Assembly (NCBI RefSeq): GCF_005771535.1
Contig: NZ_VANU01000002.1
Location: 372,001 to 436,000, forward strand
Length of the DNA: 64,000 bases
Direction of reading: 5' to 3'
Origin: Arcobacter arenosus
GTDB lineage: Bacteria; Campylobacterota; Campylobacteria; Campylobacterales; Arcobacteraceae
Shown: one piece after another, positions 1 through 64,000 of the stretch
Position numbering within the stretch: the first letter of the stretch is position 1
Layout of the letters: the number at the start of each line of letters is the position of its first letter
Notes under the pieces: model-generated
The model's input: only the letters and a program-made list of their open reading frames with translations
What the model was told of the DNA's origin: nothing
Databases searched by the model: none
Position numbers and translations under genes: made by a program

Positions 1-13
1 ATACTTTTGCCAT
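1..13 (-). CDS. rpsI: Ribosomal protein S9, first codons only (partial)
   Basis: The minus strand opens an ATG at the window edge reading M-A-K-V-Y, the usual N-terminus of S9 in Campylobacterota. It lies 5 bases after the L13 stop, the conserved rplM-rpsI order. Only four full codons are visible, so the call rests mainly on gene order. Confidence 0.7.
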
Positions 14-18
14 TAGTC

Positions 19-438
19 TTATCCTTTAATTTGCGCAGTGTGTGGGTGTTCTGAACCTGCGTATACTTTTAATTTTTTTAACATCTCTTTACCAAGTTTT
101 GTTTTTGGTAACATACCTCTAGTTGCTAATTTGAATAGTTTTTCAGGATTGTTTACTAGCATGTCAGACATTTTGTGAGTTTTTGTACTTCCAAAGTATC
201 CTGAGTGCGTAAAGTAATTTTTGTCTTCTAATTTAGCACCAGTAAATTTAGCTTTTGATGCATTGATAATTATTACATAATCTCCACAATCTACGTGAGG
301 AGTGAATGTAGGTTTATGTTTACCTCTTAGAAGTGTAGCAACTTCAGTAATAATTCTACCAAATACTTTATCTGTTGCGTCAATTACTACCCAATCTCTT
401 TCGATTTCGTTGGCTTTAGCCATTTTAGTAAATTTCAT
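19..438 (-). CDS. rplM: 50S ribosomal protein L13
   Basis: Encodes a 139-residue protein of normal L13 length. L13 is an early-assembly component of the large ribosomal subunit. Typical L13 elements are visible: the W-V-V-I-D-A opening near residue 16, the G-R-I-I-T-E-V-A-T-L-L-R-G-K segment, and the H-K-M-S-D-M-L region followed by the R-G-M-L-P-K motif. The ATG is preceded by a CGGAGA ribosome binding site at about 8 bases. It is followed directly by rpsI, so the two form the standard operon. A TATTAT-like -10 lies about 32-37 bases upstream on the minus strand, suggesting its own promoter between it and the kinase gene. Confidence 0.96.
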   Translation of the reverse strand: MKFTKMAKANEIERDWVVIDATDKVFGRIITEVATLLRGKHKPTFTPHVDCGDYVIIINASKAKFTGAKLEDKNYFTHSGYFGSTKTHKMSDMLVNNPEKLFKLATRGMLPKTKLGKEMLKKLKVYAGSEHPHTAQIKG

Positions 439-514
439 CTATTTTCTCCGATTTTGTTAATGAGGTGGAATAATAGTGTAGTGATGCTTAAAATTAACTT
501 AAATTAAGTGTATT

Positions 515-1891
515 TTAATATTTTATTATGAATTCTGAACCTTCAAGGGGTTTACTCTTAATTTCTAAGTCAAATTGGTGTAATTTTAGTATAGAAGTAA
601 CGATAAAAAGTCCTAATCCTAAAGAGTTGTTCCAACCGTTTTCAGAGACTCTATAAAACTTTTGATTTATTTTATTTAAATCTGTTTCATTTATTCCAAT
701 TCCTCTATCAATGACACTTGTTGTAGAGTCTTCAATTTTGATTAAAACTTCATCCTCAGAATATTTTAAAGCATTCTCAACAAGGTTACTTAAAGCTAAT
801 GAGAAAAGTGTTTCATCAACATTAAGTTTTTTATCTTCTCCCTCTATTAATATCTCTCTATCTTTATATCTTTCATTTAAATCAGAAATAATCTCATTAG
901 CAATTTCTTTTACTGAACATTCTGTTGTTATAACTTGTTGTTTTCCCTCTTCAAGTTTTAGTGTAAGTCTTAATTTATCAATAATTTTTGACATTTTTAC
1001 ACCATTATTTTGAATTTTTCTAAGAAATTTTTCTTTCATAGATTTTGGCAATTCATCATCATTTAGAATAGTTTCAGCATATCCTGAAATAATTGCAATT
1101 GGGTTTTTAAACTCATGGGATAAGGCAGATATAATTTCATCTTTTTGTCTATTGGCAATTTTTAATTTTGCAGTTTGTTTAGCCTTTTGTTTTTCTCTTT
1201 TAGATAATTTACTAGAAACTTTATTTAAAAGTCTTGTTATTTTATTAAACTCTTCAGAAAACTCTGAATAAATCTCTTTCGTGGGTTTTTTATTACTCAT
1301 GTCAATTAAAAACTGTAAGATTGAGTTTGTTTCATCTTTTATTTTGATACTTATAAAATATGTGAAAATCAAAGCAACTATTATAAAAGCAGTAATAAAA
1401 GCAATGATTTGATAACTCAAAGAAGTAAAGTTTTCTTGTATTTTTTTAGTATAATCAGCAAGTCTTATATAATATATATTATCATCAATTACAATTTTTT
1501 TTGCCACATATAAAAGCTCCTCTTTTAATGTGGTTGAATATCTAATAATTTTTCCATAACCATCATATTTAGCATGAATAATTTCAAACCTTTTAGAATG
1601 ATTTTCCATCTTATTTTTATTTTTATCACTATCTGCTATAACATTTCCATCTTCATCAATAATTGTAATTCTTAGTCCGGTTTTAGCTTTAAATGTTTTA
1701 ACAATATAGTCTATATTATCTAAGGATGTAATTGAAAATGAGATTGAATCAATATTTTGTGAAAGACTTTTTTCAATTTGATCCAGATAGATGTTCTTTG
1801 ACCAATAATAAGTAGTGGTACTTAAAATAAGAAGTAAAAAGATAAATATTAAAAGAAAGGTTCTAAAAAAAAGTTGATGCAGTTTTAACAA
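515..1891 (-). CDS. PhoR-like sensor histidine kinase of the phosphate locus
   Basis: Membrane sensor kinase of 458 residues. Transmembrane segments lie at about residues 6-26 and 161-181 and flank a periplasmic sensor region. The cytoplasmic part has an H-box with H259 in S-H-E-F-K-N-P, an N-box with N373, a G1 box D-R-G-I-G-I (395-400) and a G2 box L-G-L-G-L (424-428), so it looks catalytically complete. It starts with TTG and overlaps the upstream response-regulator gene by 7 bases, implying translational coupling. Its place after pst-phoU suggests phosphate-limitation signalling to the adjacent regulator. Epsilonproteobacterial phosphate systems (PhosS/PhosR) are known to differ from PhoR, so I leave the symbol blank. 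Confidence 0.88.
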   Translation of the reverse strand: MLKLHQLFFRTFLLIFIFLLLILSTTTYYWSKNIYLDQIEKSLSQNIDSISFSITSLDNIDYIVKTFKAKTGLRITIIDEDGNVIADSDKNKNKMENHSKRFEIIHAKYDGYGKIIRYSTTLKEELLYVAKKIVIDDNIYYIRLADYTKKIQENFTSLSYQIIAFITAFIIVALIFTYFISIKIKDETNSILQFLIDMSNKKPTKEIYSEFSEEFNKITRLLNKVSSKLSKREKQKAKQTAKLKIANRQKDEIISALSHEFKNPIAIISGYAETILNDDELPKSMKEKFLRKIQNNGVKMSKIIDKLRLTLKLEEGKQQVITTECSVKEIANEIISDLNERYKDREILIEGEDKKLNVDETLFSLALSNLVENALKYSEDEVLIKIEDSTTSVIDRGIGINETDLNKINQKFYRVSENGWNNSLGLGLFIVTSILKLHQFDLEIKSKPLEGSEFIIKY

Positions 1892-2559
1892 AATAAGTAA
1901 CCTTCTCCTCTAACTGATTTAATATATTCTTTTTTATTTTCTGGGTCAATTTTAGCTTTTAGTCTCTTAATTGCAACATTAACAGTTTTTAGTTTTTTAT
2001 CATATGAGTCTTCCCATACTGCTTCAAGCAGATGTTCTCTACTCATCAAAATGTCCCTATTTTTTATAAATTCTAAAAGTAAATCGTGCTCAAGGTGGGT
2101 TAATTCTACTTCATCTTGCTCTATATAAAATTTCTTTTTTGCAGATTTATAAACTATATCACGAACTTTTATTACATCTAAATCTTTTGTGGTTCTTCTA
2201 ATAACTGCTTTAATTCTTGCAACTATCTCTTTAACATTGAAAGGCTTTGTAATATAATCATCAGCAAAAGATTCAAATCCTTCAAGAATATCTTCATCTT
2301 TATCTTTTGCTGTTAGATATATTACAGGGGTTGTATAGCCTTTCTTTTTTATGTCATTGATAAAACTAGTACCATCAATTCCTGGAAGATTTCTATCCAT
2401 AATGATTAAATCTATAGCTTCCTCGTCTAACACTTTTTCAAGTTTTTCATTTACACTTAAAAAGCCAATTGTTTCATAACCTTCTTTTTGTAAACTATAT
2501 TCAAGAAGTTCTAAAATATCCTCTTCATCTTCCACAATTAGTATTAGTTTGTCGCTCAT
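1885..2559 (-). CDS. PhoB/OmpR-family response regulator
   Basis: Two-domain regulator of 224 residues. The receiver domain (about 1-118) has the acidic pair E-D-E near residue 10, phosphoacceptor D55 in I-M-D-R-N-L-P-G, T83 and K105. A C-terminal OmpR-type winged helix follows (about 128-224), ending in the S-V-R-G-E-G-Y-L wing. It is probably the transcription factor for the Pho-box-like repeats ahead of pstS and pstC. The gene follows phoU after 58 bases and overlaps the kinase gene. Its role in phosphate control is inferred from context. Confidence 0.9.
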   Translation of the reverse strand: MSDKLILIVEDEEDILELLEYSLQKEGYETIGFLSVNEKLEKVLDEEAIDLIIMDRNLPGIDGTSFINDIKKKGYTTPVIYLTAKDKDEDILEGFESFADDYITKPFNVKEIVARIKAVIRRTTKDLDVIKVRDIVYKSAKKKFYIEQDEVELTHLEHDLLLEFIKNRDILMSREHLLEAVWEDSYDKKLKTVNVAIKRLKAKIDPENKKEYIKSVRGEGYLFC

Positions 2560-2617
2560 TTCTTCTCTTTGTTAGTTAATATTGTATTTTATTGCATAAA
2601 AGTTAAAAAAACAATTT

Positions 2618-3286
2618 TTAAGCTTGCTCAATTATACCACCAACTTCAGCAAAAACTAATAGATTAGAGATTGATGCCGCTCTATCAGCAACTTTTTCTA
2701 ATCTTCTTAAACTACTTAATACTTCAAAATAGTCTTTAGAAAGTTCAATATTTTCAGATGCAAGTTTGAAGATATTTTTTTCAACCATTGCATATAAATC
2801 ATCAGTTTTACTCTCTTCAACAGTTACTTTTTTATATCCAAGTTCAACCTCTTTGTCATTCTCTTCTTTTACTAAATTAACTGCTGTTTCAAGTGCATTA
2901 TTCGATGCTTTTAATAAAGGTATTGCATATTCTAAAATTGTATGTCTGTCTAACTCTTCATTAAATGATTTTTTAAATGTTTTAACAAATGACTTTGAGT
3001 TTGTTCCTGCTCTTAAAAGTTCATTTGTAACTTTTAAATATGAAACCATCTCCCTTAAATCTCTAGCTTCTGGCGAATATAAAGCTAAAGTTTTAACAAT
3101 TAAATTATCAATTTCATTTGCTCTTACTGATAATGACTTGATAGAAAGATTTACATCTTTTAACATAGATAAATCGTTTTCTTTTAATGCAGATAAAGAG
3201 ATTTTGTTTGCATGAACAATCTCTTCTCCCATTAAATAGATTTCATTTTTTATTGTTTCAATATTTTCTTTGTATGGCTTTAACAT
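2618..3286 (-). CDS. phoU: Phosphate transport/signalling regulator PhoU
   Basis: Helical protein of 222 residues made of two related PhoU three-helix units, each with an acidic metal-binding segment (the family's E/D-x-x-x-D pattern, e.g. V-R-A-N-E-I-D-N near residue 55). PhoU links PstSCAB transport state to the sensor kinase and restrains phosphate uptake. It starts at the pstB stop (TAATG arrangement, one shared base), so it is translationally coupled to the ATPase. The first ATG gives the normal family length. Confidence 0.92.
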   Translation of the reverse strand: MLKPYKENIETIKNEIYLMGEEIVHANKISLSALKENDLSMLKDVNLSIKSLSVRANEIDNLIVKTLALYSPEARDLREMVSYLKVTNELLRAGTNSKSFVKTFKKSFNEELDRHTILEYAIPLLKASNNALETAVNLVKEENDKEVELGYKKVTVEESKTDDLYAMVEKNIFKLASENIELSKDYFEVLSSLRRLEKVADRAASISNLLVFAEVGGIIEQA

Positions 3287-4056
3287 TATCCAAACCTTCC
3301 TGTAATATAATCTTCTGTTTTCTTATTTGATGGATTAACAAAAATTGTTTCTGTTTCATCATATTCAATTAGTTTTCCAAGATGGAAAAAAGCGGTATAA
3401 TCAGCAACTCTTGCTGCTTGTTGCATATTATGTGTTACTGTAATAATTGTATATTTCTTTTTTAATTCAAGCATCAGAGCTTCAATTTTTTCTGTTGAAA
3501 TTGGATCTAGTGCTGATGTTGGTTCATCCATTAAAATAACTTCAGGTTTAACTGCAATTGTTCTTGCAATACATAATCTTTGTTGTTGTCCACCTGAAAG
3601 TGAAGTACCTGGATCTGTTAATTTATTTTTAACTTCTTCCCATAGTCCTGCATCTCTTAATGATTTTTCAACTAATTCATCACAAGCTTTACCTTTTTTT
3701 ACTAATCCATGTTTTAAAGGAGCATAAGCTACGTTATCATAGATAGATTTAGGAAAAGGGTTTGGTTGTTGAAATACCATACCAATTTTTTTTCTTACTG
3801 AAACTTCATCAACATCTTTATCATAAATATTTTTTTCATCAATTACAACTGAACCATCAATTTTTACAATTGAAATTAAATCATTCATTCTATTTAGACA
3901 TCTTAAAAATGTAGATTTACCACATCCTGATGGTCCAATTAGTGCTGTAATTTTATTTTCATATAAAGGAACTTTAATTCCATGAAGTGCATGGTTTTCT
4001 CCATACCAAAGATTTAAATCTTTTACATCTACTTTTACTATATTTTCATTTGCCAT
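3286..4056 (-). CDS. pstB: Phosphate ABC transporter ATP-binding protein PstB
   Basis: ATPase of 256 residues powering high-affinity phosphate import. Walker [10 protein letters not shown] is at residues 41-49. The Q-loop lies in V-F-Q-Q-P-N-P-F-P, followed by the signature L-S-G-G-Q-Q-Q-R-L, Walker [14 protein letters not shown] and the H-loop in V-T-H-N-M-Q-Q-A. The N-P-F-P-K-S-I-Y-D segment after the Q-loop is typical of PstB. It lies between pstA (13-base gap) and phoU (one-base overlap). Confidence 0.97.
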
Positions 4057-4069
4057 TATAATTTTTCCT

Positions 4070-5254
4070 CTACCATTTTACTTCATATTTTTTTCTAAGA
4101 TAAATCGCTAAAGAGTTTAGCGAAATTAAAATTGTTAACAACACCATAATACCTGCTGCTGTTTTTTCAATATACATTCTCTCTGGCATACCAGCCCATG
4201 TAAATAATTGCGCAGGCATAACAGTTGCAGCTTCAAAAATTGAGCCTGGTGCATCAGGGATAAATGCAATCATACCAATGATAATTAATGGTGCAGTTTC
4301 ACCCATTGCTTGTGCTAAACCAATAATAGAACCTGTTAAAATTCCTGGGAATGCTAAAGGTAAAACGTGGTCTCTTGTTACTTCAATTTTTGTTAAACCT
4401 AAACCATATCCTGCTTGTCTAATTGAATCTGGCACCGCTCTTAATGCAGCTCTTGAACTTACAATAATAATTGGTAAAGTCATAAGTGCAAGTGTAAGAC
4501 CACCCACCATTGGAGAAGATCTTGGTAATCCAAAAAGGTTAATAAAAATTGCTAAACCTAATAGACCAAATAAAATTGAAGGAATTGCTGCAAGGTTATT
4601 GATATTTACTTCAATTGTTTGAGTAAATTTATTATCTTCAGCAAACTCTTCAAGATAAACTGCTGTCATAACTCCAATAGGGAATGCAAATAACATCGTA
4701 ATAATTAAAGTTAAAACTGAACCAACTATAGCAGAGTTTAAACCAGCAAATTCAGGAGTTTTTGAATCTCCATTTTTGAAGAAAATTTCATTGAATTTCA
4801 ACTGGGCAGTTCCATCTTCTTTCATTTTGTCTATAAGTTTTTTATCTTTTGCTTTTAACTTATAGTAGTGACCTTTTAAATACTGGTCAACGTTATCATC
4901 AGCTATTACCCAAGTTTTGATAGTTTTCCCCATTAAGTCAGGATTCTTTTCCATCTCTAAAGGGATAGTTCTTAAAAATGATCTTGAAACTACTCTAACA
5001 TATTTACTATCAACTGCTTTTCTGTAGTTTTTCTTTGAAACTTCAGAATAAGTCACATCAACTTGTAAGTATGCTTGTTCAAATGCAGGAGTTCCTTTTG
5101 TGATAATATCATATAAAAAGAATGCAAGGAAAGCCAATGTAAAAACTAAAGAAGAGATAGTAAAAGTTTTAAACCTTTTTGCACTTCTATGTCTTGCATT
5201 TAATGTAGGATCATAAAATGGATTGTCTTGTTTATTTTTATTTTTTCTAATCAT
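4070..5254 (-). CDS. pstA: Phosphate ABC transporter permease PstA
   Basis: Inner-membrane permease of 394 residues, longer than the roughly 300 usual for PstA. The extra length is an N-terminal cytoplasmic tail, one transmembrane segment (about 32-52) and a periplasmic region of about 110 residues before the conserved core. The binding-protein-dependent permease core carries the E-A-A-like loop around [17 protein letters not shown]. The start codon overlaps the pstC stop as ATGA. The long N-terminal region is seen in other Campylobacterota PstA proteins as far as I recall. Confidence 0.94.
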
Positions 5255-6180
5255 AATGTATTCACTTTATATTTTTCTTTAAATTTTCTAATCATCATTA
5301 ATGAAACAACATTTAGTGCCAATGTAACAACAAATAAAACTAATCCAAGTGCAAAGGCAACAAGTGTTTCAGGTGAGTTAAATGCTTGGTCACCAACAAG
5401 TGCATCAACAATTCTAACTGTAACTGTTGTCATATCTTCTAAAGGATTGATTGATAAGTTTGGTCTCAACCCTGCAGCCATAACAACAATCATAGTTTCA
5501 CCAATAGCTTTAGAAAATCCTAATAGACAAGCTGAAATTATACCTGGCAATGCTGATGGTAAGACGATATCTTTGATTGTTTCACCTTGGGTCATACCAA
5601 GACCAAATGCAGCTTTTCTTTGAGAATCAGGAACAGCTCTAATAACATCATCTGATAATGATGAAATTACTGGGATAATCATAATCCCCATAACAACACC
5701 AGATGCAAGGGCACTGTTAAATGTTGCTTCAAGACCAAAAAATGCAGCTGCTTTTACAACAAAAGGGGCAACTGTAATAGCTGCAAAGAAACCATATACA
5801 ACTGTTGGAATACCAGCTAAAATCTCTAAAATTGGTTTTAAATAGTCTCTTGTTTTGTTTGAAGCATATTCGCTCATAAATATTGCACTACCTAATCCGA
5901 TTGGAATAGCTACTGCTAAAGCAATTACTGTAATCATAATAGTACCAGCGAAAATTGGTACGGCACCAAACTGACTTCCTACTTGTCCAGGAGACCAGAC
6001 TGTTCCTGTTAGAAAGTACCAGAAGCTTCTAAGTTTAAAAAACTCAATTGCTTCAAAAAGAATTGAAAAAAGGATACCAAATGTAGTTAAAATTGAAATA
6101 GTTGATGCAACTATCAATGCAATTTTGATTATTCTTTCTTTTAATTCAGTTGCTTTATTTTTTGACTCAAAAGAATGCAA
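5251..6180 (-). CDS. pstC: Phosphate ABC transporter permease PstC
   Basis: Permease of 309 residues with about six transmembrane segments and the conserved cytoplasmic loop A-V-P-D-S-Q-R-K-A-A-F-G-L-G-M-T-Q-G. Partner of PstA in the membrane channel. The only reasonable start is TTG at 6180, preceded by AAAGG at about 6 bases. No ATG precedes the first transmembrane helix. A Pho-box-like repeat lies 48-65 bases upstream, so the pstCAB-phoU-regulator-kinase unit probably has its own phosphate-controlled promoter. Confidence 0.94.
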   Translation of the reverse strand: MHSFESKNKATELKERIIKIALIVASTISILTTFGILFSILFEAIEFFKLRSFWYFLTGTVWSPGQVGSQFGAVPIFAGTIMITVIALAVAIPIGLGSAIFMSEYASNKTRDYLKPILEILAGIPTVVYGFFAAITVAPFVVKAAAFFGLEATFNSALASGVVMGIMIIPVISSLSDDVIRAVPDSQRKAAFGLGMTQGETIKDIVLPSALPGIISACLLGFSKAIGETMIVVMAAGLRPNLSINPLEDMTTVTVRIVDALVGDQAFNSPETLVAFALGLVLFVVTLALNVVSLMMIRKFKEKYKVNTL

Positions 6181-6227
6181 GTTTTACCTTTGTTAATAAA
6201 ATTTTATATGAATTCTATAAAACTTAG

Positions 6228-6245
6228 GTTACAGAAGAGTTACAC
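6228..6245 (-). promoter_or_regulatory. Pho-box-like direct repeat upstream of pstC
   Basis: On the minus strand two 7-base units, GTGTAAC and CTGTAAC, are separated by four bases, the layout of the classical Pho box (CTGTCAT-N4-CTGTCAT). It overlaps the stop codon of the preceding EAL/GGDEF gene and ends 48 bases before the pstC start. An ATAGAAT-like -10 lies about 10 bases downstream. Binding by the adjacent regulator is inferred. Confidence 0.6.
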
Positions 6246-7961
6246 ACCTATAGATATGCCATAAGGCAGGCTGTAGAGTTTAGATTGTTTTTTTATTTTT
6301 CCAAGCATTTCATTGAATTTTTCTTCTGATGCTTTTTCATTTATTTCGACAATTGCAGCACAAACACTAAGTAAATTAAAGCTTCTTTCAACTCCAAATC
6401 TGTCCTTTGCAATGATATATTTTCTATTGACATCTTCTTGTGAGTACAAACTTGAAACATTAATTTTAAATGTTTTCATTAAAACTTTAACAATCTCATA
6501 AACCTCCTCATAGGTTTTATCTAAAAATCCTATAAAGAAATCATCTCCACCAATATGAGCAATAAAGTTTTCACTTGAAATAGTTTTTTGAAGAAGTTCA
6601 GAAAAAATTAATATTGCTCTATCTCCTTGTCTAAAACCATATTTATCATTAAAAGGTTTAAAATCATTAAAATCAAAATAGACAATATTTGAGTATAGAT
6701 TTTCACTAAATACAGTATGAAGAAAAACCTCTATTTGTTTATTCCCTGGGAGTTTTGTAAGTGGATTTTGATTTTGTGCAATCTCTAAGTTTCTTTTATA
6801 TGAAAGTGATAAAAGATTGTTAAGGCTGATAAATCCATAATATTTATTCTCTTTTGTTACATAAATACCTTTTGCATCATTCATCATATGAAAGATTTCT
6901 AAAGCTTTATCAATTCCCCATTTAATATCAATTTGTGGTACTGGTTTTATAAAATGTTTTAGTTTAGCCCTAAAAGAATCATTTTTTGATAATGCCAACC
7001 CATATTGTGAATAAGAGATTTTTTTGATATCAACTTCATAAATAGCACCTAAAATATTTGAGTTTTTATCAACAACAGGGACAAAAGTATTTCTTGTGTG
7101 TTCTTTAAAATAGATAAATAAATCATGTAAAGTTGAGCTATCTGAAATTGGTTCAATTCGCTCAATATAAGATTTATCAATTTTATTATTAAAAGATACT
7201 CTTTTATCTTCTTTAAAAAATTTTAATTTTGTGTATGATTTTTTAATATCTTCAACATTTAATGTTGGTTTTGATACTAAATACCCTTGGATAAAATCTA
7301 TTTTTAAATCTTTGCAAGTGTAATATTCAGCAATATTTTCCACACCTTCAGCGATAACTTTTATACCCATAATATGTGCCATATCAACTAATGATGCACA
7401 AAAAAGTTTTTTCTTATGGTCTATATTTATATTTTGGATAAAAAATTTATCAATTTTTATATAGTTTGTATCAGATATATAAAGTAAGTGAAGTCCTGAA
7501 ATTCCTGTTCCAAAGTCATCTATTGCAATACTATAACCATATTTTTTGTAAGAATTAATTATATCAACAAAAAGTTTTTGGTCATCAAACTTGAAGTGTT
7601 CAGTTAGTTCAAAACAAAGTTTGTCAGCACCTATATCAAGTTTTTGTAGCAGTTTAAAAGTGGTACCTAGTTTAAAATCTTTTACGGTGAAAAATCTATT
7701 ATCTACATTGTAAAAAAGCTTTAAATCTTTTATTCCAATTTTTTTATATTTTTTTAGTGCTTTTTCTCTTAATATATTGTCAATTTCAAATAGCATCTCT
7801 TTTCTATAGATATAATCAAAAAAATCAGATATCTCATTAAATCCTAAATAATGAGTATTTCTAATGAGAGCTTCAACTGCAAAGATTTTACCAGAATAAG
7901 TATTTACGATTGGCTGAAAAGCAAAGTCAAGTTTGTCAATATTTGACACAATGTTAGTCAT
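6240..7961 (-). CDS. Cyclic-di-GMP protein with EAL, CBS-pair and GGDEF domains
   Basis: A 573-residue cytosolic protein with no transmembrane segment. The N-terminal EAL phosphodiesterase domain (about 1-240) keeps E-A-L, F-E-L-T-E, the D-D-F-G-T-G loop, I-K-I-D-K, A-E-G-V-E and Q-G-Y, so it looks catalytically complete. A central CBS-pair region (about 265-390) may bind an adenine nucleotide. The C-terminal GGDEF domain (about 400-573) has G-G-D-D-F in place of the canonical signature, so cyclase activity is uncertain. It lies between pstS and pstC on the same strand, which suggests that phosphate status feeds into c-di-GMP turnover. That link is inference. The EAL-CBS-GGDEF order itself is known in proteobacteria. 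Confidence 0.9.
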   Translation of the reverse strand: MTNIVSNIDKLDFAFQPIVNTYSGKIFAVEALIRNTHYLGFNEISDFFDYIYRKEMLFEIDNILREKALKKYKKIGIKDLKLFYNVDNRFFTVKDFKLGTTFKLLQKLDIGADKLCFELTEHFKFDDQKLFVDIINSYKKYGYSIAIDDFGTGISGLHLLYISDTNYIKIDKFFIQNINIDHKKKLFCASLVDMAHIMGIKVIAEGVENIAEYYTCKDLKIDFIQGYLVSKPTLNVEDIKKSYTKLKFFKEDKRVSFNNKIDKSYIERIEPISDSSTLHDLFIYFKEHTRNTFVPVVDKNSNILGAIYEVDIKKISYSQYGLALSKNDSFRAKLKHFIKPVPQIDIKWGIDKALEIFHMMNDAKGIYVTKENKYYGFISLNNLLSLSYKRNLEIAQNQNPLTKLPGNKQIEVFLHTVFSENLYSNIVYFDFNDFKPFNDKYGFRQGDRAILIFSELLQKTISSENFIAHIGGDDFFIGFLDKTYEEVYEIVKVLMKTFKINVSSLYSQEDVNRKYIIAKDRFGVERSFNLLSVCAAIVEINEKASEEKFNEMLGKIKKQSKLYSLPYGISIGV

Positions 7962-7986
7962 TTAAATTCCAAAATATTTAATTTAG

Positions 7987-8036
7987 ATTTGGATTTTCTT
8001 TTCTTATTGTTCGCCATAAGATTTAAAAATCCAAAT
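7987..8036. repeat. 11-bp inverted repeat upstream of the EAL/GGDEF gene
   Basis: ATTTGGATTTT (7987-7997) and AAAATCCAAAT (8026-8036) are perfect reverse complements separated by 28 bases. They lie between the pstS terminator and the start of the c-di-GMP gene, where its promoter should be. This could be an operator or a leader stem. Nothing in the sequence tells which. Confidence 0.45.
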
Positions 8037-8050
8037 GTAAATTAAAGATA

Positions 8051-8081
8051 AAAAAAGAGAAGGCTTCTGCCTTCTCTTTTT
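8051..8081 (-). terminator. Rho-independent terminator after pstS
   Basis: AGAGAAGGC and GCCTTCTCT pair over a four-base TTCT loop, flanked by an A run and a T run, so it can act on the minus strand 20 bases after pstS. It separates pstS from the downstream c-di-GMP and pstCAB genes and may allow higher expression of the binding protein. Confidence 0.88.
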
Positions 8082-8101
8082 AAAAGTGAGAGTTTATTTG
8101 A

Positions 8102-9154
8102 TTATTTTTTTTCTAAATCAGATAAAGTTAATTTTTTACCTGTAGTAACAGATTTTCTATACTCAGCTCTTGTAGCTTCTGGTAAAGCAATTAAACCGAT
8201 TTCAGCTAAAATACCTTCAGAACCAATCATATTCTCAGACATGAACATATTTACATAATCGTTCATTGCAGGAACATCTTTTTTATGAGAGTTTTTAGTA
8301 TAGAAGAATAATGATCTTGCAATTGGGTATTGGTGAGCAGCAATTGTTTCAGGAGTTGGTAAAACACCATTTACTTTAGCACCTACTAATTTATCATCAT
8401 TTTCCATTAAGAAAGAGTATCCAAAAATACCAAATGCATCTTTGTTTTTAGTTAATTTTTGAACGATAATATTATCGTTTTCACCTGATGGTACATAAAC
8501 ACCGTCAGTTCTGATTACAGAGTATTTTTTATATTTTTTATTAGCTTTTTTGTCAGCATTGTAAAGGTCAGTATATACTGCCATTTTTTTGAATGTGTGT
8601 TGCATTACCATTTCTTCAAAAGCATCTCTTGTTCCAGAAGATTTTGGTGGTCCATAAACAATAATTTCTCTATTTGGTAAAGAAGCGTCAATGTCTGACC
8701 ATTTTTTGTATGGGTTAGCAATTAATGATTTACCATCTTTAGAAGGTACTTCTTCAGCTACAGCTAAAGCTAATTGTTCCATAGAGATTGAGAAGTCTGC
8801 ATTTGATTTATCTTGAGCAAAAGCAATACCATCGAAACCGATAACAGCTTCAGTAATATCAGTTACACCATTTTTTTCACATAATGCGAATTCTTTGGCT
8901 TTCATTCTTCTTGATGCATTAGTGATATCTGGAGTATTCATGTCATTTCCAGCACAGAATAATTTCATACCACCACCTGAACCAGTTGATTCAACTACTG
9001 GAGTTGGGTATTTTGTTGTTGCACCTAATTCTTCAGCAACAGCAGAAGAGAATGGATATACTGTAGATGAACCTACGATTTTGATTTGATCTCTAGCAGA
9101 AAGAGAAACAGTTAAAGCTGCAGATGCTAATAAAGCAATTGAAGTTTTTTTCAT
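8102..9154 (-). CDS. pstS: Phosphate ABC transporter periplasmic phosphate-binding protein PstS
   Basis: Precursor of 350 residues with a Sec signal peptide (cleavage likely after S-L-S-A near residue 20). The phosphate-binding motifs are G-S-S-T-V-Y-P-F near residue 28 and S-T-G-S-G-G-G near residue 56, with P-K-S-S-G-T-R-D around 165. It delivers phosphate to PstCAB. It is the first gene of the locus, with its own Pho-box-like element upstream and a strong terminator downstream. Confidence 0.96.
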   Translation of the reverse strand: MKKTSIALLASAALTVSLSARDQIKIVGSSTVYPFSSAVAEELGATTKYPTPVVESTGSGGGMKLFCAGNDMNTPDITNASRRMKAKEFALCEKNGVTDITEAVIGFDGIAFAQDKSNADFSISMEQLALAVAEEVPSKDGKSLIANPYKKWSDIDASLPNREIIVYGPPKSSGTRDAFEEMVMQHTFKKMAVYTDLYNADKKANKKYKKYSVIRTDGVYVPSGENDNIIVQKLTKNKDAFGIFGYSFLMENDDKLVGAKVNGVLPTPETIAAHQYPIARSLFFYTKNSHKKDVPAMNDYVNMFMSENMIGSEGILAEIGLIALPEATRAEYRKSVTTGKKLTLSDLEKK

Positions 9155-9204
9155 TTGATTGTCTCCGTAAAATTAAATTTATGGTGAAAGTTTAATTAAT
9201 TCTG

Positions 9205-9222
9205 ATTACATTTTGGTGACAC
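9205..9222 (-). promoter_or_regulatory. Pho-box-like direct repeat upstream of pstS
   Basis: The minus strand reads GTGTCAC, CAAA, ATGTAAT: two 7-base units with a 4-base spacer, matching the Pho-box layout and five of seven bases per unit. It ends 51 bases before the pstS start, nearly the same distance as the element before pstC (48 bases). The agreement between the two sites makes it more believable than either alone. Confidence 0.55.
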
Positions 9223-9327
9223 TTTAGTTTTATCTTCTATAAATATCTATATAAAAAGTTTTATAAAAATTTTGATTTTTATAATTGTTTTGTAAAGGTG
9301 GGGAGGGATTAAAAGAAGTAAATGGGA

Positions 9328-10395
9328 TTATAGCCCATTTGCTTCTATAAGTCTAGCTTGATAGTCTGCAATTAATGGATCAATGATTTCATCAAAAAGT
9401 CCATCATTCATAATTGCATCTAATCTATATAGGGTTAAGTTAATTCTGTGGTCTGAAACTCTTCCTTGTGGATAGTTATATGTTCTAATTCTTCCACTTC
9501 TATCTCCAGTACCAACTTGTTCTTTTCTATCAGCTCCCTCTTTTTGCATTTTTTCTTGCAACTCTAGGTCATAAAGTCTAGCTTTTAAAACTTTCATAGC
9601 TTTGTCTTTATTTTTGTGCTGAGATTTTTGATCTTGGTTTGTAACAACTATACCTGATGGAATATGTGTAATTCTAACAGCTGAGTCTGTTGTATTTACT
9701 GATTGACCACCGTTACCACTTGCTCTCATTACATCAATTTTTAAATCATTTGGATTGATATCAATTTCTACATCATCAACCTCTGGCATTACAGCAACTG
9801 TAATCGCTGATGTATGAACTCTTCCTTGAGATTCAGTAGCAGGTACTCTTTGAACTCTGTGGGTACCACCTTCAAATTTTAATTTTGAATAAACATGGTC
9901 ACCTTTAAATAAAGCTACAATCTCTTTATATCCGCCAGCTTCACTTTCACTTTGGTTCATAAGTTCTACTTTCCAACCATTTGATTCTGCGTATCTTAAA
10001 TAGGCTCTAAAAAGGTCACCAACAAAGATTGCAGCTTCATCACCACCCGTTCCTGCTCTTAATTCTAAATAGATATTCTTATCATCATTAGGATCTTTTG
10101 GAAGCATTAAGAATTTGATCTCTTCTGCAATTTCAGGTAGTCTTTGCTCTAGCTCTTTTAGCTCTTCTTTAGCTAATTCACCTAATTCATCATCATCAAG
10201 CATCATTTTATTATCATCAATATCTTCTAGAGTTTTAATATACTCTTTAGCTTTGTTAACAATTGGTTCAATACTTGATTGTTCTTTTGAAAGGTCTGTC
10301 ATCCTTTTTATATCAGATATGATATCAGGAGAGATTAACAATTGGTTAATCTCCTCATATCTGTCTATAAAAGGCTGTAATTTATCTTGTAGCAT
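9328..10395 (-). CDS. prfA: Peptide chain release factor 1
   Basis: RF1 of 355 residues. It releases the peptide at UAA and UAG codons. The stop-codon-reading tripeptide P-A-T (in [10 protein letters not shown]) marks it as RF1 rather than RF2. The catalytic G-G-Q lies in [10 protein letters not shown]. The ATG is preceded by a poor ribosome binding site. It follows rpsT on the same strand after 48 bases and the two are probably co-transcribed. Confidence 0.97.
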
Positions 10396-10443
10396 ATTTG
10401 TTTAAATTTATTGTTATAGACTAATTAATATTAAAAAATAAAA

Positions 10444-10704
10444 TTATATAGCATTAACTTTTGTTTGCAGTCTAGAAACTTTTCTTGCTGCAGTACCTTT
10501 TTTTAGGATACCTTTAGAAACACAGTGGTGAATATATTTGTTTGCAGTTTTCATTGCTTCACTTGCTTTTTCTTTATCCGCACCTTCAACTGCAGATAAT
10601 ACATCTTTAGTTACGTTTTTAATTCTAGTTTTATAGAATCTGTTTCTTTCAGTTCTAACTTTAGTTTGTCTAGCTCTTTTCTCAGCAGATTTATGATTTG
10701 CCAT
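10444..10704 (-). CDS. rpsT: 30S ribosomal protein S20
   Basis: An 86-residue, lysine- and arginine-rich helical protein starting [13 protein letters not shown], the standard S20 N-terminus. S20 binds 16S rRNA. An AGAGG ribosome binding site lies about 10 bases before the ATG. It is divergent from glmM across a 107-base intergenic region, with a TATTAT -10 candidate on the minus strand. Confidence 0.97.
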
Positions 10705-10811
10705 TATTTTTTAACCTCTTTATAAAATTTTTAAGGGTAGAATAATATCTAATTTTCTTTAAAACTTACTTAAAATAAGCAAAATTTAATAAAAAACATT
10801 GAAGGACTTTT

Positions 10812-12146
10812 ATGAAACTGTTTGGAACAGATGGAGTTAGAGGTAAAGCTGGGGAATTTTTAGACGCTATTACTGTATTAAAATTAGCGAAGGCTGCGGG
10901 TATTTATTTCAGAAAACACTCTAGTACAAAAAGAATACTTGTTGGTAAAGATACTAGAAAAAGTGGATATATGATTGAAAATGCTCTCGTTAGTGGTTTA
11001 ACATCTGTTGGATACAATGTAATTCAAATTGGTCCTATGCCAACACCTGCTATTGCATATTTAACAGAATCAATGAGATGCGATGCTGGAATCATGATTA
11101 GTGCATCTCATAATCCTTATGAAGACAATGGTATTAAGTTTTTTGATAATCATGGTGATAAATTAGGAACTGATGCTGAAAAAGAGATAGAAAGTATTTT
11201 TAAATGTGAAGAAAAACTAATGAGTGAACAAGTTACAGGAAGAAGTATAGGTTCATCAAAAAGAATAGATGATGTTATTGGAAGATATATTGTATCAATT
11301 AAAAGTACTTTTCCTCAAGATTTATCTTTAGCAAATATGAGAATAGTATTGGATTGTGCCAATGGAGCAGCATATAAAGTGGCTCCAACTATTTTAGATG
11401 AATTAGGTGCGGAGGTTATAACTATTAATGATAAACCAAATGGTTACAATATTAATGATAATTGTGGAGCGTTACATCCAGAAAATGTTGGAAAGCTGGT
11501 TAGGGAATATAGAGCTGACTTAGGAATAGCCTTAGATGGTGATGCAGATAGATTAGTTGTAGTTGATGAAAATGGTGAAGTTGTAGATGGAGATAAACTT
11601 TTAGGTGCTTTAACTTTATTTTTGAAAAATGAGGGACAACTAAAAGGGGATGCTTGTGTGGCTACTGTTATGTCAAATAAAGCATTGGAAGATTTTTTAA
11701 ATTCTCATGGTTTAAATCTACTTAGATCAAATGTTGGTGACAAAAATGTTTTAGAATTAATGAAAAAAGATAACATTAATTTTGGTGGAGAACAAAGTGG
11801 TCATATAATTTTTGCTGATGCAGCAAAAACTGGTGACGGACTTGCTTCTGCCCTTCAGGTTTTAGCTCTTATTATTAGAAGTGGTAAAAAAGCTAGTGAG
11901 GTTTTAAATCCATTTGATTTATATCCACAAACATTAGTAAATTTAAACGTAAGTGAGAAAAAACCATTAGATCAAATTAAAGGATTAGAAGAGTTACTTC
12001 AATCTATTAGAGAAAAAGGTATTAGAGATTTAATTAGATATTCTGGGACTGAAAATAAAATAAGACTTTTATTGGAAGGTAAAAATAAAAAAGAAGTGGC
12101 TGAATCAATGAAAGAATTAGAGGCGTTTATAAAAAAAGCATTATAA
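10812..12146 (+). CDS. glmM: Phosphoglucosamine mutase
   Basis: A 444-residue enzyme converting glucosamine-6-phosphate to glucosamine-1-phosphate for peptidoglycan and LPS precursors. The N-terminal G-T-D-G-V-R-G, the catalytic serine loop I-S-A-S-H-N-P near residue 100, the metal-binding D-G-D-A-D-R, the sugar-binding G-E-Q-S-G-H and the phosphate-binding [10 protein letters not shown] are all present. It is followed after 3 bases by lspA. Confidence 0.97.
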
Positions 12147-12149
12147 AAA

Positions 12150-12614
12150 ATGGGAAAAAAATTAAAACTTAGTTTTACTATATTTTTATGTATATTTATT
12201 TTTGACCAAATTATAAAATATGGTTTTGCAAATTATGATTGGAATGTTGAAGGTCCTTATATGTCTTTACAGTTGGCTTATAATTATGGGGTAGCCTTTT
12301 CAATGTTTTCTTTCCTAGCTGAATATTTAAAATATATTCAATTAGGATTGGTATTAATTGGGCTTATTTATCTATATATAAATAAAAATGTATTTATGGA
12401 GTATTATATTCCAATTGCATTGTTGTTTGCAGGTGGTTTATCAAATATTTTAGATAGATTCACCTATGGTGGAGTTGTTGATTATTTTTATTGGCATTAT
12501 GGTTTTGAGTTTGCAATTTTTAATATTGCCGATGTTATTATAAATTTAGCTGTTGCTATAATTATATACATACAAATAAAACAAGCTAGATTAGAGAAAA
12601 AAAACAAAGTTTAA
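12150..12614 (+). CDS. lspA: Lipoprotein signal peptidase (signal peptidase II)
   Basis: Inner-membrane aspartic protease of 154 residues that removes lipoprotein signal peptides. Four transmembrane segments are visible. The family motifs N-Y-G-V-A-F-S, A-G-G-L-S-N-I-L-D-R-F and G-V-V-D-Y-F with the catalytic aspartates are intact, as is the F-N-I-A-D box. It is coupled to glmM with a 3-base gap. Confidence 0.96.
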   Translation: MGKKLKLSFTIFLCIFIFDQIIKYGFANYDWNVEGPYMSLQLAYNYGVAFSMFSFLAEYLKYIQLGLVLIGLIYLYINKNVFMEYYIPIALLFAGGLSNILDRFTYGGVVDYFYWHYGFEFAIFNIADVIINLAVAIIIYIQIKQARLEKKNKV

Positions 12615-12634
12615 ACTCTTAAAAAAAAATTAGC

Positions 12635-12640
12635 TATAAT
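12635..12640 (+). promoter_or_regulatory. Candidate -10 element of the leuC promoter
   Basis: A perfect TATAAT lies 43 bases before the leuC ATG, preceded by an A-rich tract and no clear -35, as usual for Campylobacterota housekeeping promoters. It is also enclosed by a small TTAGC/GCTAA inverted repeat. Confidence 0.45.
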
Positions 12641-12682
12641 CCAAGGCTAAAAGAAAAAGAAAAAAATTAAAAGTAGGTATTT

Positions 12683-13963
12683 ATGGGTCAAACTATTACG
12701 GAAAAAATTTTTAGTGAACATGTAGGAAAAGAAGTATTTGCAGGAGAGATTGTAAGAAGTCCAATTGATATGGTAATTGGAAATGACATTACAACTCCAA
12801 TTTCAATTAGAGCTTTTGAAGAGGGTGGTTTTGAAAAACTAGCAAACCCAGAAGGTTTTGCAATTGTACTTGACCACTTTATCCCAGCAAAAGATATTGC
12901 ATCTGCAAATCAAGCAAAAATCTCTAGAGATTTTGCTATGAAACACGATTTAAAATATTTCTTTGATGAAAAAGATATGGGGATTGAACATGCACTTTTA
13001 CCTGAAAAAGGTTTAGTTTTACCTGGTGATGTTATTATTGGTGCAGATTCACATACATGTACACATGGTGGGTTGGGAGCATTCTCAACGGGTATGGGAT
13101 CTACAGATATCTCATTTGGTATGATTACAGGTGGAAACTGGTTTAAAGTTCCTGAATCTATTAAAGTTGTAATGACTGGAAAGCCAAGGGAGTTTGTATC
13201 TGGAAAAGATATTATCCTTGAAGTTATTAGACAATTAGGTGTTGATGGTGCTTTATATCAAGCTTTAGAGTTTACTGGTGATACAGTTCAATACTTAAGT
13301 ATGGATGATAGATTCTCTATTTGCAATATGGCTATTGAAGCAGGTGCTAAAAATGGAATTTTTGCATATGATGAAACTACAAAAGAGTTCTTAGAAAAGA
13401 CTGCTGAGTTAAATGGTGGATTAAGAGCTGAGCCAAAAATTCATTATTCTGACGAAGATGCAAACTATACTAAAGTTATTGAGATCGATGTAGCAAATTT
13501 AGAGCCTGTAATTGCTTATCCATTCTTACCAGATAATGGACACTCAGTTTCTCAAGCTGTAAAAGATAATATCAAAGTTGACCAAGTATTTATTGGGTCT
13601 TGTACAAATGGTAGATTGAGTGATTTTAAAATTGCTGCAGAGATTTTAGAGGGTAAAAAAGTTGCTCGTCATGTTAGAATGATTTTAACACCAGGTACTC
13701 AAAAAATCCTAAGAGATGCAACTAAAGCAGGGTATATTGATACTTTAGTTGATGCAGGCGCAGTTGTATCAAATCCAACTTGTGGAGCATGTTTAGGTGG
13801 ATATATGGGAATTTTAGGTGATAATGAAGTTTGTATCTCTACAACTAATAGAAACTTTGTAGGAAGAATGGGTTCACGATCATCTAAAATTTACTTAGCA
13901 AATTCAGCTGTTGCAGCAGCATCTGCAATTTCTGGTTATATTACTGACCCAAAAAGTATCTAA
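12683..13963 (+). CDS. leuC: 3-isopropylmalate dehydratase large subunit
   Basis: Aconitase-family iron-sulfur enzyme of 426 residues that isomerises isopropylmalate in leucine synthesis. The substrate loop G-A-D-S-H-T-C-T-H-G is near residue 122, and the 4Fe-4S cysteines lie in G-S-C-T-N-G and N-P-T-C-G-A-C-L-G. The length and motif form fit the HacA/LeuC2 subfamily of Campylobacterota. The small subunit leuD is not adjacent, and a mobA-like gene follows after 2 bases. Confidence 0.93.
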   Translation: MGQTITEKIFSEHVGKEVFAGEIVRSPIDMVIGNDITTPISIRAFEEGGFEKLANPEGFAIVLDHFIPAKDIASANQAKISRDFAMKHDLKYFFDEKDMGIEHALLPEKGLVLPGDVIIGADSHTCTHGGLGAFSTGMGSTDISFGMITGGNWFKVPESIKVVMTGKPREFVSGKDIILEVIRQLGVDGALYQALEFTGDTVQYLSMDDRFSICNMAIEAGAKNGIFAYDETTKEFLEKTAELNGGLRAEPKIHYSDEDANYTKVIEIDVANLEPVIAYPFLPDNGHSVSQAVKDNIKVDQVFIGSCTNGRLSDFKIAAEILEGKKVARHVRMILTPGTQKILRDATKAGYIDTLVDAGAVVSNPTCGACLGGYMGILGDNEVCISTTNRNFVGRMGSRSSKIYLANSAVAAASAISGYITDPKSI

Positions 13964-13965
13964 TT

Positions 13966-14532
13966 ATGTTTAATTTACCATGCGTAATTTTATGCGGTGG
14001 TAAAAGTTCAAGAATGGGAGAAGATAAGGCTCTTCTTCCATTCTCTACTTTTAAAACTCTCACAGAATATCAATACAAAAAATTAAAACCCCATTTCAAA
14101 GAAGTATATTTATCATCAAAAACTGAAAAGTTTAACTTTAAAAATAAATTAATATTAGATAAAGAAAAAGAGTATTCTCCTATAGTTGCTTTAAAATCGA
14201 TATTTGAATTTTTTAAAGATGAAAATAAACTATTTATTATAACAGTGGATACTCCTCTTGTAGAAATCTCAACAATAGAAAAATTGATAAATGAATCAAA
14301 AGATTATGATATAACCCTTGCAAAGACATCAAGTAGAGAACATAACTTATGTGGAGTTTTTTCTACTAAAGCAATTATTGAAGTTGAAAAGATGCTAGAA
14401 AAGGATATTCATAAAGTTGGTTACCTTCTAAAAAAAATGGATACTACTTTTATAGAGTTTCAAAATGAAGATGAATTTTTAAATCTTAATAATAAAGAAG
14501 AATATTATAAGGCAAAATCTATTATAAGCTAA
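13966..14532 (+). CDS. mobA: MobA-like molybdenum cofactor guanylyltransferase
   Basis: Nucleotidyltransferase of 188 residues with the N-terminal signature L-C-G-G-K-S-S-R-M-G-E-D-K-A-L and a D-T-P metal site in I-I-T-V-D-T-P-L near residue 91. MobA attaches GMP to molybdopterin to make the bis-MGD cofactor, which the molybdoenzyme encoded downstream at 18959 would need. It starts 2 bases after leuC, so it probably shares its transcript. Confidence 0.85.
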   Translation: MFNLPCVILCGGKSSRMGEDKALLPFSTFKTLTEYQYKKLKPHFKEVYLSSKTEKFNFKNKLILDKEKEYSPIVALKSIFEFFKDENKLFIITVDTPLVEISTIEKLINESKDYDITLAKTSSREHNLCGVFSTKAIIEVEKMLEKDIHKVGYLLKKMDTTFIEFQNEDEFLNLNNKEEYYKAKSIIS

Positions 14533-14632
14533 AGTAATAATTATAATTTATTTATTCAGCATAGTTTAAGTTTCTTATTATCAAACATTTGGTATCTTAA
14601 TGGAAATACAATTTAAATTAAGGACTTTTATA

Positions 14633-16114
14633 ATGGGAAGAAATGAGGAGCTAAAAAGGGCACTGGATATACTAGATAGTGAACTTAAAAAGAAGGGGAT
14701 ATCTAGAAGAGATGCACTTAAACTTGCTGGACTTGGTTCAGCTTCATTTTTAATGGGAGGAACTGAAGCTGAAGCAGCAACAGAGGCAAAAGCTAGTGAA
14801 GCAAAAGGTAAAATTGTAATTGTTGGTGGTGGATTAGCTGGTATTGCAACTGCTGCAAAACTTTCAAATAACTTATCAAACCCAGATATCACAGTTATTG
14901 AACCAAATCCAATTTCTGTTTCATATCAACCAGGACAAACATTAGTTGCATCAGGAGTATGGGAAAAATCAGATATTGTTTATAATACAAAAGATTTTGT
15001 TCCAAGTGGCGTTAAAATGATTAAAGATAAAGTTGTAGAGTTTGACCCTGAAGCAAATAAAGTAAAAACTGAAGGTGGACAAGAGATTTCATATGACTTT
15101 TTGGTTGTTGCAACAGGTTTAGTACTTGATTATGGAAAAATTAAAGGTTTAGAAGGTGTTGGTTACTCTTCTGAAGCAAATGAAACAGTATCTCAAAAAG
15201 TTGGTAAAAATGGAGTTCACTCTATTTATTATGCAGATGGAGCAGTTAATACTTGGAAAGGTATGCAAGAGTTTATTGCTGAGGCAAAATCGGGTAAAAA
15301 AGTAAAAGGTTTATTTACTCACCCAAATACACCAATTAAATGTGGTGGAGCTCCTAAAAAAATCATGTATTTAACAGATGCTAGATTAAGAGAAGCAGGA
15401 GCTAGAGACAATGCTGAATTATATTTCTATCCAAATGGTGGAAAAATGTTTGGTGTTCCAGAATATCATGAAGCTATTGTAAAACAGTTTGAAGAAAGAG
15501 ATATGAGATGGGAATATAAAAACAATCTTGTAGAAATAGATGTAAATAAAAAAATTGCAACTTTTGAGAAAAAATGGTTAGAAAAAGGTGCATATGATGA
15601 GATTATTGAAGACTATGAGATGATTCCAATGTCTAAAAAAATTGAAAGAGAATATGACTTTATTCATATCACTCCTCCAATGAGAGCACCTGATGCTGTT
15701 AAAAACTCTTCTTTAGCATGGCAAAGAGGTAGTGCTGCAAAAGGTGGATGGGTAGAGCTTAACAAAGAGACTTTACAACACACTAGATATCCAAACGTTT
15801 TTGGTCTTGGAGATGTTGCTGGAATTGCTATGGGAAAAACTGGTGGTAGTGCAAGAAAGCAATATACCGTTTTAGCTGATAATTTAATTGCTGCAATGGA
15901 AGGGAAAGAGATGACTTCTAAATATGCAGGTTATACTGTATGTCCGTTAATCACTGGTATTGGAACAGTTATGTTAGCTGAATTTAACTGGACAGCAAAA
16001 CCTACTCCATCATTTCCTCTTGACCCAACAGTTGAAAGATACATTTGGTGGTTATTAAAAGTTTATGCACTTAAGCCTATGACCGTTTATGGAATGTTAT
16101 CTGGACGAGCATAA
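14633..16114 (+). CDS. Tat-exported sulfide:quinone oxidoreductase-like flavoprotein
   Basis: FAD/NAD(P)-binding protein of 493 residues from this start. I chose the ATG at 14633 because AAGGA precedes it by about 9 bases. An in-frame ATG at 14600 has no such site. A twin-arginine signal S-R-R-D-A-L-K (residues 24-30) implies folded export. The Rossmann loop V-G-G-G-L-A-G is at 64-70. Cysteines C237 (I-K-C-G-G-A-P-K-K) and C437 (T-V-C-P-L-I-T) match the redox pair of sulfide:quinone oxidoreductases and flavocytochrome c sulfide dehydrogenase. Neighbouring c-type cytochromes fit a periplasmic sulfide-oxidising role. The exact acceptor is unknown. Confidence 0.85.
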   Translation: MGRNEELKRALDILDSELKKKGISRRDALKLAGLGSASFLMGGTEAEAATEAKASEAKGKIVIVGGGLAGIATAAKLSNNLSNPDITVIEPNPISVSYQPGQTLVASGVWEKSDIVYNTKDFVPSGVKMIKDKVVEFDPEANKVKTEGGQEISYDFLVVATGLVLDYGKIKGLEGVGYSSEANETVSQKVGKNGVHSIYYADGAVNTWKGMQEFIAEAKSGKKVKGLFTHPNTPIKCGGAPKKIMYLTDARLREAGARDNAELYFYPNGGKMFGVPEYHEAIVKQFEERDMRWEYKNNLVEIDVNKKIATFEKKWLEKGAYDEIIEDYEMIPMSKKIEREYDFIHITPPMRAPDAVKNSSLAWQRGSAAKGGWVELNKETLQHTRYPNVFGLGDVAGIAMGKTGGSARKQYTVLADNLIAAMEGKEMTSKYAGYTVCPLITGIGTVMLAEFNWTAKPTPSFPLDPTVERYIWWLLKVYALKPMTVYGMLSGRA

Positions 16115-16126
16115 AAAGAGTAAAAA

Positions 16127-16696
16127 TTGAAAAAGTTTTTAATAAGTGGTTTGATTTTATCAATTAGTTTTAGTTCTTTTGCCCAAGAATTTACTAAAGA
16201 AAGTGTTCAAAAATTAGCTCATGATGTAATAAAAGAGTATAACTCTACATTAAAAAAAGAGTTAAAAGATTCAAAAAGAGCTAACAATTTGGAGGGTATG
16301 GTTAATTACTGTATCAATGACTCTAAATTGGTTGCAAAAAAACTTAACGAAAAATATGCTCCAAAAGTTTCTATAAAAAGAATTAGTCTTAATAATAGAA
16401 ATGAAAAAGCTAAAGCAGACGAGAGTGAAGAAAAGATTTTAAAAGCATTTGAACTAATTGCAAAATCTGATGCGTATCAGCCAGATGAAATTATCCAAGT
16501 TGTTGATGATAACACTTTTAAAGTTTATTCACCAATTACTATGAATAGTAGAGACTGTAAAAAATGTCATGGGGTTGAAAAGAAAGTTGATAAAAAATCA
16601 AAAGATAGATTCTTCGAGGTTTATAAAAATAACAATGCTTATGGATATAAAAGTGGAGATGTAAGAGGTGCAGTTGTTGTCACCATCTTTAAATAG
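16127..16696 (+). CDS. Periplasmic Tll0287-like (DUF3365) c-type haem protein
   Basis: A 189-residue precursor with a Sec signal peptide (cleavage likely after S-S-F-A, residue 19). One haem-attachment motif, C-K-K-C-H at residues 144-148, sits in the Tll0287-like/DUF3365 fold. The start is TTG, 12 bases after the flavoprotein stop. No ATG gives a complete signal peptide. It is probably a single-haem electron carrier or sensor in the sulfur block. Its partner is inferred from position only. Confidence 0.8.
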   Translation: MKKFLISGLILSISFSSFAQEFTKESVQKLAHDVIKEYNSTLKKELKDSKRANNLEGMVNYCINDSKLVAKKLNEKYAPKVSIKRISLNNRNEKAKADESEEKILKAFELIAKSDAYQPDEIIQVVDDNTFKVYSPITMNSRDCKKCHGVEKKVDKKSKDRFFEVYKNNNAYGYKSGDVRGAVVVTIFK

Positions 16697-16711
16697 GGAA
16701 AGGGATTTATT

Positions 16712-17374
16712 ATGGAAATTAAAAAAACAATTTTTTTAAGCTTTTTAGCAAGTTTAATAACTATAAGTGCAAGTGCTACTGAAAACAAATATACAAATGC
16801 AGAAATTTATGAACAAATGTGCTCTAATTGTCATGGAGTAAATGGTGAGGGTAATCCAGCAAAAAAAGGTCCAGCTTTAAATGACCAAACTGCACATGAG
16901 TTAGAACTTTCACTTTTTGAATTAAGGGCTGGAGGATTAAATCAATCATCTGGAACTGAACATGAAGTAATGGAACACAATATGAAAAAAATTATAGAAA
17001 AAGGTATGGATTATAAACCTAAAGAGATGGCAATGTACATTTTTAAATCTTATAATCCAGATGCAGTTTTTTATAAAGAGATTAAACCTAACCATAAATA
17101 TACAGTTTCAGAAATATATGGAGAGATGTGTGCAAAATGTCATGGAGTAAATGCAGAGGGTAATCCAGCAAAAAAAGGTCCAGCTTTAAATGATATGACT
17201 GCTCACGAAATAGAATCTGAACTTTATGCTATACAAAATGAGGGGATGAATCAATCTTCTGGAACTAATCATGAAGTTATGGAACACAATCAAGCTAAGA
17301 TTGAAAAAAAGGGTATGAAATATGACCCAAAAGAGATGGCTAAATATATAGAAGGTCATTTCTATAATAAGTAA
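16712..17374 (+). CDS. Periplasmic dihaem cytochrome c with two tandem domains
   Basis: A 220-residue precursor with a signal peptide to about residue 22. It contains two near-repeated cytochrome c domains: haem motifs C-S-N-C-H (37-41) and C-A-K-C-H (140-144), each followed by the same G-N-P-A-K-K-G-P-A-L-N-D segment and a methionine-rich tail. This internal duplication resembles dihaem cytochromes that accept electrons from sulfide- or sulfur-oxidising flavoproteins. It is preceded by a GGGAAAGGG ribosome binding region. Confidence 0.88.
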   Translation: MEIKKTIFLSFLASLITISASATENKYTNAEIYEQMCSNCHGVNGEGNPAKKGPALNDQTAHELELSLFELRAGGLNQSSGTEHEVMEHNMKKIIEKGMDYKPKEMAMYIFKSYNPDAVFYKEIKPNHKYTVSEIYGEMCAKCHGVNAEGNPAKKGPALNDMTAHEIESELYAIQNEGMNQSSGTNHEVMEHNQAKIEKKGMKYDPKEMAKYIEGHFYNK

Positions 17375-17395
17375 AGAGAAACCCTCTTTACTTAT
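17367..17395 (+). other. Perfect 12-bp hairpin at the dihaem cytochrome stop
   Basis: ATAAGTAAAGAG (17367-17378) and CTCTTTACTTAT (17384-17395) are exact reverse complements around a five-base loop. The stem includes the stop codon of the cytochrome gene. No T run follows, so it looks more like an RNA-stabilising or processing element within an operon than a terminator. Confidence 0.6.
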
Positions 17396-17415
17396 AGATT
17401 TAAAATGGGGAAAAG

Positions 17416-17646
17416 ATGTTGATAAATTTTAAAAAAGAGATTACAATTTATATTGTTTTATTTATAATCTCATCATTGCTTGTGCATAATAGTATTTGGT
17501 TTTCACATCCAATTGAGCATATAAATGCTCTTTTTTCTCATGGCATGCCTTACCATCCTTTTTTATATACATTTTTAATCTACTTAGTATTTGGTATTAT
17601 AAGACTTGTTATCAAGCTTATAAAGAAACTATTTAACAGAGGCTAA
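17416..17646 (+). CDS. Small membrane protein, unknown function
   Basis: A 76-residue protein with two predicted transmembrane segments (about 9-30 and 48-68) and a short lysine/arginine-rich tail. GGGGAAAAG lies just before the ATG. I do not recognise the family. Its place between a dihaem cytochrome and a cytochrome b561-dihaem fusion suggests a membrane partner or assembly factor for that electron-transfer branch. Confidence 0.6.
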   Translation: MLINFKKEITIYIVLFIISSLLVHNSIWFSHPIEHINALFSHGMPYHPFLYTFLIYLVFGIIRLVIKLIKKLFNRG

Positions 17647-17669
17647 ATTTTTTTAGTTGGTTTATTTGA

Positions 17670-18791
17670 ATGAATAATCATTATAAAACTTATGTTTGGT
17701 CTTTCTTAGGAAGACTTAGTCATTGGTTATTAGTAATCTCATTTTTTATATCATTTATAACTTCTTTTCATGAAAACCTTTTAAAGTTACATGTTACATT
17801 TGGAATTATTGCTTTAGGTATGTTTATTAAAAAAATTGTGTGGGGATTAATTGGTCCTAAATATGCGAGATGGAGTGATTACAAATTTAAATTAAAAGAT
17901 TTAAATTTTTATTTTGTAGAAAAAATTAGAAATAGATATAGAAAAATTGAACCTGGTCACAATCCTGCTTCTTCATGGTTTGCTTTTTTAGTTACATGGT
18001 TTGGAATTTTTTGTTGTCTTATTGGACTTCTTTTATATGGTATTCAAGAAGGTAATGGAATTTTTTCTTTTTTAAATACTACATATTATATGTATATGGA
18101 AAATCTATTTGATATTCATGAGGTTTTATCATATATATTATTAGTAATGATATTAACACATATATCGGGAGTATTAATAGAACAGTTTTATCATAAAACA
18201 TCTATGGTGTTTGCTATGATAACTGGATATAAAAAAGCTAAGGGTGAAGATATTGAACCAACTTTTTGTATGAAATTTTATGGCTCTTTATATATTGTAT
18301 TTGTTTTATCTTTAGCTTCATATACATATTATATACCTAATAATTTTATAGTTAAAAGTAAATTTGAAAAAATAGATTATAAAAAGTTGCATTCAGATTT
18401 TCAATTTGAATGTTCTGACTGTCACAATTTAATTCCACCTTTTTTATTACCAAAAGAGTCATGGAAAAATTTGATGGCAAATCAAGACAATCATTTTGAA
18501 GAAGATTTAGAATTAGATAGTACAATGGTAAAATCAATAGAAAACTTTTTAATAAGAAATTCTTCTGAATCTTCAACAAGAGAATCATCATATAAAATAA
18601 CGAAAGAATTATCTAATTCTAATGCATTTATTATAACTAAAACTGATTATTGGAAAAAATTACACGAAAAAATCCCCGAAGAAGTCTTCAAAAGTGACAC
18701 AATAGAAACAAAGTCCAATTGTATCGCATGTCATAAAGATTTTGAAAAGGGAATTCTTGCAGACATAAATATTACATTTTTATCAAAATAG
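17670..18791 (+). CDS. Cytochrome b561-type membrane protein fused to a dihaem c domain
   Basis: A 373-residue protein. The N-terminal half (about 1-225) has five hydrophobic segments with histidines placed for b haems (H18, H41, H150, H164), as in prokaryotic cytochrome b561. The C-terminal periplasmic part (about 235-373) carries two haem motifs, C-S-D-C-H (248-252) and C-I-A-C-H (351-355), with an S-W-K-N-L-M motif between them as in DHC-type dihaem cytochromes. It could pass electrons between quinone and the periplasmic cytochromes. The direction is not evident from sequence. Confidence 0.8.
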   Translation: MNNHYKTYVWSFLGRLSHWLLVISFFISFITSFHENLLKLHVTFGIIALGMFIKKIVWGLIGPKYARWSDYKFKLKDLNFYFVEKIRNRYRKIEPGHNPASSWFAFLVTWFGIFCCLIGLLLYGIQEGNGIFSFLNTTYYMYMENLFDIHEVLSYILLVMILTHISGVLIEQFYHKTSMVFAMITGYKKAKGEDIEPTFCMKFYGSLYIVFVLSLASYTYYIPNNFIVKSKFEKIDYKKLHSDFQFECSDCHNLIPPFLLPKESWKNLMANQDNHFEEDLELDSTMVKSIENFLIRNSSESSTRESSYKITKELSNSNAFIITKTDYWKKLHEKIPEEVFKSDTIETKSNCIACHKDFEKGILADINITFLSK

Positions 18792-18813
18792 CCCATTTTT
18801 GATAACTTTTTCT

Positions 18814-18819
18814 TATAAT
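18814..18819 (+). promoter_or_regulatory. Candidate -10 of the molybdoenzyme operon
   Basis: A perfect TATAAT follows a T-rich stretch, 140 bases before the ATG at 18959 and 23 bases after the preceding stop. It implies a long leader of about 130 bases. Other AT-rich candidates occur nearer the gene. Confidence 0.3.
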
Positions 18820-18958
18820 TAGTAAAAAAAATCAAAAAATCTTATAAATTTAGTGAATAATCATTCAAGAATAAGAATAATTTATCAAAAAACATGTTAA
18901 AATTATTCAGTTAATATAAAATAATAAGTAAATATTAATAATAGATAGGAGAGAGAAA

Positions 18959-21406
18959 ATGCAAGTTGAGATTTCAAGAAGAAAATTTCTTCAAGGTACA
19001 GTTGCCTTATCAGTTGTAGCTGCATCAACTTCTGCACTTTCAAGTACAAAAACACATGAAGAACCAAATAGTTTTGGAACATCAAAAACTTCTTTTGATA
19101 AAAACAAAATCACACAGGTTCCTACTTTATGTGAAATGTGCGTGAATAAATGTGCAGCTTATGCAGTTGTTGAAAATGGTGTAGTTAAAAAGTTAGATCC
19201 AAATCCACATTTCCCAAAATCAAAAAATATGCTATGTGCTAGAGGAAATGCAGGAATTCAAGCTATATATGATCCAGATAGACTTAAATACCCACTTATT
19301 AGAGTAGGTGAAAGAGGTGATGGTAAATATAAAAGAGTTACTTGGGATGAAGCTTATGATTACATCACCGAAAAAATGGTTAAAATTTTAGACGAAGAAA
19401 AAGACAATAGATCTACTATAGGATATTGTGCTGGTGAAGGTATGGCAGAACATACTTATAAAACATTTATGTTTGATAAATTAGGTTCAACTAACTTTAT
19501 AAACCATGCTTCTATTTGTCTTCAAACAACAGTTTCAGGATATGCACTTACAATTGGTGGATATGGTCAAGCTGATTTAGAAAATGCTGAATATGTTATT
19601 ATGGCTGGAGCAAACAGAGCTGAGGCGATAGTAACACCTGATACAATGGATATTTTTAAAAGAACAAAAGGAAGAGGAGCAAAACTAGTAGTTGTTGATC
19701 CAAGATTCTCAAATACTGCTGCACATGCAGATGAGTGGGTTGCAATTGAAGTTGGTACTGACTTAGCTTTAGTTTTAGCAATGACACATGTAGTATTAGA
19801 AGAAGAACTTTATAATAAAAAATTTGTTGGATTAAACTTTAATGGTTTTGAAGAATATAAAAAACATATTTTTGAAAGTGGTTATACTCCAGAATGGGCT
19901 GAAAAAATCACTGGTATAAAAGTTGCTCAAATTAAAAAAATGGCAAGAGACTTTATGCATTATGCACCAAGATCTATTTACTATCAAGGTAGAAGAACAG
20001 CTTGGAGTAAACAAGACTTCCAATTAAGACGAGCTCAAGCTATTTTTACTGCATTAGGTGGAGGAATTGATAGAGAGGGTGGAATTGTTTTTGGTAAAAA
20101 ACTACCACTTGGAAGTCATACTGTAAATGCTCCAATGTATGCTAATCCAAAACCAAGAATTGAAAAAGATGCAGCAGCTGTAATTGGTGGATCTGGTTCA
20201 TGGATTGCTTGGAGAAATATGGTGCAAGAAGGTAAAACTCCATATCCAATTAGAGCAATGTTTATTTATAAACAAAATCCAGTTTTATCAGTTCCAAATA
20301 GTAAAAAAACTATTGAAATGTTCAAAAAAATGGATTTAGTTGTTGCAATTGACACAATGCCAAGTGATAGTGCAATTATGGCAGATGTTATTTTACCAGA
20401 GTGTACTTATTTAGAAAGAGAAGACCCTGTTAAATCATTTGGTGGTACACAACCTTCAATTGCATTAAGACAGCGTGCCGTAAAACCAATGTATGAGACT
20501 AAACCGGTAATTGAAATAGTAAGAGGATTAGGTAAAAAACTATCTAAACCACTATGGGAAATCTCTAAAAAATATGATGAAGATTTACAAGATGAATTAG
20601 ATGGTTTGTCTGATGAAGAACAAGAAAAATATTTTGAAAAAAATGGTTATAACCTAGCTGATGCATATGAACACTCTCAAGAGGAGATTAATAAACATAT
20701 GGTTGAATCAGTTTATGGTGAAGAAGCATGGCACACATTGAGAGAAAAAGGTGTGTTTTATGTAAATATGGATAAATATTTCAAAAAACTATCAGCAAAT
20801 GAATATGAATGGTATCCAAAACAAAGAAGATTTTATTCAGTTGTAAAAGGTGAGTTTAAATCTGATGTTTTCCATGACACATGTGTTGATGAAAAAGAGA
20901 TTGCTGTACTTAAAAAGAATTTTAAAACACCAACTGGAAAAGTAGAATGTGTTTTACCAAATATGGCAAAAAAAGGTGTTGATGCAATGCCAGTTTGGAA
21001 AGATGATATGTATACTCCAACACCTAAAGGTAAATTTAAATTTATTACTGGAAGACATGCACAGTTTACACAAAATGGTACAGCAAACAATGCGATGTTA
21101 TTAGACTTGATGCCTGAAAACTATTTATGGATTAATAAAAGAGTTGCAAAAGAAAAAGGTATTGAGTTTGCAGATTTAGTAGAAGTAGAGAGTAAAATAG
21201 GGAAAATCCAAATCAAAGCTTACCCAACAGAAAAAATTGGGCCTAACACATTATTCTTTGTACATGGATTTGGAGCTTCTTCTGATGGTTTAACACTGGC
21301 TAAAAATAATGGTGCACCAGACAATATGATTATTGATGATGTAATAGAACCAGTGTTCGGAAGTGCAGCAATGCACGAAACAATTGTTGATGTTAGAAAG
21401 GTTTAA
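18959..21406 (+). CDS. Molybdopterin oxidoreductase catalytic subunit, PsrA/PhsA type
   Basis: An 815-residue bis-MGD enzyme exported by Tat: S-R-R-K-F-L at residues 6-11. The N-terminal 4Fe-4S site is C58-x2-C61-x3-C65-x27-C93. C187 in A-S-I-C-L-Q is the probable molybdenum ligand. With its ferredoxin and NrfD-type partners it matches polysulfide/thiosulfate reductases. The pathway could also run oxidatively. It is longer than well-known PhsA/PsrA (about 760), with an acidic insertion near residues 535-570. Arsenate or tetrathionate reductase are less likely alternatives given the gene set with rhodaneses. Confidence 0.86.
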   Translation: MQVEISRRKFLQGTVALSVVAASTSALSSTKTHEEPNSFGTSKTSFDKNKITQVPTLCEMCVNKCAAYAVVENGVVKKLDPNPHFPKSKNMLCARGNAGIQAIYDPDRLKYPLIRVGERGDGKYKRVTWDEAYDYITEKMVKILDEEKDNRSTIGYCAGEGMAEHTYKTFMFDKLGSTNFINHASICLQTTVSGYALTIGGYGQADLENAEYVIMAGANRAEAIVTPDTMDIFKRTKGRGAKLVVVDPRFSNTAAHADEWVAIEVGTDLALVLAMTHVVLEEELYNKKFVGLNFNGFEEYKKHIFESGYTPEWAEKITGIKVAQIKKMARDFMHYAPRSIYYQGRRTAWSKQDFQLRRAQAIFTALGGGIDREGGIVFGKKLPLGSHTVNAPMYANPKPRIEKDAAAVIGGSGSWIAWRNMVQEGKTPYPIRAMFIYKQNPVLSVPNSKKTIEMFKKMDLVVAIDTMPSDSAIMADVILPECTYLEREDPVKSFGGTQPSIALRQRAVKPMYETKPVIEIVRGLGKKLSKPLWEISKKYDEDLQDELDGLSDEEQEKYFEKNGYNLADAYEHSQEEINKHMVESVYGEEAWHTLREKGVFYVNMDKYFKKLSANEYEWYPKQRRFYSVVKGEFKSDVFHDTCVDEKEIAVLKKNFKTPTGKVECVLPNMAKKGVDAMPVWKDDMYTPTPKGKFKFITGRHAQFTQNGTANNAMLLDLMPENYLWINKRVAKEKGIEFADLVEVESKIGKIQIKAYPTEKIGPNTLFFVHGFGASSDGLTLAKNNGAPDNMIIDDVIEPVFGSAAMHETIVDVRKV

Positions 21407-21408
21407 TC

Positions 21409-21972
21409 ATGGCACGATATGGAATGGCTTTAGATTATAAAGATTGTATAAATTGTAAAGCTTGTGAAACAGCTTGTAAAGAAGAAAACGGAATTTTATT
21501 AGGTGCTGAGAGCCATAGAATTTGGGTAGGAACACATGAGATTGAAGGGGAGTTTCCTTTCTTAAATATCTCATCAGCAAATTTTATGCCAAGCCAATGT
21601 CAACAATGTGAAAATGCACCATGTCAAGATGTATGCCCAACAAATGCAACATTCTATGATGAAAATGGTGTGGTTAGAGTTGACCCTGAAAAATGTATTT
21701 TATGTACTTACTGTATGACAGCATGTCCTTATGATGCAAGATATGTAGATGATAGAACAGTTACAGTTGATAAATGTAATTTCTGTGCAGATACAAGAAT
21801 TGCAAGAGGTGAAACAACAACTGCTTGTCAAAATACATGTCCTACAAAAGTTAGGGTATTTGGTGATTTAGATGATCCAAACAGTGAAATTTCTGAATTA
21901 TTAAGAACTAGAGAACATTTCACTTTAAAAACACATTTAGGTACAAAACCTAAACTGTTTTATTTAACATAA
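21409..21972 (+). CDS. Iron-sulfur electron-transfer subunit, PsrB/PhsB type
   Basis: A 187-residue ferredoxin subunit with sixteen cysteines in four 4Fe-4S binding groups. The first group is C-I-N-C-K-A-C-E-T-A-C near residue 13, then C-Q-Q-C-E-N-A-P-C-Q-D-V-C-P, C-I-L-C-T-Y-C-M-T-A-C-P, and a split C-N-F-C with C-Q-N-T-C-P. It carries electrons between the molybdenum subunit and the membrane anchor. It lies 2 bases after the catalytic gene and 10 before the anchor gene. Confidence 0.94.
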   Translation: MARYGMALDYKDCINCKACETACKEENGILLGAESHRIWVGTHEIEGEFPFLNISSANFMPSQCQQCENAPCQDVCPTNATFYDENGVVRVDPEKCILCTYCMTACPYDARYVDDRTVTVDKCNFCADTRIARGETTTACQNTCPTKVRVFGDLDDPNSEISELLRTREHFTLKTHLGTKPKLFYLT

Positions 21973-21982
21973 GGAGGCTGTA

Positions 21983-23176
21983 ATGAATTTTTTAAGATCA
22001 ATTATTCCTTTTAATGAGGTCTCTTTAAAAGACTTATTTACATTTGAAAAAAGATTTAGTAATGTAACAATGGCTTTATTAACTTTAGGATTGTTAGCTC
22101 TATTTATTGCTGGAGCTGCTATTTATTTTATTGAAGGACACCATTCATACAATGTATATAAACAACACCCTTGGGGATTGATAATTGGTATGTATGTATT
22201 CTTTGTTGTATCAAGTACAGGATTATGTATTATGTCTTCACTAGGACATGTATTTGGTATAAAAGAGTTTGAAATTATTGGTAAAAGAGCAATTTTAGGT
22301 GCAATTGTAACTATTTGTAGTGGTTTTGTTGTAATTGCTTTAGAGATTGGTCACCCAATAAGAATGGTTATTTATAATGTTTTAACTCCAAACTTCACAT
22401 CTGCTATTTGGTGGATGGGTACGTTATACGGATTGTATTTATGTTTTATTATTATGGAATTCATCTTTTTAATGAGAGATGACCATAAATGGTCTAAGTT
22501 CTTTGGACTTGGAGGTTTACTAGTTGGTATTGCGGCACACTCAAATTTAGGTGCTGTATTTGGTTTTCTTATTGCAAGACCCATTGCTAATGGTGTTTTC
22601 TTCCCAATCTATTTTATCCTATCAGCAATGATTACAGGATCATATCTATTATTCTTAATGTATGGATTTAGATATAAAATGGATTTTCCAGAAGAAGTTA
22701 AAGTGATGCTAACTAAATTAGCAAAAATCTTGGGATTATTATTAGCAATATTAATGTTCTTTGAAATTTGGAGAATGTTTACAACAATTTATGGTGGAAT
22801 GCCAGACAAAGCAGAAGCTGCATGGCATATCTTAACAGGACCTAATTTCTTAATTGGTGAAGTATTACTTGGAATGGTAATTCCATTTATTGTAATCTTA
22901 GCTAGTAAAGGAAAAAATATAAAAGGTATGGTTTGGGCATCAGTAACTGGTATGATTGGTATTTTCTTTATGAGATATGATTTAGTTCATGATACACAAT
23001 TAATGCCACTTAACCCTCTTAAATTAAGAGAGTATTCTGTAGCACCTGAATTTATTGAGTATTTTCCATCATTTTCAGAAATTGGAATTGCAATTGGTGG
23101 AATTGGTGTTTGCTTTGTAATGTATTACTTTGCAGAGAAACTATTTAATTTAGATCACGATAAAAAACAACATTAA
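21983..23176 (+). CDS. NrfD/PsrC-family quinol-interacting membrane subunit
   Basis: A 397-residue membrane protein with about nine to ten transmembrane segments, the NrfD/PsrC length and topology, and the family's S-S-T-G-L-C segment in the second helix. It anchors the molybdoenzyme and exchanges electrons with the quinone pool. It begins after an AGGAGG-type ribosome binding site. The order A-B-C is that of psrABC/phsABC. Confidence 0.9.
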   Translation: MNFLRSIIPFNEVSLKDLFTFEKRFSNVTMALLTLGLLALFIAGAAIYFIEGHHSYNVYKQHPWGLIIGMYVFFVVSSTGLCIMSSLGHVFGIKEFEIIGKRAILGAIVTICSGFVVIALEIGHPIRMVIYNVLTPNFTSAIWWMGTLYGLYLCFIIMEFIFLMRDDHKWSKFFGLGGLLVGIAAHSNLGAVFGFLIARPIANGVFFPIYFILSAMITGSYLLFLMYGFRYKMDFPEEVKVMLTKLAKILGLLLAILMFFEIWRMFTTIYGGMPDKAEAAWHILTGPNFLIGEVLLGMVIPFIVILASKGKNIKGMVWASVTGMIGIFFMRYDLVHDTQLMPLNPLKLREYSVAPEFIEYFPSFSEIGIAIGGIGVCFVMYYFAEKLFNLDHDKKQH

Positions 23177-23191
23177 CAGAAAGGATATGTA

Positions 23192-24376
23192 ATGAAAATG
23201 ATTCTTAGAAGTTTAGTAGTAGTTGGTTTATTAACTACAGGTGTTTTAGCAAACGACCCAGGGGCTTTAACAAAGCCTAGTGCAAAAGTACAAAGTATGA
23301 TTGACAAGTTTGGTCTTAAGATGGTTGATTACAACTATGTTAAAGCAAGACTTGGTAAGGGAACAAAAAATACAGCTAGTATAGTTTTAGTTGATGCTAG
23401 ACCAGCTAAAAAATATATGGGTGGAACAATTCCAAGTTCAATTAACATCCCTGATACTGATTATGCAAATTATGTTGGACAGTTAAAAGATACTCCAAAA
23501 AATAAAGAGATTGTTGTTTATTGTGGTGGATGGAATTGTGGTAAATCTCCAAAAGTAGCAAATATGCTAAAAAAAGATGGATTTACAAATGTAAAATTAT
23601 ATCAAGCAGGTGAACCTGAGTGGAACAAATTAAATTATAGAGAAGTTGGTCTTCCTGTTATTAAAGCAGTACAAGCTAAAAATAGTGGAGTTATTATTGA
23701 TGCAAGACCATTCCCTAAATATTTACAAGAAACAATCCCAGGAGCAATTGCTATTCCAGATACTCAAGTTGAAGAGTTAAAAGGAAGATTTCCTGTAAAC
23801 CATAGTGAAAAAATTATCACTTTCTGTGGTGGATTTAAATGTGCAAAATCTCATATTGTTGCAAAAAAATTAATCTCTATGGGATATAGTGATGTATCTG
23901 TATATGCTGCAGGTATGCCAGAATGGAAAAAAGCTGGATTAGCTACAACTAAATCTGCATCAACAGCTAAAGCGCCTGTAAAAGCAGAAGGACCTAAGTT
24001 TTCTAAAAATGGAGCAAAACTAAGTATTGACGAAGGTGGAGTTGATGGTGAATGGTTCTATGGTTTATATAAAGCTGGTAATGTTCCTTCATATATCCAA
24101 ATTGTTGATATTAGAGATGCAGCTGAATATAAAGAAGGTCACCTAAAAGGTGCTATTAATGTACCAGCTGAAAAAGCAAGCGCTAAAGAGTTTTATGAAA
24201 AACTACCAAAAGGTAAAACTTTAGTATTCCATTGTAGTGCTGGTGGTAGATCTGTAGAAGCTTGGCAAAAATTACAAGGTGCGAAATATGATGTTTCTGA
24301 GATTTTCTATTTTGATGCAAATATAGATTGTAAAGGAACTGAGTGTAAAGTTGAGGTTAATGAACCTATCGGTTAA
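23192..24376 (+). CDS. Periplasmic protein with three rhodanese domains
   Basis: A 394-residue precursor with a signal peptide cleaved near residue 20. Three sulfurtransferase domains lie in series. Domain one (about 45-155) has C111 in C-G-G-W-N-C-G-K, domain two (about 160-250) has C212 in C-G-G-F-K-C-A-K, and domain three (about 280-390) has C348 in H-C-S-A-G-G-R. All three active-site cysteines are present. The first two loops carry a second cysteine five residues later (C116, C217). Coming last in the PsrABC-type operon, it probably carries polysulfide or sulfane sulfur to or from the molybdoenzyme, like Wolinella Sud. That role is inferred. Confidence 0.87.
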   Translation: MKMILRSLVVVGLLTTGVLANDPGALTKPSAKVQSMIDKFGLKMVDYNYVKARLGKGTKNTASIVLVDARPAKKYMGGTIPSSINIPDTDYANYVGQLKDTPKNKEIVVYCGGWNCGKSPKVANMLKKDGFTNVKLYQAGEPEWNKLNYREVGLPVIKAVQAKNSGVIIDARPFPKYLQETIPGAIAIPDTQVEELKGRFPVNHSEKIITFCGGFKCAKSHIVAKKLISMGYSDVSVYAAGMPEWKKAGLATTKSASTAKAPVKAEGPKFSKNGAKLSIDEGGVDGEWFYGLYKAGNVPSYIQIVDIRDAAEYKEGHLKGAINVPAEKASAKEFYEKLPKGKTLVFHCSAGGRSVEAWQKLQGAKYDVSEIFYFDANIDCKGTECKVEVNEPIG

Positions 24377-24395
24377 TTATTAATATTTTTACTTA

Positions 24396-24431
24396 TTAAA
24401 AAGGGAAGAGTTTAGGCTTTTCCCTTTTTTT
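24396..24431 (+). terminator. Terminator after the sulfur operon
   Basis: AAAAGGGAA pairs with TTCCCTTTT over a loop of about 13 bases, followed by a T run. It lies 20 bases after the rhodanese gene. Confidence 0.85.
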
Positions 24432-24464
24432 ATTTCTTATTTGATACTAAAAAAGTATTAGACA

Positions 24465-24500
24465 TAAAAAAAGGGCTGAAGTAAAACTTCAACCCTTTTG
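24465..24500 (-). terminator. Terminator after rplT
   Basis: On the minus strand AAAAGGGTTGAAG pairs with CTTCAGCCCTTTT, with one G-T pair, over a TTTTA loop, and is followed by a T run. It lies 20 bases downstream of the L20 stop. Confidence 0.87.
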
Positions 24501-24520
24501 TATTATTTGCAAATTTATAA

Positions 24521-24880
24521 TTATGCTGCTAATGCTTCTTTAGCTTTTACTACAAGTGATGAGAAACCTTCAGCATCATTGATAGCCATATCAGCTAATA
24601 TTTTTCTATCAAGTTCAATGTTAGCTAATTTTAAACCGTTCATGAATCTTGAATAGTTAATATCATTTAATCTACAAGCAGCATTGATTCTAACGATCCA
24701 AAGCTTTCTAATATCTCTTTTTTTCTGTCTTCTATCTCTGTAAGCATATACTAATGAATGCTCTAATTGTTCTTTTGCTTTTCTAAAGTGTTTTCTTCTT
24801 CCTGAGAAAAATCCTCTAGCTTGCTTTAAAACTTTTTTGTGTCTTCTTCTTCTAACTACACCAGTTTTTACTCTAGGCAT
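24521..24880 (-). CDS. rplT: 50S ribosomal protein L20
   Basis: A 119-residue basic protein of standard L20 length, starting [15 protein letters not shown], with the [20 protein letters not shown] block near residue 50. It is a large-subunit assembly protein that in many bacteria represses its own operon. AGGAAACG precedes the ATG. It lies 119 bases after rpmI, an unusually long gap for this pair. Confidence 0.97.
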
Positions 24881-24999
24881 ATCGTTTCCTTTCTTTACTC
24901 TATTTATTTAATAGGTGTCGACAACTCTTCCATAAATTGGTGGGTCGAACTTGTCCATTTTTTAGATGGAGGGACTAAAAATTAAGTTTGTTTACTTAA
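24881..24999 (-). other. Structured rpmI-rplT spacer, possible L20 autoregulatory leader
   Basis: This 119-base spacer is less AT-rich in its middle than nearby spacers. On the minus strand it opens with ATTAAGT/ACTTAAT arms (spanning 24981-25000, at the rpmI stop). It then has TCCAT/ATGGA arms and a GTTCGACCC stretch that recalls an rRNA or tRNA loop, and further on a GTCGAC palindrome. L20 is known to regulate infC-rpmI-rplT through RNA elsewhere. The assignment here is inference. Confidence 0.35.
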
Positions 25000-25197
25000 T
25001 TACGCTTTGTTTAACATTAATTTAACTCTACCAGCATCAGTGCTAGCAACAGTTTGTGGTCCTCTAAGATTTCTTTTTCTCTTTTGAGACATTTTTGTTA
25101 AGATGTGGCTTCTAAAAGCTGATCCTCTTTTGATAGAACCATTCTTTTTTACTTTAAATCTTTTTAAAGCTCCACTGTTAGATTTCATCTTTGGCAT
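25000..25197 (-). CDS. rpmI: 50S ribosomal protein L35
   Basis: A 65-residue basic protein starting [15 protein letters not shown], with the [16 protein letters not shown] motif of L35. AGGAAC lies before the ATG. It sits between infC and rplT in the conserved order. Confidence 0.97.
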
Positions 25198-25327
25198 CGT
25201 ACAGTTCCTTTCTTATAAATTTGCATTTTCAATTAAAAAATATTTTAAATATTGAAAAAGTGTGAGATTTTACTTAAAATTTGCTTTATTTAAGTTTAAA
25301 TGAATTGTTTTGGAGTGTTTTAAAGTA

Positions 25328-25358
25328 TGAAAAAGAGAGAGTAGATTCTCTTTTTCAT
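25328..25358 (-). terminator. Hairpin between infC and rpmI (terminator or attenuator)
   Basis: TGAAAAAGAGA and TCTCTTTTTCA are exact reverse complements over an eight-base loop, starting three bases after the infC stop. On the minus strand the second arm carries five T residues but the tail after it is mixed, so termination may be partial. It would uncouple infC from rpmI-rplT. Confidence 0.6.
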
Positions 25359-25360
25359 TT

Positions 25361-25897
25361 TTAGTTTTTACTATGTTCACCTTTTGGTGTTACATACATA
25401 TTTACAAATCTTCCCTCTTGTTTAGGTTCTGATTCTCTTTGTCCGTATTCTTCAAGCATTGGCCATACTCTTTCAAGTACTTCTGCTCCAGCTTCAGGAT
25501 GAGCCATTTCTCGCCCTTTTAGAAAAACCCTACATTTTACATGATAACCTTTTTCAAGGAATTCAATTGCATGTTTAACTTTATAGTTAATATCATTTTC
25601 TGCAATTTTAACAGAAAACTTAACCTCTTTAACAACAATGATTTTTTGTTTTTTCTTAGCTTCTTTTTGTTTCTTTTCTTGTTGGTATTTAAACTTACCA
25701 TAATCCATAATTTTAGCAACTGGTGGTTTTCCATCAGGAGCAATAAGAACTAAGTCTAAACCTAGATCATCTGCAGTTTGTTGTGCATCTTTTGTTGATA
25801 TAATACCATAGTTAGTACCATCATCCCCCATACATCTTACTTCACTTGCAGTAATGTCTTCATTCATTATTGCTTCTTGTTTTTTCCCTCTACTCAA
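25361..25897 (-). CDS. infC: Translation initiation factor IF-3
   Basis: A 178-residue IF-3 of normal length, with [22 protein letters not shown] at the domain junction and the C-terminal [13 protein letters not shown] segment. The best start is TTG at 25897, with GGGAG six bases upstream and a TTGA overlap with the thrS stop. An internal ATG ten codons in would lose this site. A non-ATG start is known for IF-3 in other bacteria, where it permits autoregulation by start-codon discrimination. Confidence 0.95.
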
Positions 25898-27702
25898 ATT
25901 TTGCTCCCATTATTTATATCGTTTAACATTTTTATGAACTCTTCTTTGCTCATATTTGATTGCTCTCTTTTTCTTCTATCTCTAAGAGCTACAGTTTTAT
26001 TTTCAACCTCTTCATCACCAAGAACTAAAATCATAGGTACTCTTTTTTTCTCTGCCATTCTAATTCTTTTATTTAATGATTCATTCATATCAAAAACTTC
26101 TGAATCAATTTCATCATAAAGTAATTCTTTTTGAATCTGTTTTGCATATTCAACATGTGTATCTGCAATTGGTACAATAATTACTTGTGTAGGTGCAATT
26201 ACAAATGGGAATTCTCCCGCTGTATGTTCTGTTAAAATACCAATAAATCTTTCAAATGAACCAAGTATAGCTCTATGAATCATAACTGGTTGTTCTTTTT
26301 CACCTTTATCATTGATATATTCCATCTCAAAAGATGTTGGTAAATTCATATCAACTTGAACAGTACCACACTGCCATTTTCTTCCAATAGCATCTAGAAT
26401 TTTAATATCGATTTTAGGACCATAAAATGCTCCTCCACCTTCATCAATTCCATATTCTAAACCTTCTGAATCAAGTGCATTCATTATAGCTTGCGTTGTT
26501 GTTTCCCAGAATTCATCTGAACCAATAGCTTTTTTAGGTTTTGTTGAAACTTCCATTTCATATTTGAAATCAAATAGTTTCATTAATGAATCAACAAATT
26601 CAAGTACATCAATAATAACATTTTTAACTTGCGATGGTAAACAGAAAATATGTGCATCATCTTGAGTAAACTCTCTTACTCTAAATAATCCATGCATTGC
26701 CCCACTTAATTCATGTCTATGAACAACACCATATTCAAAAAATTTCTTTGGTAAATCTTTATATGATACTAAGTCATTTTTATAAATTTGAATATGACCA
26801 ACACAGTTCATAGGTTTGATACCATACTCTTGCTCATCAATAGTAGTGAAATACATATTTTCTTTATAATTAGCATAGTGACCAGATTTAACCCATTGAT
26901 TTGCTTTTAAAATCTCTGGACCACGTACAGGCTCATAACCTCTTACTCTATGTGCTTTATAAAGAAGTCTTTCAAGTTTCCCTCTAAGTCTTGCCCCATT
27001 AGGAAGCCATAAAGGAAGTCCTGCACCTATATCTTCATTAAAAGCAAATAGTTCAAGTTCATTTCCAAGTTTTCTATGGTCTCTTTTTTTAGCTTCTTCA
27101 AGCATTTTTACATAGTCATTTAACTCTTTTTTATCAAAAAATGCAATTCCATAGATTCTTGTGATCATCTCATTTTCTTCATCACCACCAAGATAAGCTC
27201 CAGCTACACGTGTAAGTTTAAAAGCTCGAATCATTCTTGTATTTGGCAAATGAGGTCCTCTACAAAGGTCTTCAAAATCACCTTGTTTGTAAACTGTTAG
27301 CGTATCATCAGTAATATTTTTTAATACAGCTTGTTTTAATTCATCATTAGCAAATTTGTTTTCAATCTCTTCTCTAGATTCTTGAAATCTTTCAATAGGA
27401 AGTTTTCTATTGGCGATCTCTTTCATCTTCTTTTCAATGGTTGGAAGATCATCATCCGAGATTTTTGAATCTACTTTAAAATCGTAATAAAACCCTTCTT
27501 TTACAACAGGTCCTACAAAGAATTTTGCTTCAGGATATAACTCTTTGATAGCTTGCGCCATCATGTGAGCACATGAGTGTCTAAGAATCTCTAGAGACTC
27601 AGGCGAATTATCAGCTTTAATTTCATCACCAGTGATGTTTAAAGCTTCAGCAGTCTGAAGGTCATATATATTTCCTTCACTTAAAACACCAATTTGTTCC
27701 AA
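25894..27702 (-). CDS. thrS: Threonyl-tRNA synthetase lacking a TGS domain
   Basis: A 602-residue class II synthetase. The editing domain has H-S-C-A-H near residue 43 and a further site in D-L-C-R-G-P-H. The catalytic core has the zinc cysteine in M-N-C-V-G-H, the motif 2 region [16 protein letters not shown], and an anticodon-binding C-terminus. It is about 40 residues shorter than the E. coli enzyme because the N-terminal TGS domain is nearly absent, as in other Campylobacterota. It heads the thrS-infC-rpmI-rplT cluster. Confidence 0.96.
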
Positions 27703-27812
27703 TAATTTCCTTTTTTTAGTTTATTTTTCGTAAATTTGCTACATTTTATCTTAAATGAACTTAAATTTATTCTTAAGTGTTATTTTTCAATATATTTTTG
27801 ATAGAATTAACT

Positions 27813-28325
27813 ATGATTTTAAACTTATCAAAAATAAAAACTGAGAGCTTACTATTGTTTTGTAAAGATTTAATTGCATCTTATAAAGATAAAGATGAAA
27901 TTATTTTTGAAATTGATGAAGATATAAATAGATATATTGATGATATTTCAAATGAGATGTATAAACAAATTGAAAAATGTACCTTCCCAAATGAACACTA
28001 TATAGCAAATAGAAACCATTATAGAATTAAAGCAGTTTTACAAAGCTACAATTTCATAAATAAAAGAGTTTCAAAAGAACTTGAAGGTGGAAAACTTTTT
28101 AATCCTGCAATGTTATATTTTTCTATGCTTGCGGTTTGGTTTAAAGAATTAGATAAAGAATCAAAATCAAAAGAATATATCTACTTTACTATATATCCAT
28201 ATGCAAATGTATATGATAAGTTACTTGTAAATATAAAAGATGAAAAATTTAAAAGATTAAATATTGAGATGATTGAATTAGCTGAAAAAGTTGTTTTTGA
28301 TTTAGATAAGATTTCTTTTAGATAA
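27813..28325 (+). CDS. Hypothetical cytosolic protein
   Basis: A 170-residue protein from the ATG at 27813. A GTG at 27777 would add 12 hydrophobic residues, and neither start has a strong ribosome binding site. The sequence is charged, mainly helical, with no signal peptide or recognised catalytic motif. A conserved-looking centre around F-I-N-K-R-V-S-K-E-L-E-G-G-K-L-F-N-P-A-M contains aromatic clusters. It is divergent from thrS and ends at a bidirectional terminator shared with the outer-membrane protein gene. No function assigned. Confidence 0.6.
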   Translation: MILNLSKIKTESLLLFCKDLIASYKDKDEIIFEIDEDINRYIDDISNEMYKQIEKCTFPNEHYIANRNHYRIKAVLQSYNFINKRVSKELEGGKLFNPAMLYFSMLAVWFKELDKESKSKEYIYFTIYPYANVYDKLLVNIKDEKFKRLNIEMIELAEKVVFDLDKISFR

Positions 28326-28339
28326 AAAGTTTAATAGGA

Positions 28340-28369
28340 AAATAAAAAGAGGAGAACCTCTTTTTATTT
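28340..28369. terminator. Bidirectional terminator
   Basis: AAATAAAAAGAGG pairs perfectly with CCTCTTTTTATTT over an AGAA loop, between two convergent genes. A and T tracts in the arms let it work on both strands. Confidence 0.88.
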
Positions 28370-28382
28370 TGTATATACATTT

Positions 28383-29951
28383 TTAGAATGTATATCTTAC
28401 GTAAGCTCTAATATCTTGAGCTTCTTTTACTGCATCTTGTTGTTGTGCAGCTACACTATTGATATCATACGGTGTACCATCAGCCCCAAAGAAAGAGTTT
28501 GAACCTGTGTAGTCATATTTAATATTAGTATAACTTAATCCCCATGATAGTGCATTGTTGATTTTTTGATTTCTATAAATTTCCCAAGCTGTACCTCTTG
28601 CCGCAATTTTAGAACCAGCATATGAATCTTCTCCATAAGTCATTGATCTCCAGTATTTGCTCCCTTTATTCCATTCAACACCAATTCTTGAATCATTAGG
28701 TGAAATTGGACAAGGAGCATTTACTCCAACCCAAATTGAATGACCTGTTTCAGATTCTGTTGAACCTAACATTCCTCCTGGAACATTTGCATTTGGATCA
28801 GTTTTTGACATTGCAAATGATGCAAATACTGTAGTATCATCTAAATAATCAGATATTCCATCTCCAATACCATATGCTTTTAATAAAATTGTTGCATAAT
28901 CTATATTACCTACTGATTTAAAAGATGGTATTGCCATTTGCATTGCATATGCATTTGCTGCTGTAGGTGTAGTCATATATGTTTGATATGCTGTATTAAA
29001 AGATGATAATGATGCACCATCAAACCCAATTAAATCCCATGCATGTGCATAATTTAAATGAATTGAGTATTGACCATCATCGTATGGTACAGCAATAAAT
29101 CCTAACATATCAACATCAGCATTTTTTGAATTATCTGTAGAATAAGCTGGGCTAAACATATCAAATCTTGGAGTTGCATTTGTTAAACCTCTACCACCAC
29201 AGATTTTAATCCAAGAACCAGGAAGTCCTAAAACTTTTTCAGTATCAAGTTTTAATGAGTAACCATCAAACTCTACATCAACTACATGTGATAATGGAGA
29301 ATTTGCTTTTTGCATATTTCTCATATTTATTGGAAGTCCATCAGTTGAAGGTCTTCTACCAACAGAAACAGTCCATGGAATATCAAGTCCACCAATTGTT
29401 TTATCTTTATATAACCAATATGCTTCTTTTACTTTTAGTGTATTATCAGTAGCATTTTCATTTGTTACCCAATCAAAATCTGCATAACCAGGAGTTGTAT
29501 TTGATTGTGAGTGATTTGCAGTATCTCCCCATGCTTTGTTATATGAGATTTTACCTTTAAATACTGTATTATCGTTTGGAGCATATGCTGCACCTAACCA
29601 TAATCTATTAGTTAATAGGGCATTATTTTTAGGTTTGTTACCATTAACTGTTTTATATTGAATATTATCAACTTGCGTTCTAAAGTCAATATCCCATTTG
29701 ATATTATCACTTGCACTTTGTTTTTTTGCGCCAAGTGCTAGTTTTTTATTACTTTGAACTTGTTTTTCTAATTTTGTGAATCTTTCATCACTAACTGCTT
29801 TTTCAGTTTTTTCAAATTTACTTTCTAATGCAGCAATTTGAGCTTTTAACATCTCAATTTGTTTTAACATAGCTTCATTGCTTACATCTGCAGCGAATGA
29901 AGTTGTAGACAATGCAGCAATTGCTGATAGGACAACTATCGATTTTTTCAT
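28383..29951 (-). CDS. DUF3373-family outer-membrane beta-barrel protein
   Basis: A 522-residue precursor from the ATG at 29951, chosen because AGGAAG lies 6 bases upstream and a Sec signal peptide (cleavage after S-F-A-A) starts there. An upstream in-frame ATG at 29996 has no such site. A coiled-coil segment (about residues 28-60, M-L-K-Q-I-E-M-L-K-A-Q-I) is followed by alternating beta strands and a C-terminal Y-V-R-Y-T-F, the terminal aromatic signature of outer-membrane barrels. The pattern matches the DUF3373 porin-like proteins of Campylobacterota. Substrate unknown. Confidence 0.82.
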   Translation of the reverse strand: MKKSIVVLSAIAALSTTSFAADVSNEAMLKQIEMLKAQIAALESKFEKTEKAVSDERFTKLEKQVQSNKKLALGAKKQSASDNIKWDIDFRTQVDNIQYKTVNGNKPKNNALLTNRLWLGAAYAPNDNTVFKGKISYNKAWGDTANHSQSNTTPGYADFDWVTNENATDNTLKVKEAYWLYKDKTIGGLDIPWTVSVGRRPSTDGLPINMRNMQKANSPLSHVVDVEFDGYSLKLDTEKVLGLPGSWIKICGGRGLTNATPRFDMFSPAYSTDNSKNADVDMLGFIAVPYDDGQYSIHLNYAHAWDLIGFDGASLSSFNTAYQTYMTTPTAANAYAMQMAIPSFKSVGNIDYATILLKAYGIGDGISDYLDDTTVFASFAMSKTDPNANVPGGMLGSTESETGHSIWVGVNAPCPISPNDSRIGVEWNKGSKYWRSMTYGEDSYAGSKIAARGTAWEIYRNQKINNALSWGLSYTNIKYDYTGSNSFFGADGTPYDINSVAAQQQDAVKEAQDIRAYVRYTF

Positions 29952-30096
29952 TTTCTCTTCCTTTGTGTTAAATAGTTTAAAAGGATTATATAACAATTTA
30001 TTTAAGTTAAATTTAAGAATAGATAATCATTTGTTATGATAATTAAAACTAAAACTTATAATATTAACTTATATTATATAAAACTTTTTGCCAAGT

Positions 30097-30127
30097 AAAA
30101 AAAGGAGAATTTAAAATCCTCCTTTTC
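30097..30127 (-). terminator. Terminator after the second cytochrome-like paralogue
   Basis: AAAAGGAG and CTCCTTTT arms enclose an AT-rich loop, with a T run on the minus strand. It lies 40 bases after the stop. Confidence 0.75.
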
Positions 30128-30166
30128 AAAAATAATTTAAATCTAATGATAAACCTTATTCATAGA

Positions 30167-30490
30167 TTAACAAGATGGAACATTTCCTGAATCACTTGCA
30201 TATTCATATGAGAAATCATAAATATGTTGAATCCATTTCTCTTTAACATCGTCAGCTTTTACATTTGGACAAATTTTAATCATCTCGTCAACAAATTTAC
30301 CTTCACTCATAATTGTTTTCCACTCACCTTGAGTGTGTTTAACCGCGAATTTAGCGCCATTGAAACCACAAGGCTTTTTGAATTTTTTAATAAAAATCTT
30401 TTGACCTTTTACTGGGTCAGCTGATGCAACAGTTGTTGCAATACCTAAAAATACTGTAGCTGCTAGAGCTATTTTAAGAAGTTGTTTCAT
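30167..30490 (-). CDS. Periplasmic cytochrome-like protein without a haem motif, copy 2
   Basis: A 107-residue precursor with a signal peptide ending at about residue 24. The start of the mature protein, D-P-V-K-G-Q-K-I-F-I-K-K, looks like a class I cytochrome c, but no C-x-x-C-H is present. Three cysteines remain: C41 in K-P-C-G-F-N-G, C74 in I-C-P-N, and the terminal C107. It differs from the neighbouring copy at about ten positions, mostly in the signal peptide and around residues 59-62. It has its own TATAAT (30526-30531) and terminator. Similar small proteins are annotated as cytochrome c in related genomes as I recall. The role is unknown. Confidence 0.8.
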   Translation of the reverse strand: MKQLLKIALAATVFLGIATTVASADPVKGQKIFIKKFKKPCGFNGAKFAVKHTQGEWKTIMSEGKFVDEMIKICPNVKADDVKEKWIQHIYDFSYEYASDSGNVPSC

Positions 30491-30597
30491 AACTTTTCCT
30501 TTTAATTTTAATATAAGCTGATGTAATTATATAATGTAAAAAATTAAGGTAAGATTAATTATGAATAAGTATTCATTATAATTTTGATAAATTAGAG

Positions 30598-30636
30598 ATA
30601 AAAAAAGGGAGAAAGTAAAACTTTCTCCCTTTTTAT
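30598..30636 (-). terminator. Terminator after the first cytochrome-like paralogue
   Basis: AAAAGGGAGAAAG and CTTTCTCCCTTTT form a perfect 13-bp stem over a TAAAA loop, with a T run on the minus strand, 24 bases after the stop. Confidence 0.9.
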
Positions 30637-30657
30637 AAGTTTATATTATATTAAATA

Positions 30658-30981
30658 TTAACAAGATGGAACATTTCCTGAATCACTTGCATATTCATAT
30701 GAGAAATCATAAATATGTTGAATCCATTTCTCTTTAACATCTTCTGCTTTTACATTTGGACAAATTTTAATCATCTCATCAACAAATTTACCTTCATCCA
30801 TAAGTGCTTTCCATTCACCTTGAGTATGTTTAACTGCGAATTTAGCACCATTGAAACCGCAAGGCTTTTTAAATTTTTTAATAAAAATCTTTTGCCCCTT
30901 TACTGGATCCGCTGATGCAGTTGAAGCTGCAATACCTAAGAATACTGTAACTGCTAATGCAATTTTAAGTAAGTTTTTCAT
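30658..30981 (-). CDS. Periplasmic cytochrome-like protein without a haem motif, copy 1
   Basis: A 107-residue precursor nearly identical to the copy at 30167, with the same signal peptide length and the same three cysteines (C41, C74, C107). The family tail E-Y-A-S-D-S-G-N-V-P-S-C is exact in both. AGGAGAG lies before the ATG. Each copy has its own promoter and terminator, so the pair arose by a tandem duplication that included the regulatory regions. Confidence 0.8.
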   Translation of the reverse strand: MKNLLKIALAVTVFLGIAASTASADPVKGQKIFIKKFKKPCGFNGAKFAVKHTQGEWKALMDEGKFVDEMIKICPNVKAEDVKEKWIQHIYDFSYEYASDSGNVPSC

Positions 30982-31017
30982 TTAACTCTCTCCTTATCTA
31001 ATTATAATTTGGCTACA

Positions 31018-31023
31018 ATTATA
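31018..31023 (-). promoter_or_regulatory. Extended -10 for the first cytochrome-like paralogue
   Basis: The minus strand reads TGCTATAAT, a perfect extended -10, 37 bases before the ATG at 30981, within the divergent region shared with the NFACT gene. Confidence 0.6.
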
Positions 31024-31076
31024 GCACATGTTGATAAAAAACTGCTGTAATCTTAATAAGTAAAAGTGAATTTATT

Positions 31077-32405
31077 GTGAAATACTATCTATTGAAAGAA
31101 GTGATTAACTATTTATCTATAAATGCCCAAAATATAAAGCTTTGTAAACGAATCGATAATAATACAATTATAATTGAATTTAATAATAGAAATATTATTT
31201 ACTTCGATATGAGTAAGGGAAATAGTTTAATTTATAAAAGAAAAGAAGATCCAAAATCTAAAAAAGATTTTAATGCACCTTTTGATGTTGTACTTCAAAA
31301 AAGGTTTATTAAGTCAAAAATAGAAGATATTTCTCTTTATAACGATGATAAAATTATAAATATAAAAGTAAGCTCATCTTCCTCATATAAAAAACTAACA
31401 ACAATACTACAATTGGAGTTTACAGGGAAACATACAAATATTATCATATTAGATGAAAATAGAGTGATATTAGAAGCTTTAAGACATATTGATGAGTTTT
31501 CTTCAAGCAGAGTTGTTAAAGTTGGAATAAAACTAGAAGAGATTCCTAAACAAAACTTTATACCTAAAATTGAGAAGGTAGATAATATAGAAGAGTATCT
31601 TTTTAATGTTTATGAACAAATAGAAGAAAAAAATATTCAGAATATAAAAAAGCAAAAAATTTCTCAAGTTGAAAAGAAATTAAGAAAACTAGAAAAAACT
31701 GTAAAATCTTTACCAAAAAAAGAGGACTTAGAGGAAGAATCAACTAAACTTTATGAAAAAGCAAATTTAATTCTTGCAAACTTACATATGATTAAGCCTT
31801 ATCAAAAAAGTTTTAAAACTTATGATTTTTCTGGAAATGAAGTGGAAGTTACATTAGATGAAAAGTTTCAAGCTTCAACATATTCAAATGAACTATTTAA
31901 AAAAGCGAAAAGAGCTAAACATAAAGCAAACAATATAAAAATAGAAAAGGATAATTTAGAAGAGAAAATTGAGTTTTTAAATAAATTGATTTTAAATCTA
32001 AATAATTCAAAGTCTATAGATGAAATGGAGTTTTTATATCCTAAGAAACAAAAGAATCAAACAAAAACAAAAAAATCACAGATGTATGAAAGTTTCTTTT
32101 TTGAAGGATATAAAATTATGTTAGGAACTAGTGAAAGGGAAAATATCTTTTTGCTTAAAAATAGCAAAGCAAGTGATTTTTGGTTTCATTTAAAAGATAG
32201 ACCATCATCCCATGTAATTGTACAAAATACAAAAAAATCATTGCCTGATAATGTTATTGAAAAAGCAGCAATAATTTGCGCACAATTTTCAACAGATCAT
32301 AGTGGAACTTATGAGGTTGATTATACCCAAAGAAGAAATGTAAAAATACAAAATGGAGCAAATGTTTTATATAACCCTTATACAACTACTGTAGTAAAAA
32401 CTTAA
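31077..32405 (+). CDS. NFACT-family protein (RqcH/fibronectin-binding-like)
   Basis: A 442-residue protein starting at GTG. It has an NFACT-N domain (about 1-180), a long charged coiled coil (about 185-320) and a C-terminal NFACT-R domain with the F-W-F-H-L-K-D-R-P-S-S-H-V-I-V motif near residue 370. Bacterial RqcH binds stalled large subunits and adds alanine tails for ribosome-associated quality control. Older annotations call it fibronectin-binding. It is shorter than the Bacillus protein (about 570), as in related Campylobacterota. Confidence 0.87.
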   Translation: MKYYLLKEVINYLSINAQNIKLCKRIDNNTIIIEFNNRNIIYFDMSKGNSLIYKRKEDPKSKKDFNAPFDVVLQKRFIKSKIEDISLYNDDKIINIKVSSSSSYKKLTTILQLEFTGKHTNIIILDENRVILEALRHIDEFSSSRVVKVGIKLEEIPKQNFIPKIEKVDNIEEYLFNVYEQIEEKNIQNIKKQKISQVEKKLRKLEKTVKSLPKKEDLEEESTKLYEKANLILANLHMIKPYQKSFKTYDFSGNEVEVTLDEKFQASTYSNELFKKAKRAKHKANNIKIEKDNLEEKIEFLNKLILNLNNSKSIDEMEFLYPKKQKNQTKTKKSQMYESFFFEGYKIMLGTSERENIFLLKNSKASDFWFHLKDRPSSHVIVQNTKKSLPDNVIEKAAIICAQFSTDHSGTYEVDYTQRRNVKIQNGANVLYNPYTTTVVKT

Positions 32406-32422
32406 GAAAAGGCAAACTTTAG

Positions 32423-32428
32423 TATAAT
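32423..32428 (+). promoter_or_regulatory. Candidate -10 for the cdsA-dxr operon
   Basis: TATAAT lies 30 bases before the cdsA ATG and 18 bases after the preceding stop, following an ACTTTAG stretch with no clear -35. Confidence 0.4.
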
Positions 32429-32457
32429 CAAGCTTTATTCCAAGAACTAGGTTTCAT

Positions 32458-33216
32458 ATGACAGAGATAATAAAATCAAGTGGTACTAGAATCAAAACAG
32501 GTGTAATTCTAATTTTAGCAGTTTTACTTATAGGATATATTGACTCATTTTTTATAATGTGGCTTTTATTTGGAGGACTTCTTGTAATTTCAATAAGTGA
32601 ATCAAAAAAGCTCTATAAAACAGAAATTGACTTTGTATATCTATACACTGGTGTCTTATGGTTTGTAGCATATTTTTATCCAAATCCAGAAGATTTAATA
32701 TTTGTATTAGCTATTGTTTACGCTTCAGTATTAGCTTATAAAAAAAGTATTGATACAAAAGCTTTTTTAATTCTTTTATATCCAACAGCTTCTTTTTTAT
32801 TCTTATTCTCACTTTATATTGAATATGGAGTTATGTCTTTATTATGGTTACTTGTAATTGTTGCAGGTGCAGATATAGGGGCATATTTTGTAGGAAGAAG
32901 TATGGGGAAAACAAAATTTTGTGAAACAAGTCCAAATAAAACTATTGAAGGGGTTATTGGAGGTTTAGTTGTTGCAATTATTTTAGGAACTATTTTTTCA
33001 ATTGATAATCTATCAACATTTGGAGCAATAGTTATTTCTCTTATTGTTGCTTTAGCTTCTGTATTTGGAGATTTATTTGAAAGCTATTTAAAAAGAGAAG
33101 CAGAGGTAAAAGATAGTGGAGATATTTTACCTGGCCATGGTGGAATTTTAGATAGAACAGATGGGTACCTTTTTGGCGGAGTTATAATGTTAGTTCTTTT
33201 ACGAGCAATAATGTGA
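32458..33216 (+). CDS. cdsA: Phosphatidate cytidylyltransferase
   Basis: Integral membrane enzyme of 252 residues making CDP-diacylglycerol from phosphatidate and CTP. About seven transmembrane segments are visible. The C-terminal family signature S-Y-L-K-R, then K-D-S-G-D-I-L-P-G-H-G-G-I-L-D-R, is complete. Its stop overlaps the dxr start as GTGA. Confidence 0.96.
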   Translation: MTEIIKSSGTRIKTGVILILAVLLIGYIDSFFIMWLLFGGLLVISISESKKLYKTEIDFVYLYTGVLWFVAYFYPNPEDLIFVLAIVYASVLAYKKSIDTKAFLILLYPTASFLFLFSLYIEYGVMSLLWLLVIVAGADIGAYFVGRSMGKTKFCETSPNKTIEGVIGGLVVAIILGTIFSIDNLSTFGAIVISLIVALASVFGDLFESYLKREAEVKDSGDILPGHGGILDRTDGYLFGGVIMLVLLRAIM

Positions 33217-34280
33217 TAGTTTTAGGAAGTACTGGCTCAATTGGGGTTAATACCCTAAATATTGCAAGAAAATTTAATCTAAATATTGAAGTTTTAGTTG
33301 CTGGTAGAAATATTGAAGTTTTAAATAAACAAATTGCGGAGTTTAAACCTAAAAAAGTAGTAATCGCTAATAAAGATGATATCTCAAAGGTAAATCACCC
33401 AAATGTATCTTTTGGTGAAGATGCCATTTTAGATGCAATTGAACAAAGTGAAGCTAAGACTGTTGTAAATTCACTTGTGGGTTTTTTAGGATTAAAACCA
33501 ACTTTAAAAGCAATAGAGTGTGGTAAAAAAATTGCCCTAGCAAATAAAGAATCACTTGTTGTAGCTGGGAAATTTATTGACCAAAGTAAATTAAGTCCAA
33601 TAGATAGTGAACATTTTGGATTATGGTATTTACTACAAGATAAGAAAATAGATTCTATGACAATTACTGCTAGTGGTGGTTCATTTAGAGATTATCCATT
33701 GGATGAACTTAAAAATGTATCAATAAAAGAAGCTTTAAATCATCCAAACTGGTCAATGGGAAATAAAATCACTATTGATAGTGCAACTATGACAAACAAA
33801 ATGTTCGAGCTTTTAGAAGCTGCATGGTTGTTTAATACTTCAAAGTTAGACGCAATTATTGAAACAAAATCACTTATTCATGCAATGGTAAATTTTACCG
33901 ATGGAAGTACAACAGCTCATATTGCAAATGCTTCAATGCAACTTCCCATTGCCTATGCAATACTTGGACGTTGTGATGAACCAATTTTAAAACCTGTAGA
34001 TTTGCTGCAAGTTGGAAGTTTAGAATTCAAAGAGATTGAAGTTTCAAGATATCCAATTTGGGAAGTAAAAGATGAGATTTTAAAAAATCCAGATTTAGGA
34101 GTTGTTTTAAATGCAGCAAATGAAGTGGGTGTTTACAAGTTTTTAAATGGGGAAATAGGATTTTTAGATATTTCAAAAACAACATTAAATGCATTAAATA
34201 AATTCAATAATGTAAAACCTCAAAATATAGATGATATTTTTGAGATTGATAAACAAGTTAGGGGTTTTTGTGAGTCTTGA
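33213..34280 (+). CDS. dxr: 1-deoxy-D-xylulose 5-phosphate reductoisomerase
   Basis: A 355-residue enzyme for the second step of the MEP isoprenoid pathway. It has the NADPH-binding L-G-S-T-G-S-I-G at the N-terminus, A-N-K-E-S-L-V near residue 110, the metal site P-I-D-S-E-H and the flexible loop N-H-P-N-W-S-M-G. The start is GTG inside the cdsA stop (GTGA overlap). The cdsA-dxr order is common. Confidence 0.96.
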   Translation: MIVLGSTGSIGVNTLNIARKFNLNIEVLVAGRNIEVLNKQIAEFKPKKVVIANKDDISKVNHPNVSFGEDAILDAIEQSEAKTVVNSLVGFLGLKPTLKAIECGKKIALANKESLVVAGKFIDQSKLSPIDSEHFGLWYLLQDKKIDSMTITASGGSFRDYPLDELKNVSIKEALNHPNWSMGNKITIDSATMTNKMFELLEAAWLFNTSKLDAIIETKSLIHAMVNFTDGSTTAHIANASMQLPIAYAILGRCDEPILKPVDLLQVGSLEFKEIEVSRYPIWEVKDEILKNPDLGVVLNAANEVGVYKFLNGEIGFLDISKTTLNALNKFNNVKPQNIDDIFEIDKQVRGFCES

Positions 34281-34548
34281 TTTATTGATTCCCTTTGGAA
34301 TATTACTAGCTTTGGTAATATATTTAATTTATACAAGAACGAAATTTGAAAAAAATGTTGTGAATATTTATGAGAAAAAATTTGATGAATGGAAAAAACA
34401 CGATAGTTCAAATGATAGAAAAGAAAAACCATGTAAAGAGCTTGTTGGATTAATTTATAAAGAAGAGTATAATATAACTATGGAACTTCTTGATGAAAGT
34501 GTGAAATCACAAATTCAAAGAGGAAAGTTTACTTTAAAGGATAAATGA
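34270..34548 (+). CDS. Small single-pass membrane protein, unknown function
   Basis: A 92-residue protein from GTG at 34270, preferred because TTAGGGG lies 5 bases upstream. Starting there it overlaps the dxr end by 11 bases. One transmembrane helix (about 5-22) is followed by a charged cytosolic domain with a lone cysteine in K-P-C-K-E-L. I do not recognise it. It sits in a tightly overlapping run from cdsA to tsaD. Confidence 0.6.
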   Translation: MSLDLLIPFGILLALVIYLIYTRTKFEKNVVNIYEKKFDEWKKHDSSNDRKEKPCKELVGLIYKEEYNITMELLDESVKSQIQRGKFTLKDK

Positions 34549-34979
34549 TGAGATATTTATTCTTGGTCTTACTCTTGATTAGTTTTAGTTTTTCTAACGA
34601 TTTTAGAAGAGACGGAATAAGAAAAGTTGTAGTTGATTCAACTGCAAAATTAATGTGGATTGATAATTTTTCAAATGTAAAAAATAGATTAAATCACAGT
34701 GATGCAACAGATTATTGTGAAAGCTTATCTTATGCTGGATATGATAATTGGAGACTACCTACAATAGAAGAGTTTGAACTTATTGTGGATAAGACAAATG
34801 AAAGAAGTTATATAAATAGGGCATTTAAATTTAATATGCCCGTTGGATATTGGGCAAGCAAAGCCCATTGGCGTACATTTTGGTTTTATGCTGATTATAT
34901 GTTTTTTGTAAGTGGAACGCCATATTATGACAGTCGTCATAAAAAGAAATTTGTAAGATGTGTAAGGGATATTAATTAA
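34545..34979 (+). CDS. DUF1566 (Lcl C-terminal-like) secreted protein
   Basis: A 144-residue precursor with a signal peptide (about 1-18). The mature part has the DUF1566 pattern: L-M-W-I-D near the start, A-T-D-Y-C-E-S-L, the N-W-R-L-P-T-I-E-E motif, W-A-S-K and the ending V-R-C-V-R-D. The domain occurs in bacterial surface and secreted proteins. Its function is unclear. It overlaps the previous gene by 4 bases (ATGA). Confidence 0.75.
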   Translation: MMRYLFLVLLLISFSFSNDFRRDGIRKVVVDSTAKLMWIDNFSNVKNRLNHSDATDYCESLSYAGYDNWRLPTIEEFELIVDKTNERSYINRAFKFNMPVGYWASKAHWRTFWFYADYMFFVSGTPYYDSRHKKKFVRCVRDIN

Positions 34980-35533
34980 TGAAAGAAAAAAGAGTTTTAA
35001 TACTTCATGGTTTAGGTGGGAGTGATTTTCCCCATTGGCAAGCAAATTTAGCTAGGGATTTAATTGAACAAAATACTCCGGTGTCATTTCCTACTTTGCC
35101 AAATAGAGATAATCCAGATTTAAATGAGTGGAAAGAGTTTTTAAAAAAAGAGATTGAACATTTTAAACCAACTATAGTTGTTTGTCATTCTTTAGCAAAT
35201 CTTTTATGGTTTCACACTTGCGAAGAGTTAGATATAAAATTAGATAAGTTAATGTTAGTTGCACCAGTTAGAGATAAAGTTTTAGATGATGCTCCAACAT
35301 TTTTCCCTTATCCTCTTCCTGAAGATTTAAAGTCAGTTGAAGTAATTATGGCAACTTCTACAAATGACCCATATATTACAGTTGAAGAGGCTATTAGATT
35401 AAGTAGTAAAATAAGAGTTGGAATGAAAATACTTGAAGATGCTGGACATATAAATGCTGCTTCTGGTTATGGAAAACTTGATTGTGCTTTAGAGTGGTTA
35501 AATAGAGTTGATGAGTGTGAGGAAAATAGATAA
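34979..35533 (+). CDS. RBBP9/YdeN-type alpha/beta hydrolase
   Basis: A 184-residue serine hydrolase: L-H-G-L-G-G-S near residue 10, nucleophile in C-H-S-L-A-N near 67, and a catalytic histidine in A-G-H-I-N-A near 153. The H-W-Q-x-x-L motif after the first loop is typical of the RBBP9/YdeN family. Its substrate is unknown. It shares one base with the preceding gene and abuts tsaD. Confidence 0.8.
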   Translation: MKEKRVLILHGLGGSDFPHWQANLARDLIEQNTPVSFPTLPNRDNPDLNEWKEFLKKEIEHFKPTIVVCHSLANLLWFHTCEELDIKLDKLMLVAPVRDKVLDDAPTFFPYPLPEDLKSVEVIMATSTNDPYITVEEAIRLSSKIRVGMKILEDAGHINAASGYGKLDCALEWLNRVDECEENR

Positions 35534-36532
35534 ATGATTTTATCAATCGAATCTTCTTGTGATGATAGTTCAATTGCAATTACCCAAATTGAATCAAAAA
35601 AACTAATCTACCACAAAAAAATATCTCAAGAATTACAACATAGTGTTTATGGTGGAGTTGTACCTGAATTAGCTGCAAGACTTCATGTTGAAGCACTTCC
35701 AAAAATACTTGAAGAGTGTAAAGAATATTTTCCAAAACTAAAAGCAATAGCTGTAACAAATGCCCCAGGGCTTTCAGTAACCCTTATGGAGGGTGTAACT
35801 ATGGCAAAGGCTTTAAGCATTAGTTTAAATCTCCCATTAATAGCTGTAAATCATCTAAAAGGACATATCTATTCACTATTTATTGAAAAAGAAGAAAATT
35901 TTCCAACAACTATCCTTTTAGTTTCAGGGGGACACACTCAAATAATCGAGGCAAATGGATTAAATGATATGAAATTAGTAGCTTCAACACTTGATGATAG
36001 TTTTGGTGAAAGTTTTGATAAAGTAGCAAAAATGATGAATCTTGGTTATCCAGGTGGACCAATTGTTCAAGAAAAAGGATTAAAAGGGAATGAAAATAGA
36101 TTTGATTTTCCAGTTCCTTTAAGACAGAGTCCAAATATAGAGTTTTCATATAGTGGACTTAAAAATGCAGTTAGAATGCAAATAGAAAAACTTGAAAATG
36201 AAGGAAGTTTGACAGAAGAAGATATTTGTGATATTTGTGCTTCCTTTGAAAAAACAGCAGTTGCTCATATCATGCAAAAGATGAAAAAATATTTTAAATC
36301 TAATAGACCAAAAAACTTAGCAATAGTTGGTGGAGCAAGTGCAAATATAAGACTTAGAACTGCAATTGAAGAGTTGTGTTCTAAAAACAACACAAAACTA
36401 TTTTTAAGTGAATTGAAATATTGCTCTGACAATGCCGCTATGATAGGTCGTGTAGCAGTTGAACAATACAAGATAAATGAATTTGTGACTGTTGAAGATA
36501 TTGATGTACAAACAAGATTAAAAGGGTTTTAA
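35534..36532 (+). CDS. tsaD: tRNA N6-threonylcarbamoyladenosine synthase subunit TsaD
   Basis: A 332-residue ASKHA-fold enzyme that places the threonylcarbamoyl group on A37 of ANN-decoding tRNAs. It has the N-terminal I-E-S-S-C-D-D-S-S, the metal-binding histidines in N-H-L-K-G-H near 110, and S-G-G-H-T-Q. The start directly abuts the previous stop. Confidence 0.96.
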
Positions 36533-36533
36533 A

Positions 36534-36884
36534 ATGGGTGGTTTAGCAGATTTATTAGCTCAAAATATGGGTGCTACTTTAGATGGTGATACCCACGATA
36601 CAAAAAAAGAGGAGAAAAAAAATCCAAAAAAATCTTCATCTGAGATATTACCTAAAAACCAACACCAATTAGTTTTTACTTTTGAAAAAAGAAAAGGTAA
36701 ACCAGTAACTTTAGTTGGAAGATTTTATATTCCTGAAAATGAAAAAAAAGAAGTTTTGAAACTTTTGAAGAAAAAACTTGCTTGTGGTGGTAGTATAAAT
36801 AATGAATGGATTGAACTTCAAGGTGATGTAAAAGATAAAATTAAATCAGTTTTAGAAAAAGAAAACTGGAAATTCAGGAAATAA
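36534..36884 (+). CDS. SUI1/eIF1-like translation factor (YciH family)
   Basis: A 116-residue protein: a short N-terminal region, a lysine-rich linker (about 22-36) and a C-terminal SUI1 domain (about 45-116), with R-K-G-K-P-V-T-L-V-G-R-F near residue 53 and the L-K-K-K-L-A-C-G-G-S motif near 80. YciH-type proteins influence start-site choice in bacteria. It follows tsaD after 1 base. Confidence 0.87.
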   Translation: MGGLADLLAQNMGATLDGDTHDTKKEEKKNPKKSSSEILPKNQHQLVFTFEKRKGKPVTLVGRFYIPENEKKEVLKLLKKKLACGGSINNEWIELQGDVKDKIKSVLEKENWKFRK

Positions 36885-36995
36885 TATAAATTTTACTTAT
36901 ATCTAATATAATCTATTCTTAATAAATAAGTAAATATAATTTTACTATTAGAAAGATATGTATAATTAATCATTAGTTTATAAAAAGGAAAAAAG

Positions 36996-37358
36996 ATGAG
37001 ATTAGTATTTCCTACTAATGAAAATATGGGTTATTTAAGTAAAAGAGGTGCACATTTTGGAAAGGCAAAATTTTATACAGTTATAACTTTAGATAATAAA
37101 AAGATATCTGATGTTGAGGTTGTAGAAAATGCAGGTCATTCTGGAGCTTGTTCTGGTGCAGTAACAAATATTATGGCATTAAACCCAGATGCACTTATAG
37201 TAAGTGGAATTGGAGCTAACCCAGCAAGAGGTTTTTATGAAGCTGGACTTGATGTGTATTTTGACAAAGAGAGTAAAAAAGTTCAGGACTCTATTGAAAT
37301 GTTTATTGATGGAAAATTAACAAAACTTCAAAACGAAGGAACGTGTACATCACACTAA
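36996..37358 (+). CDS. NifX/NifB-type dinitrogenase iron-molybdenum cofactor-domain protein
   Basis: A 120-residue protein of the NifX/NafY/IssA fold: H-F-G-K-A-K-F-Y near residue 22, a histidine-cysteine element N-A-G-H-S-G-A-C-S-G, and S-G-I-G-A-N-P-A-R-G-F. Outside nitrogen fixation these small proteins bind or store metal clusters. It heads a group with two permease halves, suggesting metal-related transport, though this is inference. GGAAAAAAG precedes the ATG. Confidence 0.82.
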   Translation: MRLVFPTNENMGYLSKRGAHFGKAKFYTVITLDNKKISDVEVVENAGHSGACSGAVTNIMALNPDALIVSGIGANPARGFYEAGLDVYFDKESKKVQDSIEMFIDGKLTKLQNEGTCTSH

Positions 37359-37364
37359 AATAAT

Positions 37365-37796
37365 ATGAAAAATAAAAAAAGTATAAAAGAAGCATTTTAC
37401 AAAGCCCTTAAAGGTTTTACTTCAATGCTTCCTATACTTTTTGCAATCATTCTTCTTTTAGGTCTTTTTGATACCTATATCACAAATGAAATTTTAATTT
37501 CGTTATTTACTTCCAACTACTTTTTTGACACAGTTATTGGTACTAGTATGGGTGCAGTTTTAACTGGAAACCCTATGATTAGCTATATTCTTGGTGGTGA
37601 GTTAACTACTGCAGGAGTATCTTTATTTGCTGTAACAGCATTTATTTTGTCATGGGTTTCTTTGGGAATTGTTCAACTACCTGCTGAGGTGGAAATTTTT
37701 GGTTTAAGATTTACTTTTTTAAGAACTTTACTTACATTTATATTTATAATCCTCATCTCATTTTCAACTGTTTTAACTTTAAATTGGATTGCCTAA
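37365..37796 (+). CDS. Permease half, N-terminal part of an ArsP/DUF318-type permease
   Basis: A 143-residue membrane protein with about four transmembrane segments and a conserved M-G-A-V-L-T-G-N-P-M-I-S-Y-I-L-G-G-E-L segment. This is one repeat of the eight-helix permease family PF03773. It begins 6 bases after the NifX-like gene and its stop shares a base with the next gene. The substrate is unknown. Confidence 0.72.
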   Translation: MKNKKSIKEAFYKALKGFTSMLPILFAIILLLGLFDTYITNEILISLFTSNYFFDTVIGTSMGAVLTGNPMISYILGGELTTAGVSLFAVTAFILSWVSLGIVQLPAEVEIFGLRFTFLRTLLTFIFIILISFSTVLTLNWIA

Positions 37797-38302
37797 TGAA
37801 AACAAAAGGGCTAGAGTTTAAAGGGATTAAATTTCTTTTTTTTGTTATAATCATTCATATATTTATATTTTTGTATGATAAAACTAATAGTAGTTTAGCT
37901 CTTACAAAAAGCTATGAAGTATTATTAAAGCTATTACCTATTTTTGTTGTAATTATATTAATGACAACTTTGATAAATTATTTTTTGAAACCAAAAGCAA
38001 TAATGAAACATTTTGGAAAAGATAGTGGGATTAAAGGATGGATATATGCAACATTAGGGGGAGTTATTAGTCACGGCCCTATGTATGCTTGGTATCCAAT
38101 GATAAGTGAATTAAGAGAAAATGGATTAAAAGATGGGCTTTTAGTTACTTTTATGTTTACAAGGGCAGTTAAAATACCTTTTATACCAATTATGATTGAT
38201 TATTTTGGTGTTTTATTTTGTGTGATTTTTTTGACAAATATTTTAATTGCTGGGATATTACAAGGAATACTCTTTGAGGCTTTAAAGAAAAAAAGAAATT
38301 AG
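37796..38302 (+). CDS. Permease half, C-terminal part of an ArsP/DUF318-type permease
   Basis: A 168-residue membrane protein from the ATG at 37796 (TAATG junction). A TTG at 37784 would add four residues and is less likely. About four transmembrane segments are seen, with the second repeat motif L-G-G-V-I-S-H-G-P-M-Y-A-W-Y-P-M-I. The two halves together have the size of a single permease, so they probably assemble as a heterodimer. Confidence 0.72.
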   Translation: MKTKGLEFKGIKFLFFVIIIHIFIFLYDKTNSSLALTKSYEVLLKLLPIFVVIILMTTLINYFLKPKAIMKHFGKDSGIKGWIYATLGGVISHGPMYAWYPMISELRENGLKDGLLVTFMFTRAVKIPFIPIMIDYFGVLFCVIFLTNILIAGILQGILFEALKKKRN

Positions 38303-38310
38303 GATTTTCT

Positions 38311-39696
38311 ATGCAAAAAATTTTTTATGAGGTAAACTCTTTGGATAAAAGATGTTATGAGAAGTTTGCCCTTACTGAAGATATACTAATGGAACATGCA
38401 AGTTCTTCAATGGCTAGCTATATTGAAAACAATTTTGAAAATGATAAAACAGTTTTAATTGTATGTGGAGTTGGAAATAATGGTGCAGATGGGATTGCTT
38501 TAGCTAGATTACTTTATTCAAGGTTTAATGTAAAACTATATATTCCTTATGGTGTTAAATCACAAATGGCACAATTACAATTAAAAAGGGTAAATTTAAT
38601 TGGAATTGATATTGTTGAAGAGATTTGCCAATGTGATATTGTTGTTGATTGTTTATTTGGAAGTGGTTTAAATAAAGATTTAGACAAAAGTTCTCAAAAA
38701 TTAATTGAAAATCTAAATCTTCTTGATGCTTTTAAAATTGCTTGTGATATCCCAAGCGGAATAAGTTCAATAGGAGAGATTACAACTGTTGCTTTTAATG
38801 CAGATATAACAATTACTATGGGAGCATTAAAGGTTTCATTGTTTTCTGATATGGCAAAAGATTATGTGGGTAAAATTGAGGTCTCAAACCTTGGAGTTCA
38901 AAGGGAAATTTATGAAGAGGATTCAACTCTTTTCTTACTTGATAAAGAGGATATGAAACTTCCTTTTAGAGATAAAAAAGATGCCCATAAAGGAACATAT
39001 GGACATCTAAATGTTGTAGCAGGGTCAAAAAAGGGTGCAGGAGTAATTGCAGCTAAAGCAGCCTTTGGTTTTGGAGCAGGGCTTGTAAGTGTTATTTGCC
39101 ATGAGTGTATAGATTTACCATATCATATTATGCAAACTCATAAATTAAGTGAAAACTGTACAGCTATTGCAGTTGGCATGGGACTTGGTAATTATGAAGA
39201 AAAAGAGATTGAAGTAATTTTAGAATCTAACATCCCAACAATAATAGATGCTGATTTATTTTATGAAGATGTGATTTTAAAAGCTTTAGATAAAAATGTT
39301 GTTTTAACTCCTCATCCTAAAGAGTTTTGTGCTCTTTTAAAACTTACTGGTATAGCTAATATTGATGTGCCTACATTACAAAAAGATAGATTTAAATATT
39401 TAAGTGAATTTTGTACTAAATATCCAAAAGTAGTATTACTTTTAAAAGGTGCAAATGTTTTAATAGGACAAGATAAAAATATTTATGTAAATAGCTTTGG
39501 AAGTGCAGTTTTAAGTAAAGGTGGAAGTGGAGATGTTTTAAGTGGTCTTGTAGCTGGATTATTAACTCAAGGTTATAGTTGCTTAGATGCAGCAATAAGC
39601 GCAAGCCTTGCCCATACAATTGCCGCAAACAACTATAAAAAGAACAATTATTCTTTAATCCCATCAGATTTAGTTGAAGAGGTTAAAAAGTTATGA
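38311..39696 (+). CDS. nnr: Bifunctional NAD(P)H-hydrate epimerase/dehydratase
   Basis: A 461-residue metabolite-repair enzyme. The N-terminal YjeF epimerase domain (about 1-205) has G-V-G-N-N-G-A-D-G near residue 52. The C-terminal ribokinase-like ADP/ATP-dependent dehydratase (about 215-461) has L-T-P-H-P-K-E-F, K-G-A-N-V-L-I and G-G-S-G-D-V-L-S-G. Both halves are needed to recover hydrated NADH. It overlaps cutA by 4 bases. Confidence 0.95.
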   Translation: MQKIFYEVNSLDKRCYEKFALTEDILMEHASSSMASYIENNFENDKTVLIVCGVGNNGADGIALARLLYSRFNVKLYIPYGVKSQMAQLQLKRVNLIGIDIVEEICQCDIVVDCLFGSGLNKDLDKSSQKLIENLNLLDAFKIACDIPSGISSIGEITTVAFNADITITMGALKVSLFSDMAKDYVGKIEVSNLGVQREIYEEDSTLFLLDKEDMKLPFRDKKDAHKGTYGHLNVVAGSKKGAGVIAAKAAFGFGAGLVSVICHECIDLPYHIMQTHKLSENCTAIAVGMGLGNYEEKEIEVILESNIPTIIDADLFYEDVILKALDKNVVLTPHPKEFCALLKLTGIANIDVPTLQKDRFKYLSEFCTKYPKVVLLLKGANVLIGQDKNIYVNSFGSAVLSKGGSGDVLSGLVAGLLTQGYSCLDAAISASLAHTIAANNYKKNNYSLIPSDLVEEVKKL

Positions 39697-40001
39697 AACC
39701 AATAGTTGTTCAAACTACATGCCATGATGAAAGTGAAGCAAGAAAAATTGCAAGAGTTCTAATTGAAGAGTCTCTGGCAGCTTGTGTACAAATGAGTAAA
39801 ATAGAGTCTTTTTATAAATGGCAAGATGAATTTTGTAATGATGATGAGGTGCTTCTAAACATAAAAACCAAAAAAGAAAACTTCAAAAAAATCAAAAGCA
39901 AAATTAAAGAATTACATAGCTATGATGTACCGGAAATTATCTGTATAAAAATGGAAAATTTAAGTAAAGATTACAAGAAATTTATATGTGAAAACTGTTA
40001 A
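39693..40001 (+). CDS. cutA: CutA-family divalent cation tolerance protein
   Basis: A 102-residue trimeric ferredoxin-like protein with Q-T-T-C-H-D-E-S-E-A near the start, the A-A-C-V-Q-M core and Y-D-V-P-E-I-I-C near residue 85, all CutA landmarks. The ATG overlaps the nnr stop as ATGA. Its physiological role is unsettled even in E. coli. Confidence 0.93.
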   Translation: MKPIVVQTTCHDESEARKIARVLIEESLAACVQMSKIESFYKWQDEFCNDDEVLLNIKTKKENFKKIKSKIKELHSYDVPEIICIKMENLSKDYKKFICENC

Positions 40002-40028
40002 AACAGTTTAAATGGAGGAAAAATAAAA

Positions 40029-40808
40029 ATGAGTGATATCCTAAAAATAGGTGAATACGAATTTAATAGTAGGTTAATTGTTGGTTCTGGAAAGTATAAA
40101 GATTTTCAAACAACTAAAGATGCAACATTAGCTTCAGGAAGTGAATTAATTACTGTTGCAATTAGAAGAGTGAATATTACAAATCCAAACGAAGAAAACC
40201 TATTAGACTATTTTAAAGATACAAATGTAAAACTACTTCCAAATAGTGCAGGGTGTTTTACAGCAGAAGAAGCAATTACAACTTTTAGACTTATGAGAGA
40301 AGCAACTGGTATTGATATTATTAAACTTGAAGTTATTGGTGATGCACAAAAAACTTTATACCCAGATGTTATTGAGACAATAAAAGCTTGTGAAGTGTTA
40401 AAAAAAGATGGCTTTACAATTATGGCATATACTTCAGATGATCCAATTATTGCAAAACAATTAGAAAGTGCAGGGGCAGATGCGATTATGCCTTTAGCTG
40501 CACCTATTGGTTCAGGATTAGGTATTCAAAATCCATATAATATTGCATTTATTAGAGATGCCGTTTCTGTACCAGTTTTAGTTGATGCTGGATTAGGATG
40601 TGCATCAGATGCTTCATATGCAATGGAATTAGGGGCAGATGGTATTTTAGCAAACACTGCAATTGCACAAGCACAAGATCCAATGGCAATGGCTGAAGCT
40701 TTTAAATATGCAACTATTGCTGGAAGATTGAGTTATAAAGCGGGAAGGATCCCTAAAAAACCTTATGCAACAGCAAGTTCACCTGTTGATGGATTAATCC
40801 AATTTTAG
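40029..40808 (+). CDS. thiG: Thiazole synthase
   Basis: A 259-residue TIM-barrel enzyme making the thiazole moiety of thiamine from DXP, dehydroglycine and ThiS thiocarboxylate. It has [11 protein letters not shown] at the N-terminus, the Schiff-base lysine in I-I-K-L-E-V-I-G-D near residue 97, and V-D-A-G-L-G near 180. ThiS, ThiF and ThiH genes are not adjacent. DXP synthesis connects it to dxr upstream only in a general sense. Confidence 0.96.
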
Positions 40809-40812
40809 TGAA

Positions 40813-40844
40813 AAAGTAGGAATTTTGAAAAAAAATCCTACTTT
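40813..40844 (+). terminator. Hairpin after thiG
   Basis: AAAGTAGGA pairs with TCCTACTTT over an A-rich loop of 14 bases. The following T run is short, so termination is likely but not certain. It separates thiG from the tRNA promoter. Confidence 0.6.
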
Positions 40845-40857
40845 CCACAAAAAACCC

Positions 40858-40886
40858 TTGACAATGTAAAAAAAACATAGTATAAT
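40858..40886 (+). promoter_or_regulatory. Perfect consensus sigma-70 promoter of the tRNA cluster
   Basis: TTGACA at 40858-40863 and TATAAT at 40881-40886 are both exact consensus hexamers, separated by the optimal 17 bases. The first tRNA starts 33 bases after the -10. Such a -35 is rare in Campylobacterota, where most promoters lack one. It fits strong stable-RNA expression. Confidence 0.93.
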
Positions 40887-40918
40887 TCCGTCCACTTTTT
40901 GAAGAAAGAGTGACTGTT

Positions 40919-40996
40919 CGGGGCGTAGCGCAGTCTGGTTAGCGCACCTGGTTTGGGACCAGGGGGCCGGAGGTTCGAATCCTCTCGCCCCGACCA
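40919..40996 (+). tRNA. tRNA-Pro (UGG)
   Basis: A cloverleaf folds with acceptor arms CGGGGCG and CGCCCCG, anticodon stem CCTGG/CCAGG around loop TTTGGGA (anticodon TGG), a GGAGG/CCTCT T-arm and an encoded CCA end. It is the first gene of a six-tRNA array. Confidence 0.97.
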
Positions 40997-41008
40997 TTTT
41001 TTGTAAGT

Positions 41009-41086
41009 GGTAGGTATAGCTCAGTTGGTTAGAGCATCGGGTTGTGGTTCCGAGGGCCGTGGGTTCGAATCCCATTACTTACCCCA
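41009..41086 (+). tRNA. tRNA-His (GUG)
   Basis: Acceptor arms GTAGGTA/TACTTAC pair with one G-T. The anticodon loop TTGTGGT gives GTG, between TCGGG and TCCGA. The G at 41009 can serve as the extra G-1 pairing with C73, the identity mark of tRNA-His. CCA is encoded. Confidence 0.96.
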
Positions 41087-41099
41087 TTTTTTATTTATT

Positions 41100-41176
41100 G
41101 CGTCTGTAGCTCAGCTGGATAGAGCACACGCCTTCTAAGCGTGCGGTCAAAGGTTCGAATCCTTTCAGGCGTGCCA
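41100..41176 (+). tRNA. tRNA-Arg (UCU)
   Basis: Acceptor arms GCGTCTG/CAGGCGT contain two G-T pairs. The anticodon stem CACGC/GCGTG holds loop CTTCTAA (anticodon TCT). CCA is encoded. It reads AGA/AGG, the dominant arginine codons in this AT-rich genome. Confidence 0.96.
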
Positions 41177-41248
41177 CTTTTATAGATTTGAGTTGATTTT
41201 TCAACTGAATCTTTTTTTTTGTCTTCTTGAAGACACTTTTTTAATGTT

Positions 41249-41333
41249 GCGGATGTGGTGAAATTGGTAGACACGCCAGACTTAGGATCTGGTGCCTCAC
41301 GGTGTGGAGGTTCGAGTCCTCTCATCCGCACCA
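41249..41333 (+). tRNA. tRNA-Leu (UAG)
   Basis: A class II tRNA with a long variable arm (TGCCTCACGGTGT). Acceptor GCGGATG/CATCCGC; anticodon stem CCAGA/TCTGG with loop CTTAGGA, anticodon TAG. CCA is encoded. Confidence 0.96.
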
Positions 41334-41368
41334 CTTTATAAAAACAAGCATTTCATATTATCTTGAAC

Positions 41369-41443
41369 TGGGGTATCGCCAAGTGGTAAGGCAACGGTTT
41401 TTGGTATCGTCATTCACAGGTTCGAATCCTGTTACCCCATCCA
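41369..41443 (+). tRNA. tRNA-Gln (UUG)
   Basis: Acceptor TGGGGTA/TACCCCA with a U1-A72 pair, typical of tRNA-Gln. Anticodon stem ACGGT/ATCGT with loop TTTTGGT gives TTG. CCA is encoded. Confidence 0.96.
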
Positions 41444-41465
41444 CTTTGGATAAAATCTTTCAAAT

Positions 41466-41542
<77 letters not shown>

Positions 41543-41547
41543 AATCA

Positions 41548-42228
41548 TCAAAATCCAGAAATATCTTTACTTATAAATTTATACCCAACACCTCTAATAT
41601 TTGCAATCATGCCATTTTTTAGTTTTTTTTGTAGTTTATGAATAACACTTCTCATACTTACAGCTTCAACAGCTTTATTATCCCAAACATATTCATGAAT
41701 CATTTCAGAAGTTACAGTTTTATCAAGATTATTTACAAAAAGAGTTAATAGCAGTTTTTCTTTATGGGTTAAAACAATCTCATGGTCATGTTTATATAGA
41801 TTTTGATCTTTTAAATTAAATTTATACCCAAAACCTAATTCAATAACATCTTTATCTATATCATTTTTCAAAATTGTTTTAATATGATATTTTAAATGTA
41901 AAAGAAGTTCTTCAAGTTCAAATGGTTTTTTTAAATAATCATTACATCCAAGTTCATAAGCCTTAGAAATATTATCAATATCTAATTCAGCACTCACTAT
42001 TATAACTGGCAAATCTTCATGTCTTTTTCTAATCTCTTCTAAAACTTCGTGACCAGAAAATCCTGGCACATTTATATCTAAAATATACAAATCATAATTG
42101 TTGTTTAGAATATTTGTCATTGCATCGTAACCATTATCTACACTTGTAATAAAAAAACCTTTTTTCTCCAAGGCATTACTAATCAACTTATTTAAAGAAA
42201 AATCATCCTCTAGTAAAAATATCTTCAT
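41548..42228 (-). CDS. OmpR-family response regulator
   Basis: A 226-residue regulator. The receiver domain (about 1-118) has E7-D8-D9, phosphoacceptor D51 in I-L-D-I-N-V-P-G and the lysine in Y-L-K-K-P-F. The OmpR-type winged helix follows (about 130-222), ending N-I-R-G-V-G-Y-K-F. It overlaps the kinase gene by 4 bases (ATGA). A tandem 11-bp repeat upstream of urtA is a plausible binding site. The target is inferred. Confidence 0.9.
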   Translation of the reverse strand: MKIFLLEDDFSLNKLISNALEKKGFFITSVDNGYDAMTNILNNNYDLYILDINVPGFSGHEVLEEIRKRHEDLPVIIVSAELDIDNISKAYELGCNDYLKKPFELEELLLHLKYHIKTILKNDIDKDVIELGFGYKFNLKDQNLYKHDHEIVLTHKEKLLLTLFVNNLDKTVTSEMIHEYVWDNKAVEAVSMRSVIHKLQKKLKNGMIANIRGVGYKFISKDISGF

Positions 42229-43283
42229 ATACTCTTCTTTGTTATTGGTTCAATATCAAAAGTAAATTTTGTACCGCGATTTTTTTCACTTTTTATATCA
42301 ATTACTATTTCATATTTATCACAAATCTCTTTTACTATATTAAGCCCTAAACCTAAGCCTAATTTTTTATTTGATTTTTGATAGTACTCCTCAAAGATAA
42401 GTTCAGTATCTTCAATACCAATACCAAAATCCTCAATACTTATTATGGTTTTATTCTCTTCAACTCCAAAAAATACATCTATTTCAGATGATTCTTTACT
42501 ATATTTTATAGCATTACTAATTGTGTTATCTATTAATCTTTCAAATTCATAGCTATTTATAAAAACCTCCAATTCATCAGAATATTCAAGATTTATATGA
42601 ATATCTTTTGTATTAGCTAACTCATCAAAAAATTGTATTCTTGAACTAATAAACTTTAAAAGATTTATTTTGGTGATTTTGTATTCACGGCTTTCTTTTT
42701 TAACTTTATAGGATAAATCTCCATATATGGAACTAAGTGTTTTACTTGAGGCTCTTATAGATTCAATCTCCTTTGACAAACCATACTTTTGTTCAATTAA
42801 CTCAGTATTTAATGATATTATTGAAACAGGAGTGTTCATCTCATGCATAATCTTTTTTACAAATAAATCTTGTTGTTCTAGTAAAGAAGCAATTGTTATT
42901 TTACTTTTATATATCTCAAGTTGATTTCTAACCCGTGCTTTAATCTCTTTTGGTTCAAAGGGTTTTGTAATATAATCAACACCACCTTGGCTAAAAGCTT
43001 TAACCTTACTATCTATATCATCTAGTGCAGAAATAAAAATAATAGGGATATCTTTTAAGTTCTCCTCTTTTTTTATTATCTTACAAACTTCAAAACCATC
43101 TAATTCTGGCATTTTAATATCAAGCAAGATTAGATGTGGAGGGTTGTTCTTTGATGATTCTATTGCAAATTTTGCATCTATGGAAGCTTTTATTTCATAG
43201 TTTTCATCTTTTAATATCTCATTTAGATATTTTAAGTTCTCTTTTTTGTCATCAATTATAAGCACTGTGTAGTTTTTAGTCAT
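42225..43283 (-). CDS. Response receiver-histidine kinase (cytosolic REC-HK)
   Basis: A 352-residue soluble protein: receiver domain (about 1-125; D55 in L-L-D-I-K-M-P-E and the lysine in I-T-K-P-F-E) followed by a histidine kinase with H147 in M-H-E-M-N-T-P. It also has an N-box around N-T-I-S-N-A-I-K-Y-S and a G box in L-G-L-G-L-N-I-V. It has no transmembrane segment, so it probably receives phosphate from another kinase, perhaps the divergent hybrid kinase, and passes it to the OmpR-type regulator. Confidence 0.88.
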   Translation of the reverse strand: MTKNYTVLIIDDKKENLKYLNEILKDENYEIKASIDAKFAIESSKNNPPHLILLDIKMPELDGFEVCKIIKKEENLKDIPIIFISALDDIDSKVKAFSQGGVDYITKPFEPKEIKARVRNQLEIYKSKITIASLLEQQDLFVKKIMHEMNTPVSIISLNTELIEQKYGLSKEIESIRASSKTLSSIYGDLSYKVKKESREYKITKINLLKFISSRIQFFDELANTKDIHINLEYSDELEVFINSYEFERLIDNTISNAIKYSKESSEIDVFFGVEENKTIISIEDFGIGIEDTELIFEEYYQKSNKKLGLGLGLNIVKEICDKYEIVIDIKSEKNRGTKFTFDIEPITKKSI

Positions 43284-43358
43284 ATATTTATCTTCTTAAA
43301 CATCCTAGTTTGTTAAGATTATAGAATAATTAATGTAAAAAGATATTTAGGATTTTTA

Positions 43359-45650
43359 GTGAATTTAAAAAGACTCTTCATGTTACTGTTTATTTTAAAT
43401 ACAGTTTCATTTATCTGTGTTGCAATTGTGATTAATAAATATCAAAAGGCAACAATAGAATTGGAAAATGCATATAAAATGCAATATAAATCTTTGATTC
43501 TAGCCCAAGAGTTAAGACAAAGTAGTGATGACCTAACAAGGATGGCAAGAACCTATGTAATAACAGGAAATCCTATGTTTGAAGAGCAGTTTAAAACAGT
43601 TCTTGATATTAGAAATGGCCAAAAGCAAAGACCCCAAAGATACAATGGAATCTTTTGGGACTTCTTTACTTTAGGGGATAAAGAACCTGAGTTCAAAGGT
43701 GAAAAAATTGCCCTAAGAGATTTGATGATAAAAGCAAACTTTACAGAAGAAGAGCTAAATATGCTTTTTGAATCCCAAAAAGAATCTGATGATTTAACAA
43801 ACCTTGAACATAAAGCGATGAATGCAGTAAAAGGGATTTTTCAAGATGAAAATGGAAATTATACTATTTATGGTGAACCTGATTTTAAATTAGCTAGAGA
43901 GATTATGCATGGAGATGAATACCATAAAGCAAAAATTAGAATTATGAAACCCCTTGATGATTTTTATAAAGCCTTTGAAAGTAGAACAAAACAAAAGGTT
44001 GATGATGCAAAAATAGTGCTACAAAAACAAGAATTCAATGTAAATGTTATTGTTCTTTTTTCTGTACTTTTATTTTTACTATCTTTTTTTATTATACTTT
44101 TTAGAATCATTTATCCTATAGATTTACTTCGTATTGCCATGGTTAGATTATCATCAAATGATATGAGTGTAGAGGTTGAAAAAAACAAATATGAAGATGA
44201 AGTTGGGGATATGATTGGTGCAGTGCAAATTTTCAAAGACAATACTGAAAAACTAATTGAGAGTGAACAGCAAATTAAAAAAGCGATGCAAGAAGCAACC
44301 CACGCAAATAAAGCAAAATCTATATTTTTAGCAAGAATGAGCCATGAGTTAAGAACACCTTTAAATGCAATATTGGGATTTACAAATTTATTAAATAAAT
44401 CAGAAAATATCAACTTACAAGAAAAAAAGAATCTTGATACCATAAAAAGAAGTGGAAAACATCTTTTAAATATTATCAATGAAATTCTTGAGTTATCAAA
44501 AATTGAAGCAGGGAAAATAGAACTAAACCCCAAAGCTTTTCAATTGCCTGAACTAATCAAAGATATTGATTCTATGTTTGCCTTTAGATGTGAATCAAAA
44601 GGTTTAACTTTTCATTTAAATGTTGATAATAATATTCCTAATATCATAAAAGCAGATGAACAAAGACTAAGACAAATTTTAATTAATCTTTTAGGCAATG
44701 CCTTAAAGTTTACAAAAGAGGGAAAAATCACACTAAATATTTATGAAAAAAACAAAAGATTGTTTTTTGAAGTAAAAGATACTGGGATTGGTATTGAAAA
44801 AGAGGATCAAAAAAAGATTTTTAAACCCTTTGAACAGATTAAAAAAGATGATTATAAATCAAATGGTACAGGACTTGGATTATCAATCACAAAAGAGTTA
44901 ATTACCTTAATGGGTGGTTCAATTTATGTAAAAAGTTTTGTAAACACAGGAAGTGAGTTTTATTTTAGTGTTGATTATGAAGCTTCAAATGAATCACAAG
45001 TTGAAGAAAAAGGTTTTGATAAAGATATTGTAGGGATAGAAAAAGTTGAAGATAGTACAATCTTAGTTGTTGATGATATAAAAGAAAATAGAGATTTAGT
45101 AATTCAGATATTACAGCAATATGGATTTAAAACATGTTGTGCTTCTTCAGGTGAAGAAGCAATTAATATTGTTAAATCAAACAACATTGATTTGATATTT
45201 ATGGATACTCTAATGCCCGGAATGGATGGACACGAAACTACAAAGGTGATAAAAAATCAATTAAAAAAACAAGATATTCCAATTATAACTCTATCTGCAA
45301 ATGTTTTTGATGATGACAAACAAAAAGCTATTAAAAATGGTGCTGATGACTTTTTAGCAAAACCTATAGATGAGAAACAATTAATTAAGATACTTCAAAA
45401 ATATCTTAATGTAAAACTTAAATTTGATGAAAAAAAAGATTTACAAAAACAAGATGAAGAAATTTTTACAAATCTTTCAAAGGAGTTTTTTATTAGTTTA
45501 AAAAACTTTGCTTTACAAATGGATAATAGCTCAATATATGAATTACTAGAAAAAAGCTCAATTGACAACAAAAGTAAACTTCATATAAAAAACTTAATGG
45601 AAGAGTTTGATTATCAGGCACTTGTAAAAGTTTGTGAGCAAAGGATATAA
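43359..45650 (+). CDS. Membrane hybrid sensor histidine kinase
   Basis: A 763-residue protein starting at GTG with AGGA 6 bases upstream. Transmembrane segments at about 5-26 and 229-250 bound a helical periplasmic sensor domain that contains R-Y-N-G-I-F-W-D-F near residue 94. A HAMP-like linker follows (about 250-305), then HisKA with H329 in S-H-E-L-R-T-P, HATPase (N447, D-T-G-I-G-I-E, T-G-L-G-L-S) and a receiver domain with D616. A C-terminal tail of about 90 residues has no clear histidine phosphotransfer motif. It is divergent from the REC-HK/regulator pair and lies 154 bases before urtA, suggesting control of urea or amide uptake. Confidence 0.9.
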   Translation: MNLKRLFMLLFILNTVSFICVAIVINKYQKATIELENAYKMQYKSLILAQELRQSSDDLTRMARTYVITGNPMFEEQFKTVLDIRNGQKQRPQRYNGIFWDFFTLGDKEPEFKGEKIALRDLMIKANFTEEELNMLFESQKESDDLTNLEHKAMNAVKGIFQDENGNYTIYGEPDFKLAREIMHGDEYHKAKIRIMKPLDDFYKAFESRTKQKVDDAKIVLQKQEFNVNVIVLFSVLLFLLSFFIILFRIIYPIDLLRIAMVRLSSNDMSVEVEKNKYEDEVGDMIGAVQIFKDNTEKLIESEQQIKKAMQEATHANKAKSIFLARMSHELRTPLNAILGFTNLLNKSENINLQEKKNLDTIKRSGKHLLNIINEILELSKIEAGKIELNPKAFQLPELIKDIDSMFAFRCESKGLTFHLNVDNNIPNIIKADEQRLRQILINLLGNALKFTKEGKITLNIYEKNKRLFFEVKDTGIGIEKEDQKKIFKPFEQIKKDDYKSNGTGLGLSITKELITLMGGSIYVKSFVNTGSEFYFSVDYEASNESQVEEKGFDKDIVGIEKVEDSTILVVDDIKENRDLVIQILQQYGFKTCCASSGEEAINIVKSNNIDLIFMDTLMPGMDGHETTKVIKNQLKKQDIPIITLSANVFDDDKQKAIKNGADDFLAKPIDEKQLIKILQKYLNVKLKFDEKKDLQKQDEEIFTNLSKEFFISLKNFALQMDNSSIYELLEKSSIDNKSKLHIKNLMEEFDYQALVKVCEQRI

Positions 45651-45657
45651 ATCTCAA

Positions 45658-45674
45658 TGTATATTAAATATACA
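45658..45674. repeat. 17-bp perfect palindrome upstream of urtA
   Basis: TGTATATT, A, AATATACA is an exact palindrome with a one-base centre, 8 bases after the hybrid kinase stop and 131 bases before the urtA ATG. It could be an operator for urt or part of the kinase transcript end. Confidence 0.5.
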
Positions 45675-45697
45675 AATAAATTTTATAGTTACTTAAA

Positions 45698-45719
45698 AAA
45701 ACAACACTAAAACAACACT
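45698..45719 (+). promoter_or_regulatory. Tandem 11-bp direct repeat upstream of urtA
   Basis: AAAACAACACT occurs twice without a spacer (45698-45708 and 45709-45719), 86 bases before the urtA ATG. An 11-base period places both copies on the same DNA face, the usual layout for OmpR-family regulator dimers. The adjacent regulator gene makes a link plausible but unproven. Confidence 0.5.
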
Positions 45720-45750
45720 TCTTTTTTATACTTCATCTCAAGAAAATATC

Positions 45751-45779
45751 AAACTAAAAAAACGCGAATTTTTTAGTTT
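45751..45779 (+). other. Inverted repeat in the urtA leader
   Basis: AAACTAAAAAA and TTTTTTAGTTT are exact reverse complements over a seven-base ACGCGAA loop, 26 bases before the urtA start. It may be an upstream terminator or an mRNA-stabilising leader hairpin. Confidence 0.5.
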
Positions 45780-45804
45780 GGTATTAAATCTAATAGGAGA
45801 TCGT

Positions 45805-47085
45805 ATGAAGAAATTTATAGCTAAATCATTGTCTGTTGCTGCAATCGTTGCAATGGCAACTGTAGCACAAGCTGCTGATACAATTAAAGTTGGTGTTCTA
45901 CACTCATTATCTGGAACTATGGCAATTAGTGAAACAACATTAAAAGATACAGTTTTAATGTTAATTGAAGAGCAAAACAAAAAAGGTGGTGTTTTAGGTA
46001 AAAAACTAGAACCTGTTGTTGTTGACCCAGCTTCAAACTGGCCTTTATTTGCAGAAAAAATGAGAGGTCTTTTAACTAAAGATAAAGTTGATGTAACTTT
46101 TGGTTGTTGGACTTCAGTTTCTAGAAAATCTGTTCTTCCAGTTGTTGAAGAGTTAAATGGATTATTATTTTACCCAGTACAATATGAGGGTGAAGAATCG
46201 TCTAAAAATGTATTCTATACAGGTGCATCGCCAAATCAACAAGCAATTCCAGCAGTTGATTATCTAATGAATGAAATTGGTGTAAAAAGATGGGTTTTAG
46301 CAGGTACTGACTATGTTTATCCAAGAACTACAAACAAAATCTTAGAATCTTACTTAAAAGCTAAAGGTGTACCAGCTGAAGATATTATGATTAACTATAC
46401 TCCATTTGGTCACTCTGATTGGCAATCAATCGTATCTGATATCAAAAAATTTGGTAGTGCAGGTAAGAAAACAGCAGTTGTTTCAACAATCAATGGTGAT
46501 GCTAACGTTCCATTCTATAAAGAATTGGGTAACCAAGGTATTGGTGCAGAAGATATTCCAGTTGTTGCTTTCTCTGTTGGTGAAGAGGAACTTTCTGGGT
46601 TAGATACTAAACCTTTAGTTGGTCACTTAGCTGCATGGAACTACTTCCAATCTGCTGAGTCTGATGAAAATACAAAATTTATCGCTGCATGGAAAAAATT
46701 TATCAAAGATGATAAAAGAGTTACAAACGACCCAATGGAAGCTACATATATCGGTTTCAACCTATGGGTAAAAGCTGTTGAAAAAGCTGGTACTACTGAT
46801 GTAGATGCTGTTTCAAAAGCAATTATTGGTCTTGAAGTTCCTAACTTAACAGGTGGAACAGCAAAAATGCTTAAAAACCACCACTTAACAAAACCAGTTC
46901 TTATTGGTGAGATTCAAGAAGATGGTCAATTTGAAACTGTATGGTCAACTGATGGTGAAGTAGCAGGTGATGCATGGTCAGACTTCTTACCTTCATCTAA
47001 AGATGTAATCTCTGATTGGACAGCACCAATTAACTGTGGTAACTATAACACTGTAACTAAAAAGTGTTCAGGTCAAAACTACTAA
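45805..47085 (+). CDS. urtA: Urea ABC transporter substrate-binding protein
   Basis: A 426-residue precursor from the ATG at 45805, chosen for the TAGGAGA site and the signal peptide (cleavage after A-Q-A-A). An in-frame codon at 45778 lacks both. Type I periplasmic binding fold with UrtA-specific stretches: G-V-L-H-S-L-S-G-T-M-A near residue 31, F-G-C-W-T-S-V-S-R-K-S-V-L-P-V and L-L-F-Y-P-V-Q-Y-E-G. It binds urea in the periplasm for UrtBCDE. Confidence 0.95.
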   Translation: MKKFIAKSLSVAAIVAMATVAQAADTIKVGVLHSLSGTMAISETTLKDTVLMLIEEQNKKGGVLGKKLEPVVVDPASNWPLFAEKMRGLLTKDKVDVTFGCWTSVSRKSVLPVVEELNGLLFYPVQYEGEESSKNVFYTGASPNQQAIPAVDYLMNEIGVKRWVLAGTDYVYPRTTNKILESYLKAKGVPAEDIMINYTPFGHSDWQSIVSDIKKFGSAGKKTAVVSTINGDANVPFYKELGNQGIGAEDIPVVAFSVGEEELSGLDTKPLVGHLAAWNYFQSAESDENTKFIAAWKKFIKDDKRVTNDPMEATYIGFNLWVKAVEKAGTTDVDAVSKAIIGLEVPNLTGGTAKMLKNHHLTKPVLIGEIQEDGQFETVWSTDGEVAGDAWSDFLPSSKDVISDWTAPINCGNYNTVTKKCSGQNY

Positions 47086-47095
47086 TAGAAAATCT

Positions 47096-47122
47096 AAAGA
47101 AGAGAGTTTTCTCTCTTCTTTT
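47096..47122 (+). terminator. Intra-operon terminator or attenuator after urtA
   Basis: AAAGAAGAGAG and CTCTCTTCTTT form a perfect 11-bp stem with a TTTT loop, followed by a short TTAT tail. Placed between urtA and urtB, it would raise the ratio of binding protein to membrane subunits. Confidence 0.75.
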
Positions 47123-47140
47123 ATCCCACAAGGCATTCTT

Positions 47141-48745
47141 ATGAAAAAATCAAATTTAATCAAAATAATCTTTCTTAATTTATTTTTTTTAACTTCACTT
47201 TTTGCTTCTTTTGAGACTGATATTGAAGCATTAAAAACAAAATCTTTTAAAAAGAAACAACAAGTTATTAATGAACTAGTTGAAAAATACTCTGATGATG
47301 AAAGAACAGAAACTCTTTTAAAAAAAATGGTTGATGGTGACCTTTTTTATACAAAAAAAGAGGGAACGTTTGTAATCTTAGAAAAAAAAGAGGGGAGTAC
47401 TTATCATACAAAAACTTTTTTAGAAGGAAAAGTTTTAGAACCTCAAAATAAAAAAGAGTTTAACAAAGTAAAAACAAATAATGGATTAAGAAGTGTTATT
47501 AAATCAAATTTAGCTCAAATGAATCTTTTTTCTAAGAAAAAAGAAGTAAGGCTAAAATCAGCAAAAAATATTCTTTCAAATGTTGATGAAGACTCAAAAG
47601 AGTTAATCAACAAAGCATTATCAAAAGAGAAAGATAGTGATGTAAAAGAGGTGTTACTTGAAGCTAAAACTATCATTCTTGCAAAGTATTCAAGTGGTGA
47701 AGAACAGCTACAAGCAGTTAAAGATTTAAGTGATTTCATCTCTTCAGATACTTTAGCAACTTTAAAAAACCTTTACAGTAAAGAGGATATTTCAAGTGAA
47801 TTAAAAAAAGCTGTAAAAAGCTCAATCTCTACTGTTGAAACTATTAGATCATATTATGGTGTTTTAGAAAAAGCATTTTTTGGTTTAAGTATGGGGTCTG
47901 TTTTATTGCTTGCAGCAATTGGACTTGCTATTACTTTTGGTGTTATGAAAGTAATTAATATGGCTCATGGTGAGATGATGATGATTGGAGCATATACAAC
48001 TTATACTCTACAACAAGTTATGCCAGGACTTATTGAGTATTCAATTTTAGTTGCTATTCCTGCTGCTTTTATTGTAAGTGGTATTGTTGGTATTATTATT
48101 GAAAGACTTGTTATTAGACATCTTTATGGAAGACCACTTGAAACACTTCTTGCAACATTTGGGATTAGTTTAATCTTACAACAAATTGTAAGAACAATAT
48201 ATTCTCCATTAAATCAAGAGGTTAAAACCCCTGATTGGATGAGTGGTGCGTGGGAAATAAATAGTGCATTATCTTTAACATATAACAGATTATATATTAT
48301 AATTTTTGCACTACTTGTATTTATTGGGGTTTTAATGGTTTTAAATAAAACAAGTTTAGGACTTAAAGTGCGGGCTGTAACTCAAAATAGACAAATGGCA
48401 CAAGCTATGGGTATCAAAACTTCATGGATAGATGCAATGACTTTTGGTATTGGTTCAGGTATTGCTGGTATTGCTGGTGTTGCTTTATCTCAACTTACAA
48501 ATGTTGGACCAAATCTAGGACAAGCATATATAGTTGATTCATTTATGGTTGTTGTATTTGGTGGAGTTGGTAACCTTTGGGGAACACTAATTGGTGCAAT
48601 TACACTAGGTGAGATCAATAAATTTATTGAGCCAGTTGCTGGGGCAGTTCTTGCAAAAGTAATTATCCTTGTATTTATAATTTTATTTATTCAGAAGAAA
48701 CCAAGAGGTCTGTTCCCACAAAAGGGAAGAGATGCTCAAGATTAA
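47141..48745 (+). CDS. urtB: Urea ABC transporter permease UrtB
   Basis: A 534-residue protein with a signal peptide (about 1-23) and a charged helical extracytoplasmic domain (about 24-240). The LivH-like permease domain (about 245-530) has V-I-N-M-A-H-G-E-M-M-M-I-G-A-Y and A-V-T-Q-N-R-Q-M-A-Q-A-M-G. The long N-terminal region distinguishes UrtB from amino-acid LivH proteins. Confidence 0.94.
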   Translation: MKKSNLIKIIFLNLFFLTSLFASFETDIEALKTKSFKKKQQVINELVEKYSDDERTETLLKKMVDGDLFYTKKEGTFVILEKKEGSTYHTKTFLEGKVLEPQNKKEFNKVKTNNGLRSVIKSNLAQMNLFSKKKEVRLKSAKNILSNVDEDSKELINKALSKEKDSDVKEVLLEAKTIILAKYSSGEEQLQAVKDLSDFISSDTLATLKNLYSKEDISSELKKAVKSSISTVETIRSYYGVLEKAFFGLSMGSVLLLAAIGLAITFGVMKVINMAHGEMMMIGAYTTYTLQQVMPGLIEYSILVAIPAAFIVSGIVGIIIERLVIRHLYGRPLETLLATFGISLILQQIVRTIYSPLNQEVKTPDWMSGAWEINSALSLTYNRLYIIIFALLVFIGVLMVLNKTSLGLKVRAVTQNRQMAQAMGIKTSWIDAMTFGIGSGIAGIAGVALSQLTNVGPNLGQAYIVDSFMVVVFGGVGNLWGTLIGAITLGEINKFIEPVAGAVLAKVIILVFIILFIQKKPRGLFPQKGRDAQD

Positions 48746-48754
48746 GGTATAAAA

Positions 48755-49912
48755 ATGGAAAATATAAAAAGAAAACCAATAATTTTACAAATTTTAAATA
48801 ATGACCTTGGCGGGAAAATAGTTCTTGGTGTTTTAGCTTTAGTAGTAATCTATGTTTCTTTTGCAAATTTAGTATTACCAGCAGGTTCAACATTTCATAT
48901 CTCAACTTATACTGTAACACTTTTAGGTAAATATTTAGCCTTTGCACTTTTAGCCCTTGCCCTTGATTTAGTATGGGGTTATATTGGAATCCTTAGCCTT
49001 GGTCATGGTGCATTTTTTGCCCTTGGTGGTTATGCTATGGGGATGTATCTAATGAGACAAATAGGTGATAGAGGGGTTTATGGAAATCCTGAATTACCTG
49101 ATTTTATGGTATTTATGAATCTAAAAGAGTTACCATGGTTTTGGTATGGTTTTGATAATCCTATTTTCACCCTTATCATGATTATGTTTGTACCTGGTCT
49201 TTTAGCTTTTGTTTTTGGATATTTAGCATTTAGAAGTAGAGTAACTGGGGTTTATTTATCAATTATAACTCAAGCTATGACATATGCACTTATGCTTGCA
49301 TTTTTTAGAAACGACATGGGATTTGGTGGGAACAATGGTCTTACAGATTTTAAAGATATTTTAGGCTTTGACTTGCAAGCTGATGGCACTAGAATCGCTC
49401 TTTTGCTTATCTCCTTTTTAGCTTTAACAGGTGGTTACTTAGTAGCTAGATTTATTATGAATTCAAGACTTGGAAGGGTTTGTATAGCAATTCGTGATGG
49501 TGAAAGTAGAACTAGGTTTATAGGTTATAGAGTTGAACAATATAAACTATTTATATTTGTAGTTAGTGCCTGTATGGCAGGTATTGCAGGGGCCTTATAT
49601 GTACCACAAGTTGGAATAATAAACCCTGGTGTTTTTTCACCATTGTTTTCAATTGAACTTGTTATTTGGGTTGCAATTGGTGGACGTGGAACTTTATATG
49701 GTGCAATTGTTGGAGCCTTTATAGTTAATTATGCAAGTACATATTTCACATCAGCACTTCCAGAAGTTTGGTTATATGCTTTAGGTGGATTATTTGTAGT
49801 GGTAACTTTATTTCTACCAAAGGGTGTAGTTGGATTAATTTCACAAATAAAAGACAAATTAAATAAAGACAACAAGAATCAAGAGAGTGAGGTTCAAAAT
49901 GCTACTGCTTAA
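48755..49912 (+). CDS. urtC: Urea ABC transporter permease UrtC
   Basis: A 385-residue LivM-like permease with eight to nine transmembrane segments, D-L-V-W-G-Y-I-G-I-L-S-L-G-H-G-A-F-F near residue 70 and I-A-I-R-D-G-E-S-R-T-R-F in the coupling loop. It follows urtB after 9 bases and overlaps urtD by 14 bases. Confidence 0.94.
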   Translation: MENIKRKPIILQILNNDLGGKIVLGVLALVVIYVSFANLVLPAGSTFHISTYTVTLLGKYLAFALLALALDLVWGYIGILSLGHGAFFALGGYAMGMYLMRQIGDRGVYGNPELPDFMVFMNLKELPWFWYGFDNPIFTLIMIMFVPGLLAFVFGYLAFRSRVTGVYLSIITQAMTYALMLAFFRNDMGFGGNNGLTDFKDILGFDLQADGTRIALLLISFLALTGGYLVARFIMNSRLGRVCIAIRDGESRTRFIGYRVEQYKLFIFVVSACMAGIAGALYVPQVGIINPGVFSPLFSIELVIWVAIGGRGTLYGAIVGAFIVNYASTYFTSALPEVWLYALGGLFVVVTLFLPKGVVGLISQIKDKLNKDNKNQESEVQNATA

Positions 49913-50687
49913 ACATGAAAATGAACAAAATGTAGGAGATTTAAAAAAAGGTGATAGAATCCTTTATTTAGATGATGTAACAGTTAGTTTTGATGGGTTT
50001 AAAGCTTTAAATTCTTTATCTTTATCTATTGAATATGAAGAGTTAAGATGTATCATTGGAGCAAATGGAGCAGGAAAATCAACAATGATGGATGTTATTA
50101 CAGGGAAAACTAGTCCTGATAAAGGGCAAGTTATTTTTGGGAAAGCTGTAAATTTACTTGAAATGGATGAGCCAAGTATTGCCGAAATCGGGATTGGAAG
50201 AAAGTTTCAAAAACCAACAGTCTTTGAGGGGCATTCAGTTTTTGAAAATCTAGAACTTGCAATGAAAGATGATAAAAGATTTTTCAAAACACTTTTTGCA
50301 AAATTAAATGGTGAACAAAAAGATAGTATTGAAGAGACGATGGAATTAATTGGTTTAAAAGATTTTTATAATACCCAAGCGGCTATTTTATCACATGGTC
50401 AAAAACAATGGCTAGAGATAGGAATGCTTTTAATGCAAAGCCCAAAGTTACTTTTAGTTGATGAGCCAGTAGCAGGTATGACTCCCGGTGAAGTTGAAAA
50501 AACGGGACAAATTCTAACAGAATTATCAAAATCACACTCAGTTGTTGTGGTTGAACACGATATGGAATTTATTAGAAGTATTGCAAAAAAAGTAACCGTT
50601 TTACATGAGGGTTCTGTTTTAGCTGAGGGTTCTATGAAAGATGTACAAGAAAATGAGAAAGTACGTAAGGTTTACCTCGGTGAGTAA
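49899..50687 (+). CDS. urtD: Urea ABC transporter ATP-binding protein UrtD
   Basis: A 262-residue ATPase from the ATG at 49899. A GTG at 49887 is an in-frame alternative. It has Walker A G-A-N-G-A-G-K-S-T, the variant signature L-S-H-G-Q-K-Q-W-L typical of UrtD, and Walker B L-L-L-V-D-E-P-V-A-G-M. The start lies inside the urtC end, so it is translationally coupled. Confidence 0.94.
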   Translation: MLLLKHENEQNVGDLKKGDRILYLDDVTVSFDGFKALNSLSLSIEYEELRCIIGANGAGKSTMMDVITGKTSPDKGQVIFGKAVNLLEMDEPSIAEIGIGRKFQKPTVFEGHSVFENLELAMKDDKRFFKTLFAKLNGEQKDSIEETMELIGLKDFYNTQAAILSHGQKQWLEIGMLLMQSPKLLLVDEPVAGMTPGEVEKTGQILTELSKSHSVVVVEHDMEFIRSIAKKVTVLHEGSVLAEGSMKDVQENEKVRKVYLGE

Positions 50688-50688
50688 A

Positions 50689-50802
50689 AAGCAAACACGT
50701 TTGCTCTTTAGGATTTTGCTCACTTTTAACAATTTTTCACAAATTGTGCCAAAAAGTGTTAAATATGTATTTGTCCCTTTTAAATTGGGACAATTTAAAA
50801 GG
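50689..50802 (+). promoter_or_regulatory. Structured leader between urtD and urtE with alternative hairpins
   Basis: Three structures fill this gap. (1) AGCAAA/TTTGCT around CACG (50690-50705). (2) CACTTTT/AAAAGTG enclosing ACAATTT/AAATTGT (50721-50758). (3) CCTTTTAAATTG (50776-50787) pairing perfectly with CAATTTAAAAGG (50791-50802), which contains the urtE ribosome binding site. TTGTCCC (50771-50777) also pairs perfectly with GGGACAA (50787-50793), excluding structure 3 and freeing the site. The layout resembles a translational switch. The ligand or trigger is unknown. Confidence 0.55.
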
Positions 50803-50810
50803 AAACTAAG

Positions 50811-51506
50811 ATGTTAGAAATTAAAAAATTAAATCAATTTTATGGACAAAGTCACACTTTATGGGATTTAGACCTTGAAATAAAACAGGGAAGATGTACT
50901 TGTCTTATGGGAAGAAATGGTGTTGGAAAAACAACACTTATGAAATCAATTATGGGCTTACTTCCAATAAAAAGTGGTGAATTGCTTTTTGAAGGAAAAG
51001 ATATCTCAAAACTTGGAAGTGAAAAAAGAGCAGGATTAGGAATAGGTTATGTACCACAAGGTAGGGAAATATTTTCACAACTAACTGTTAAAGAGAATAT
51101 TGATATTGGATTACTTGGAAATAGAAATGGCTTAAAACAAGTACCTGATAAAATATATGAACTTTTTCCAGTTTTAAAAGAGATGTTAAAAAGAAAAGGT
51201 GGTGACTTAAGTGGTGGTCAGCAACAACAACTTGCTATTGCTAGGGCACTTTGTTTAGAACCAAAACTATTGATTCTTGATGAGCCCGCAGAAGGGATTC
51301 AACCAAATATCGTACAACAAATTGGAGAGGTTATAGATTATCTTACTAAAGAGGAAAAAATAACTGTTATTTTAGTTGAACAAAAACTTCCTTTTGCTAG
51401 ACGTCATGGTGATGATTTTTATCTTGTTGATAGGGGTAGAGTTGTAGCTAATGGGGAGATTGAAAATCTAAGTGATGAAATAGTAGAGCAATATTTATCT
51501 GTATAA
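50811..51506 (+). CDS. urtE: Urea ABC transporter ATP-binding protein UrtE
   Basis: A 231-residue ATPase with Walker A G-R-N-G-V-G-K-T-T, signature L-S-G-G-Q-Q-Q-Q-L-A and Walker B L-L-I-L-D-E-P-A-E-G-I, the UrtE form. It begins 123 bases after urtD, unlike the tight spacing of the other urt genes. Its AAAAGGA ribosome binding site lies inside a strong potential hairpin. Confidence 0.95.
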   Translation: MLEIKKLNQFYGQSHTLWDLDLEIKQGRCTCLMGRNGVGKTTLMKSIMGLLPIKSGELLFEGKDISKLGSEKRAGLGIGYVPQGREIFSQLTVKENIDIGLLGNRNGLKQVPDKIYELFPVLKEMLKRKGGDLSGGQQQQLAIARALCLEPKLLILDEPAEGIQPNIVQQIGEVIDYLTKEEKITVILVEQKLPFARRHGDDFYLVDRGRVVANGEIENLSDEIVEQYLSV

Positions 51507-51524
51507 AAGTATAAGTTTTATACA
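51500..51524 (+). other. Hairpin at the urtE stop
   Basis: TGTATAAAA and TTTTATACA pair perfectly over a seven-base loop, overlapping the urtE stop codon. There is no T run after it. It may protect the urt mRNA 3' end or act as an operator (compare the TGTATA palindrome before urtA). Confidence 0.45.
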
Positions 51525-51552
51525 AATGTAAAAATATTAATCTTTTATTTTT

Positions 51553-51561
51553 TGATATACT
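51553..51561 (+). promoter_or_regulatory. Extended -10 for the UreD-like gene
   Basis: TGATATACT preceded by a T-rich run matches the extended -10 plus T-tract layout of Campylobacterota promoters. The ATG is 26 bases after it, so the UreD-like gene and allA probably form a separate transcript. Confidence 0.6.
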
Positions 51562-51587
51562 AAAAAATATATTTTGCAAGGGTAAAA

Positions 51588-52337
51588 ATGAGTATATCAA
51601 TAGGTTTTGAAAAAGATGTTTTTTCATTAGAAAAACTAAAACTTCCCACAAGACATTACTACTTTAACGATACAGAAAACTATGTTAAGTTATTAAGTAT
51701 AGGGGAAGGGATTTTTCCAAAAGACAAAATCAAAACATATATCAAATTAGAAGATTCAACTGCAATAATAACTACTGAAAGTGCTACAAAAGTTTATCCT
51801 TCAAAAAAAGAATTTGGTATAAACTATATAAATATCGATTTAAAATCTTCGAATTTAGAAGTTTTAAATGATGAATTGATTTTATATAAAGATTCAAAAC
51901 TTCTTCAAATATTAAGGCTTAATGCTGATGAAAATTCAACTTTTTTTTATTCAGATATTTTGACACAAGGTAGAAGTTACGAACACTTTGACTTTGATTC
52001 TATGTTAGTAAGAAATAAATTTTTTTGTGAAAAAAAACTTGAATATTTTGAAAACTTTGAAGTTTTAGGTAAGGATTTAAAAGATTATATAAAACGGCAT
52101 GAAAGTGAAAATTATATCTATTTAAAAATTTATATTAAAACAAATGATAATGATAAATTTTTAAAGGAACTTCATAGTAATGATTTTGATTCTTTTACTT
52201 TTACAAAATCAAAAAAGATGATTTTAGGTTCAATTAGTGCAAATAGTATGATAGAAATAAAAAAATTGCAAAAAAAGATATGGATTCTTTATAGAGAAAA
52301 ACTAAATAAAGAGGAATTTTGTTTAGGTAAACAATAA
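51588..52337 (+). CDS. ureD: UreD/UreH-like urease accessory protein
   Basis: A 249-residue protein. Weak but specific UreD marks are A-I-I-T-T-E-S-A-T-K-V-Y near residue 65 (cf. the T-Q-A-A-T-K-I-Y motif), the following P-S-K-K-E-F-G-I-N-Y strand region and D-I-L-T-Q-G-R-S-Y-E-H-F-D-F near 125. UreD helps deliver nickel to apourease. No structural urease gene is adjacent. The next gene is allA. If the function holds, urease must be encoded elsewhere in the genome. A divergent homologue with another role is possible. Confidence 0.65.
   Translation: MSISIGFEKDVFSLEKLKLPTRHYYFNDTENYVKLLSIGEGIFPKDKIKTYIKLEDSTAIITTESATKVYPSKKEFGINYINIDLKSSNLEVLNDELILYKDSKLLQILRLNADENSTFFYSDILTQGRSYEHFDFDSMLVRNKFFCEKKLEYFENFEVLGKDLKDYIKRHESENYIYLKIYIKTNDNDKFLKELHSNDFDSFTFTKSKKMILGSISANSMIEIKKLQKKIWILYREKLNKEEFCLGKQ
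52319..52334. repeat. 16-bp palindrome at the end of the UreD-like gene
   Basis: TTGTTTA, GG, TAAACAA overlaps the last codons of the gene and lies 41 bases before the allA start. It contains GT-N-AC-like half-sites but does not match the ATTGTAGACAAT operator closely. Confidence 0.35.
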
Positions 52338-52374
52338 AAGACTCTTAAAAAATTGTAAATAATTAAGGTGTTAT

Positions 52375-52890
52375 ATGAAGCTTGAAATAAAACCAAAACC
52401 TCTTACAAGAGAAGCTTTTAAAAAATTTGGTGAAGTTGTTAGTAAAGAGGGTAGAGATTCAATAAGTATAAATAGAGATTCTGCTCAAAAATTTTATGAA
52501 ATATGTAATATGGATACAAATGAAAAAAGCGGTATGACAACTTTGCATATTTATATAGGAAATAAAAGAGAATTTCCTTTACATATCGATATGTTAGAAA
52601 AACATCCATTATTTTCTCAAACATTTATTCCAAGAAGTAAAGAGCCATTTTATTGTGTTGTTGCCCTAGGTGGTAGAGAACCAGATTTATCAACTTTAGA
52701 AATCTTTGAAACCAATGGTGACCAAGGGGTTCATTACAATAGGGGAGTTTGGCATTTCCCACTAATATGCGTAAAAGATAAAGAAGAGTTTATTGTTTTA
52801 GATAGAGCAGGTTTAAATAAAGAGGAAAAAATAATAGTTGAACAAGTGGAATATAATATGAAAGATGAAGAGATTTATCTAGTAAGATAA
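52375..52890 (+). CDS. allA: Ureidoglycolate lyase
   Basis: A 171-residue AllA-family cupin-like enzyme that splits ureidoglycolate to glyoxylate and urea. It has the N-terminal P-L-T-R-E-A-F-K-K-F-G-E-V, E-K-H-P-L-F-S-Q-T-F-I-P near residue 78, and the metal/substrate region G-V-H-Y-N-R-G-V-W-H-F-P-L near 121. It supplies urea from allantoate breakdown next to the urea importer genes. It ends at a strong terminator. Confidence 0.92.
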   Translation: MKLEIKPKPLTREAFKKFGEVVSKEGRDSISINRDSAQKFYEICNMDTNEKSGMTTLHIYIGNKREFPLHIDMLEKHPLFSQTFIPRSKEPFYCVVALGGREPDLSTLEIFETNGDQGVHYNRGVWHFPLICVKDKEEFIVLDRAGLNKEEKIIVEQVEYNMKDEEIYLVR

Positions 52891-52906
52891 ATCTCCATCT
52901 TTTTTA
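52869..52906 (+). terminator. Terminator after allA
   Basis: GAGATTTATCT and AGATAAATCTC form a perfect 11-bp stem over AGTA, overlapping the allA stop codon, followed by CCATC and six T residues. Its far end reaches the convergent ABC gene. Confidence 0.85.
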
Positions 52907-53707
52907 TTTGTCTAATAATAATTTATCATCATCCAATTCTTCACCATCTTTTTTGGCAAGGGCAAATAAGTTAAGTAAATCTTTCACCTCATAAGAAGAT
53001 CTTTCTTTACCTTCTAAATCAAAGATAATTTTACCTTCATGTAGCATAATAGTTCGGCTTCCATGGTCAAGCGCTTGTCTCATAGAATGGGTTACCATCA
53101 TTACAGTTAATGATTTTTCTTCAACAATTTGTGAAGTAATATCCATAATAAGCGCTGCTGTTTTTGGGTCTAGTGCTGCTGTATGTTCATCTAAAAGTAA
53201 AATACTACTTGGTTGTAAAGCAGACATTAAAAGACTAACTGATTGTCTCTGACCTCCTGATAAAAGTCCCATTTGAGAAGTTAATCTATCTTCTAATCCT
53301 AGATTAAGCCTACTTAATTGCTCTTTGAAAAGTTTTCTAAGTTTACTATTTAGTGCAAAAGATAATGTACCCCTTTTACCTCTACCATAGGCAAGAGCCA
53401 TATTTTCCTCAACAGTTAAATCACCACAAGTTCCTGCAAGTGGGTCTTGAAATACCCTAGCTATATCTTTTGTACGACCTGTTGCAGGTAAAGCAGTTAC
53501 ATCTCTATCATTAAAAAATATCTGACCATGAGTTGCTTCAATATCACCTGCTATAGTATTAAGTAAGGTTGATTTTCCTGCACCATTTGAGCCAATAACT
53601 GTTACAAACTCTCCTGTTGGTATAGTTAAATCTACACCCCTTAAAGCTAACTTTTCAGTTGCTAAGCCATGATTAAAAGTAACATGTAAATCTTTGCAAC
53701 AAATCAT
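52904..53707 (-). CDS. ABC transporter ATP-binding protein (TrpZ-like importer)
   Basis: A 267-residue ATPase with Walker A G-S-N-G-A-G-K-S-T near residue 39, signature L-S-G-G-Q-R-Q-S-V-S-L and Walker B I-L-L-L-D-E-H-T-A-A-L-D-P (H in place of the usual P, common in this subfamily). It is the third gene of a three-gene importer with PF04392-type binding protein. It overlaps the permease by 4 bases. The substrate is unknown. The position suggests a purine, allantoin or related nitrogen compound. Confidence 0.85.
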   Translation of the reverse strand: MICCKDLHVTFNHGLATEKLALRGVDLTIPTGEFVTVIGSNGAGKSTLLNTIAGDIEATHGQIFFNDRDVTALPATGRTKDIARVFQDPLAGTCGDLTVEENMALAYGRGKRGTLSFALNSKLRKLFKEQLSRLNLGLEDRLTSQMGLLSGGQRQSVSLLMSALQPSSILLLDEHTAALDPKTAALIMDITSQIVEEKSLTVMMVTHSMRQALDHGSRTIMLHEGKIIFDLEGKERSSYEVKDLLNLFALAKKDGEELDDDKLLLDK

Positions 53708-54606
53708 ACTCTTTTCCTTTTAGCTTTTTTAGCTTTATATTCACTACGTAATTTTGGGAATATTAATGATAAGGTTACAAGTACAGCCGTAAGTAGATTT
53801 AAATCAGATGCTTGAAAGCCTAAAAAGTCTGCATTAAGTGCCATTGAAACTGCAATTCTATATAAAAGTGAACCAATAATACAACTTAATACAACCACAA
53901 GCATAGATTTTGTTCCAAATAAAGACTCTCCTATAATAACAGCAGCCAAACCTACAACAATAGTTCCAATACCCATTGTTGAATCTGCAAAACCACTTGT
54001 TTGTGCAAATAAAGCTCCAGCAAGTCCTACTAAACCATTTGATAAAGCAAGTCCTACATAAACTTTCTCTTTTACAACAATACCATTTGCTTGAGCCATT
54101 CTTTTATTAGAACCAACTGCTCTCATTGCTAAACCATATTGTGTATATAAAAACCATGCCAATAATAATCCACCAATAATTGCGCAAACAGCTACAAATA
54201 TAACTTTTAAATACATAGCTGGTATTCCTAAATCTTCAAATGGAGTTAACATAGTTGGCTCCATAATTAAAGCTAGATTTGGTTTTCCCATTACACGAAG
54301 ATTTATTGTATATAAAGCTGTCATGGTAAGAATACTTGCAAGTAAATGAAGAATATTAAACCGTAAATTTAACCAAGCTGTAACAATACCTGCACTTGCA
54401 GCGGCAAGTGTACCTAATAAAGTTGCTAAAAAAGGATTTACGCCAGATACTATTAGAGCAGCAGTTGCAGCTGCTCCTAATGTAAAACTTCCGTCAACAG
54501 TTAAATCTGGAAAATCTAAAATACGAAAAGTAAGATAAACTCCCATTGCAACTAAACCATAAATAAACCCTATTTCAAGTGTTCCTAAAAAAGCATAAAG
54601 TGACAA
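53704..54606 (-). CDS. ABC transporter permease (TrpY-like importer)
   Basis: A 300-residue membrane protein with eight to nine transmembrane segments. The LivH-related permease opening I-Y-G-L-V-A-M-G-V-Y-L-T-F-R and the L-D-F-P-D-L-T-V-D-G-S-F motif near residue 31 are characteristic of the permease that pairs with PF04392-type binding proteins. The coupling loop holds A-V-G-S-N-K-R-M-A-Q-A-N-G. Confidence 0.85.
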   Translation of the reverse strand: MSLYAFLGTLEIGFIYGLVAMGVYLTFRILDFPDLTVDGSFTLGAAATAALIVSGVNPFLATLLGTLAAASAGIVTAWLNLRFNILHLLASILTMTALYTINLRVMGKPNLALIMEPTMLTPFEDLGIPAMYLKVIFVAVCAIIGGLLLAWFLYTQYGLAMRAVGSNKRMAQANGIVVKEKVYVGLALSNGLVGLAGALFAQTSGFADSTMGIGTIVVGLAAVIIGESLFGTKSMLVVVLSCIIGSLLYRIAVSMALNADFLGFQASDLNLLTAVLVTLSLIFPKLRSEYKAKKAKRKRV

Positions 54607-54621
54607 GTTAACAACTTTTAA

Positions 54622-55581
54622 TTATTTGATAATTTTAGTAGCTTTTTCAAGTACTGATTTTGGAACTTCTATACCCATTCTTTTAGCCATTTTTGGATTA
54701 ACATAAAGGTCAGTTCCCTTTGCCATTTTTACATCAATTGAACCTGGTTTTTCACCCTTTAAAATTCTTATAACAATATCTCCAGTTTGTTTCCCTAAAT
54801 CAAAGTAGTTATAACCAACAGCAGCAATTGCTCCTCTTTCAACTGTACTTGTATCCCCTGCAAAAACTGGAACTTGTGCATCAATACCAACTTTTATAAC
54901 TGATTCAACAGCTGAGATAATAGTATTATCAATTGGACAATAAATAGCATCTGCTTTACCAACTAATTGTTTTGCGGCAATCATTACATCAGAAGATTTT
55001 GGTGCAGCTGCTTCTACAATTTTAATACCCATTTCTTTTGCTACATCTTTAGCACTATTTAACATTGAAACTGAATTTGCTTCACCTGGATTGTATGGAA
55101 CACCAATTACTTTAAGACTAGGTACAAACTCTTTAATTAAAGAAAAATGTTCTTTAATATTAGCCATATCTGATAAACCTGTAACATTTCCACCTGGTTT
55201 TTCTAAACTTGGAACAAGTTTCGCTGCTAATGGGTCAGTTACAGCTGAAAATACAACTGGAATTGTTTTTGTAGCCGTAACTGCTGCTTGTGCTGATGGT
55301 GTTGCAATTGCAACAATAATATCAGGATTTTCTCCTACCATTTTTCTAGCAATTTGTGAAGCAATATCAGGTTTCCCTTGAGCACTTTCATAGGTAAATT
55401 TAAGATTATCACCACTATAACCATTATCATTTAATGTTTGTTTGATTCCATCTCTTACCGCATCTAGCGCTGGATGTTCTACAATTGCAGTTGTTGCAAC
55501 ATACGCAGGTTTAGCTTGTAAAGCAGAAGATACTAAAAGTGTTGACATTAGAGCACTTTTAAAAATTGAATTTAATCTCAT
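54622..55581 (-). CDS. ABC transporter substrate-binding protein, PF04392 (TrpX-like)
   Basis: A 319-residue precursor with a signal peptide ending near S-A-L-Q-A (residue 23). Family landmarks are V-E-H-P-A-L-D-A-V-R-D-G, P-D-I-I-V-A-I-A-T-P-S-A-Q-A near residue 86 and V-F-S-A-V-T-D-P-L-A near 110. The family includes tryptophan-binding TrpX of streptococci, but the ligand varies. It is divergent from the LivK-type importer across a 429-base spacer. Confidence 0.85.
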   Translation of the reverse strand: MRLNSIFKSALMSTLLVSSALQAKPAYVATTAIVEHPALDAVRDGIKQTLNDNGYSGDNLKFTYESAQGKPDIASQIARKMVGENPDIIVAIATPSAQAAVTATKTIPVVFSAVTDPLAAKLVPSLEKPGGNVTGLSDMANIKEHFSLIKEFVPSLKVIGVPYNPGEANSVSMLNSAKDVAKEMGIKIVEAAAPKSSDVMIAAKQLVGKADAIYCPIDNTIISAVESVIKVGIDAQVPVFAGDTSTVERGAIAAVGYNYFDLGKQTGDIVIRILKGEKPGSIDVKMAKGTDLYVNPKMAKRMGIEVPKSVLEKATKIIK

Positions 55582-56010
55582 AACGAATTCCTTAGAATGA
55601 TTTATTTATTTAAACTTAAGAAAACAATTTAATAAAATTGTAAAATATTGTATATCTTTACAACTAAATGGTTACTTAATATTTTTTAGAATGATGATTT
55701 TAGAATTTCAATATTAAGATAGTTTTAATATGCTATTGCTCTAATAATACAACTAAAGCAAATTTTGAGTCTAAATAGTTAACAAATATTTGTATATTAT
55801 CTCTACATATAAAACAAAAATTATATTCTAAAACTATTTAATATAGCCATTTATAGGGATATTAAAGAATATTATCTAAGTTGAAAAAAAATAAATTGAA
55901 AAATAAAATTGTTTAATTGTATAAATTGTAAACAATTATTGTAGACAATGTGCTAACATGTTTTTCATGATTTATCAATGATAAATACTAATTAAAATTT
56001 AGGAGAGAAA
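55582..56010. other. 429-bp divergent intergenic region with tandem operators
   Basis: No open reading frame of note. The right end holds a tandem pair of 12-bp palindromes (55925-55949) and an extended -10 TGCTAACAT, described separately. The left end, ahead of the minus-strand importer, has ACAATTT/AAATTGT arms (55624-55641) that may be a weaker inverted element. The centre is very AT-rich with no strong secondary structure. I saw no small RNA signature. Confidence 0.6.
55925..55959 (+). promoter_or_regulatory. Tandem operator and extended -10 before the LivK-type importer
   Basis: ATTGTAAACAAT (55925-55936) and ATTGTAGACAAT (55938-55949) are 13 bases apart centre to centre. Four bases later comes TAACAT (55954-55959) with TG upstream, an extended -10. 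The spacing of both elements is identical before puuE. The GT-N2-AC core fits GntR/FCD-type operators, so the regulator gene at 61395 is the likely binder. Confidence 0.75.
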
Positions 56011-57180
56011 ATGAAAAGGTTTATGAAACTTAGTTTAGTAGCTGGGCTACTAAGTAGTACACTTTTAGCACAAGATACAATTAAAATTGGTTTTGTGGGA
56101 ACACTTTCAGGTGCAAATGCAGCTTGGGGAACTTCAAATGTAAGATCAATGGAAACATCTGCTGATATTTATAATGCACAAGGTGGAGTTGAAATTGGTG
56201 GAAAAAAATATAAAGTTGAAGTAATTCCATTTGATGATGCATATGATCCAAAAATTGCAGTTGCAGGTATGGAAAAAATGGCTCAAGAGCAAATCAAGTA
56301 TGTAATTGGACCAAATGATGATGCCCAAGCTATTGCAGTTAGACCAATTGCAGAAAAAAATAAAATTGTATATTTCCCATATGCGTTTAATAAAACTCTT
56401 TATAAAAAACCAGCTAATTATGCAGTTTTTGGAATGATTGCTTCATATCAATGGGAACCAGCAGTTTATAAATGGCTTCAAGATAATAAAGATGTTAAAA
56501 CAATTGCATTTCTTGCAGCTAATGCAGCTGACCCACTAAACCAAAGAGATAATGGTATTAAAATCGCACAAGATTTAGGTTTAGATGTTGTTGAAGCAAA
56601 AGCAACATATAAAGCTGATACTAGAGATTTCTTTTCTGTAATTACACCAATAATTAAGAAAAAACCTGACCTTTTAGTTCTTTCAGGGGTTTCTCCTGCA
56701 ACTGCGCCACTTATTATTAAAACAGCTAGACAATTAGGATTTAAAGGATTTATGGCAGCTGGAACTGCACTTGATGCTGGTATCTTAAAAGAAGGTGCTG
56801 GGGATGCTGCAAATGGATTTATTTGTCAAGGTGGAGCAGATGCTTCAATCCAATCTGAAGTTATGGAAAAATGGGTTGAAACTTATACTAAAAAATTTGG
56901 TGAATATAATGATGAATCAAACACAAAAGTATTCGCACTTGAATATATTTTAGAAGTTATGAAATCAAACCCAAAAGCTATTAATGATGCAGATGAGTTC
57001 CTTAAAACTGTTGATGCAGGTTGGGAAGCTCCAAATAAATTTTTCAAAGACAAAGATGCAAAATTAAAATTTGTAGGTACTACAACATTTGGTCAAGATA
57101 GACAATTAGGTGTTCCATTAACTCCAAAAATCTATAAAGACGGAAAGTTTGAAACACTATTTGTTGGTTCAGCAGACTAA
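56011..57180 (+). CDS. LivK-type ABC transporter substrate-binding protein
   Basis: A 389-residue precursor with a signal peptide (cleavage near L-L-A-Q, residue 21) and a type I periplasmic binding fold: I-K-I-G-F-V-G-T-L-S-G-A-N-A-A-W near residue 24 and Y-V-I-G-P-N-D-D-A-Q-A near 92. It is related to branched-chain amino acid and amide binding proteins. Its operon partner is an allantoin/hydantoin racemase, suggesting allantoin, hydantoin or another ureide as ligand. That is inference. Confidence 0.85.
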   Translation: MKRFMKLSLVAGLLSSTLLAQDTIKIGFVGTLSGANAAWGTSNVRSMETSADIYNAQGGVEIGGKKYKVEVIPFDDAYDPKIAVAGMEKMAQEQIKYVIGPNDDAQAIAVRPIAEKNKIVYFPYAFNKTLYKKPANYAVFGMIASYQWEPAVYKWLQDNKDVKTIAFLAANAADPLNQRDNGIKIAQDLGLDVVEAKATYKADTRDFFSVITPIIKKKPDLLVLSGVSPATAPLIIKTARQLGFKGFMAAGTALDAGILKEGAGDAANGFICQGGADASIQSEVMEKWVETYTKKFGEYNDESNTKVFALEYILEVMKSNPKAINDADEFLKTVDAGWEAPNKFFKDKDAKLKFVGTTTFGQDRQLGVPLTPKIYKDGKFETLFVGSAD

Positions 57181-57186
57181 TTTAAA

Positions 57187-57230
57187 TGAGGCATCAAATG
57201 ATGCCTCAATCAATTAATTTTTTTAGGGAA
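57187..57230 (+). terminator. Attenuator-like hairpin after the substrate-binding protein gene
   Basis: TGAGGCATC and GATGCCTCA pair perfectly over AAAT, with a run of seven T residues about 13 bases later. It lies between the binding protein and permease genes, mirroring the hairpin after urtA. Confidence 0.7.
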
Positions 57231-57237
57231 AAACTTT

Positions 57238-58110
57238 ATGGAACAAATATTACTTAATGGCTTAATTACTGGCTCTCAATACGCTTTGATTGCCCTTGGA
57301 TTAACTCTTATTTTTTCACTTATGAGTATTCTTAATTTTGCCCATGGACAAATGTATGTTTTAGGTGCATTTGTAACTTATTATGTTTATGGAAAATTAG
57401 GATTACCTTTTATTGTAGCTGTTATTGCTTCAGGTTTAACGTTAGCACTAATAGGTGCGATATTTGAAAAATATCTTTTTAACACCGTATTAAAACGTTC
57501 AGTTAGGGAAGAAAGTTCAATGCTTCTTGCTGCTGGAACTGCATTTTTTCTAGATGCTTTAATTCTTATTGTATTTGGTGAAAAACAAAGAAGTGTTCCA
57601 GCACTTGTTGATGGAGTATTTTGGGGTGAAGAGTTTGGACTAGATATTATCATTCCATACAATAGAGTTGTAATAGAAATTATTGCAGTTGTGATGATTG
57701 TTTCATTTATTTTATTTATGCAATATTCAAAACCAGGTCGAGCGATGAGAGCCTTAGCTCAAGATAAAACAGCTGCTCAACTTATGGGTGTGGATTTAGA
57801 TAGATATAGTTTAATAGGTTTTGCCTTAGGAGCTATGCTTGCAGGTGTAGCTGGAAGTTTACTTGTAACAATTACAGGTGTAAATTCTGGTATTGGTGGA
57901 GGTATTTCTATACAAGCTTTTACTATGATTATGATTGGTGGAGCAGGAGTTATTTCAGGTGCCATCTTAGGTGGATTTATTTTAGGACTAGTGGAAGCTT
58001 TTGGTCTTTACTATTTACCTGGAGATATAACTTATCTTGTAATCTTTGTTGGTCTAATGATATTCCTTACTTTACGTCCACAAGGACTTATGGGTAAACC
58101 TTGGGGGTGA
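57238..58110 (+). CDS. LivH-type ABC transporter permease
   Basis: A 290-residue permease with about eight transmembrane segments: the LivH N-terminus G-S-Q-Y-A-L-I-A-L-G-L-T-L, then L-N-F-A-H-G-Q-M-Y-V-L-G, and the coupling loop A-L-A-Q-D-K-T-A-A-Q-L-M-G-V. It follows the binding protein after 57 bases and precedes the LivM-type gene by 3 bases. Confidence 0.9.
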   Translation: MEQILLNGLITGSQYALIALGLTLIFSLMSILNFAHGQMYVLGAFVTYYVYGKLGLPFIVAVIASGLTLALIGAIFEKYLFNTVLKRSVREESSMLLAAGTAFFLDALILIVFGEKQRSVPALVDGVFWGEEFGLDIIIPYNRVVIEIIAVVMIVSFILFMQYSKPGRAMRALAQDKTAAQLMGVDLDRYSLIGFALGAMLAGVAGSLLVTITGVNSGIGGGISIQAFTMIMIGGAGVISGAILGGFILGLVEAFGLYYLPGDITYLVIFVGLMIFLTLRPQGLMGKPWG

Positions 58111-58113
58111 TTT

Positions 58114-59079
58114 ATGGAAAATAAAAAATTTATAATACAAGTATCAATAGCCTTAGTATTTCTTTTGGTTTTAATTCCTACTGTTTTAATTTCAATGGGA
58201 AGAAATGATTATCTTTATGGAATTACATCAGTTGCAATTTTAGCAATGATTAGTTCAGGTGTTTGGTTAACTTTCTATATGGGTAGAATCAATATAGGTC
58301 AAGGTGCATACGCTTTGATTGGGGCATATACAACAGCTGTTTTAGTTACACAATTAGAACTTTCTTTTTGGATATCTATTTTTGTAGCAGGTTTTGTGGC
58401 AGCATTTTTTAGTATATTAATTGGATTACCAATCTTAAGATTAAAGGGTGTGTATTTTTCAATGATTACCTTAACTTTAACAGAGGTTGCAAAACTATTA
58501 GCTATTGCATTAGTTCCAATAACAAATGGTCCTAGAGGAATTACAAATATACCAGTTCCAGGAGAGTTAAGTATATTTGGATTAACAATTATTCCAGACT
58601 TTGCAACAATGGAAAATAGTAAAATTGGATTTTATTACCTTGCTGTTATTGCTATGATTATTACCTTTGCAATTATGTATAGACTTACAAAATCTAGAAT
58701 GGGGATTTTATTAAGATCCCTACAACAAAATGAAGAATTGGCTTCATCATTTGGAGTTAACATTGCTTATCTAAGGGTTATATCTTATGCAATTGCTTCA
58801 TTTTTTGGTGGAGTTGGAGGAGCTATTTTTATTAATTTAACTCAATCAGTTTATCCAACAACTTTCCAAGTTGCTGATTCAATTAACTATATGCTTTATA
58901 CATTTTTAGGTGGATTGGCATATGTGTTTGGACCTATTTTAGGGGCATTTGTTTTATATTTTTCTTGGGATTTACTGTTTATATTCAAAGAATATCAGTT
59001 ACTTATTTATTCAGGAATCATGATTTTACTGATGATATTTTTACCAAATGGGATATTAAGTTTAAGGTTTAAAAAATGA
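58114..59079 (+). CDS. LivM-type ABC transporter permease
   Basis: A 321-residue permease with nine to ten transmembrane segments, G-R-I-N-I-G-Q-G-A-Y-A-L-I-G near residue 56 and the coupling loop S-L-Q-Q-N-E-E-L-A-S-S-F-G-V. It overlaps the ATPase gene by 4 bases (ATGA). Confidence 0.9.
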   Translation: MENKKFIIQVSIALVFLLVLIPTVLISMGRNDYLYGITSVAILAMISSGVWLTFYMGRINIGQGAYALIGAYTTAVLVTQLELSFWISIFVAGFVAAFFSILIGLPILRLKGVYFSMITLTLTEVAKLLAIALVPITNGPRGITNIPVPGELSIFGLTIIPDFATMENSKIGFYYLAVIAMIITFAIMYRLTKSRMGILLRSLQQNEELASSFGVNIAYLRVISYAIASFFGGVGGAIFINLTQSVYPTTFQVADSINYMLYTFLGGLAYVFGPILGAFVLYFSWDLLFIFKEYQLLIYSGIMILLMIFLPNGILSLRFKK

Positions 59080-59858
59080 GAAAAAGAATTTTAGAGATAA
59101 ATAACCTAAGTAAAAAATTTGGTTCTTTATATGCAGTAAATGACGTAACCTTTGAAGTTTATGAAGGTGAGATTTTATCTGTAATTGGTCCAAATGGAGC
59201 AGGGAAATCAACAACTTTTAAATTGATTTCATCATTTTTAAGACCAAGCTCTGGCGAAGTTGTTTTTAATGGTGAAAAAATCTCTGGATTAAAACCCCAC
59301 TTAGTTGCTAGAAAAGGTGTTGTTAGAACTTTTCAAGAAACAACTGTTTTTAAAAGTATGAATGTTAGGGATAATATAATTATTGCCCACCAATTACAAG
59401 CAAAATCTAATCTTTTAGGGTTTTTCTTTAATACAAAATTAGCAAGAAAAGATAATGAAAGATTTGGTAAATCTGCCGATGAGATTATTGACTTTTTAGG
59501 GCTTAGTGAGGTTAGAGATGAACTTGCTTCAAATTTACCCCATGGATTATTAAGAGCTTTAGGTATTGCAAATGCCTTAGCTTGTAAACCAAAGGTTTTA
59601 TTACTTGATGAACCTTTTGCAGGGATGAATCATGATGAAACAAAAAGATGTATGTAGATGGTAAAACAGATTAAAAATTCTGGAGTTACAGTACTTTTAG
59701 TTGAGCATGATATGCCAGCAGTTATGGAGATATCAGACAGAATTGTTGTTATTAGTTTTGGAGAAAAAATAGCTGAGGGAAAAACTGAGCAAATCCAAAA
59801 AAATCCTAAAGTAATAGAAGCTTACTTAGGTGTAGAAGATGAAGAGTTAGGGATATAA
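59076..59858 (+). pseudogene. LivG-type ABC ATPase interrupted by an in-frame TAG
   Basis: Reading 59076-59858 as one frame gives a 260-residue LivG-like ATPase with a single TAG at 59655-59657 (codon 194). Before it lie Walker A G-P-N-G-A-G-K-S-T, the signature-like L-P-H-G-L-L-R-A-L and Walker B L-L-L-D-E-P-F-A-G-M-N. After it come the H-loop V-E-H-D-M and the LivG C-terminus, in the same frame. An ATG follows the TAG immediately (ATG-TAG-ATG), so reinitiation could yield a separate 66-residue piece. A CAG-to-TAG change would explain it. Possible readings are a real nonsense mutation, a sequencing error, or stop readthrough. Confidence 0.85.
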
Positions 59859-59859
59859 A

Positions 59860-60579
59860 ATGGCATTATTAGAGTGTAAAGATTTAGAAATAAACTATGA
59901 CCAAGTAAGAGCTGTAAAAAAAGTAAATCTAAGCCTTGAAGAGGGGGAAACTATTACTTTAATTGGAGCAAATGGTGCAGGAAAATCTTCTATTTTAAAA
60001 GCAATTACAGGACTTAAAAAGCCAACTTCTGGGGAAGTTTTATTTAATGGTGAAAGCTTAAATGGAATGAGTCCATCAAAAATAGTTGAAAAGGGAATTG
60101 CTATGACTCCTGAAGGAAGAAGAGTTTTCCCATACATGAGTGTAAAAGATAATCTTTTAATGGGAGCATTTACTAGAAAAGATAAAGATGGTATAAAAGA
60201 AGATTTAGAAAAAGTACTTGATAAATTTCCAAGATTAAAAGAGAGATTCAAACAGCAAGCAAGTACTATGAGTGGAGGGGAGCAACAAATGATGGTAATT
60301 GGTCGTGCTCTTATGTCAAGACCAAAAATTTTACTTATGGATGAACCTAGCCTTGGAATTGCTCCAAAATTAGTTCAAGATATTGCTCGTTCAATTGTTC
60401 AAATTAATAAAGAGGATAAAGTATCTGTTATTTTAGTGGAGCAAAACTCAAGAATGGCACTTAAAATCTCTAATAGAGCCTATGCAATGCAATTAGGAGA
60501 AGTATTATTAAGTGGTCAATCAAAAGATTTAATACATGATGAAAGAATAATTGAACTATATTTAGGGGGAAGCCATTAA
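59860..60579 (+). CDS. LivF-type ABC transporter ATP-binding protein
   Basis: A 239-residue ATPase with Walker A G-A-N-G-A-G-K-S-S, signature M-S-G-G-E-Q-Q-M-M and Walker B I-L-L-M-D-E-P-S-L-G-I. It is intact, unlike its LivG-type partner. The stop shares a base with the racemase start (TAATG). Confidence 0.92.
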   Translation: MALLECKDLEINYDQVRAVKKVNLSLEEGETITLIGANGAGKSSILKAITGLKKPTSGEVLFNGESLNGMSPSKIVEKGIAMTPEGRRVFPYMSVKDNLLMGAFTRKDKDGIKEDLEKVLDKFPRLKERFKQQASTMSGGEQQMMVIGRALMSRPKILLMDEPSLGIAPKLVQDIARSIVQINKEDKVSVILVEQNSRMALKISNRAYAMQLGEVLLSGQSKDLIHDERIIELYLGGSH

Positions 60580-61277
60580 TGAAACTAGCAATTATAAATC
60601 CAAATTCTACGGAATCAATGACTAAAAAGTGTGAAGAGGTTGCTTTAAAGTTTAAAAACCCAGATACCCAAATTTGGGCTTCAAATCCAAGCAATAGTCC
60701 AAAAAGTATAGAAGGTCATTTTGATGAGGTGAAATCATTAATGGGTTTAATGGATGAAATCAAAAAAGCAAAAGAGTGGGGTGCAGAGGCCTATGTTGTT
60801 GCTTGTTTTGATGACCCTGGATTAGAAGCAGCTAGAGAGTTAGTTGATGGTCCAGTTATTGGAATTTGTGAAGCAGCTATGCATATGACATCAATTATAT
60901 CTTCAAGCTTTTCTGTGGTTACAACACTTAATAGGTCAGTTCCAATTATTGAAGAGTTAAGTCATAAATATGGTATGGATAAGTTTTGTAGAAAAGTAAG
61001 AGCTGCAGATATTCCTGTACTTGCTTTAGAAGATGGAACTTGCAATGCAATGGAAAAAATTGAAAATGAGATTTTAAAAGCAGTTAAAGAAGATAATTGT
61101 GAAGCTATTATTTTAGGTTGTGCAGGGATGGCTGATTTAACAATTGAGTTATCAAAAAGATGTAATATTCCAGTTGTTGATGGAGTTTTATGTGCAATTA
61201 AGATGGCAGAAAGTATGGTTGGAGCAAAACTTCAAACTAGTAAAATAAATGCGTATGCATACCCTATTGAAAAATGA
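60579..61277 (+). CDS. Asp/Glu/hydantoin racemase family, probable allantoin racemase
   Basis: A 232-residue cofactor-independent racemase with the family's two cysteines, C76 in V-V-A-C-F-D-D-P-G and C181 in I-L-G-C-A-G-M, and the N-terminal I-I-N-P-N-S-T-E-S-M. In ureide pathways this enzyme interconverts allantoin enantiomers so that a stereospecific allantoinase can use both. It is translationally coupled to the importer ATPase, linking uptake and first processing. Confidence 0.86.
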   Translation: MKLAIINPNSTESMTKKCEEVALKFKNPDTQIWASNPSNSPKSIEGHFDEVKSLMGLMDEIKKAKEWGAEAYVVACFDDPGLEAARELVDGPVIGICEAAMHMTSIISSSFSVVTTLNRSVPIIEELSHKYGMDKFCRKVRAADIPVLALEDGTCNAMEKIENEILKAVKEDNCEAIILGCAGMADLTIELSKRCNIPVVDGVLCAIKMAESMVGAKLQTSKINAYAYPIEK

Positions 61278-61318
61278 TGAAACTTTAATGGTTACCATTT
61301 GAATTATTTAATTAATAG

Positions 61319-61330
61319 ATTGTTTACAGA
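61319..61330 (+). promoter_or_regulatory. Weak operator copy before the GntR gene
   Basis: ATTGTTTACAGA keeps the left half and GT-N2-AC core of the 12-bp operator. TATAAT (61346-61351) lies 15 bases further on, so the site sits at the -35 position, consistent with autoregulation. A 13-base near-palindrome AATGGTTACCATT lies at 61287-61299. Confidence 0.45.
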
Positions 61331-61394
61331 AACTAGAATGTAAATTATAATATAATAAACTAGTATAAAAAGAAAAAAGTGGGAGAAACTTTTA

Positions 61395-62075
61395 ATGGAC
61401 AAAAATGATTTATTTACTTTAGAAGATAATATTGTAAATTTTATATTTGATGCAATATTTACAAAAAATCTTCAGCCAGGTACTAAATTATCAGAAAGTG
61501 TTTTAGCAAAAGAGTTAAATACAAGTAGGGATGTTGTAAGAAAAGCCTTTAGTAAACTACAAACGATGGGAATCTTAAGTTATAAAAAGAATCAAGGGTT
61601 TCATGTTGTTTGGATTAGTGAAGAGAATGCAAAAGATATTTTTACTACAAGAAAAATAATTGAGGCAGGTATTGTTGAAATTGTTACAAAAAGACATTTA
61701 AAAGAAAATTTAGATTTATCCTCACTTTTAGAAAATATTGATACTGAAGAGTATTTAAAACTATCTCATAGAAATGGAGAATATGTTAAATCATCTTGTG
61801 ATTTCCATCTAAATTTAGCAGCATTAAGTGAAAATGAGTTTTTAATTAATGCCCTAAAACCTTTAATCCCATTAAGTATTCTTGCCGCATTAATTTATGA
61901 AGATGAAAATACTGAGTTCTCTTCATATGATGAACATAGAGTTTTAATTGAAACAATTAAAAGCAAAAATGTTTCAAATGCAAAAAATGTTATGTTAGAA
62001 CATTTAGATCATTGTCTTGAAGTTTTAGATTTTGATATAACTAATAAAAAGAATAAATTTCTTTTTGCTAACTAA
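61395..62075 (+). CDS. GntR-family (FCD domain) transcriptional regulator
   Basis: A 226-residue regulator. The N-terminal winged helix (about 10-78) has G-T-K-L-S-E-S-V-L-A-K-E-L-N and R-D-V-V-R-K-A-F-S-K-L. The C-terminal FCD ligand-binding domain has metal/ligand histidines in C-D-F-H-L-N, Y-D-E-H-R and L-E-H-L-D-H. Its location between the racemase and allantoinase genes and the GT-N2-AC operators nearby suggest a regulator of allantoin catabolism, with an intermediate as effector. GGGAG precedes the ATG at 10 bases. Confidence 0.88.
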   Translation: MDKNDLFTLEDNIVNFIFDAIFTKNLQPGTKLSESVLAKELNTSRDVVRKAFSKLQTMGILSYKKNQGFHVVWISEENAKDIFTTRKIIEAGIVEIVTKRHLKENLDLSSLLENIDTEEYLKLSHRNGEYVKSSCDFHLNLAALSENEFLINALKPLIPLSILAALIYEDENTEFSSYDEHRVLIETIKSKNVSNAKNVMLEHLDHCLEVLDFDITNKKNKFLFAN

Positions 62076-62110
62076 GTAGTTCTCCAACTTAGTTAATTCT
62101 ACTTTTTTAT
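62069..62110 (+). terminator. Terminator after the GntR gene
   Basis: TAACTAAGT and ACTTAGTTA form a perfect 9-bp stem over a nine-base loop, followed by ATTCTAC and six T residues. The stem includes the gene's stop codon region. Confidence 0.75.
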
Positions 62111-62142
62111 TAAAAAAACAATTGTATAAAAAATAGACACAA

Positions 62143-62177
62143 ATTGTAGACAATCATTGTAGACAATCTGCTAAAAT
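62143..62177 (+). promoter_or_regulatory. Tandem operator and extended -10 before puuE
   Basis: ATTGTAGACAAT occurs twice (62143-62154 and 62156-62167), 13 bases apart, then after four bases TAAAAT (62172-62177) preceded by TG: an extended -10. The geometry matches the site before the LivK-type importer base for base. Confidence 0.78.
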
Positions 62178-62230
62178 TCTCTTATAAATAAATTAAGAAG
62201 TCTTTTTGACTTTTTTTATGAGAGAAAAAA

Positions 62231-63139
62231 ATGATTTATGAAAACTATCCAAGAGATTTAATCGGTTATTCAAATGAGCCTATAAATCCAAAATGGCCTA
62301 ACAATGCAAAAATAGCTTTACAGTTTGTTTTAAACTATGAAGAGGGTGCTGAAAATTGCATCTTACATGGTGATGAGGCTAGTGAGGTTTTTCTATCAGA
62401 AATGAATAATCCACAAGCTTTTTATAATCAAAGACACAAATCCATTGAATCTTTATATGAATATGGTTCAAGAGTTGGGGTTTGGAGATTATTAGAACTG
62501 TTTAAAGATTTTGATATCCCTGTAACAATTTTTGCAGTTGCAATGGCAATTGCAAGAAATCCAAAACTAGCTGAATATCTTGCCCTTAACAATTACGACA
62601 TCTGTTCCCATGGATATAGATGGATTAACTATCAAACAATTGAAGAATCAATTGAAAGAGACCACTTATATAAAAGTATTGAAGTATTAGAAAAAATGAT
62701 TGGTACTAGACCACTTGGTTGGTACACTGGACGTGATAGTGAAAATACTAGAAAACTAGTAGTTCAAGAGGGTGGATTTTTATATGATAGTGATGCTTAC
62801 AACGATGATTTGCCTTACTTTTCCCCTGAACTTTCAAGTAAAAAACATTTAGTAATTCCATATACAATGGATACAAATGATATGCGATTTGTATTTGGTG
62901 GATTTAATCATAGCGATGAGTTTTTCAACTACTTAAAAGATAGTTTTGACTGTCTTTATGAAGAGGGGCAAACTAGTCCAAAAATGATGAATATAGGGAT
63001 GCACTGTCGAATTTTAGGAAGACCTGGAAGATTTCAAGCTATCAAAAGATTTTTAGAATATGTAAAACAATTTGATGATGTATGGTTTTGTAAAAGAATA
63101 GATATAGCCAACCATTGGCACAAAAATTTCAATATATAG
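62231..63139 (+). CDS. puuE: Allantoinase, PuuE (polysaccharide-deacetylase-like) type
   Basis: A 302-residue enzyme hydrolysing allantoin to allantoate. PuuE-specific stretches are near-complete: Y-P-R-D-L-I-G-Y near residue 5, Q-F-V-L-N-Y-E-E-G-A-E-N near 33, E-Y-G-S-R-V-G-V-W-R-L near 77 and I-C-S-H-G-Y-R-W near 125. PuuE is unrelated to the metal-dependent AllB allantoinase. It follows a tandem operator and is 8 bases from alc. Confidence 0.94.
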   Translation: MIYENYPRDLIGYSNEPINPKWPNNAKIALQFVLNYEEGAENCILHGDEASEVFLSEMNNPQAFYNQRHKSIESLYEYGSRVGVWRLLELFKDFDIPVTIFAVAMAIARNPKLAEYLALNNYDICSHGYRWINYQTIEESIERDHLYKSIEVLEKMIGTRPLGWYTGRDSENTRKLVVQEGGFLYDSDAYNDDLPYFSPELSSKKHLVIPYTMDTNDMRFVFGGFNHSDEFFNYLKDSFDCLYEEGQTSPKMMNIGMHCRILGRPGRFQAIKRFLEYVKQFDDVWFCKRIDIANHWHKNFNI

Positions 63140-63147
63140 GAATATTA

Positions 63148-64000
63148 ATGACAACTAATAATGAAGTGAATAACTTAACAAATGTAGCAAGTATTGACCT
63201 TGGAGCAAATGTAATTTATACAACGGATGAATTCTTTGCAGCTGCAAATAGAATGTTAGCAGAGACATCTGCTGTTTTTAAAGATGAGTATGATGAAAAT
63301 GGTCACTGGATGGATGGTTGGGAAACCAGAAGAAAAAGAGTTGAAGGAAATGACCATTGTATTATTAAACTTGGTGGCTTATCAAAAATTGAATCTTTTT
63401 TAGTTGACACTTCACATTTTAGAGGAAACTATCCCTTAGCCGTTTCTATTAAAGGATGTAGTGCAAAAGGTGTAAATGATGAAGAGTTTATTTCAAAAAA
63501 AGATGATTTTCAATGGATTGAATTATTAGAACAGAGTAACTTAAAGGGTGATTCAAAACACTATTTTGATTGTAATTCATATGAAGAGTTAACTCATTTA
63601 AGAATGGATATTTATCCTGATGGTGGAATTGCTAGATTTAAAGCATTTGGTACTTTATGTTTTGATGAACAGCTATATGGAAAAGAAAATGTAAATGTAA
63701 CTTCAATGAGAAATGGGGCAAGGGCAGTTTATGCAAATAATGAATTCTTTGGACCATTAAAAAATATCTTAAAAGATAATGTTGCAATTAATATGGGAGA
63801 TGGTTGGGAAACTAGAAGAAGGAGAGAACCAGGATATGATTGGGGGATTATAGAGTTAGCACAGCCAGCAATTATTGATAATATAATGGTTGATACAAAT
63901 TTCTTTAAAGGAAATTATGCTGATTCATTTTCTATTTGTGCCGCATATTTAGATGAGACTACTGATAGTGCAGTAGTTACTCAAAGTATGTTTTGGGAAG
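63148..64000 (+). CDS. alc: Allantoicase (partial, runs off the window)
   Basis: An open frame from the ATG at 63148, with AGGA 6 bases upstream, continues without a stop to the window end (284 codons seen). It shows two allantoicase repeats: D-G-W-E-T-R-R-K-R near residue 51 with V-D-T-S-H-F-R-G-N-Y, and G-D-G-W-E-T-R-R-R-R-E-P-G near 219 with V-D-T-N-F-F-K-G-N-Y. R-M-D-I-Y-P-D-G-G-I-A-R is the typical central motif. The enzyme splits allantoate to ureidoglycolate and urea. Full length is expected to be about 330-340 residues. Confidence 0.95.
   Translation, partial: MTTNNEVNNLTNVASIDLGANVIYTTDEFFAAANRMLAETSAVFKDEYDENGHWMDGWETRRKRVEGNDHCIIKLGGLSKIESFLVDTSHFRGNYPLAVSIKGCSAKGVNDEEFISKKDDFQWIELLEQSNLKGDSKHYFDCNSYEELTHLRMDIYPDGGIARFKAFGTLCFDEQLYGKENVNVTSMRNGARAVYANNEFFGPLKNILKDNVAINMGDGWETRRRREPGYDWGIIELAQPAIIDNIMVDTNFFKGNYADSFSICAAYLDETTDSAVVTQSMFWE

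Follow-up and report, generated by a model that had tools for sequence, protein, structure and literature searches.

The spacer between urtD and urtE of Arcobacter arenosus is probably one copy of a dispersed family of cis-acting leader RNAs of the Arcobacteraceae, in which the last hairpin (H3) would operate as a balanced two-state switch of the translation of the downstream gene. The window analysed, a stretch of 64,000 nucleotides of contig NZ_VANU01000002.1, presents as flanking genes urtA, urtB, urtC, urtD and urtE (NCBIfam assignments), with urtE located at positions 50811 to 51506 of the forward strand (TIGR03410, above cut-off). The gap preceding this gene, 123 nt long, had been singled out in a sequence-only reading as anomalous and attributed to a switch of urtE. 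Its unusual length is real, but the cause is the dispersed leader element that sits there and not a switch private to urtE.

The element is a 5'-UTR RNA of about 120 nt (50686 to 50803, forward strand, as are all features described here), matched by model R1 with 101 bits and an E-value of 4e-19; this model was seeded with the urtE copy itself, the independent support being provided by the other copies. It opens with hairpin H1 (50690 to 50705), formed by the inverted repeat AGCAAAC/GTTTGCT with double-sided changes in 7/7 pairs, which is followed by a single-stranded CUUUAG linker (50706 to 50711; at least 90% conserved across 55 aligned copies) and by hairpin H2 (50721 to 50758), where inverted repeats build a lower stem (CACTTTT/AAAAGTG) and an upper stem (ACAATTT/AAATTGT) with double-sided changes in 13 of 15 pairs. 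H3 can be drawn in two states. In state X (50771 to 50793), the exact repeat TTGTCCC/GGGACAA pairs as a perfect 7-bp helix (arms 50771-50777 and 50787-50793) closing a 9-nt loop, and the Shine-Dalgarno (SD) sequence is left free. In state Y (50776 to 50802), the exact repeat CCTTTTAAATTG/CAATTTAAAAGG forms a perfect 12-bp helix (arms 50776-50787 and 50791-50802; 3-nt loop; double-sided changes in 11/12 pairs), the 3' arm of which overlaps and pairs the urtE SD, AAGGA (50799 to 50803), placed 7 nt ahead of the ATG at 50811. Both repeats had been reported from the sequence alone, with Y burying the SD, and a check of the sequence found them exact. The two states are mutually exclusive because they have bases in common; a pseudoknot with X and Y formed simultaneously was set aside by reasoning, given these common bases and the almost complete lack of a connecting loop.

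Taken alone, the urtE copy says little, as its spacer folds only mildly better than shuffled sequence (z -2.0 and -2.2). A single copy is therefore no proof of function, and comparative evidence is needed to decide. A scan of the window with Rfam 15 returned tRNAs only, with six tRNA genes lying in an ordinary cluster at 40919-41539, and ten copies of the element searched against the same database at relaxed threshold gave nothing but chance matches, all of them below threshold and lying outside it.

When the genus was searched at the DNA level with the urtE spacer, many partial and full homologues were retrieved at other loci. Once aligned, these have a common layout in which H1 and H2 are joined by a nearly invariant CUUUAG and followed by an A-rich linker and an H3 that ends in an SD shortly before a start codon. 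A covariance model built from 14 copies identified 24 copies in the A. arenosus genome (E < 0.01), 23 of which are directly followed by a start codon behind H3; in the remaining one (L155) H3 is split by an insert and the start codon lies 21 nt past the match. Across the genus, where the survey of 16 genomes was pattern-based, the H3 pattern gave 67 matches in 15 genomes against none for the reversed pattern, and a looser version gave 201 matches in 16/16 genomes against 40 reversed. When 397 genomes of the class were scanned with the H3 pattern, matches were found in 25 of the 43 genomes of the same family and in only 5 of the 354 outside it, for which the reversed control gave about 9. In two of these five outside genomes the site precedes rpmA and both helices are present. 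The two modules (L217 and L218), from another family of the same order, stand before this gene for ribosomal protein L27 in the absence of H1-H2, and the H3 switch may therefore be older or of repeated origin. Some copies consist of H3 alone, with no recognisable H1-H2 and several directly after the upstream stop codon; X and Y are kept in them, and thus H3 looks like the working core.

Individual copies show further rearrangements. A short second repeat, approximately TTCATAGCGNAGTCTTGTGNCGAACGAAGTGAAG, with self-complementary ends, is inserted at the H2 apex of L118 and L138 and inside the H3 of L155. Three copies of the A. arenosus genome (L156, L158 and L159) have a further small hairpin inserted after CUUUAG and ahead of H2; its arms vary from copy to copy and yet pair (GUGCGUGCAC, GUACAAGUAC and GUGCUUAGGCAC).

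The collection of H3 modules comprises 144 members preceding 82 protein clusters, with 4-11 nt separating the module from the start codon, which is ATG in 132 cases. A following start codon was required for entry in this set, so that the spacing is a finding while the presence of a gene is not, the unbiased view being that of the unfiltered model matches of the own genome. Comparison of the copies shows a fixed placement before start codons. In A. arenosus the genes concerned include cysK, ilvD, nifD, hisA, obgE and urtE, as well as those for a flavodoxin, a hydrogenase large subunit, a nitrate-type ABC ATPase, an ArgJ-like protein and a Rid protein; in other genomes they include ispH, hemE, sufC, urtA and the genes for transaldolase, acetaldehyde dehydrogenase, urease alpha and P-II. 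Some associations recur, namely with a HIT-type protein gene (8 genomes), ispH (7) and hemE (5), and one copy stands before dnaJ. Judged from this gene list, no common metabolite or single pathway accounts for the 82 clusters, and nitrogen genes are among them.

Evidence that the RNA structure matters comes from the way in which the copies vary. In an alignment of 73 distinct copies, 95.4% of the pair cells hold standard pairs, double-sided changes occur in 31 of 34 pairs (562 cells against 177 in shuffles) and the covariation score reaches 0.518, compared with 0.142 after shuffling and at most 0.136 for slid versions, these values coming from an alignment fitted to the structure, which favours covariation. 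The X helix was therefore tested separately without an alignment. Among 81 H3 modules gathered with no selection on X energy, requiring only a loose motif for the X 5' arm, swapping partners between copies weakened the X duplex (z -6.4, with 0/2000 swaps as good) and also the Y duplex (z -20.4), the result holding with one copy per gene. The X arms also occur as coupled types, GUUCC with GGAA(C) and GUCCC with GGGA(C) (15/2 versus 4/54; Fisher p 2e-10, and 2e-8 with one copy per gene), and the same table reads 29/4 versus 3/100 in the 144 modules, which were filtered on X energy; copies within and between genomes are related, so these covariation tests count related sequences repeatedly and overstate independence, and the joint conservation of X and Y is partly non-independent through their common nucleotides. 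Mutual information on the alignment yielded no convincing extra tertiary or pseudoknot pair beyond the known helices, only echoes of neighbouring ones, and outside H3 the fixed bases are limited to CUUUAG, UUUG and a few bases adjacent to the stems. On these comparative grounds, all four helices and the alternative X are shown to be, as far as sequence variation can tell, under selection for structure after insertion. The proposal that X and Y compete for the urtE SD is thus borne out by the repeats and by covariation across copies, seen in X as well as in Y where changes in relatives had been suggested as a check, and the further stems announced for the gap correspond to H1 and H2, both with compensatory changes.

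The computed behaviour of H3 is that of a poised structure. Mean energies at 37 C are -9.3 kcal/mol for X and -9.8 kcal/mol for Y, a near equality that may partly follow from the common bases, and Y gains in the cold, the mean Y-minus-X energy being calculated as -2.1 kcal/mol at 5 C and +0.1 at 50 C. When the RNA of the window copy is grown base by base, X has a probability of at least 0.98 up to base 50801 and Y takes over only when the SD is completed by bases 50802-50803, equally at 15, 25 and 37 C, in what are equilibrium calculations on the isolated H3 and not kinetics. The predicted accessibility of the SD is partial (0.2-0.8) in most copies. The model we favour is one in which the GC-rich X folds first during transcription, leaving the SD free, while the AU-rich Y, which takes the same nucleotides and the SD, could displace X only after the SD has been transcribed. 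The ribosome, or a factor acting via H1, the CUUUAG linker or H2, would capture X before or instead of Y and so set the level of downstream translation. We infer on this basis that translation is controlled in the cell, the direction of the effect included, and that H1 and H2 may be the sensing or binding part. In the leaders of the phage MS2 maturation gene and of hok mRNA, a hairpin formed early gives access to the ribosome site, which is closed again when the RNA refolds; the Arcobacter element resembles them in this early open hairpin and closing refold, with a timing that is here only computed, but differs in standing before many chromosomal housekeeping genes.

The comparison of occupied and empty gene junctions adds a different line of evidence. 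In 9 of the 12 genus genomes with urtE, urtD and urtE are abutting, about 5 nt or less apart, with the urtE SD within the end of urtD, and in more distant Campylobacterota the gap is at most 10 nt. An element of 122-123 nt occupies the junction in A. arenosus and in genome G005 (89% identical), whereas a third genome (G003) has a long spacer whose resemblance to the element is confined to about the last 20 bases. The two carriers are not sisters in the urtE tree, several forks of which are weakly supported. At hisH-hisA the element is present in A. arenosus, G006 and G008, while in 8 other genomes with the same upstream gene the gap is merely short and the SD plain. Since urtD and urtE abut in most relatives, these junctions show, at the level of genome comparison, an element gained or lost as a unit, and hisH-hisA likewise. 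Together with the dispersed copies, they led to rejection of a urt-specific switch, and the specificity for urtE assumed by the sequence-only reading fails on an element that is missing from this junction in most relatives.

The dispersed copies and empty sites are also features of a miniature mobile element, and it could be asked whether the family is in the main a selfish or neutral repeat, bringing an SD with it and causing little harm ahead of genes. The copies at urtE and hisA do come and go between closely related genomes, and one copy (L130, before hemE in G007) shows a partial tandem duplication of the element directly ahead of a full copy. This reading is nevertheless improbable in view of the compensatory changes seen in all helices, X and Y alike, and of the position fixed relative to start codons. 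Inspected by eye, the insertion sites showed no terminal repeats or clear target duplication, with a possible 3-nt TAA repeat at urtE and none at hisA. Spread as a repeat and regulation are compatible, and the regulatory leader favoured here could itself be spreading. A DNA operator, in which GTCCC-N-GGGAC is bound by a dimeric transcription factor, would account for X being a perfect palindrome with conserved half-sites; it is highly improbable and was rejected on spacing, G-U pairs and position, as the half-site spacing varies, the register of pairing is shifted in GUU-class arms, some of the pairs are G-U, and the SD marks the end of the site, which lies downstream of the likely promoters, with many copies inside operons. 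Control of CsrA type, acting on GGA motifs of the Y loop and the SD, is suggested by the GGA that most copies have around the Y loop, but copies with GGGUACC or GGGGCC lack GGA and still keep X. A family search, positive in control genomes, found CsrA (PF02599) and Hfq (PF17209) absent from 16/16 genus genomes, and both types of control were consequently rejected, that by CsrA having, barring an unrecognised homologue, almost no likelihood left.

The two remaining alternatives are established classes of regulatory leader. The element has in common with translational riboswitch platforms a 5'-UTR site, a structured upstream domain and mutually exclusive hairpins, one of them pairing the SD, and the alternation expected of a riboswitch, with exclusive hairpins hiding or freeing the SD, is found in the X/Y covariation. 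H1-H2 might then be an aptamer for urea, ammonium or another nitrogen signal and H3 its expression platform, as would suit the copies before urtE, nifD and the nitrate-type ABC ATPase gene, and before urtA in G006, the urease alpha gene in G003 and the P-II gene in G002. Yet most of the 82 families have nothing to do with nitrogen (ilvD, hemE, ispH, sufC, obgE, transaldolase and others), and a single ligand could hardly serve so many unrelated genes. In H1 and H2, fixed unpaired positions other than CUUUAG and UUUG are scarce, perhaps more so than would be usual in an aptamer, and H3-only copies exist. Such a metabolite riboswitch is thus very unlikely; the suggested sensing of urea or ammonium, or a role confined to the urt operon, does not fit an element that stands before 82 gene families with no relation to one another, almost all of them within a single bacterial family, and urea or ammonium is an unlikely trigger. 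An RNA thermometer, with the closed Y favoured by cold and the open X by warmth, is unlikely as well, if more plausible. With an AU-rich helix covering the SD, the element recalls thermometers of fourU type, and both SD zippers of this kind and the alternative structures of cspA type recall the two-state behaviour of H3, for which a computed Y-minus-X shift of about 2 kcal/mol over 5-50 C can be invoked. This shift is gentle, however, a simple zipper would need no conserved competing X, the element adds to its covarying competitor helix two extra hairpins, and the genes form no temperature-response or heat-shock set, despite the one dnaJ copy.

Full-text literature searches found no description of the element, an earlier listing in the supplement of PMC6429828 being possible. 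In that study, Stav et al. 2019 examined 38 intergenic regions of Arcobacter sp. L, a member of the same bacterial group, leaving most of the novel ones unnamed. No leader present in many copies and having alternative hairpins at the SD is described in the main text of the study; motifs in its supplementary material may overlap with the present family.

A broader interpretation, which we put forward tentatively and at somewhat less than even likelihood, is that the element represents a new class of portable leader RNA spanning the family Arcobacteraceae, that is, a copyable co-transcriptional two-state switch of the 5'-UTR that would insert between abutting operon genes, uncouple their translation and place dozens of unrelated genes under one shared signal without CsrA or Hfq. 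If this is true, bacteria lacking both proteins would possess a post-transcriptional regulon, so far unlisted, with some 20 or more genes in each genome. The copies would further provide naturally occurring two-state RNA switches of nearly equal energy, with evolved compensatory variants, suited to testing co-transcriptional folding and translation, and the occupied and empty junctions would offer a way to study how a regulatory RNA spreads through genomes.
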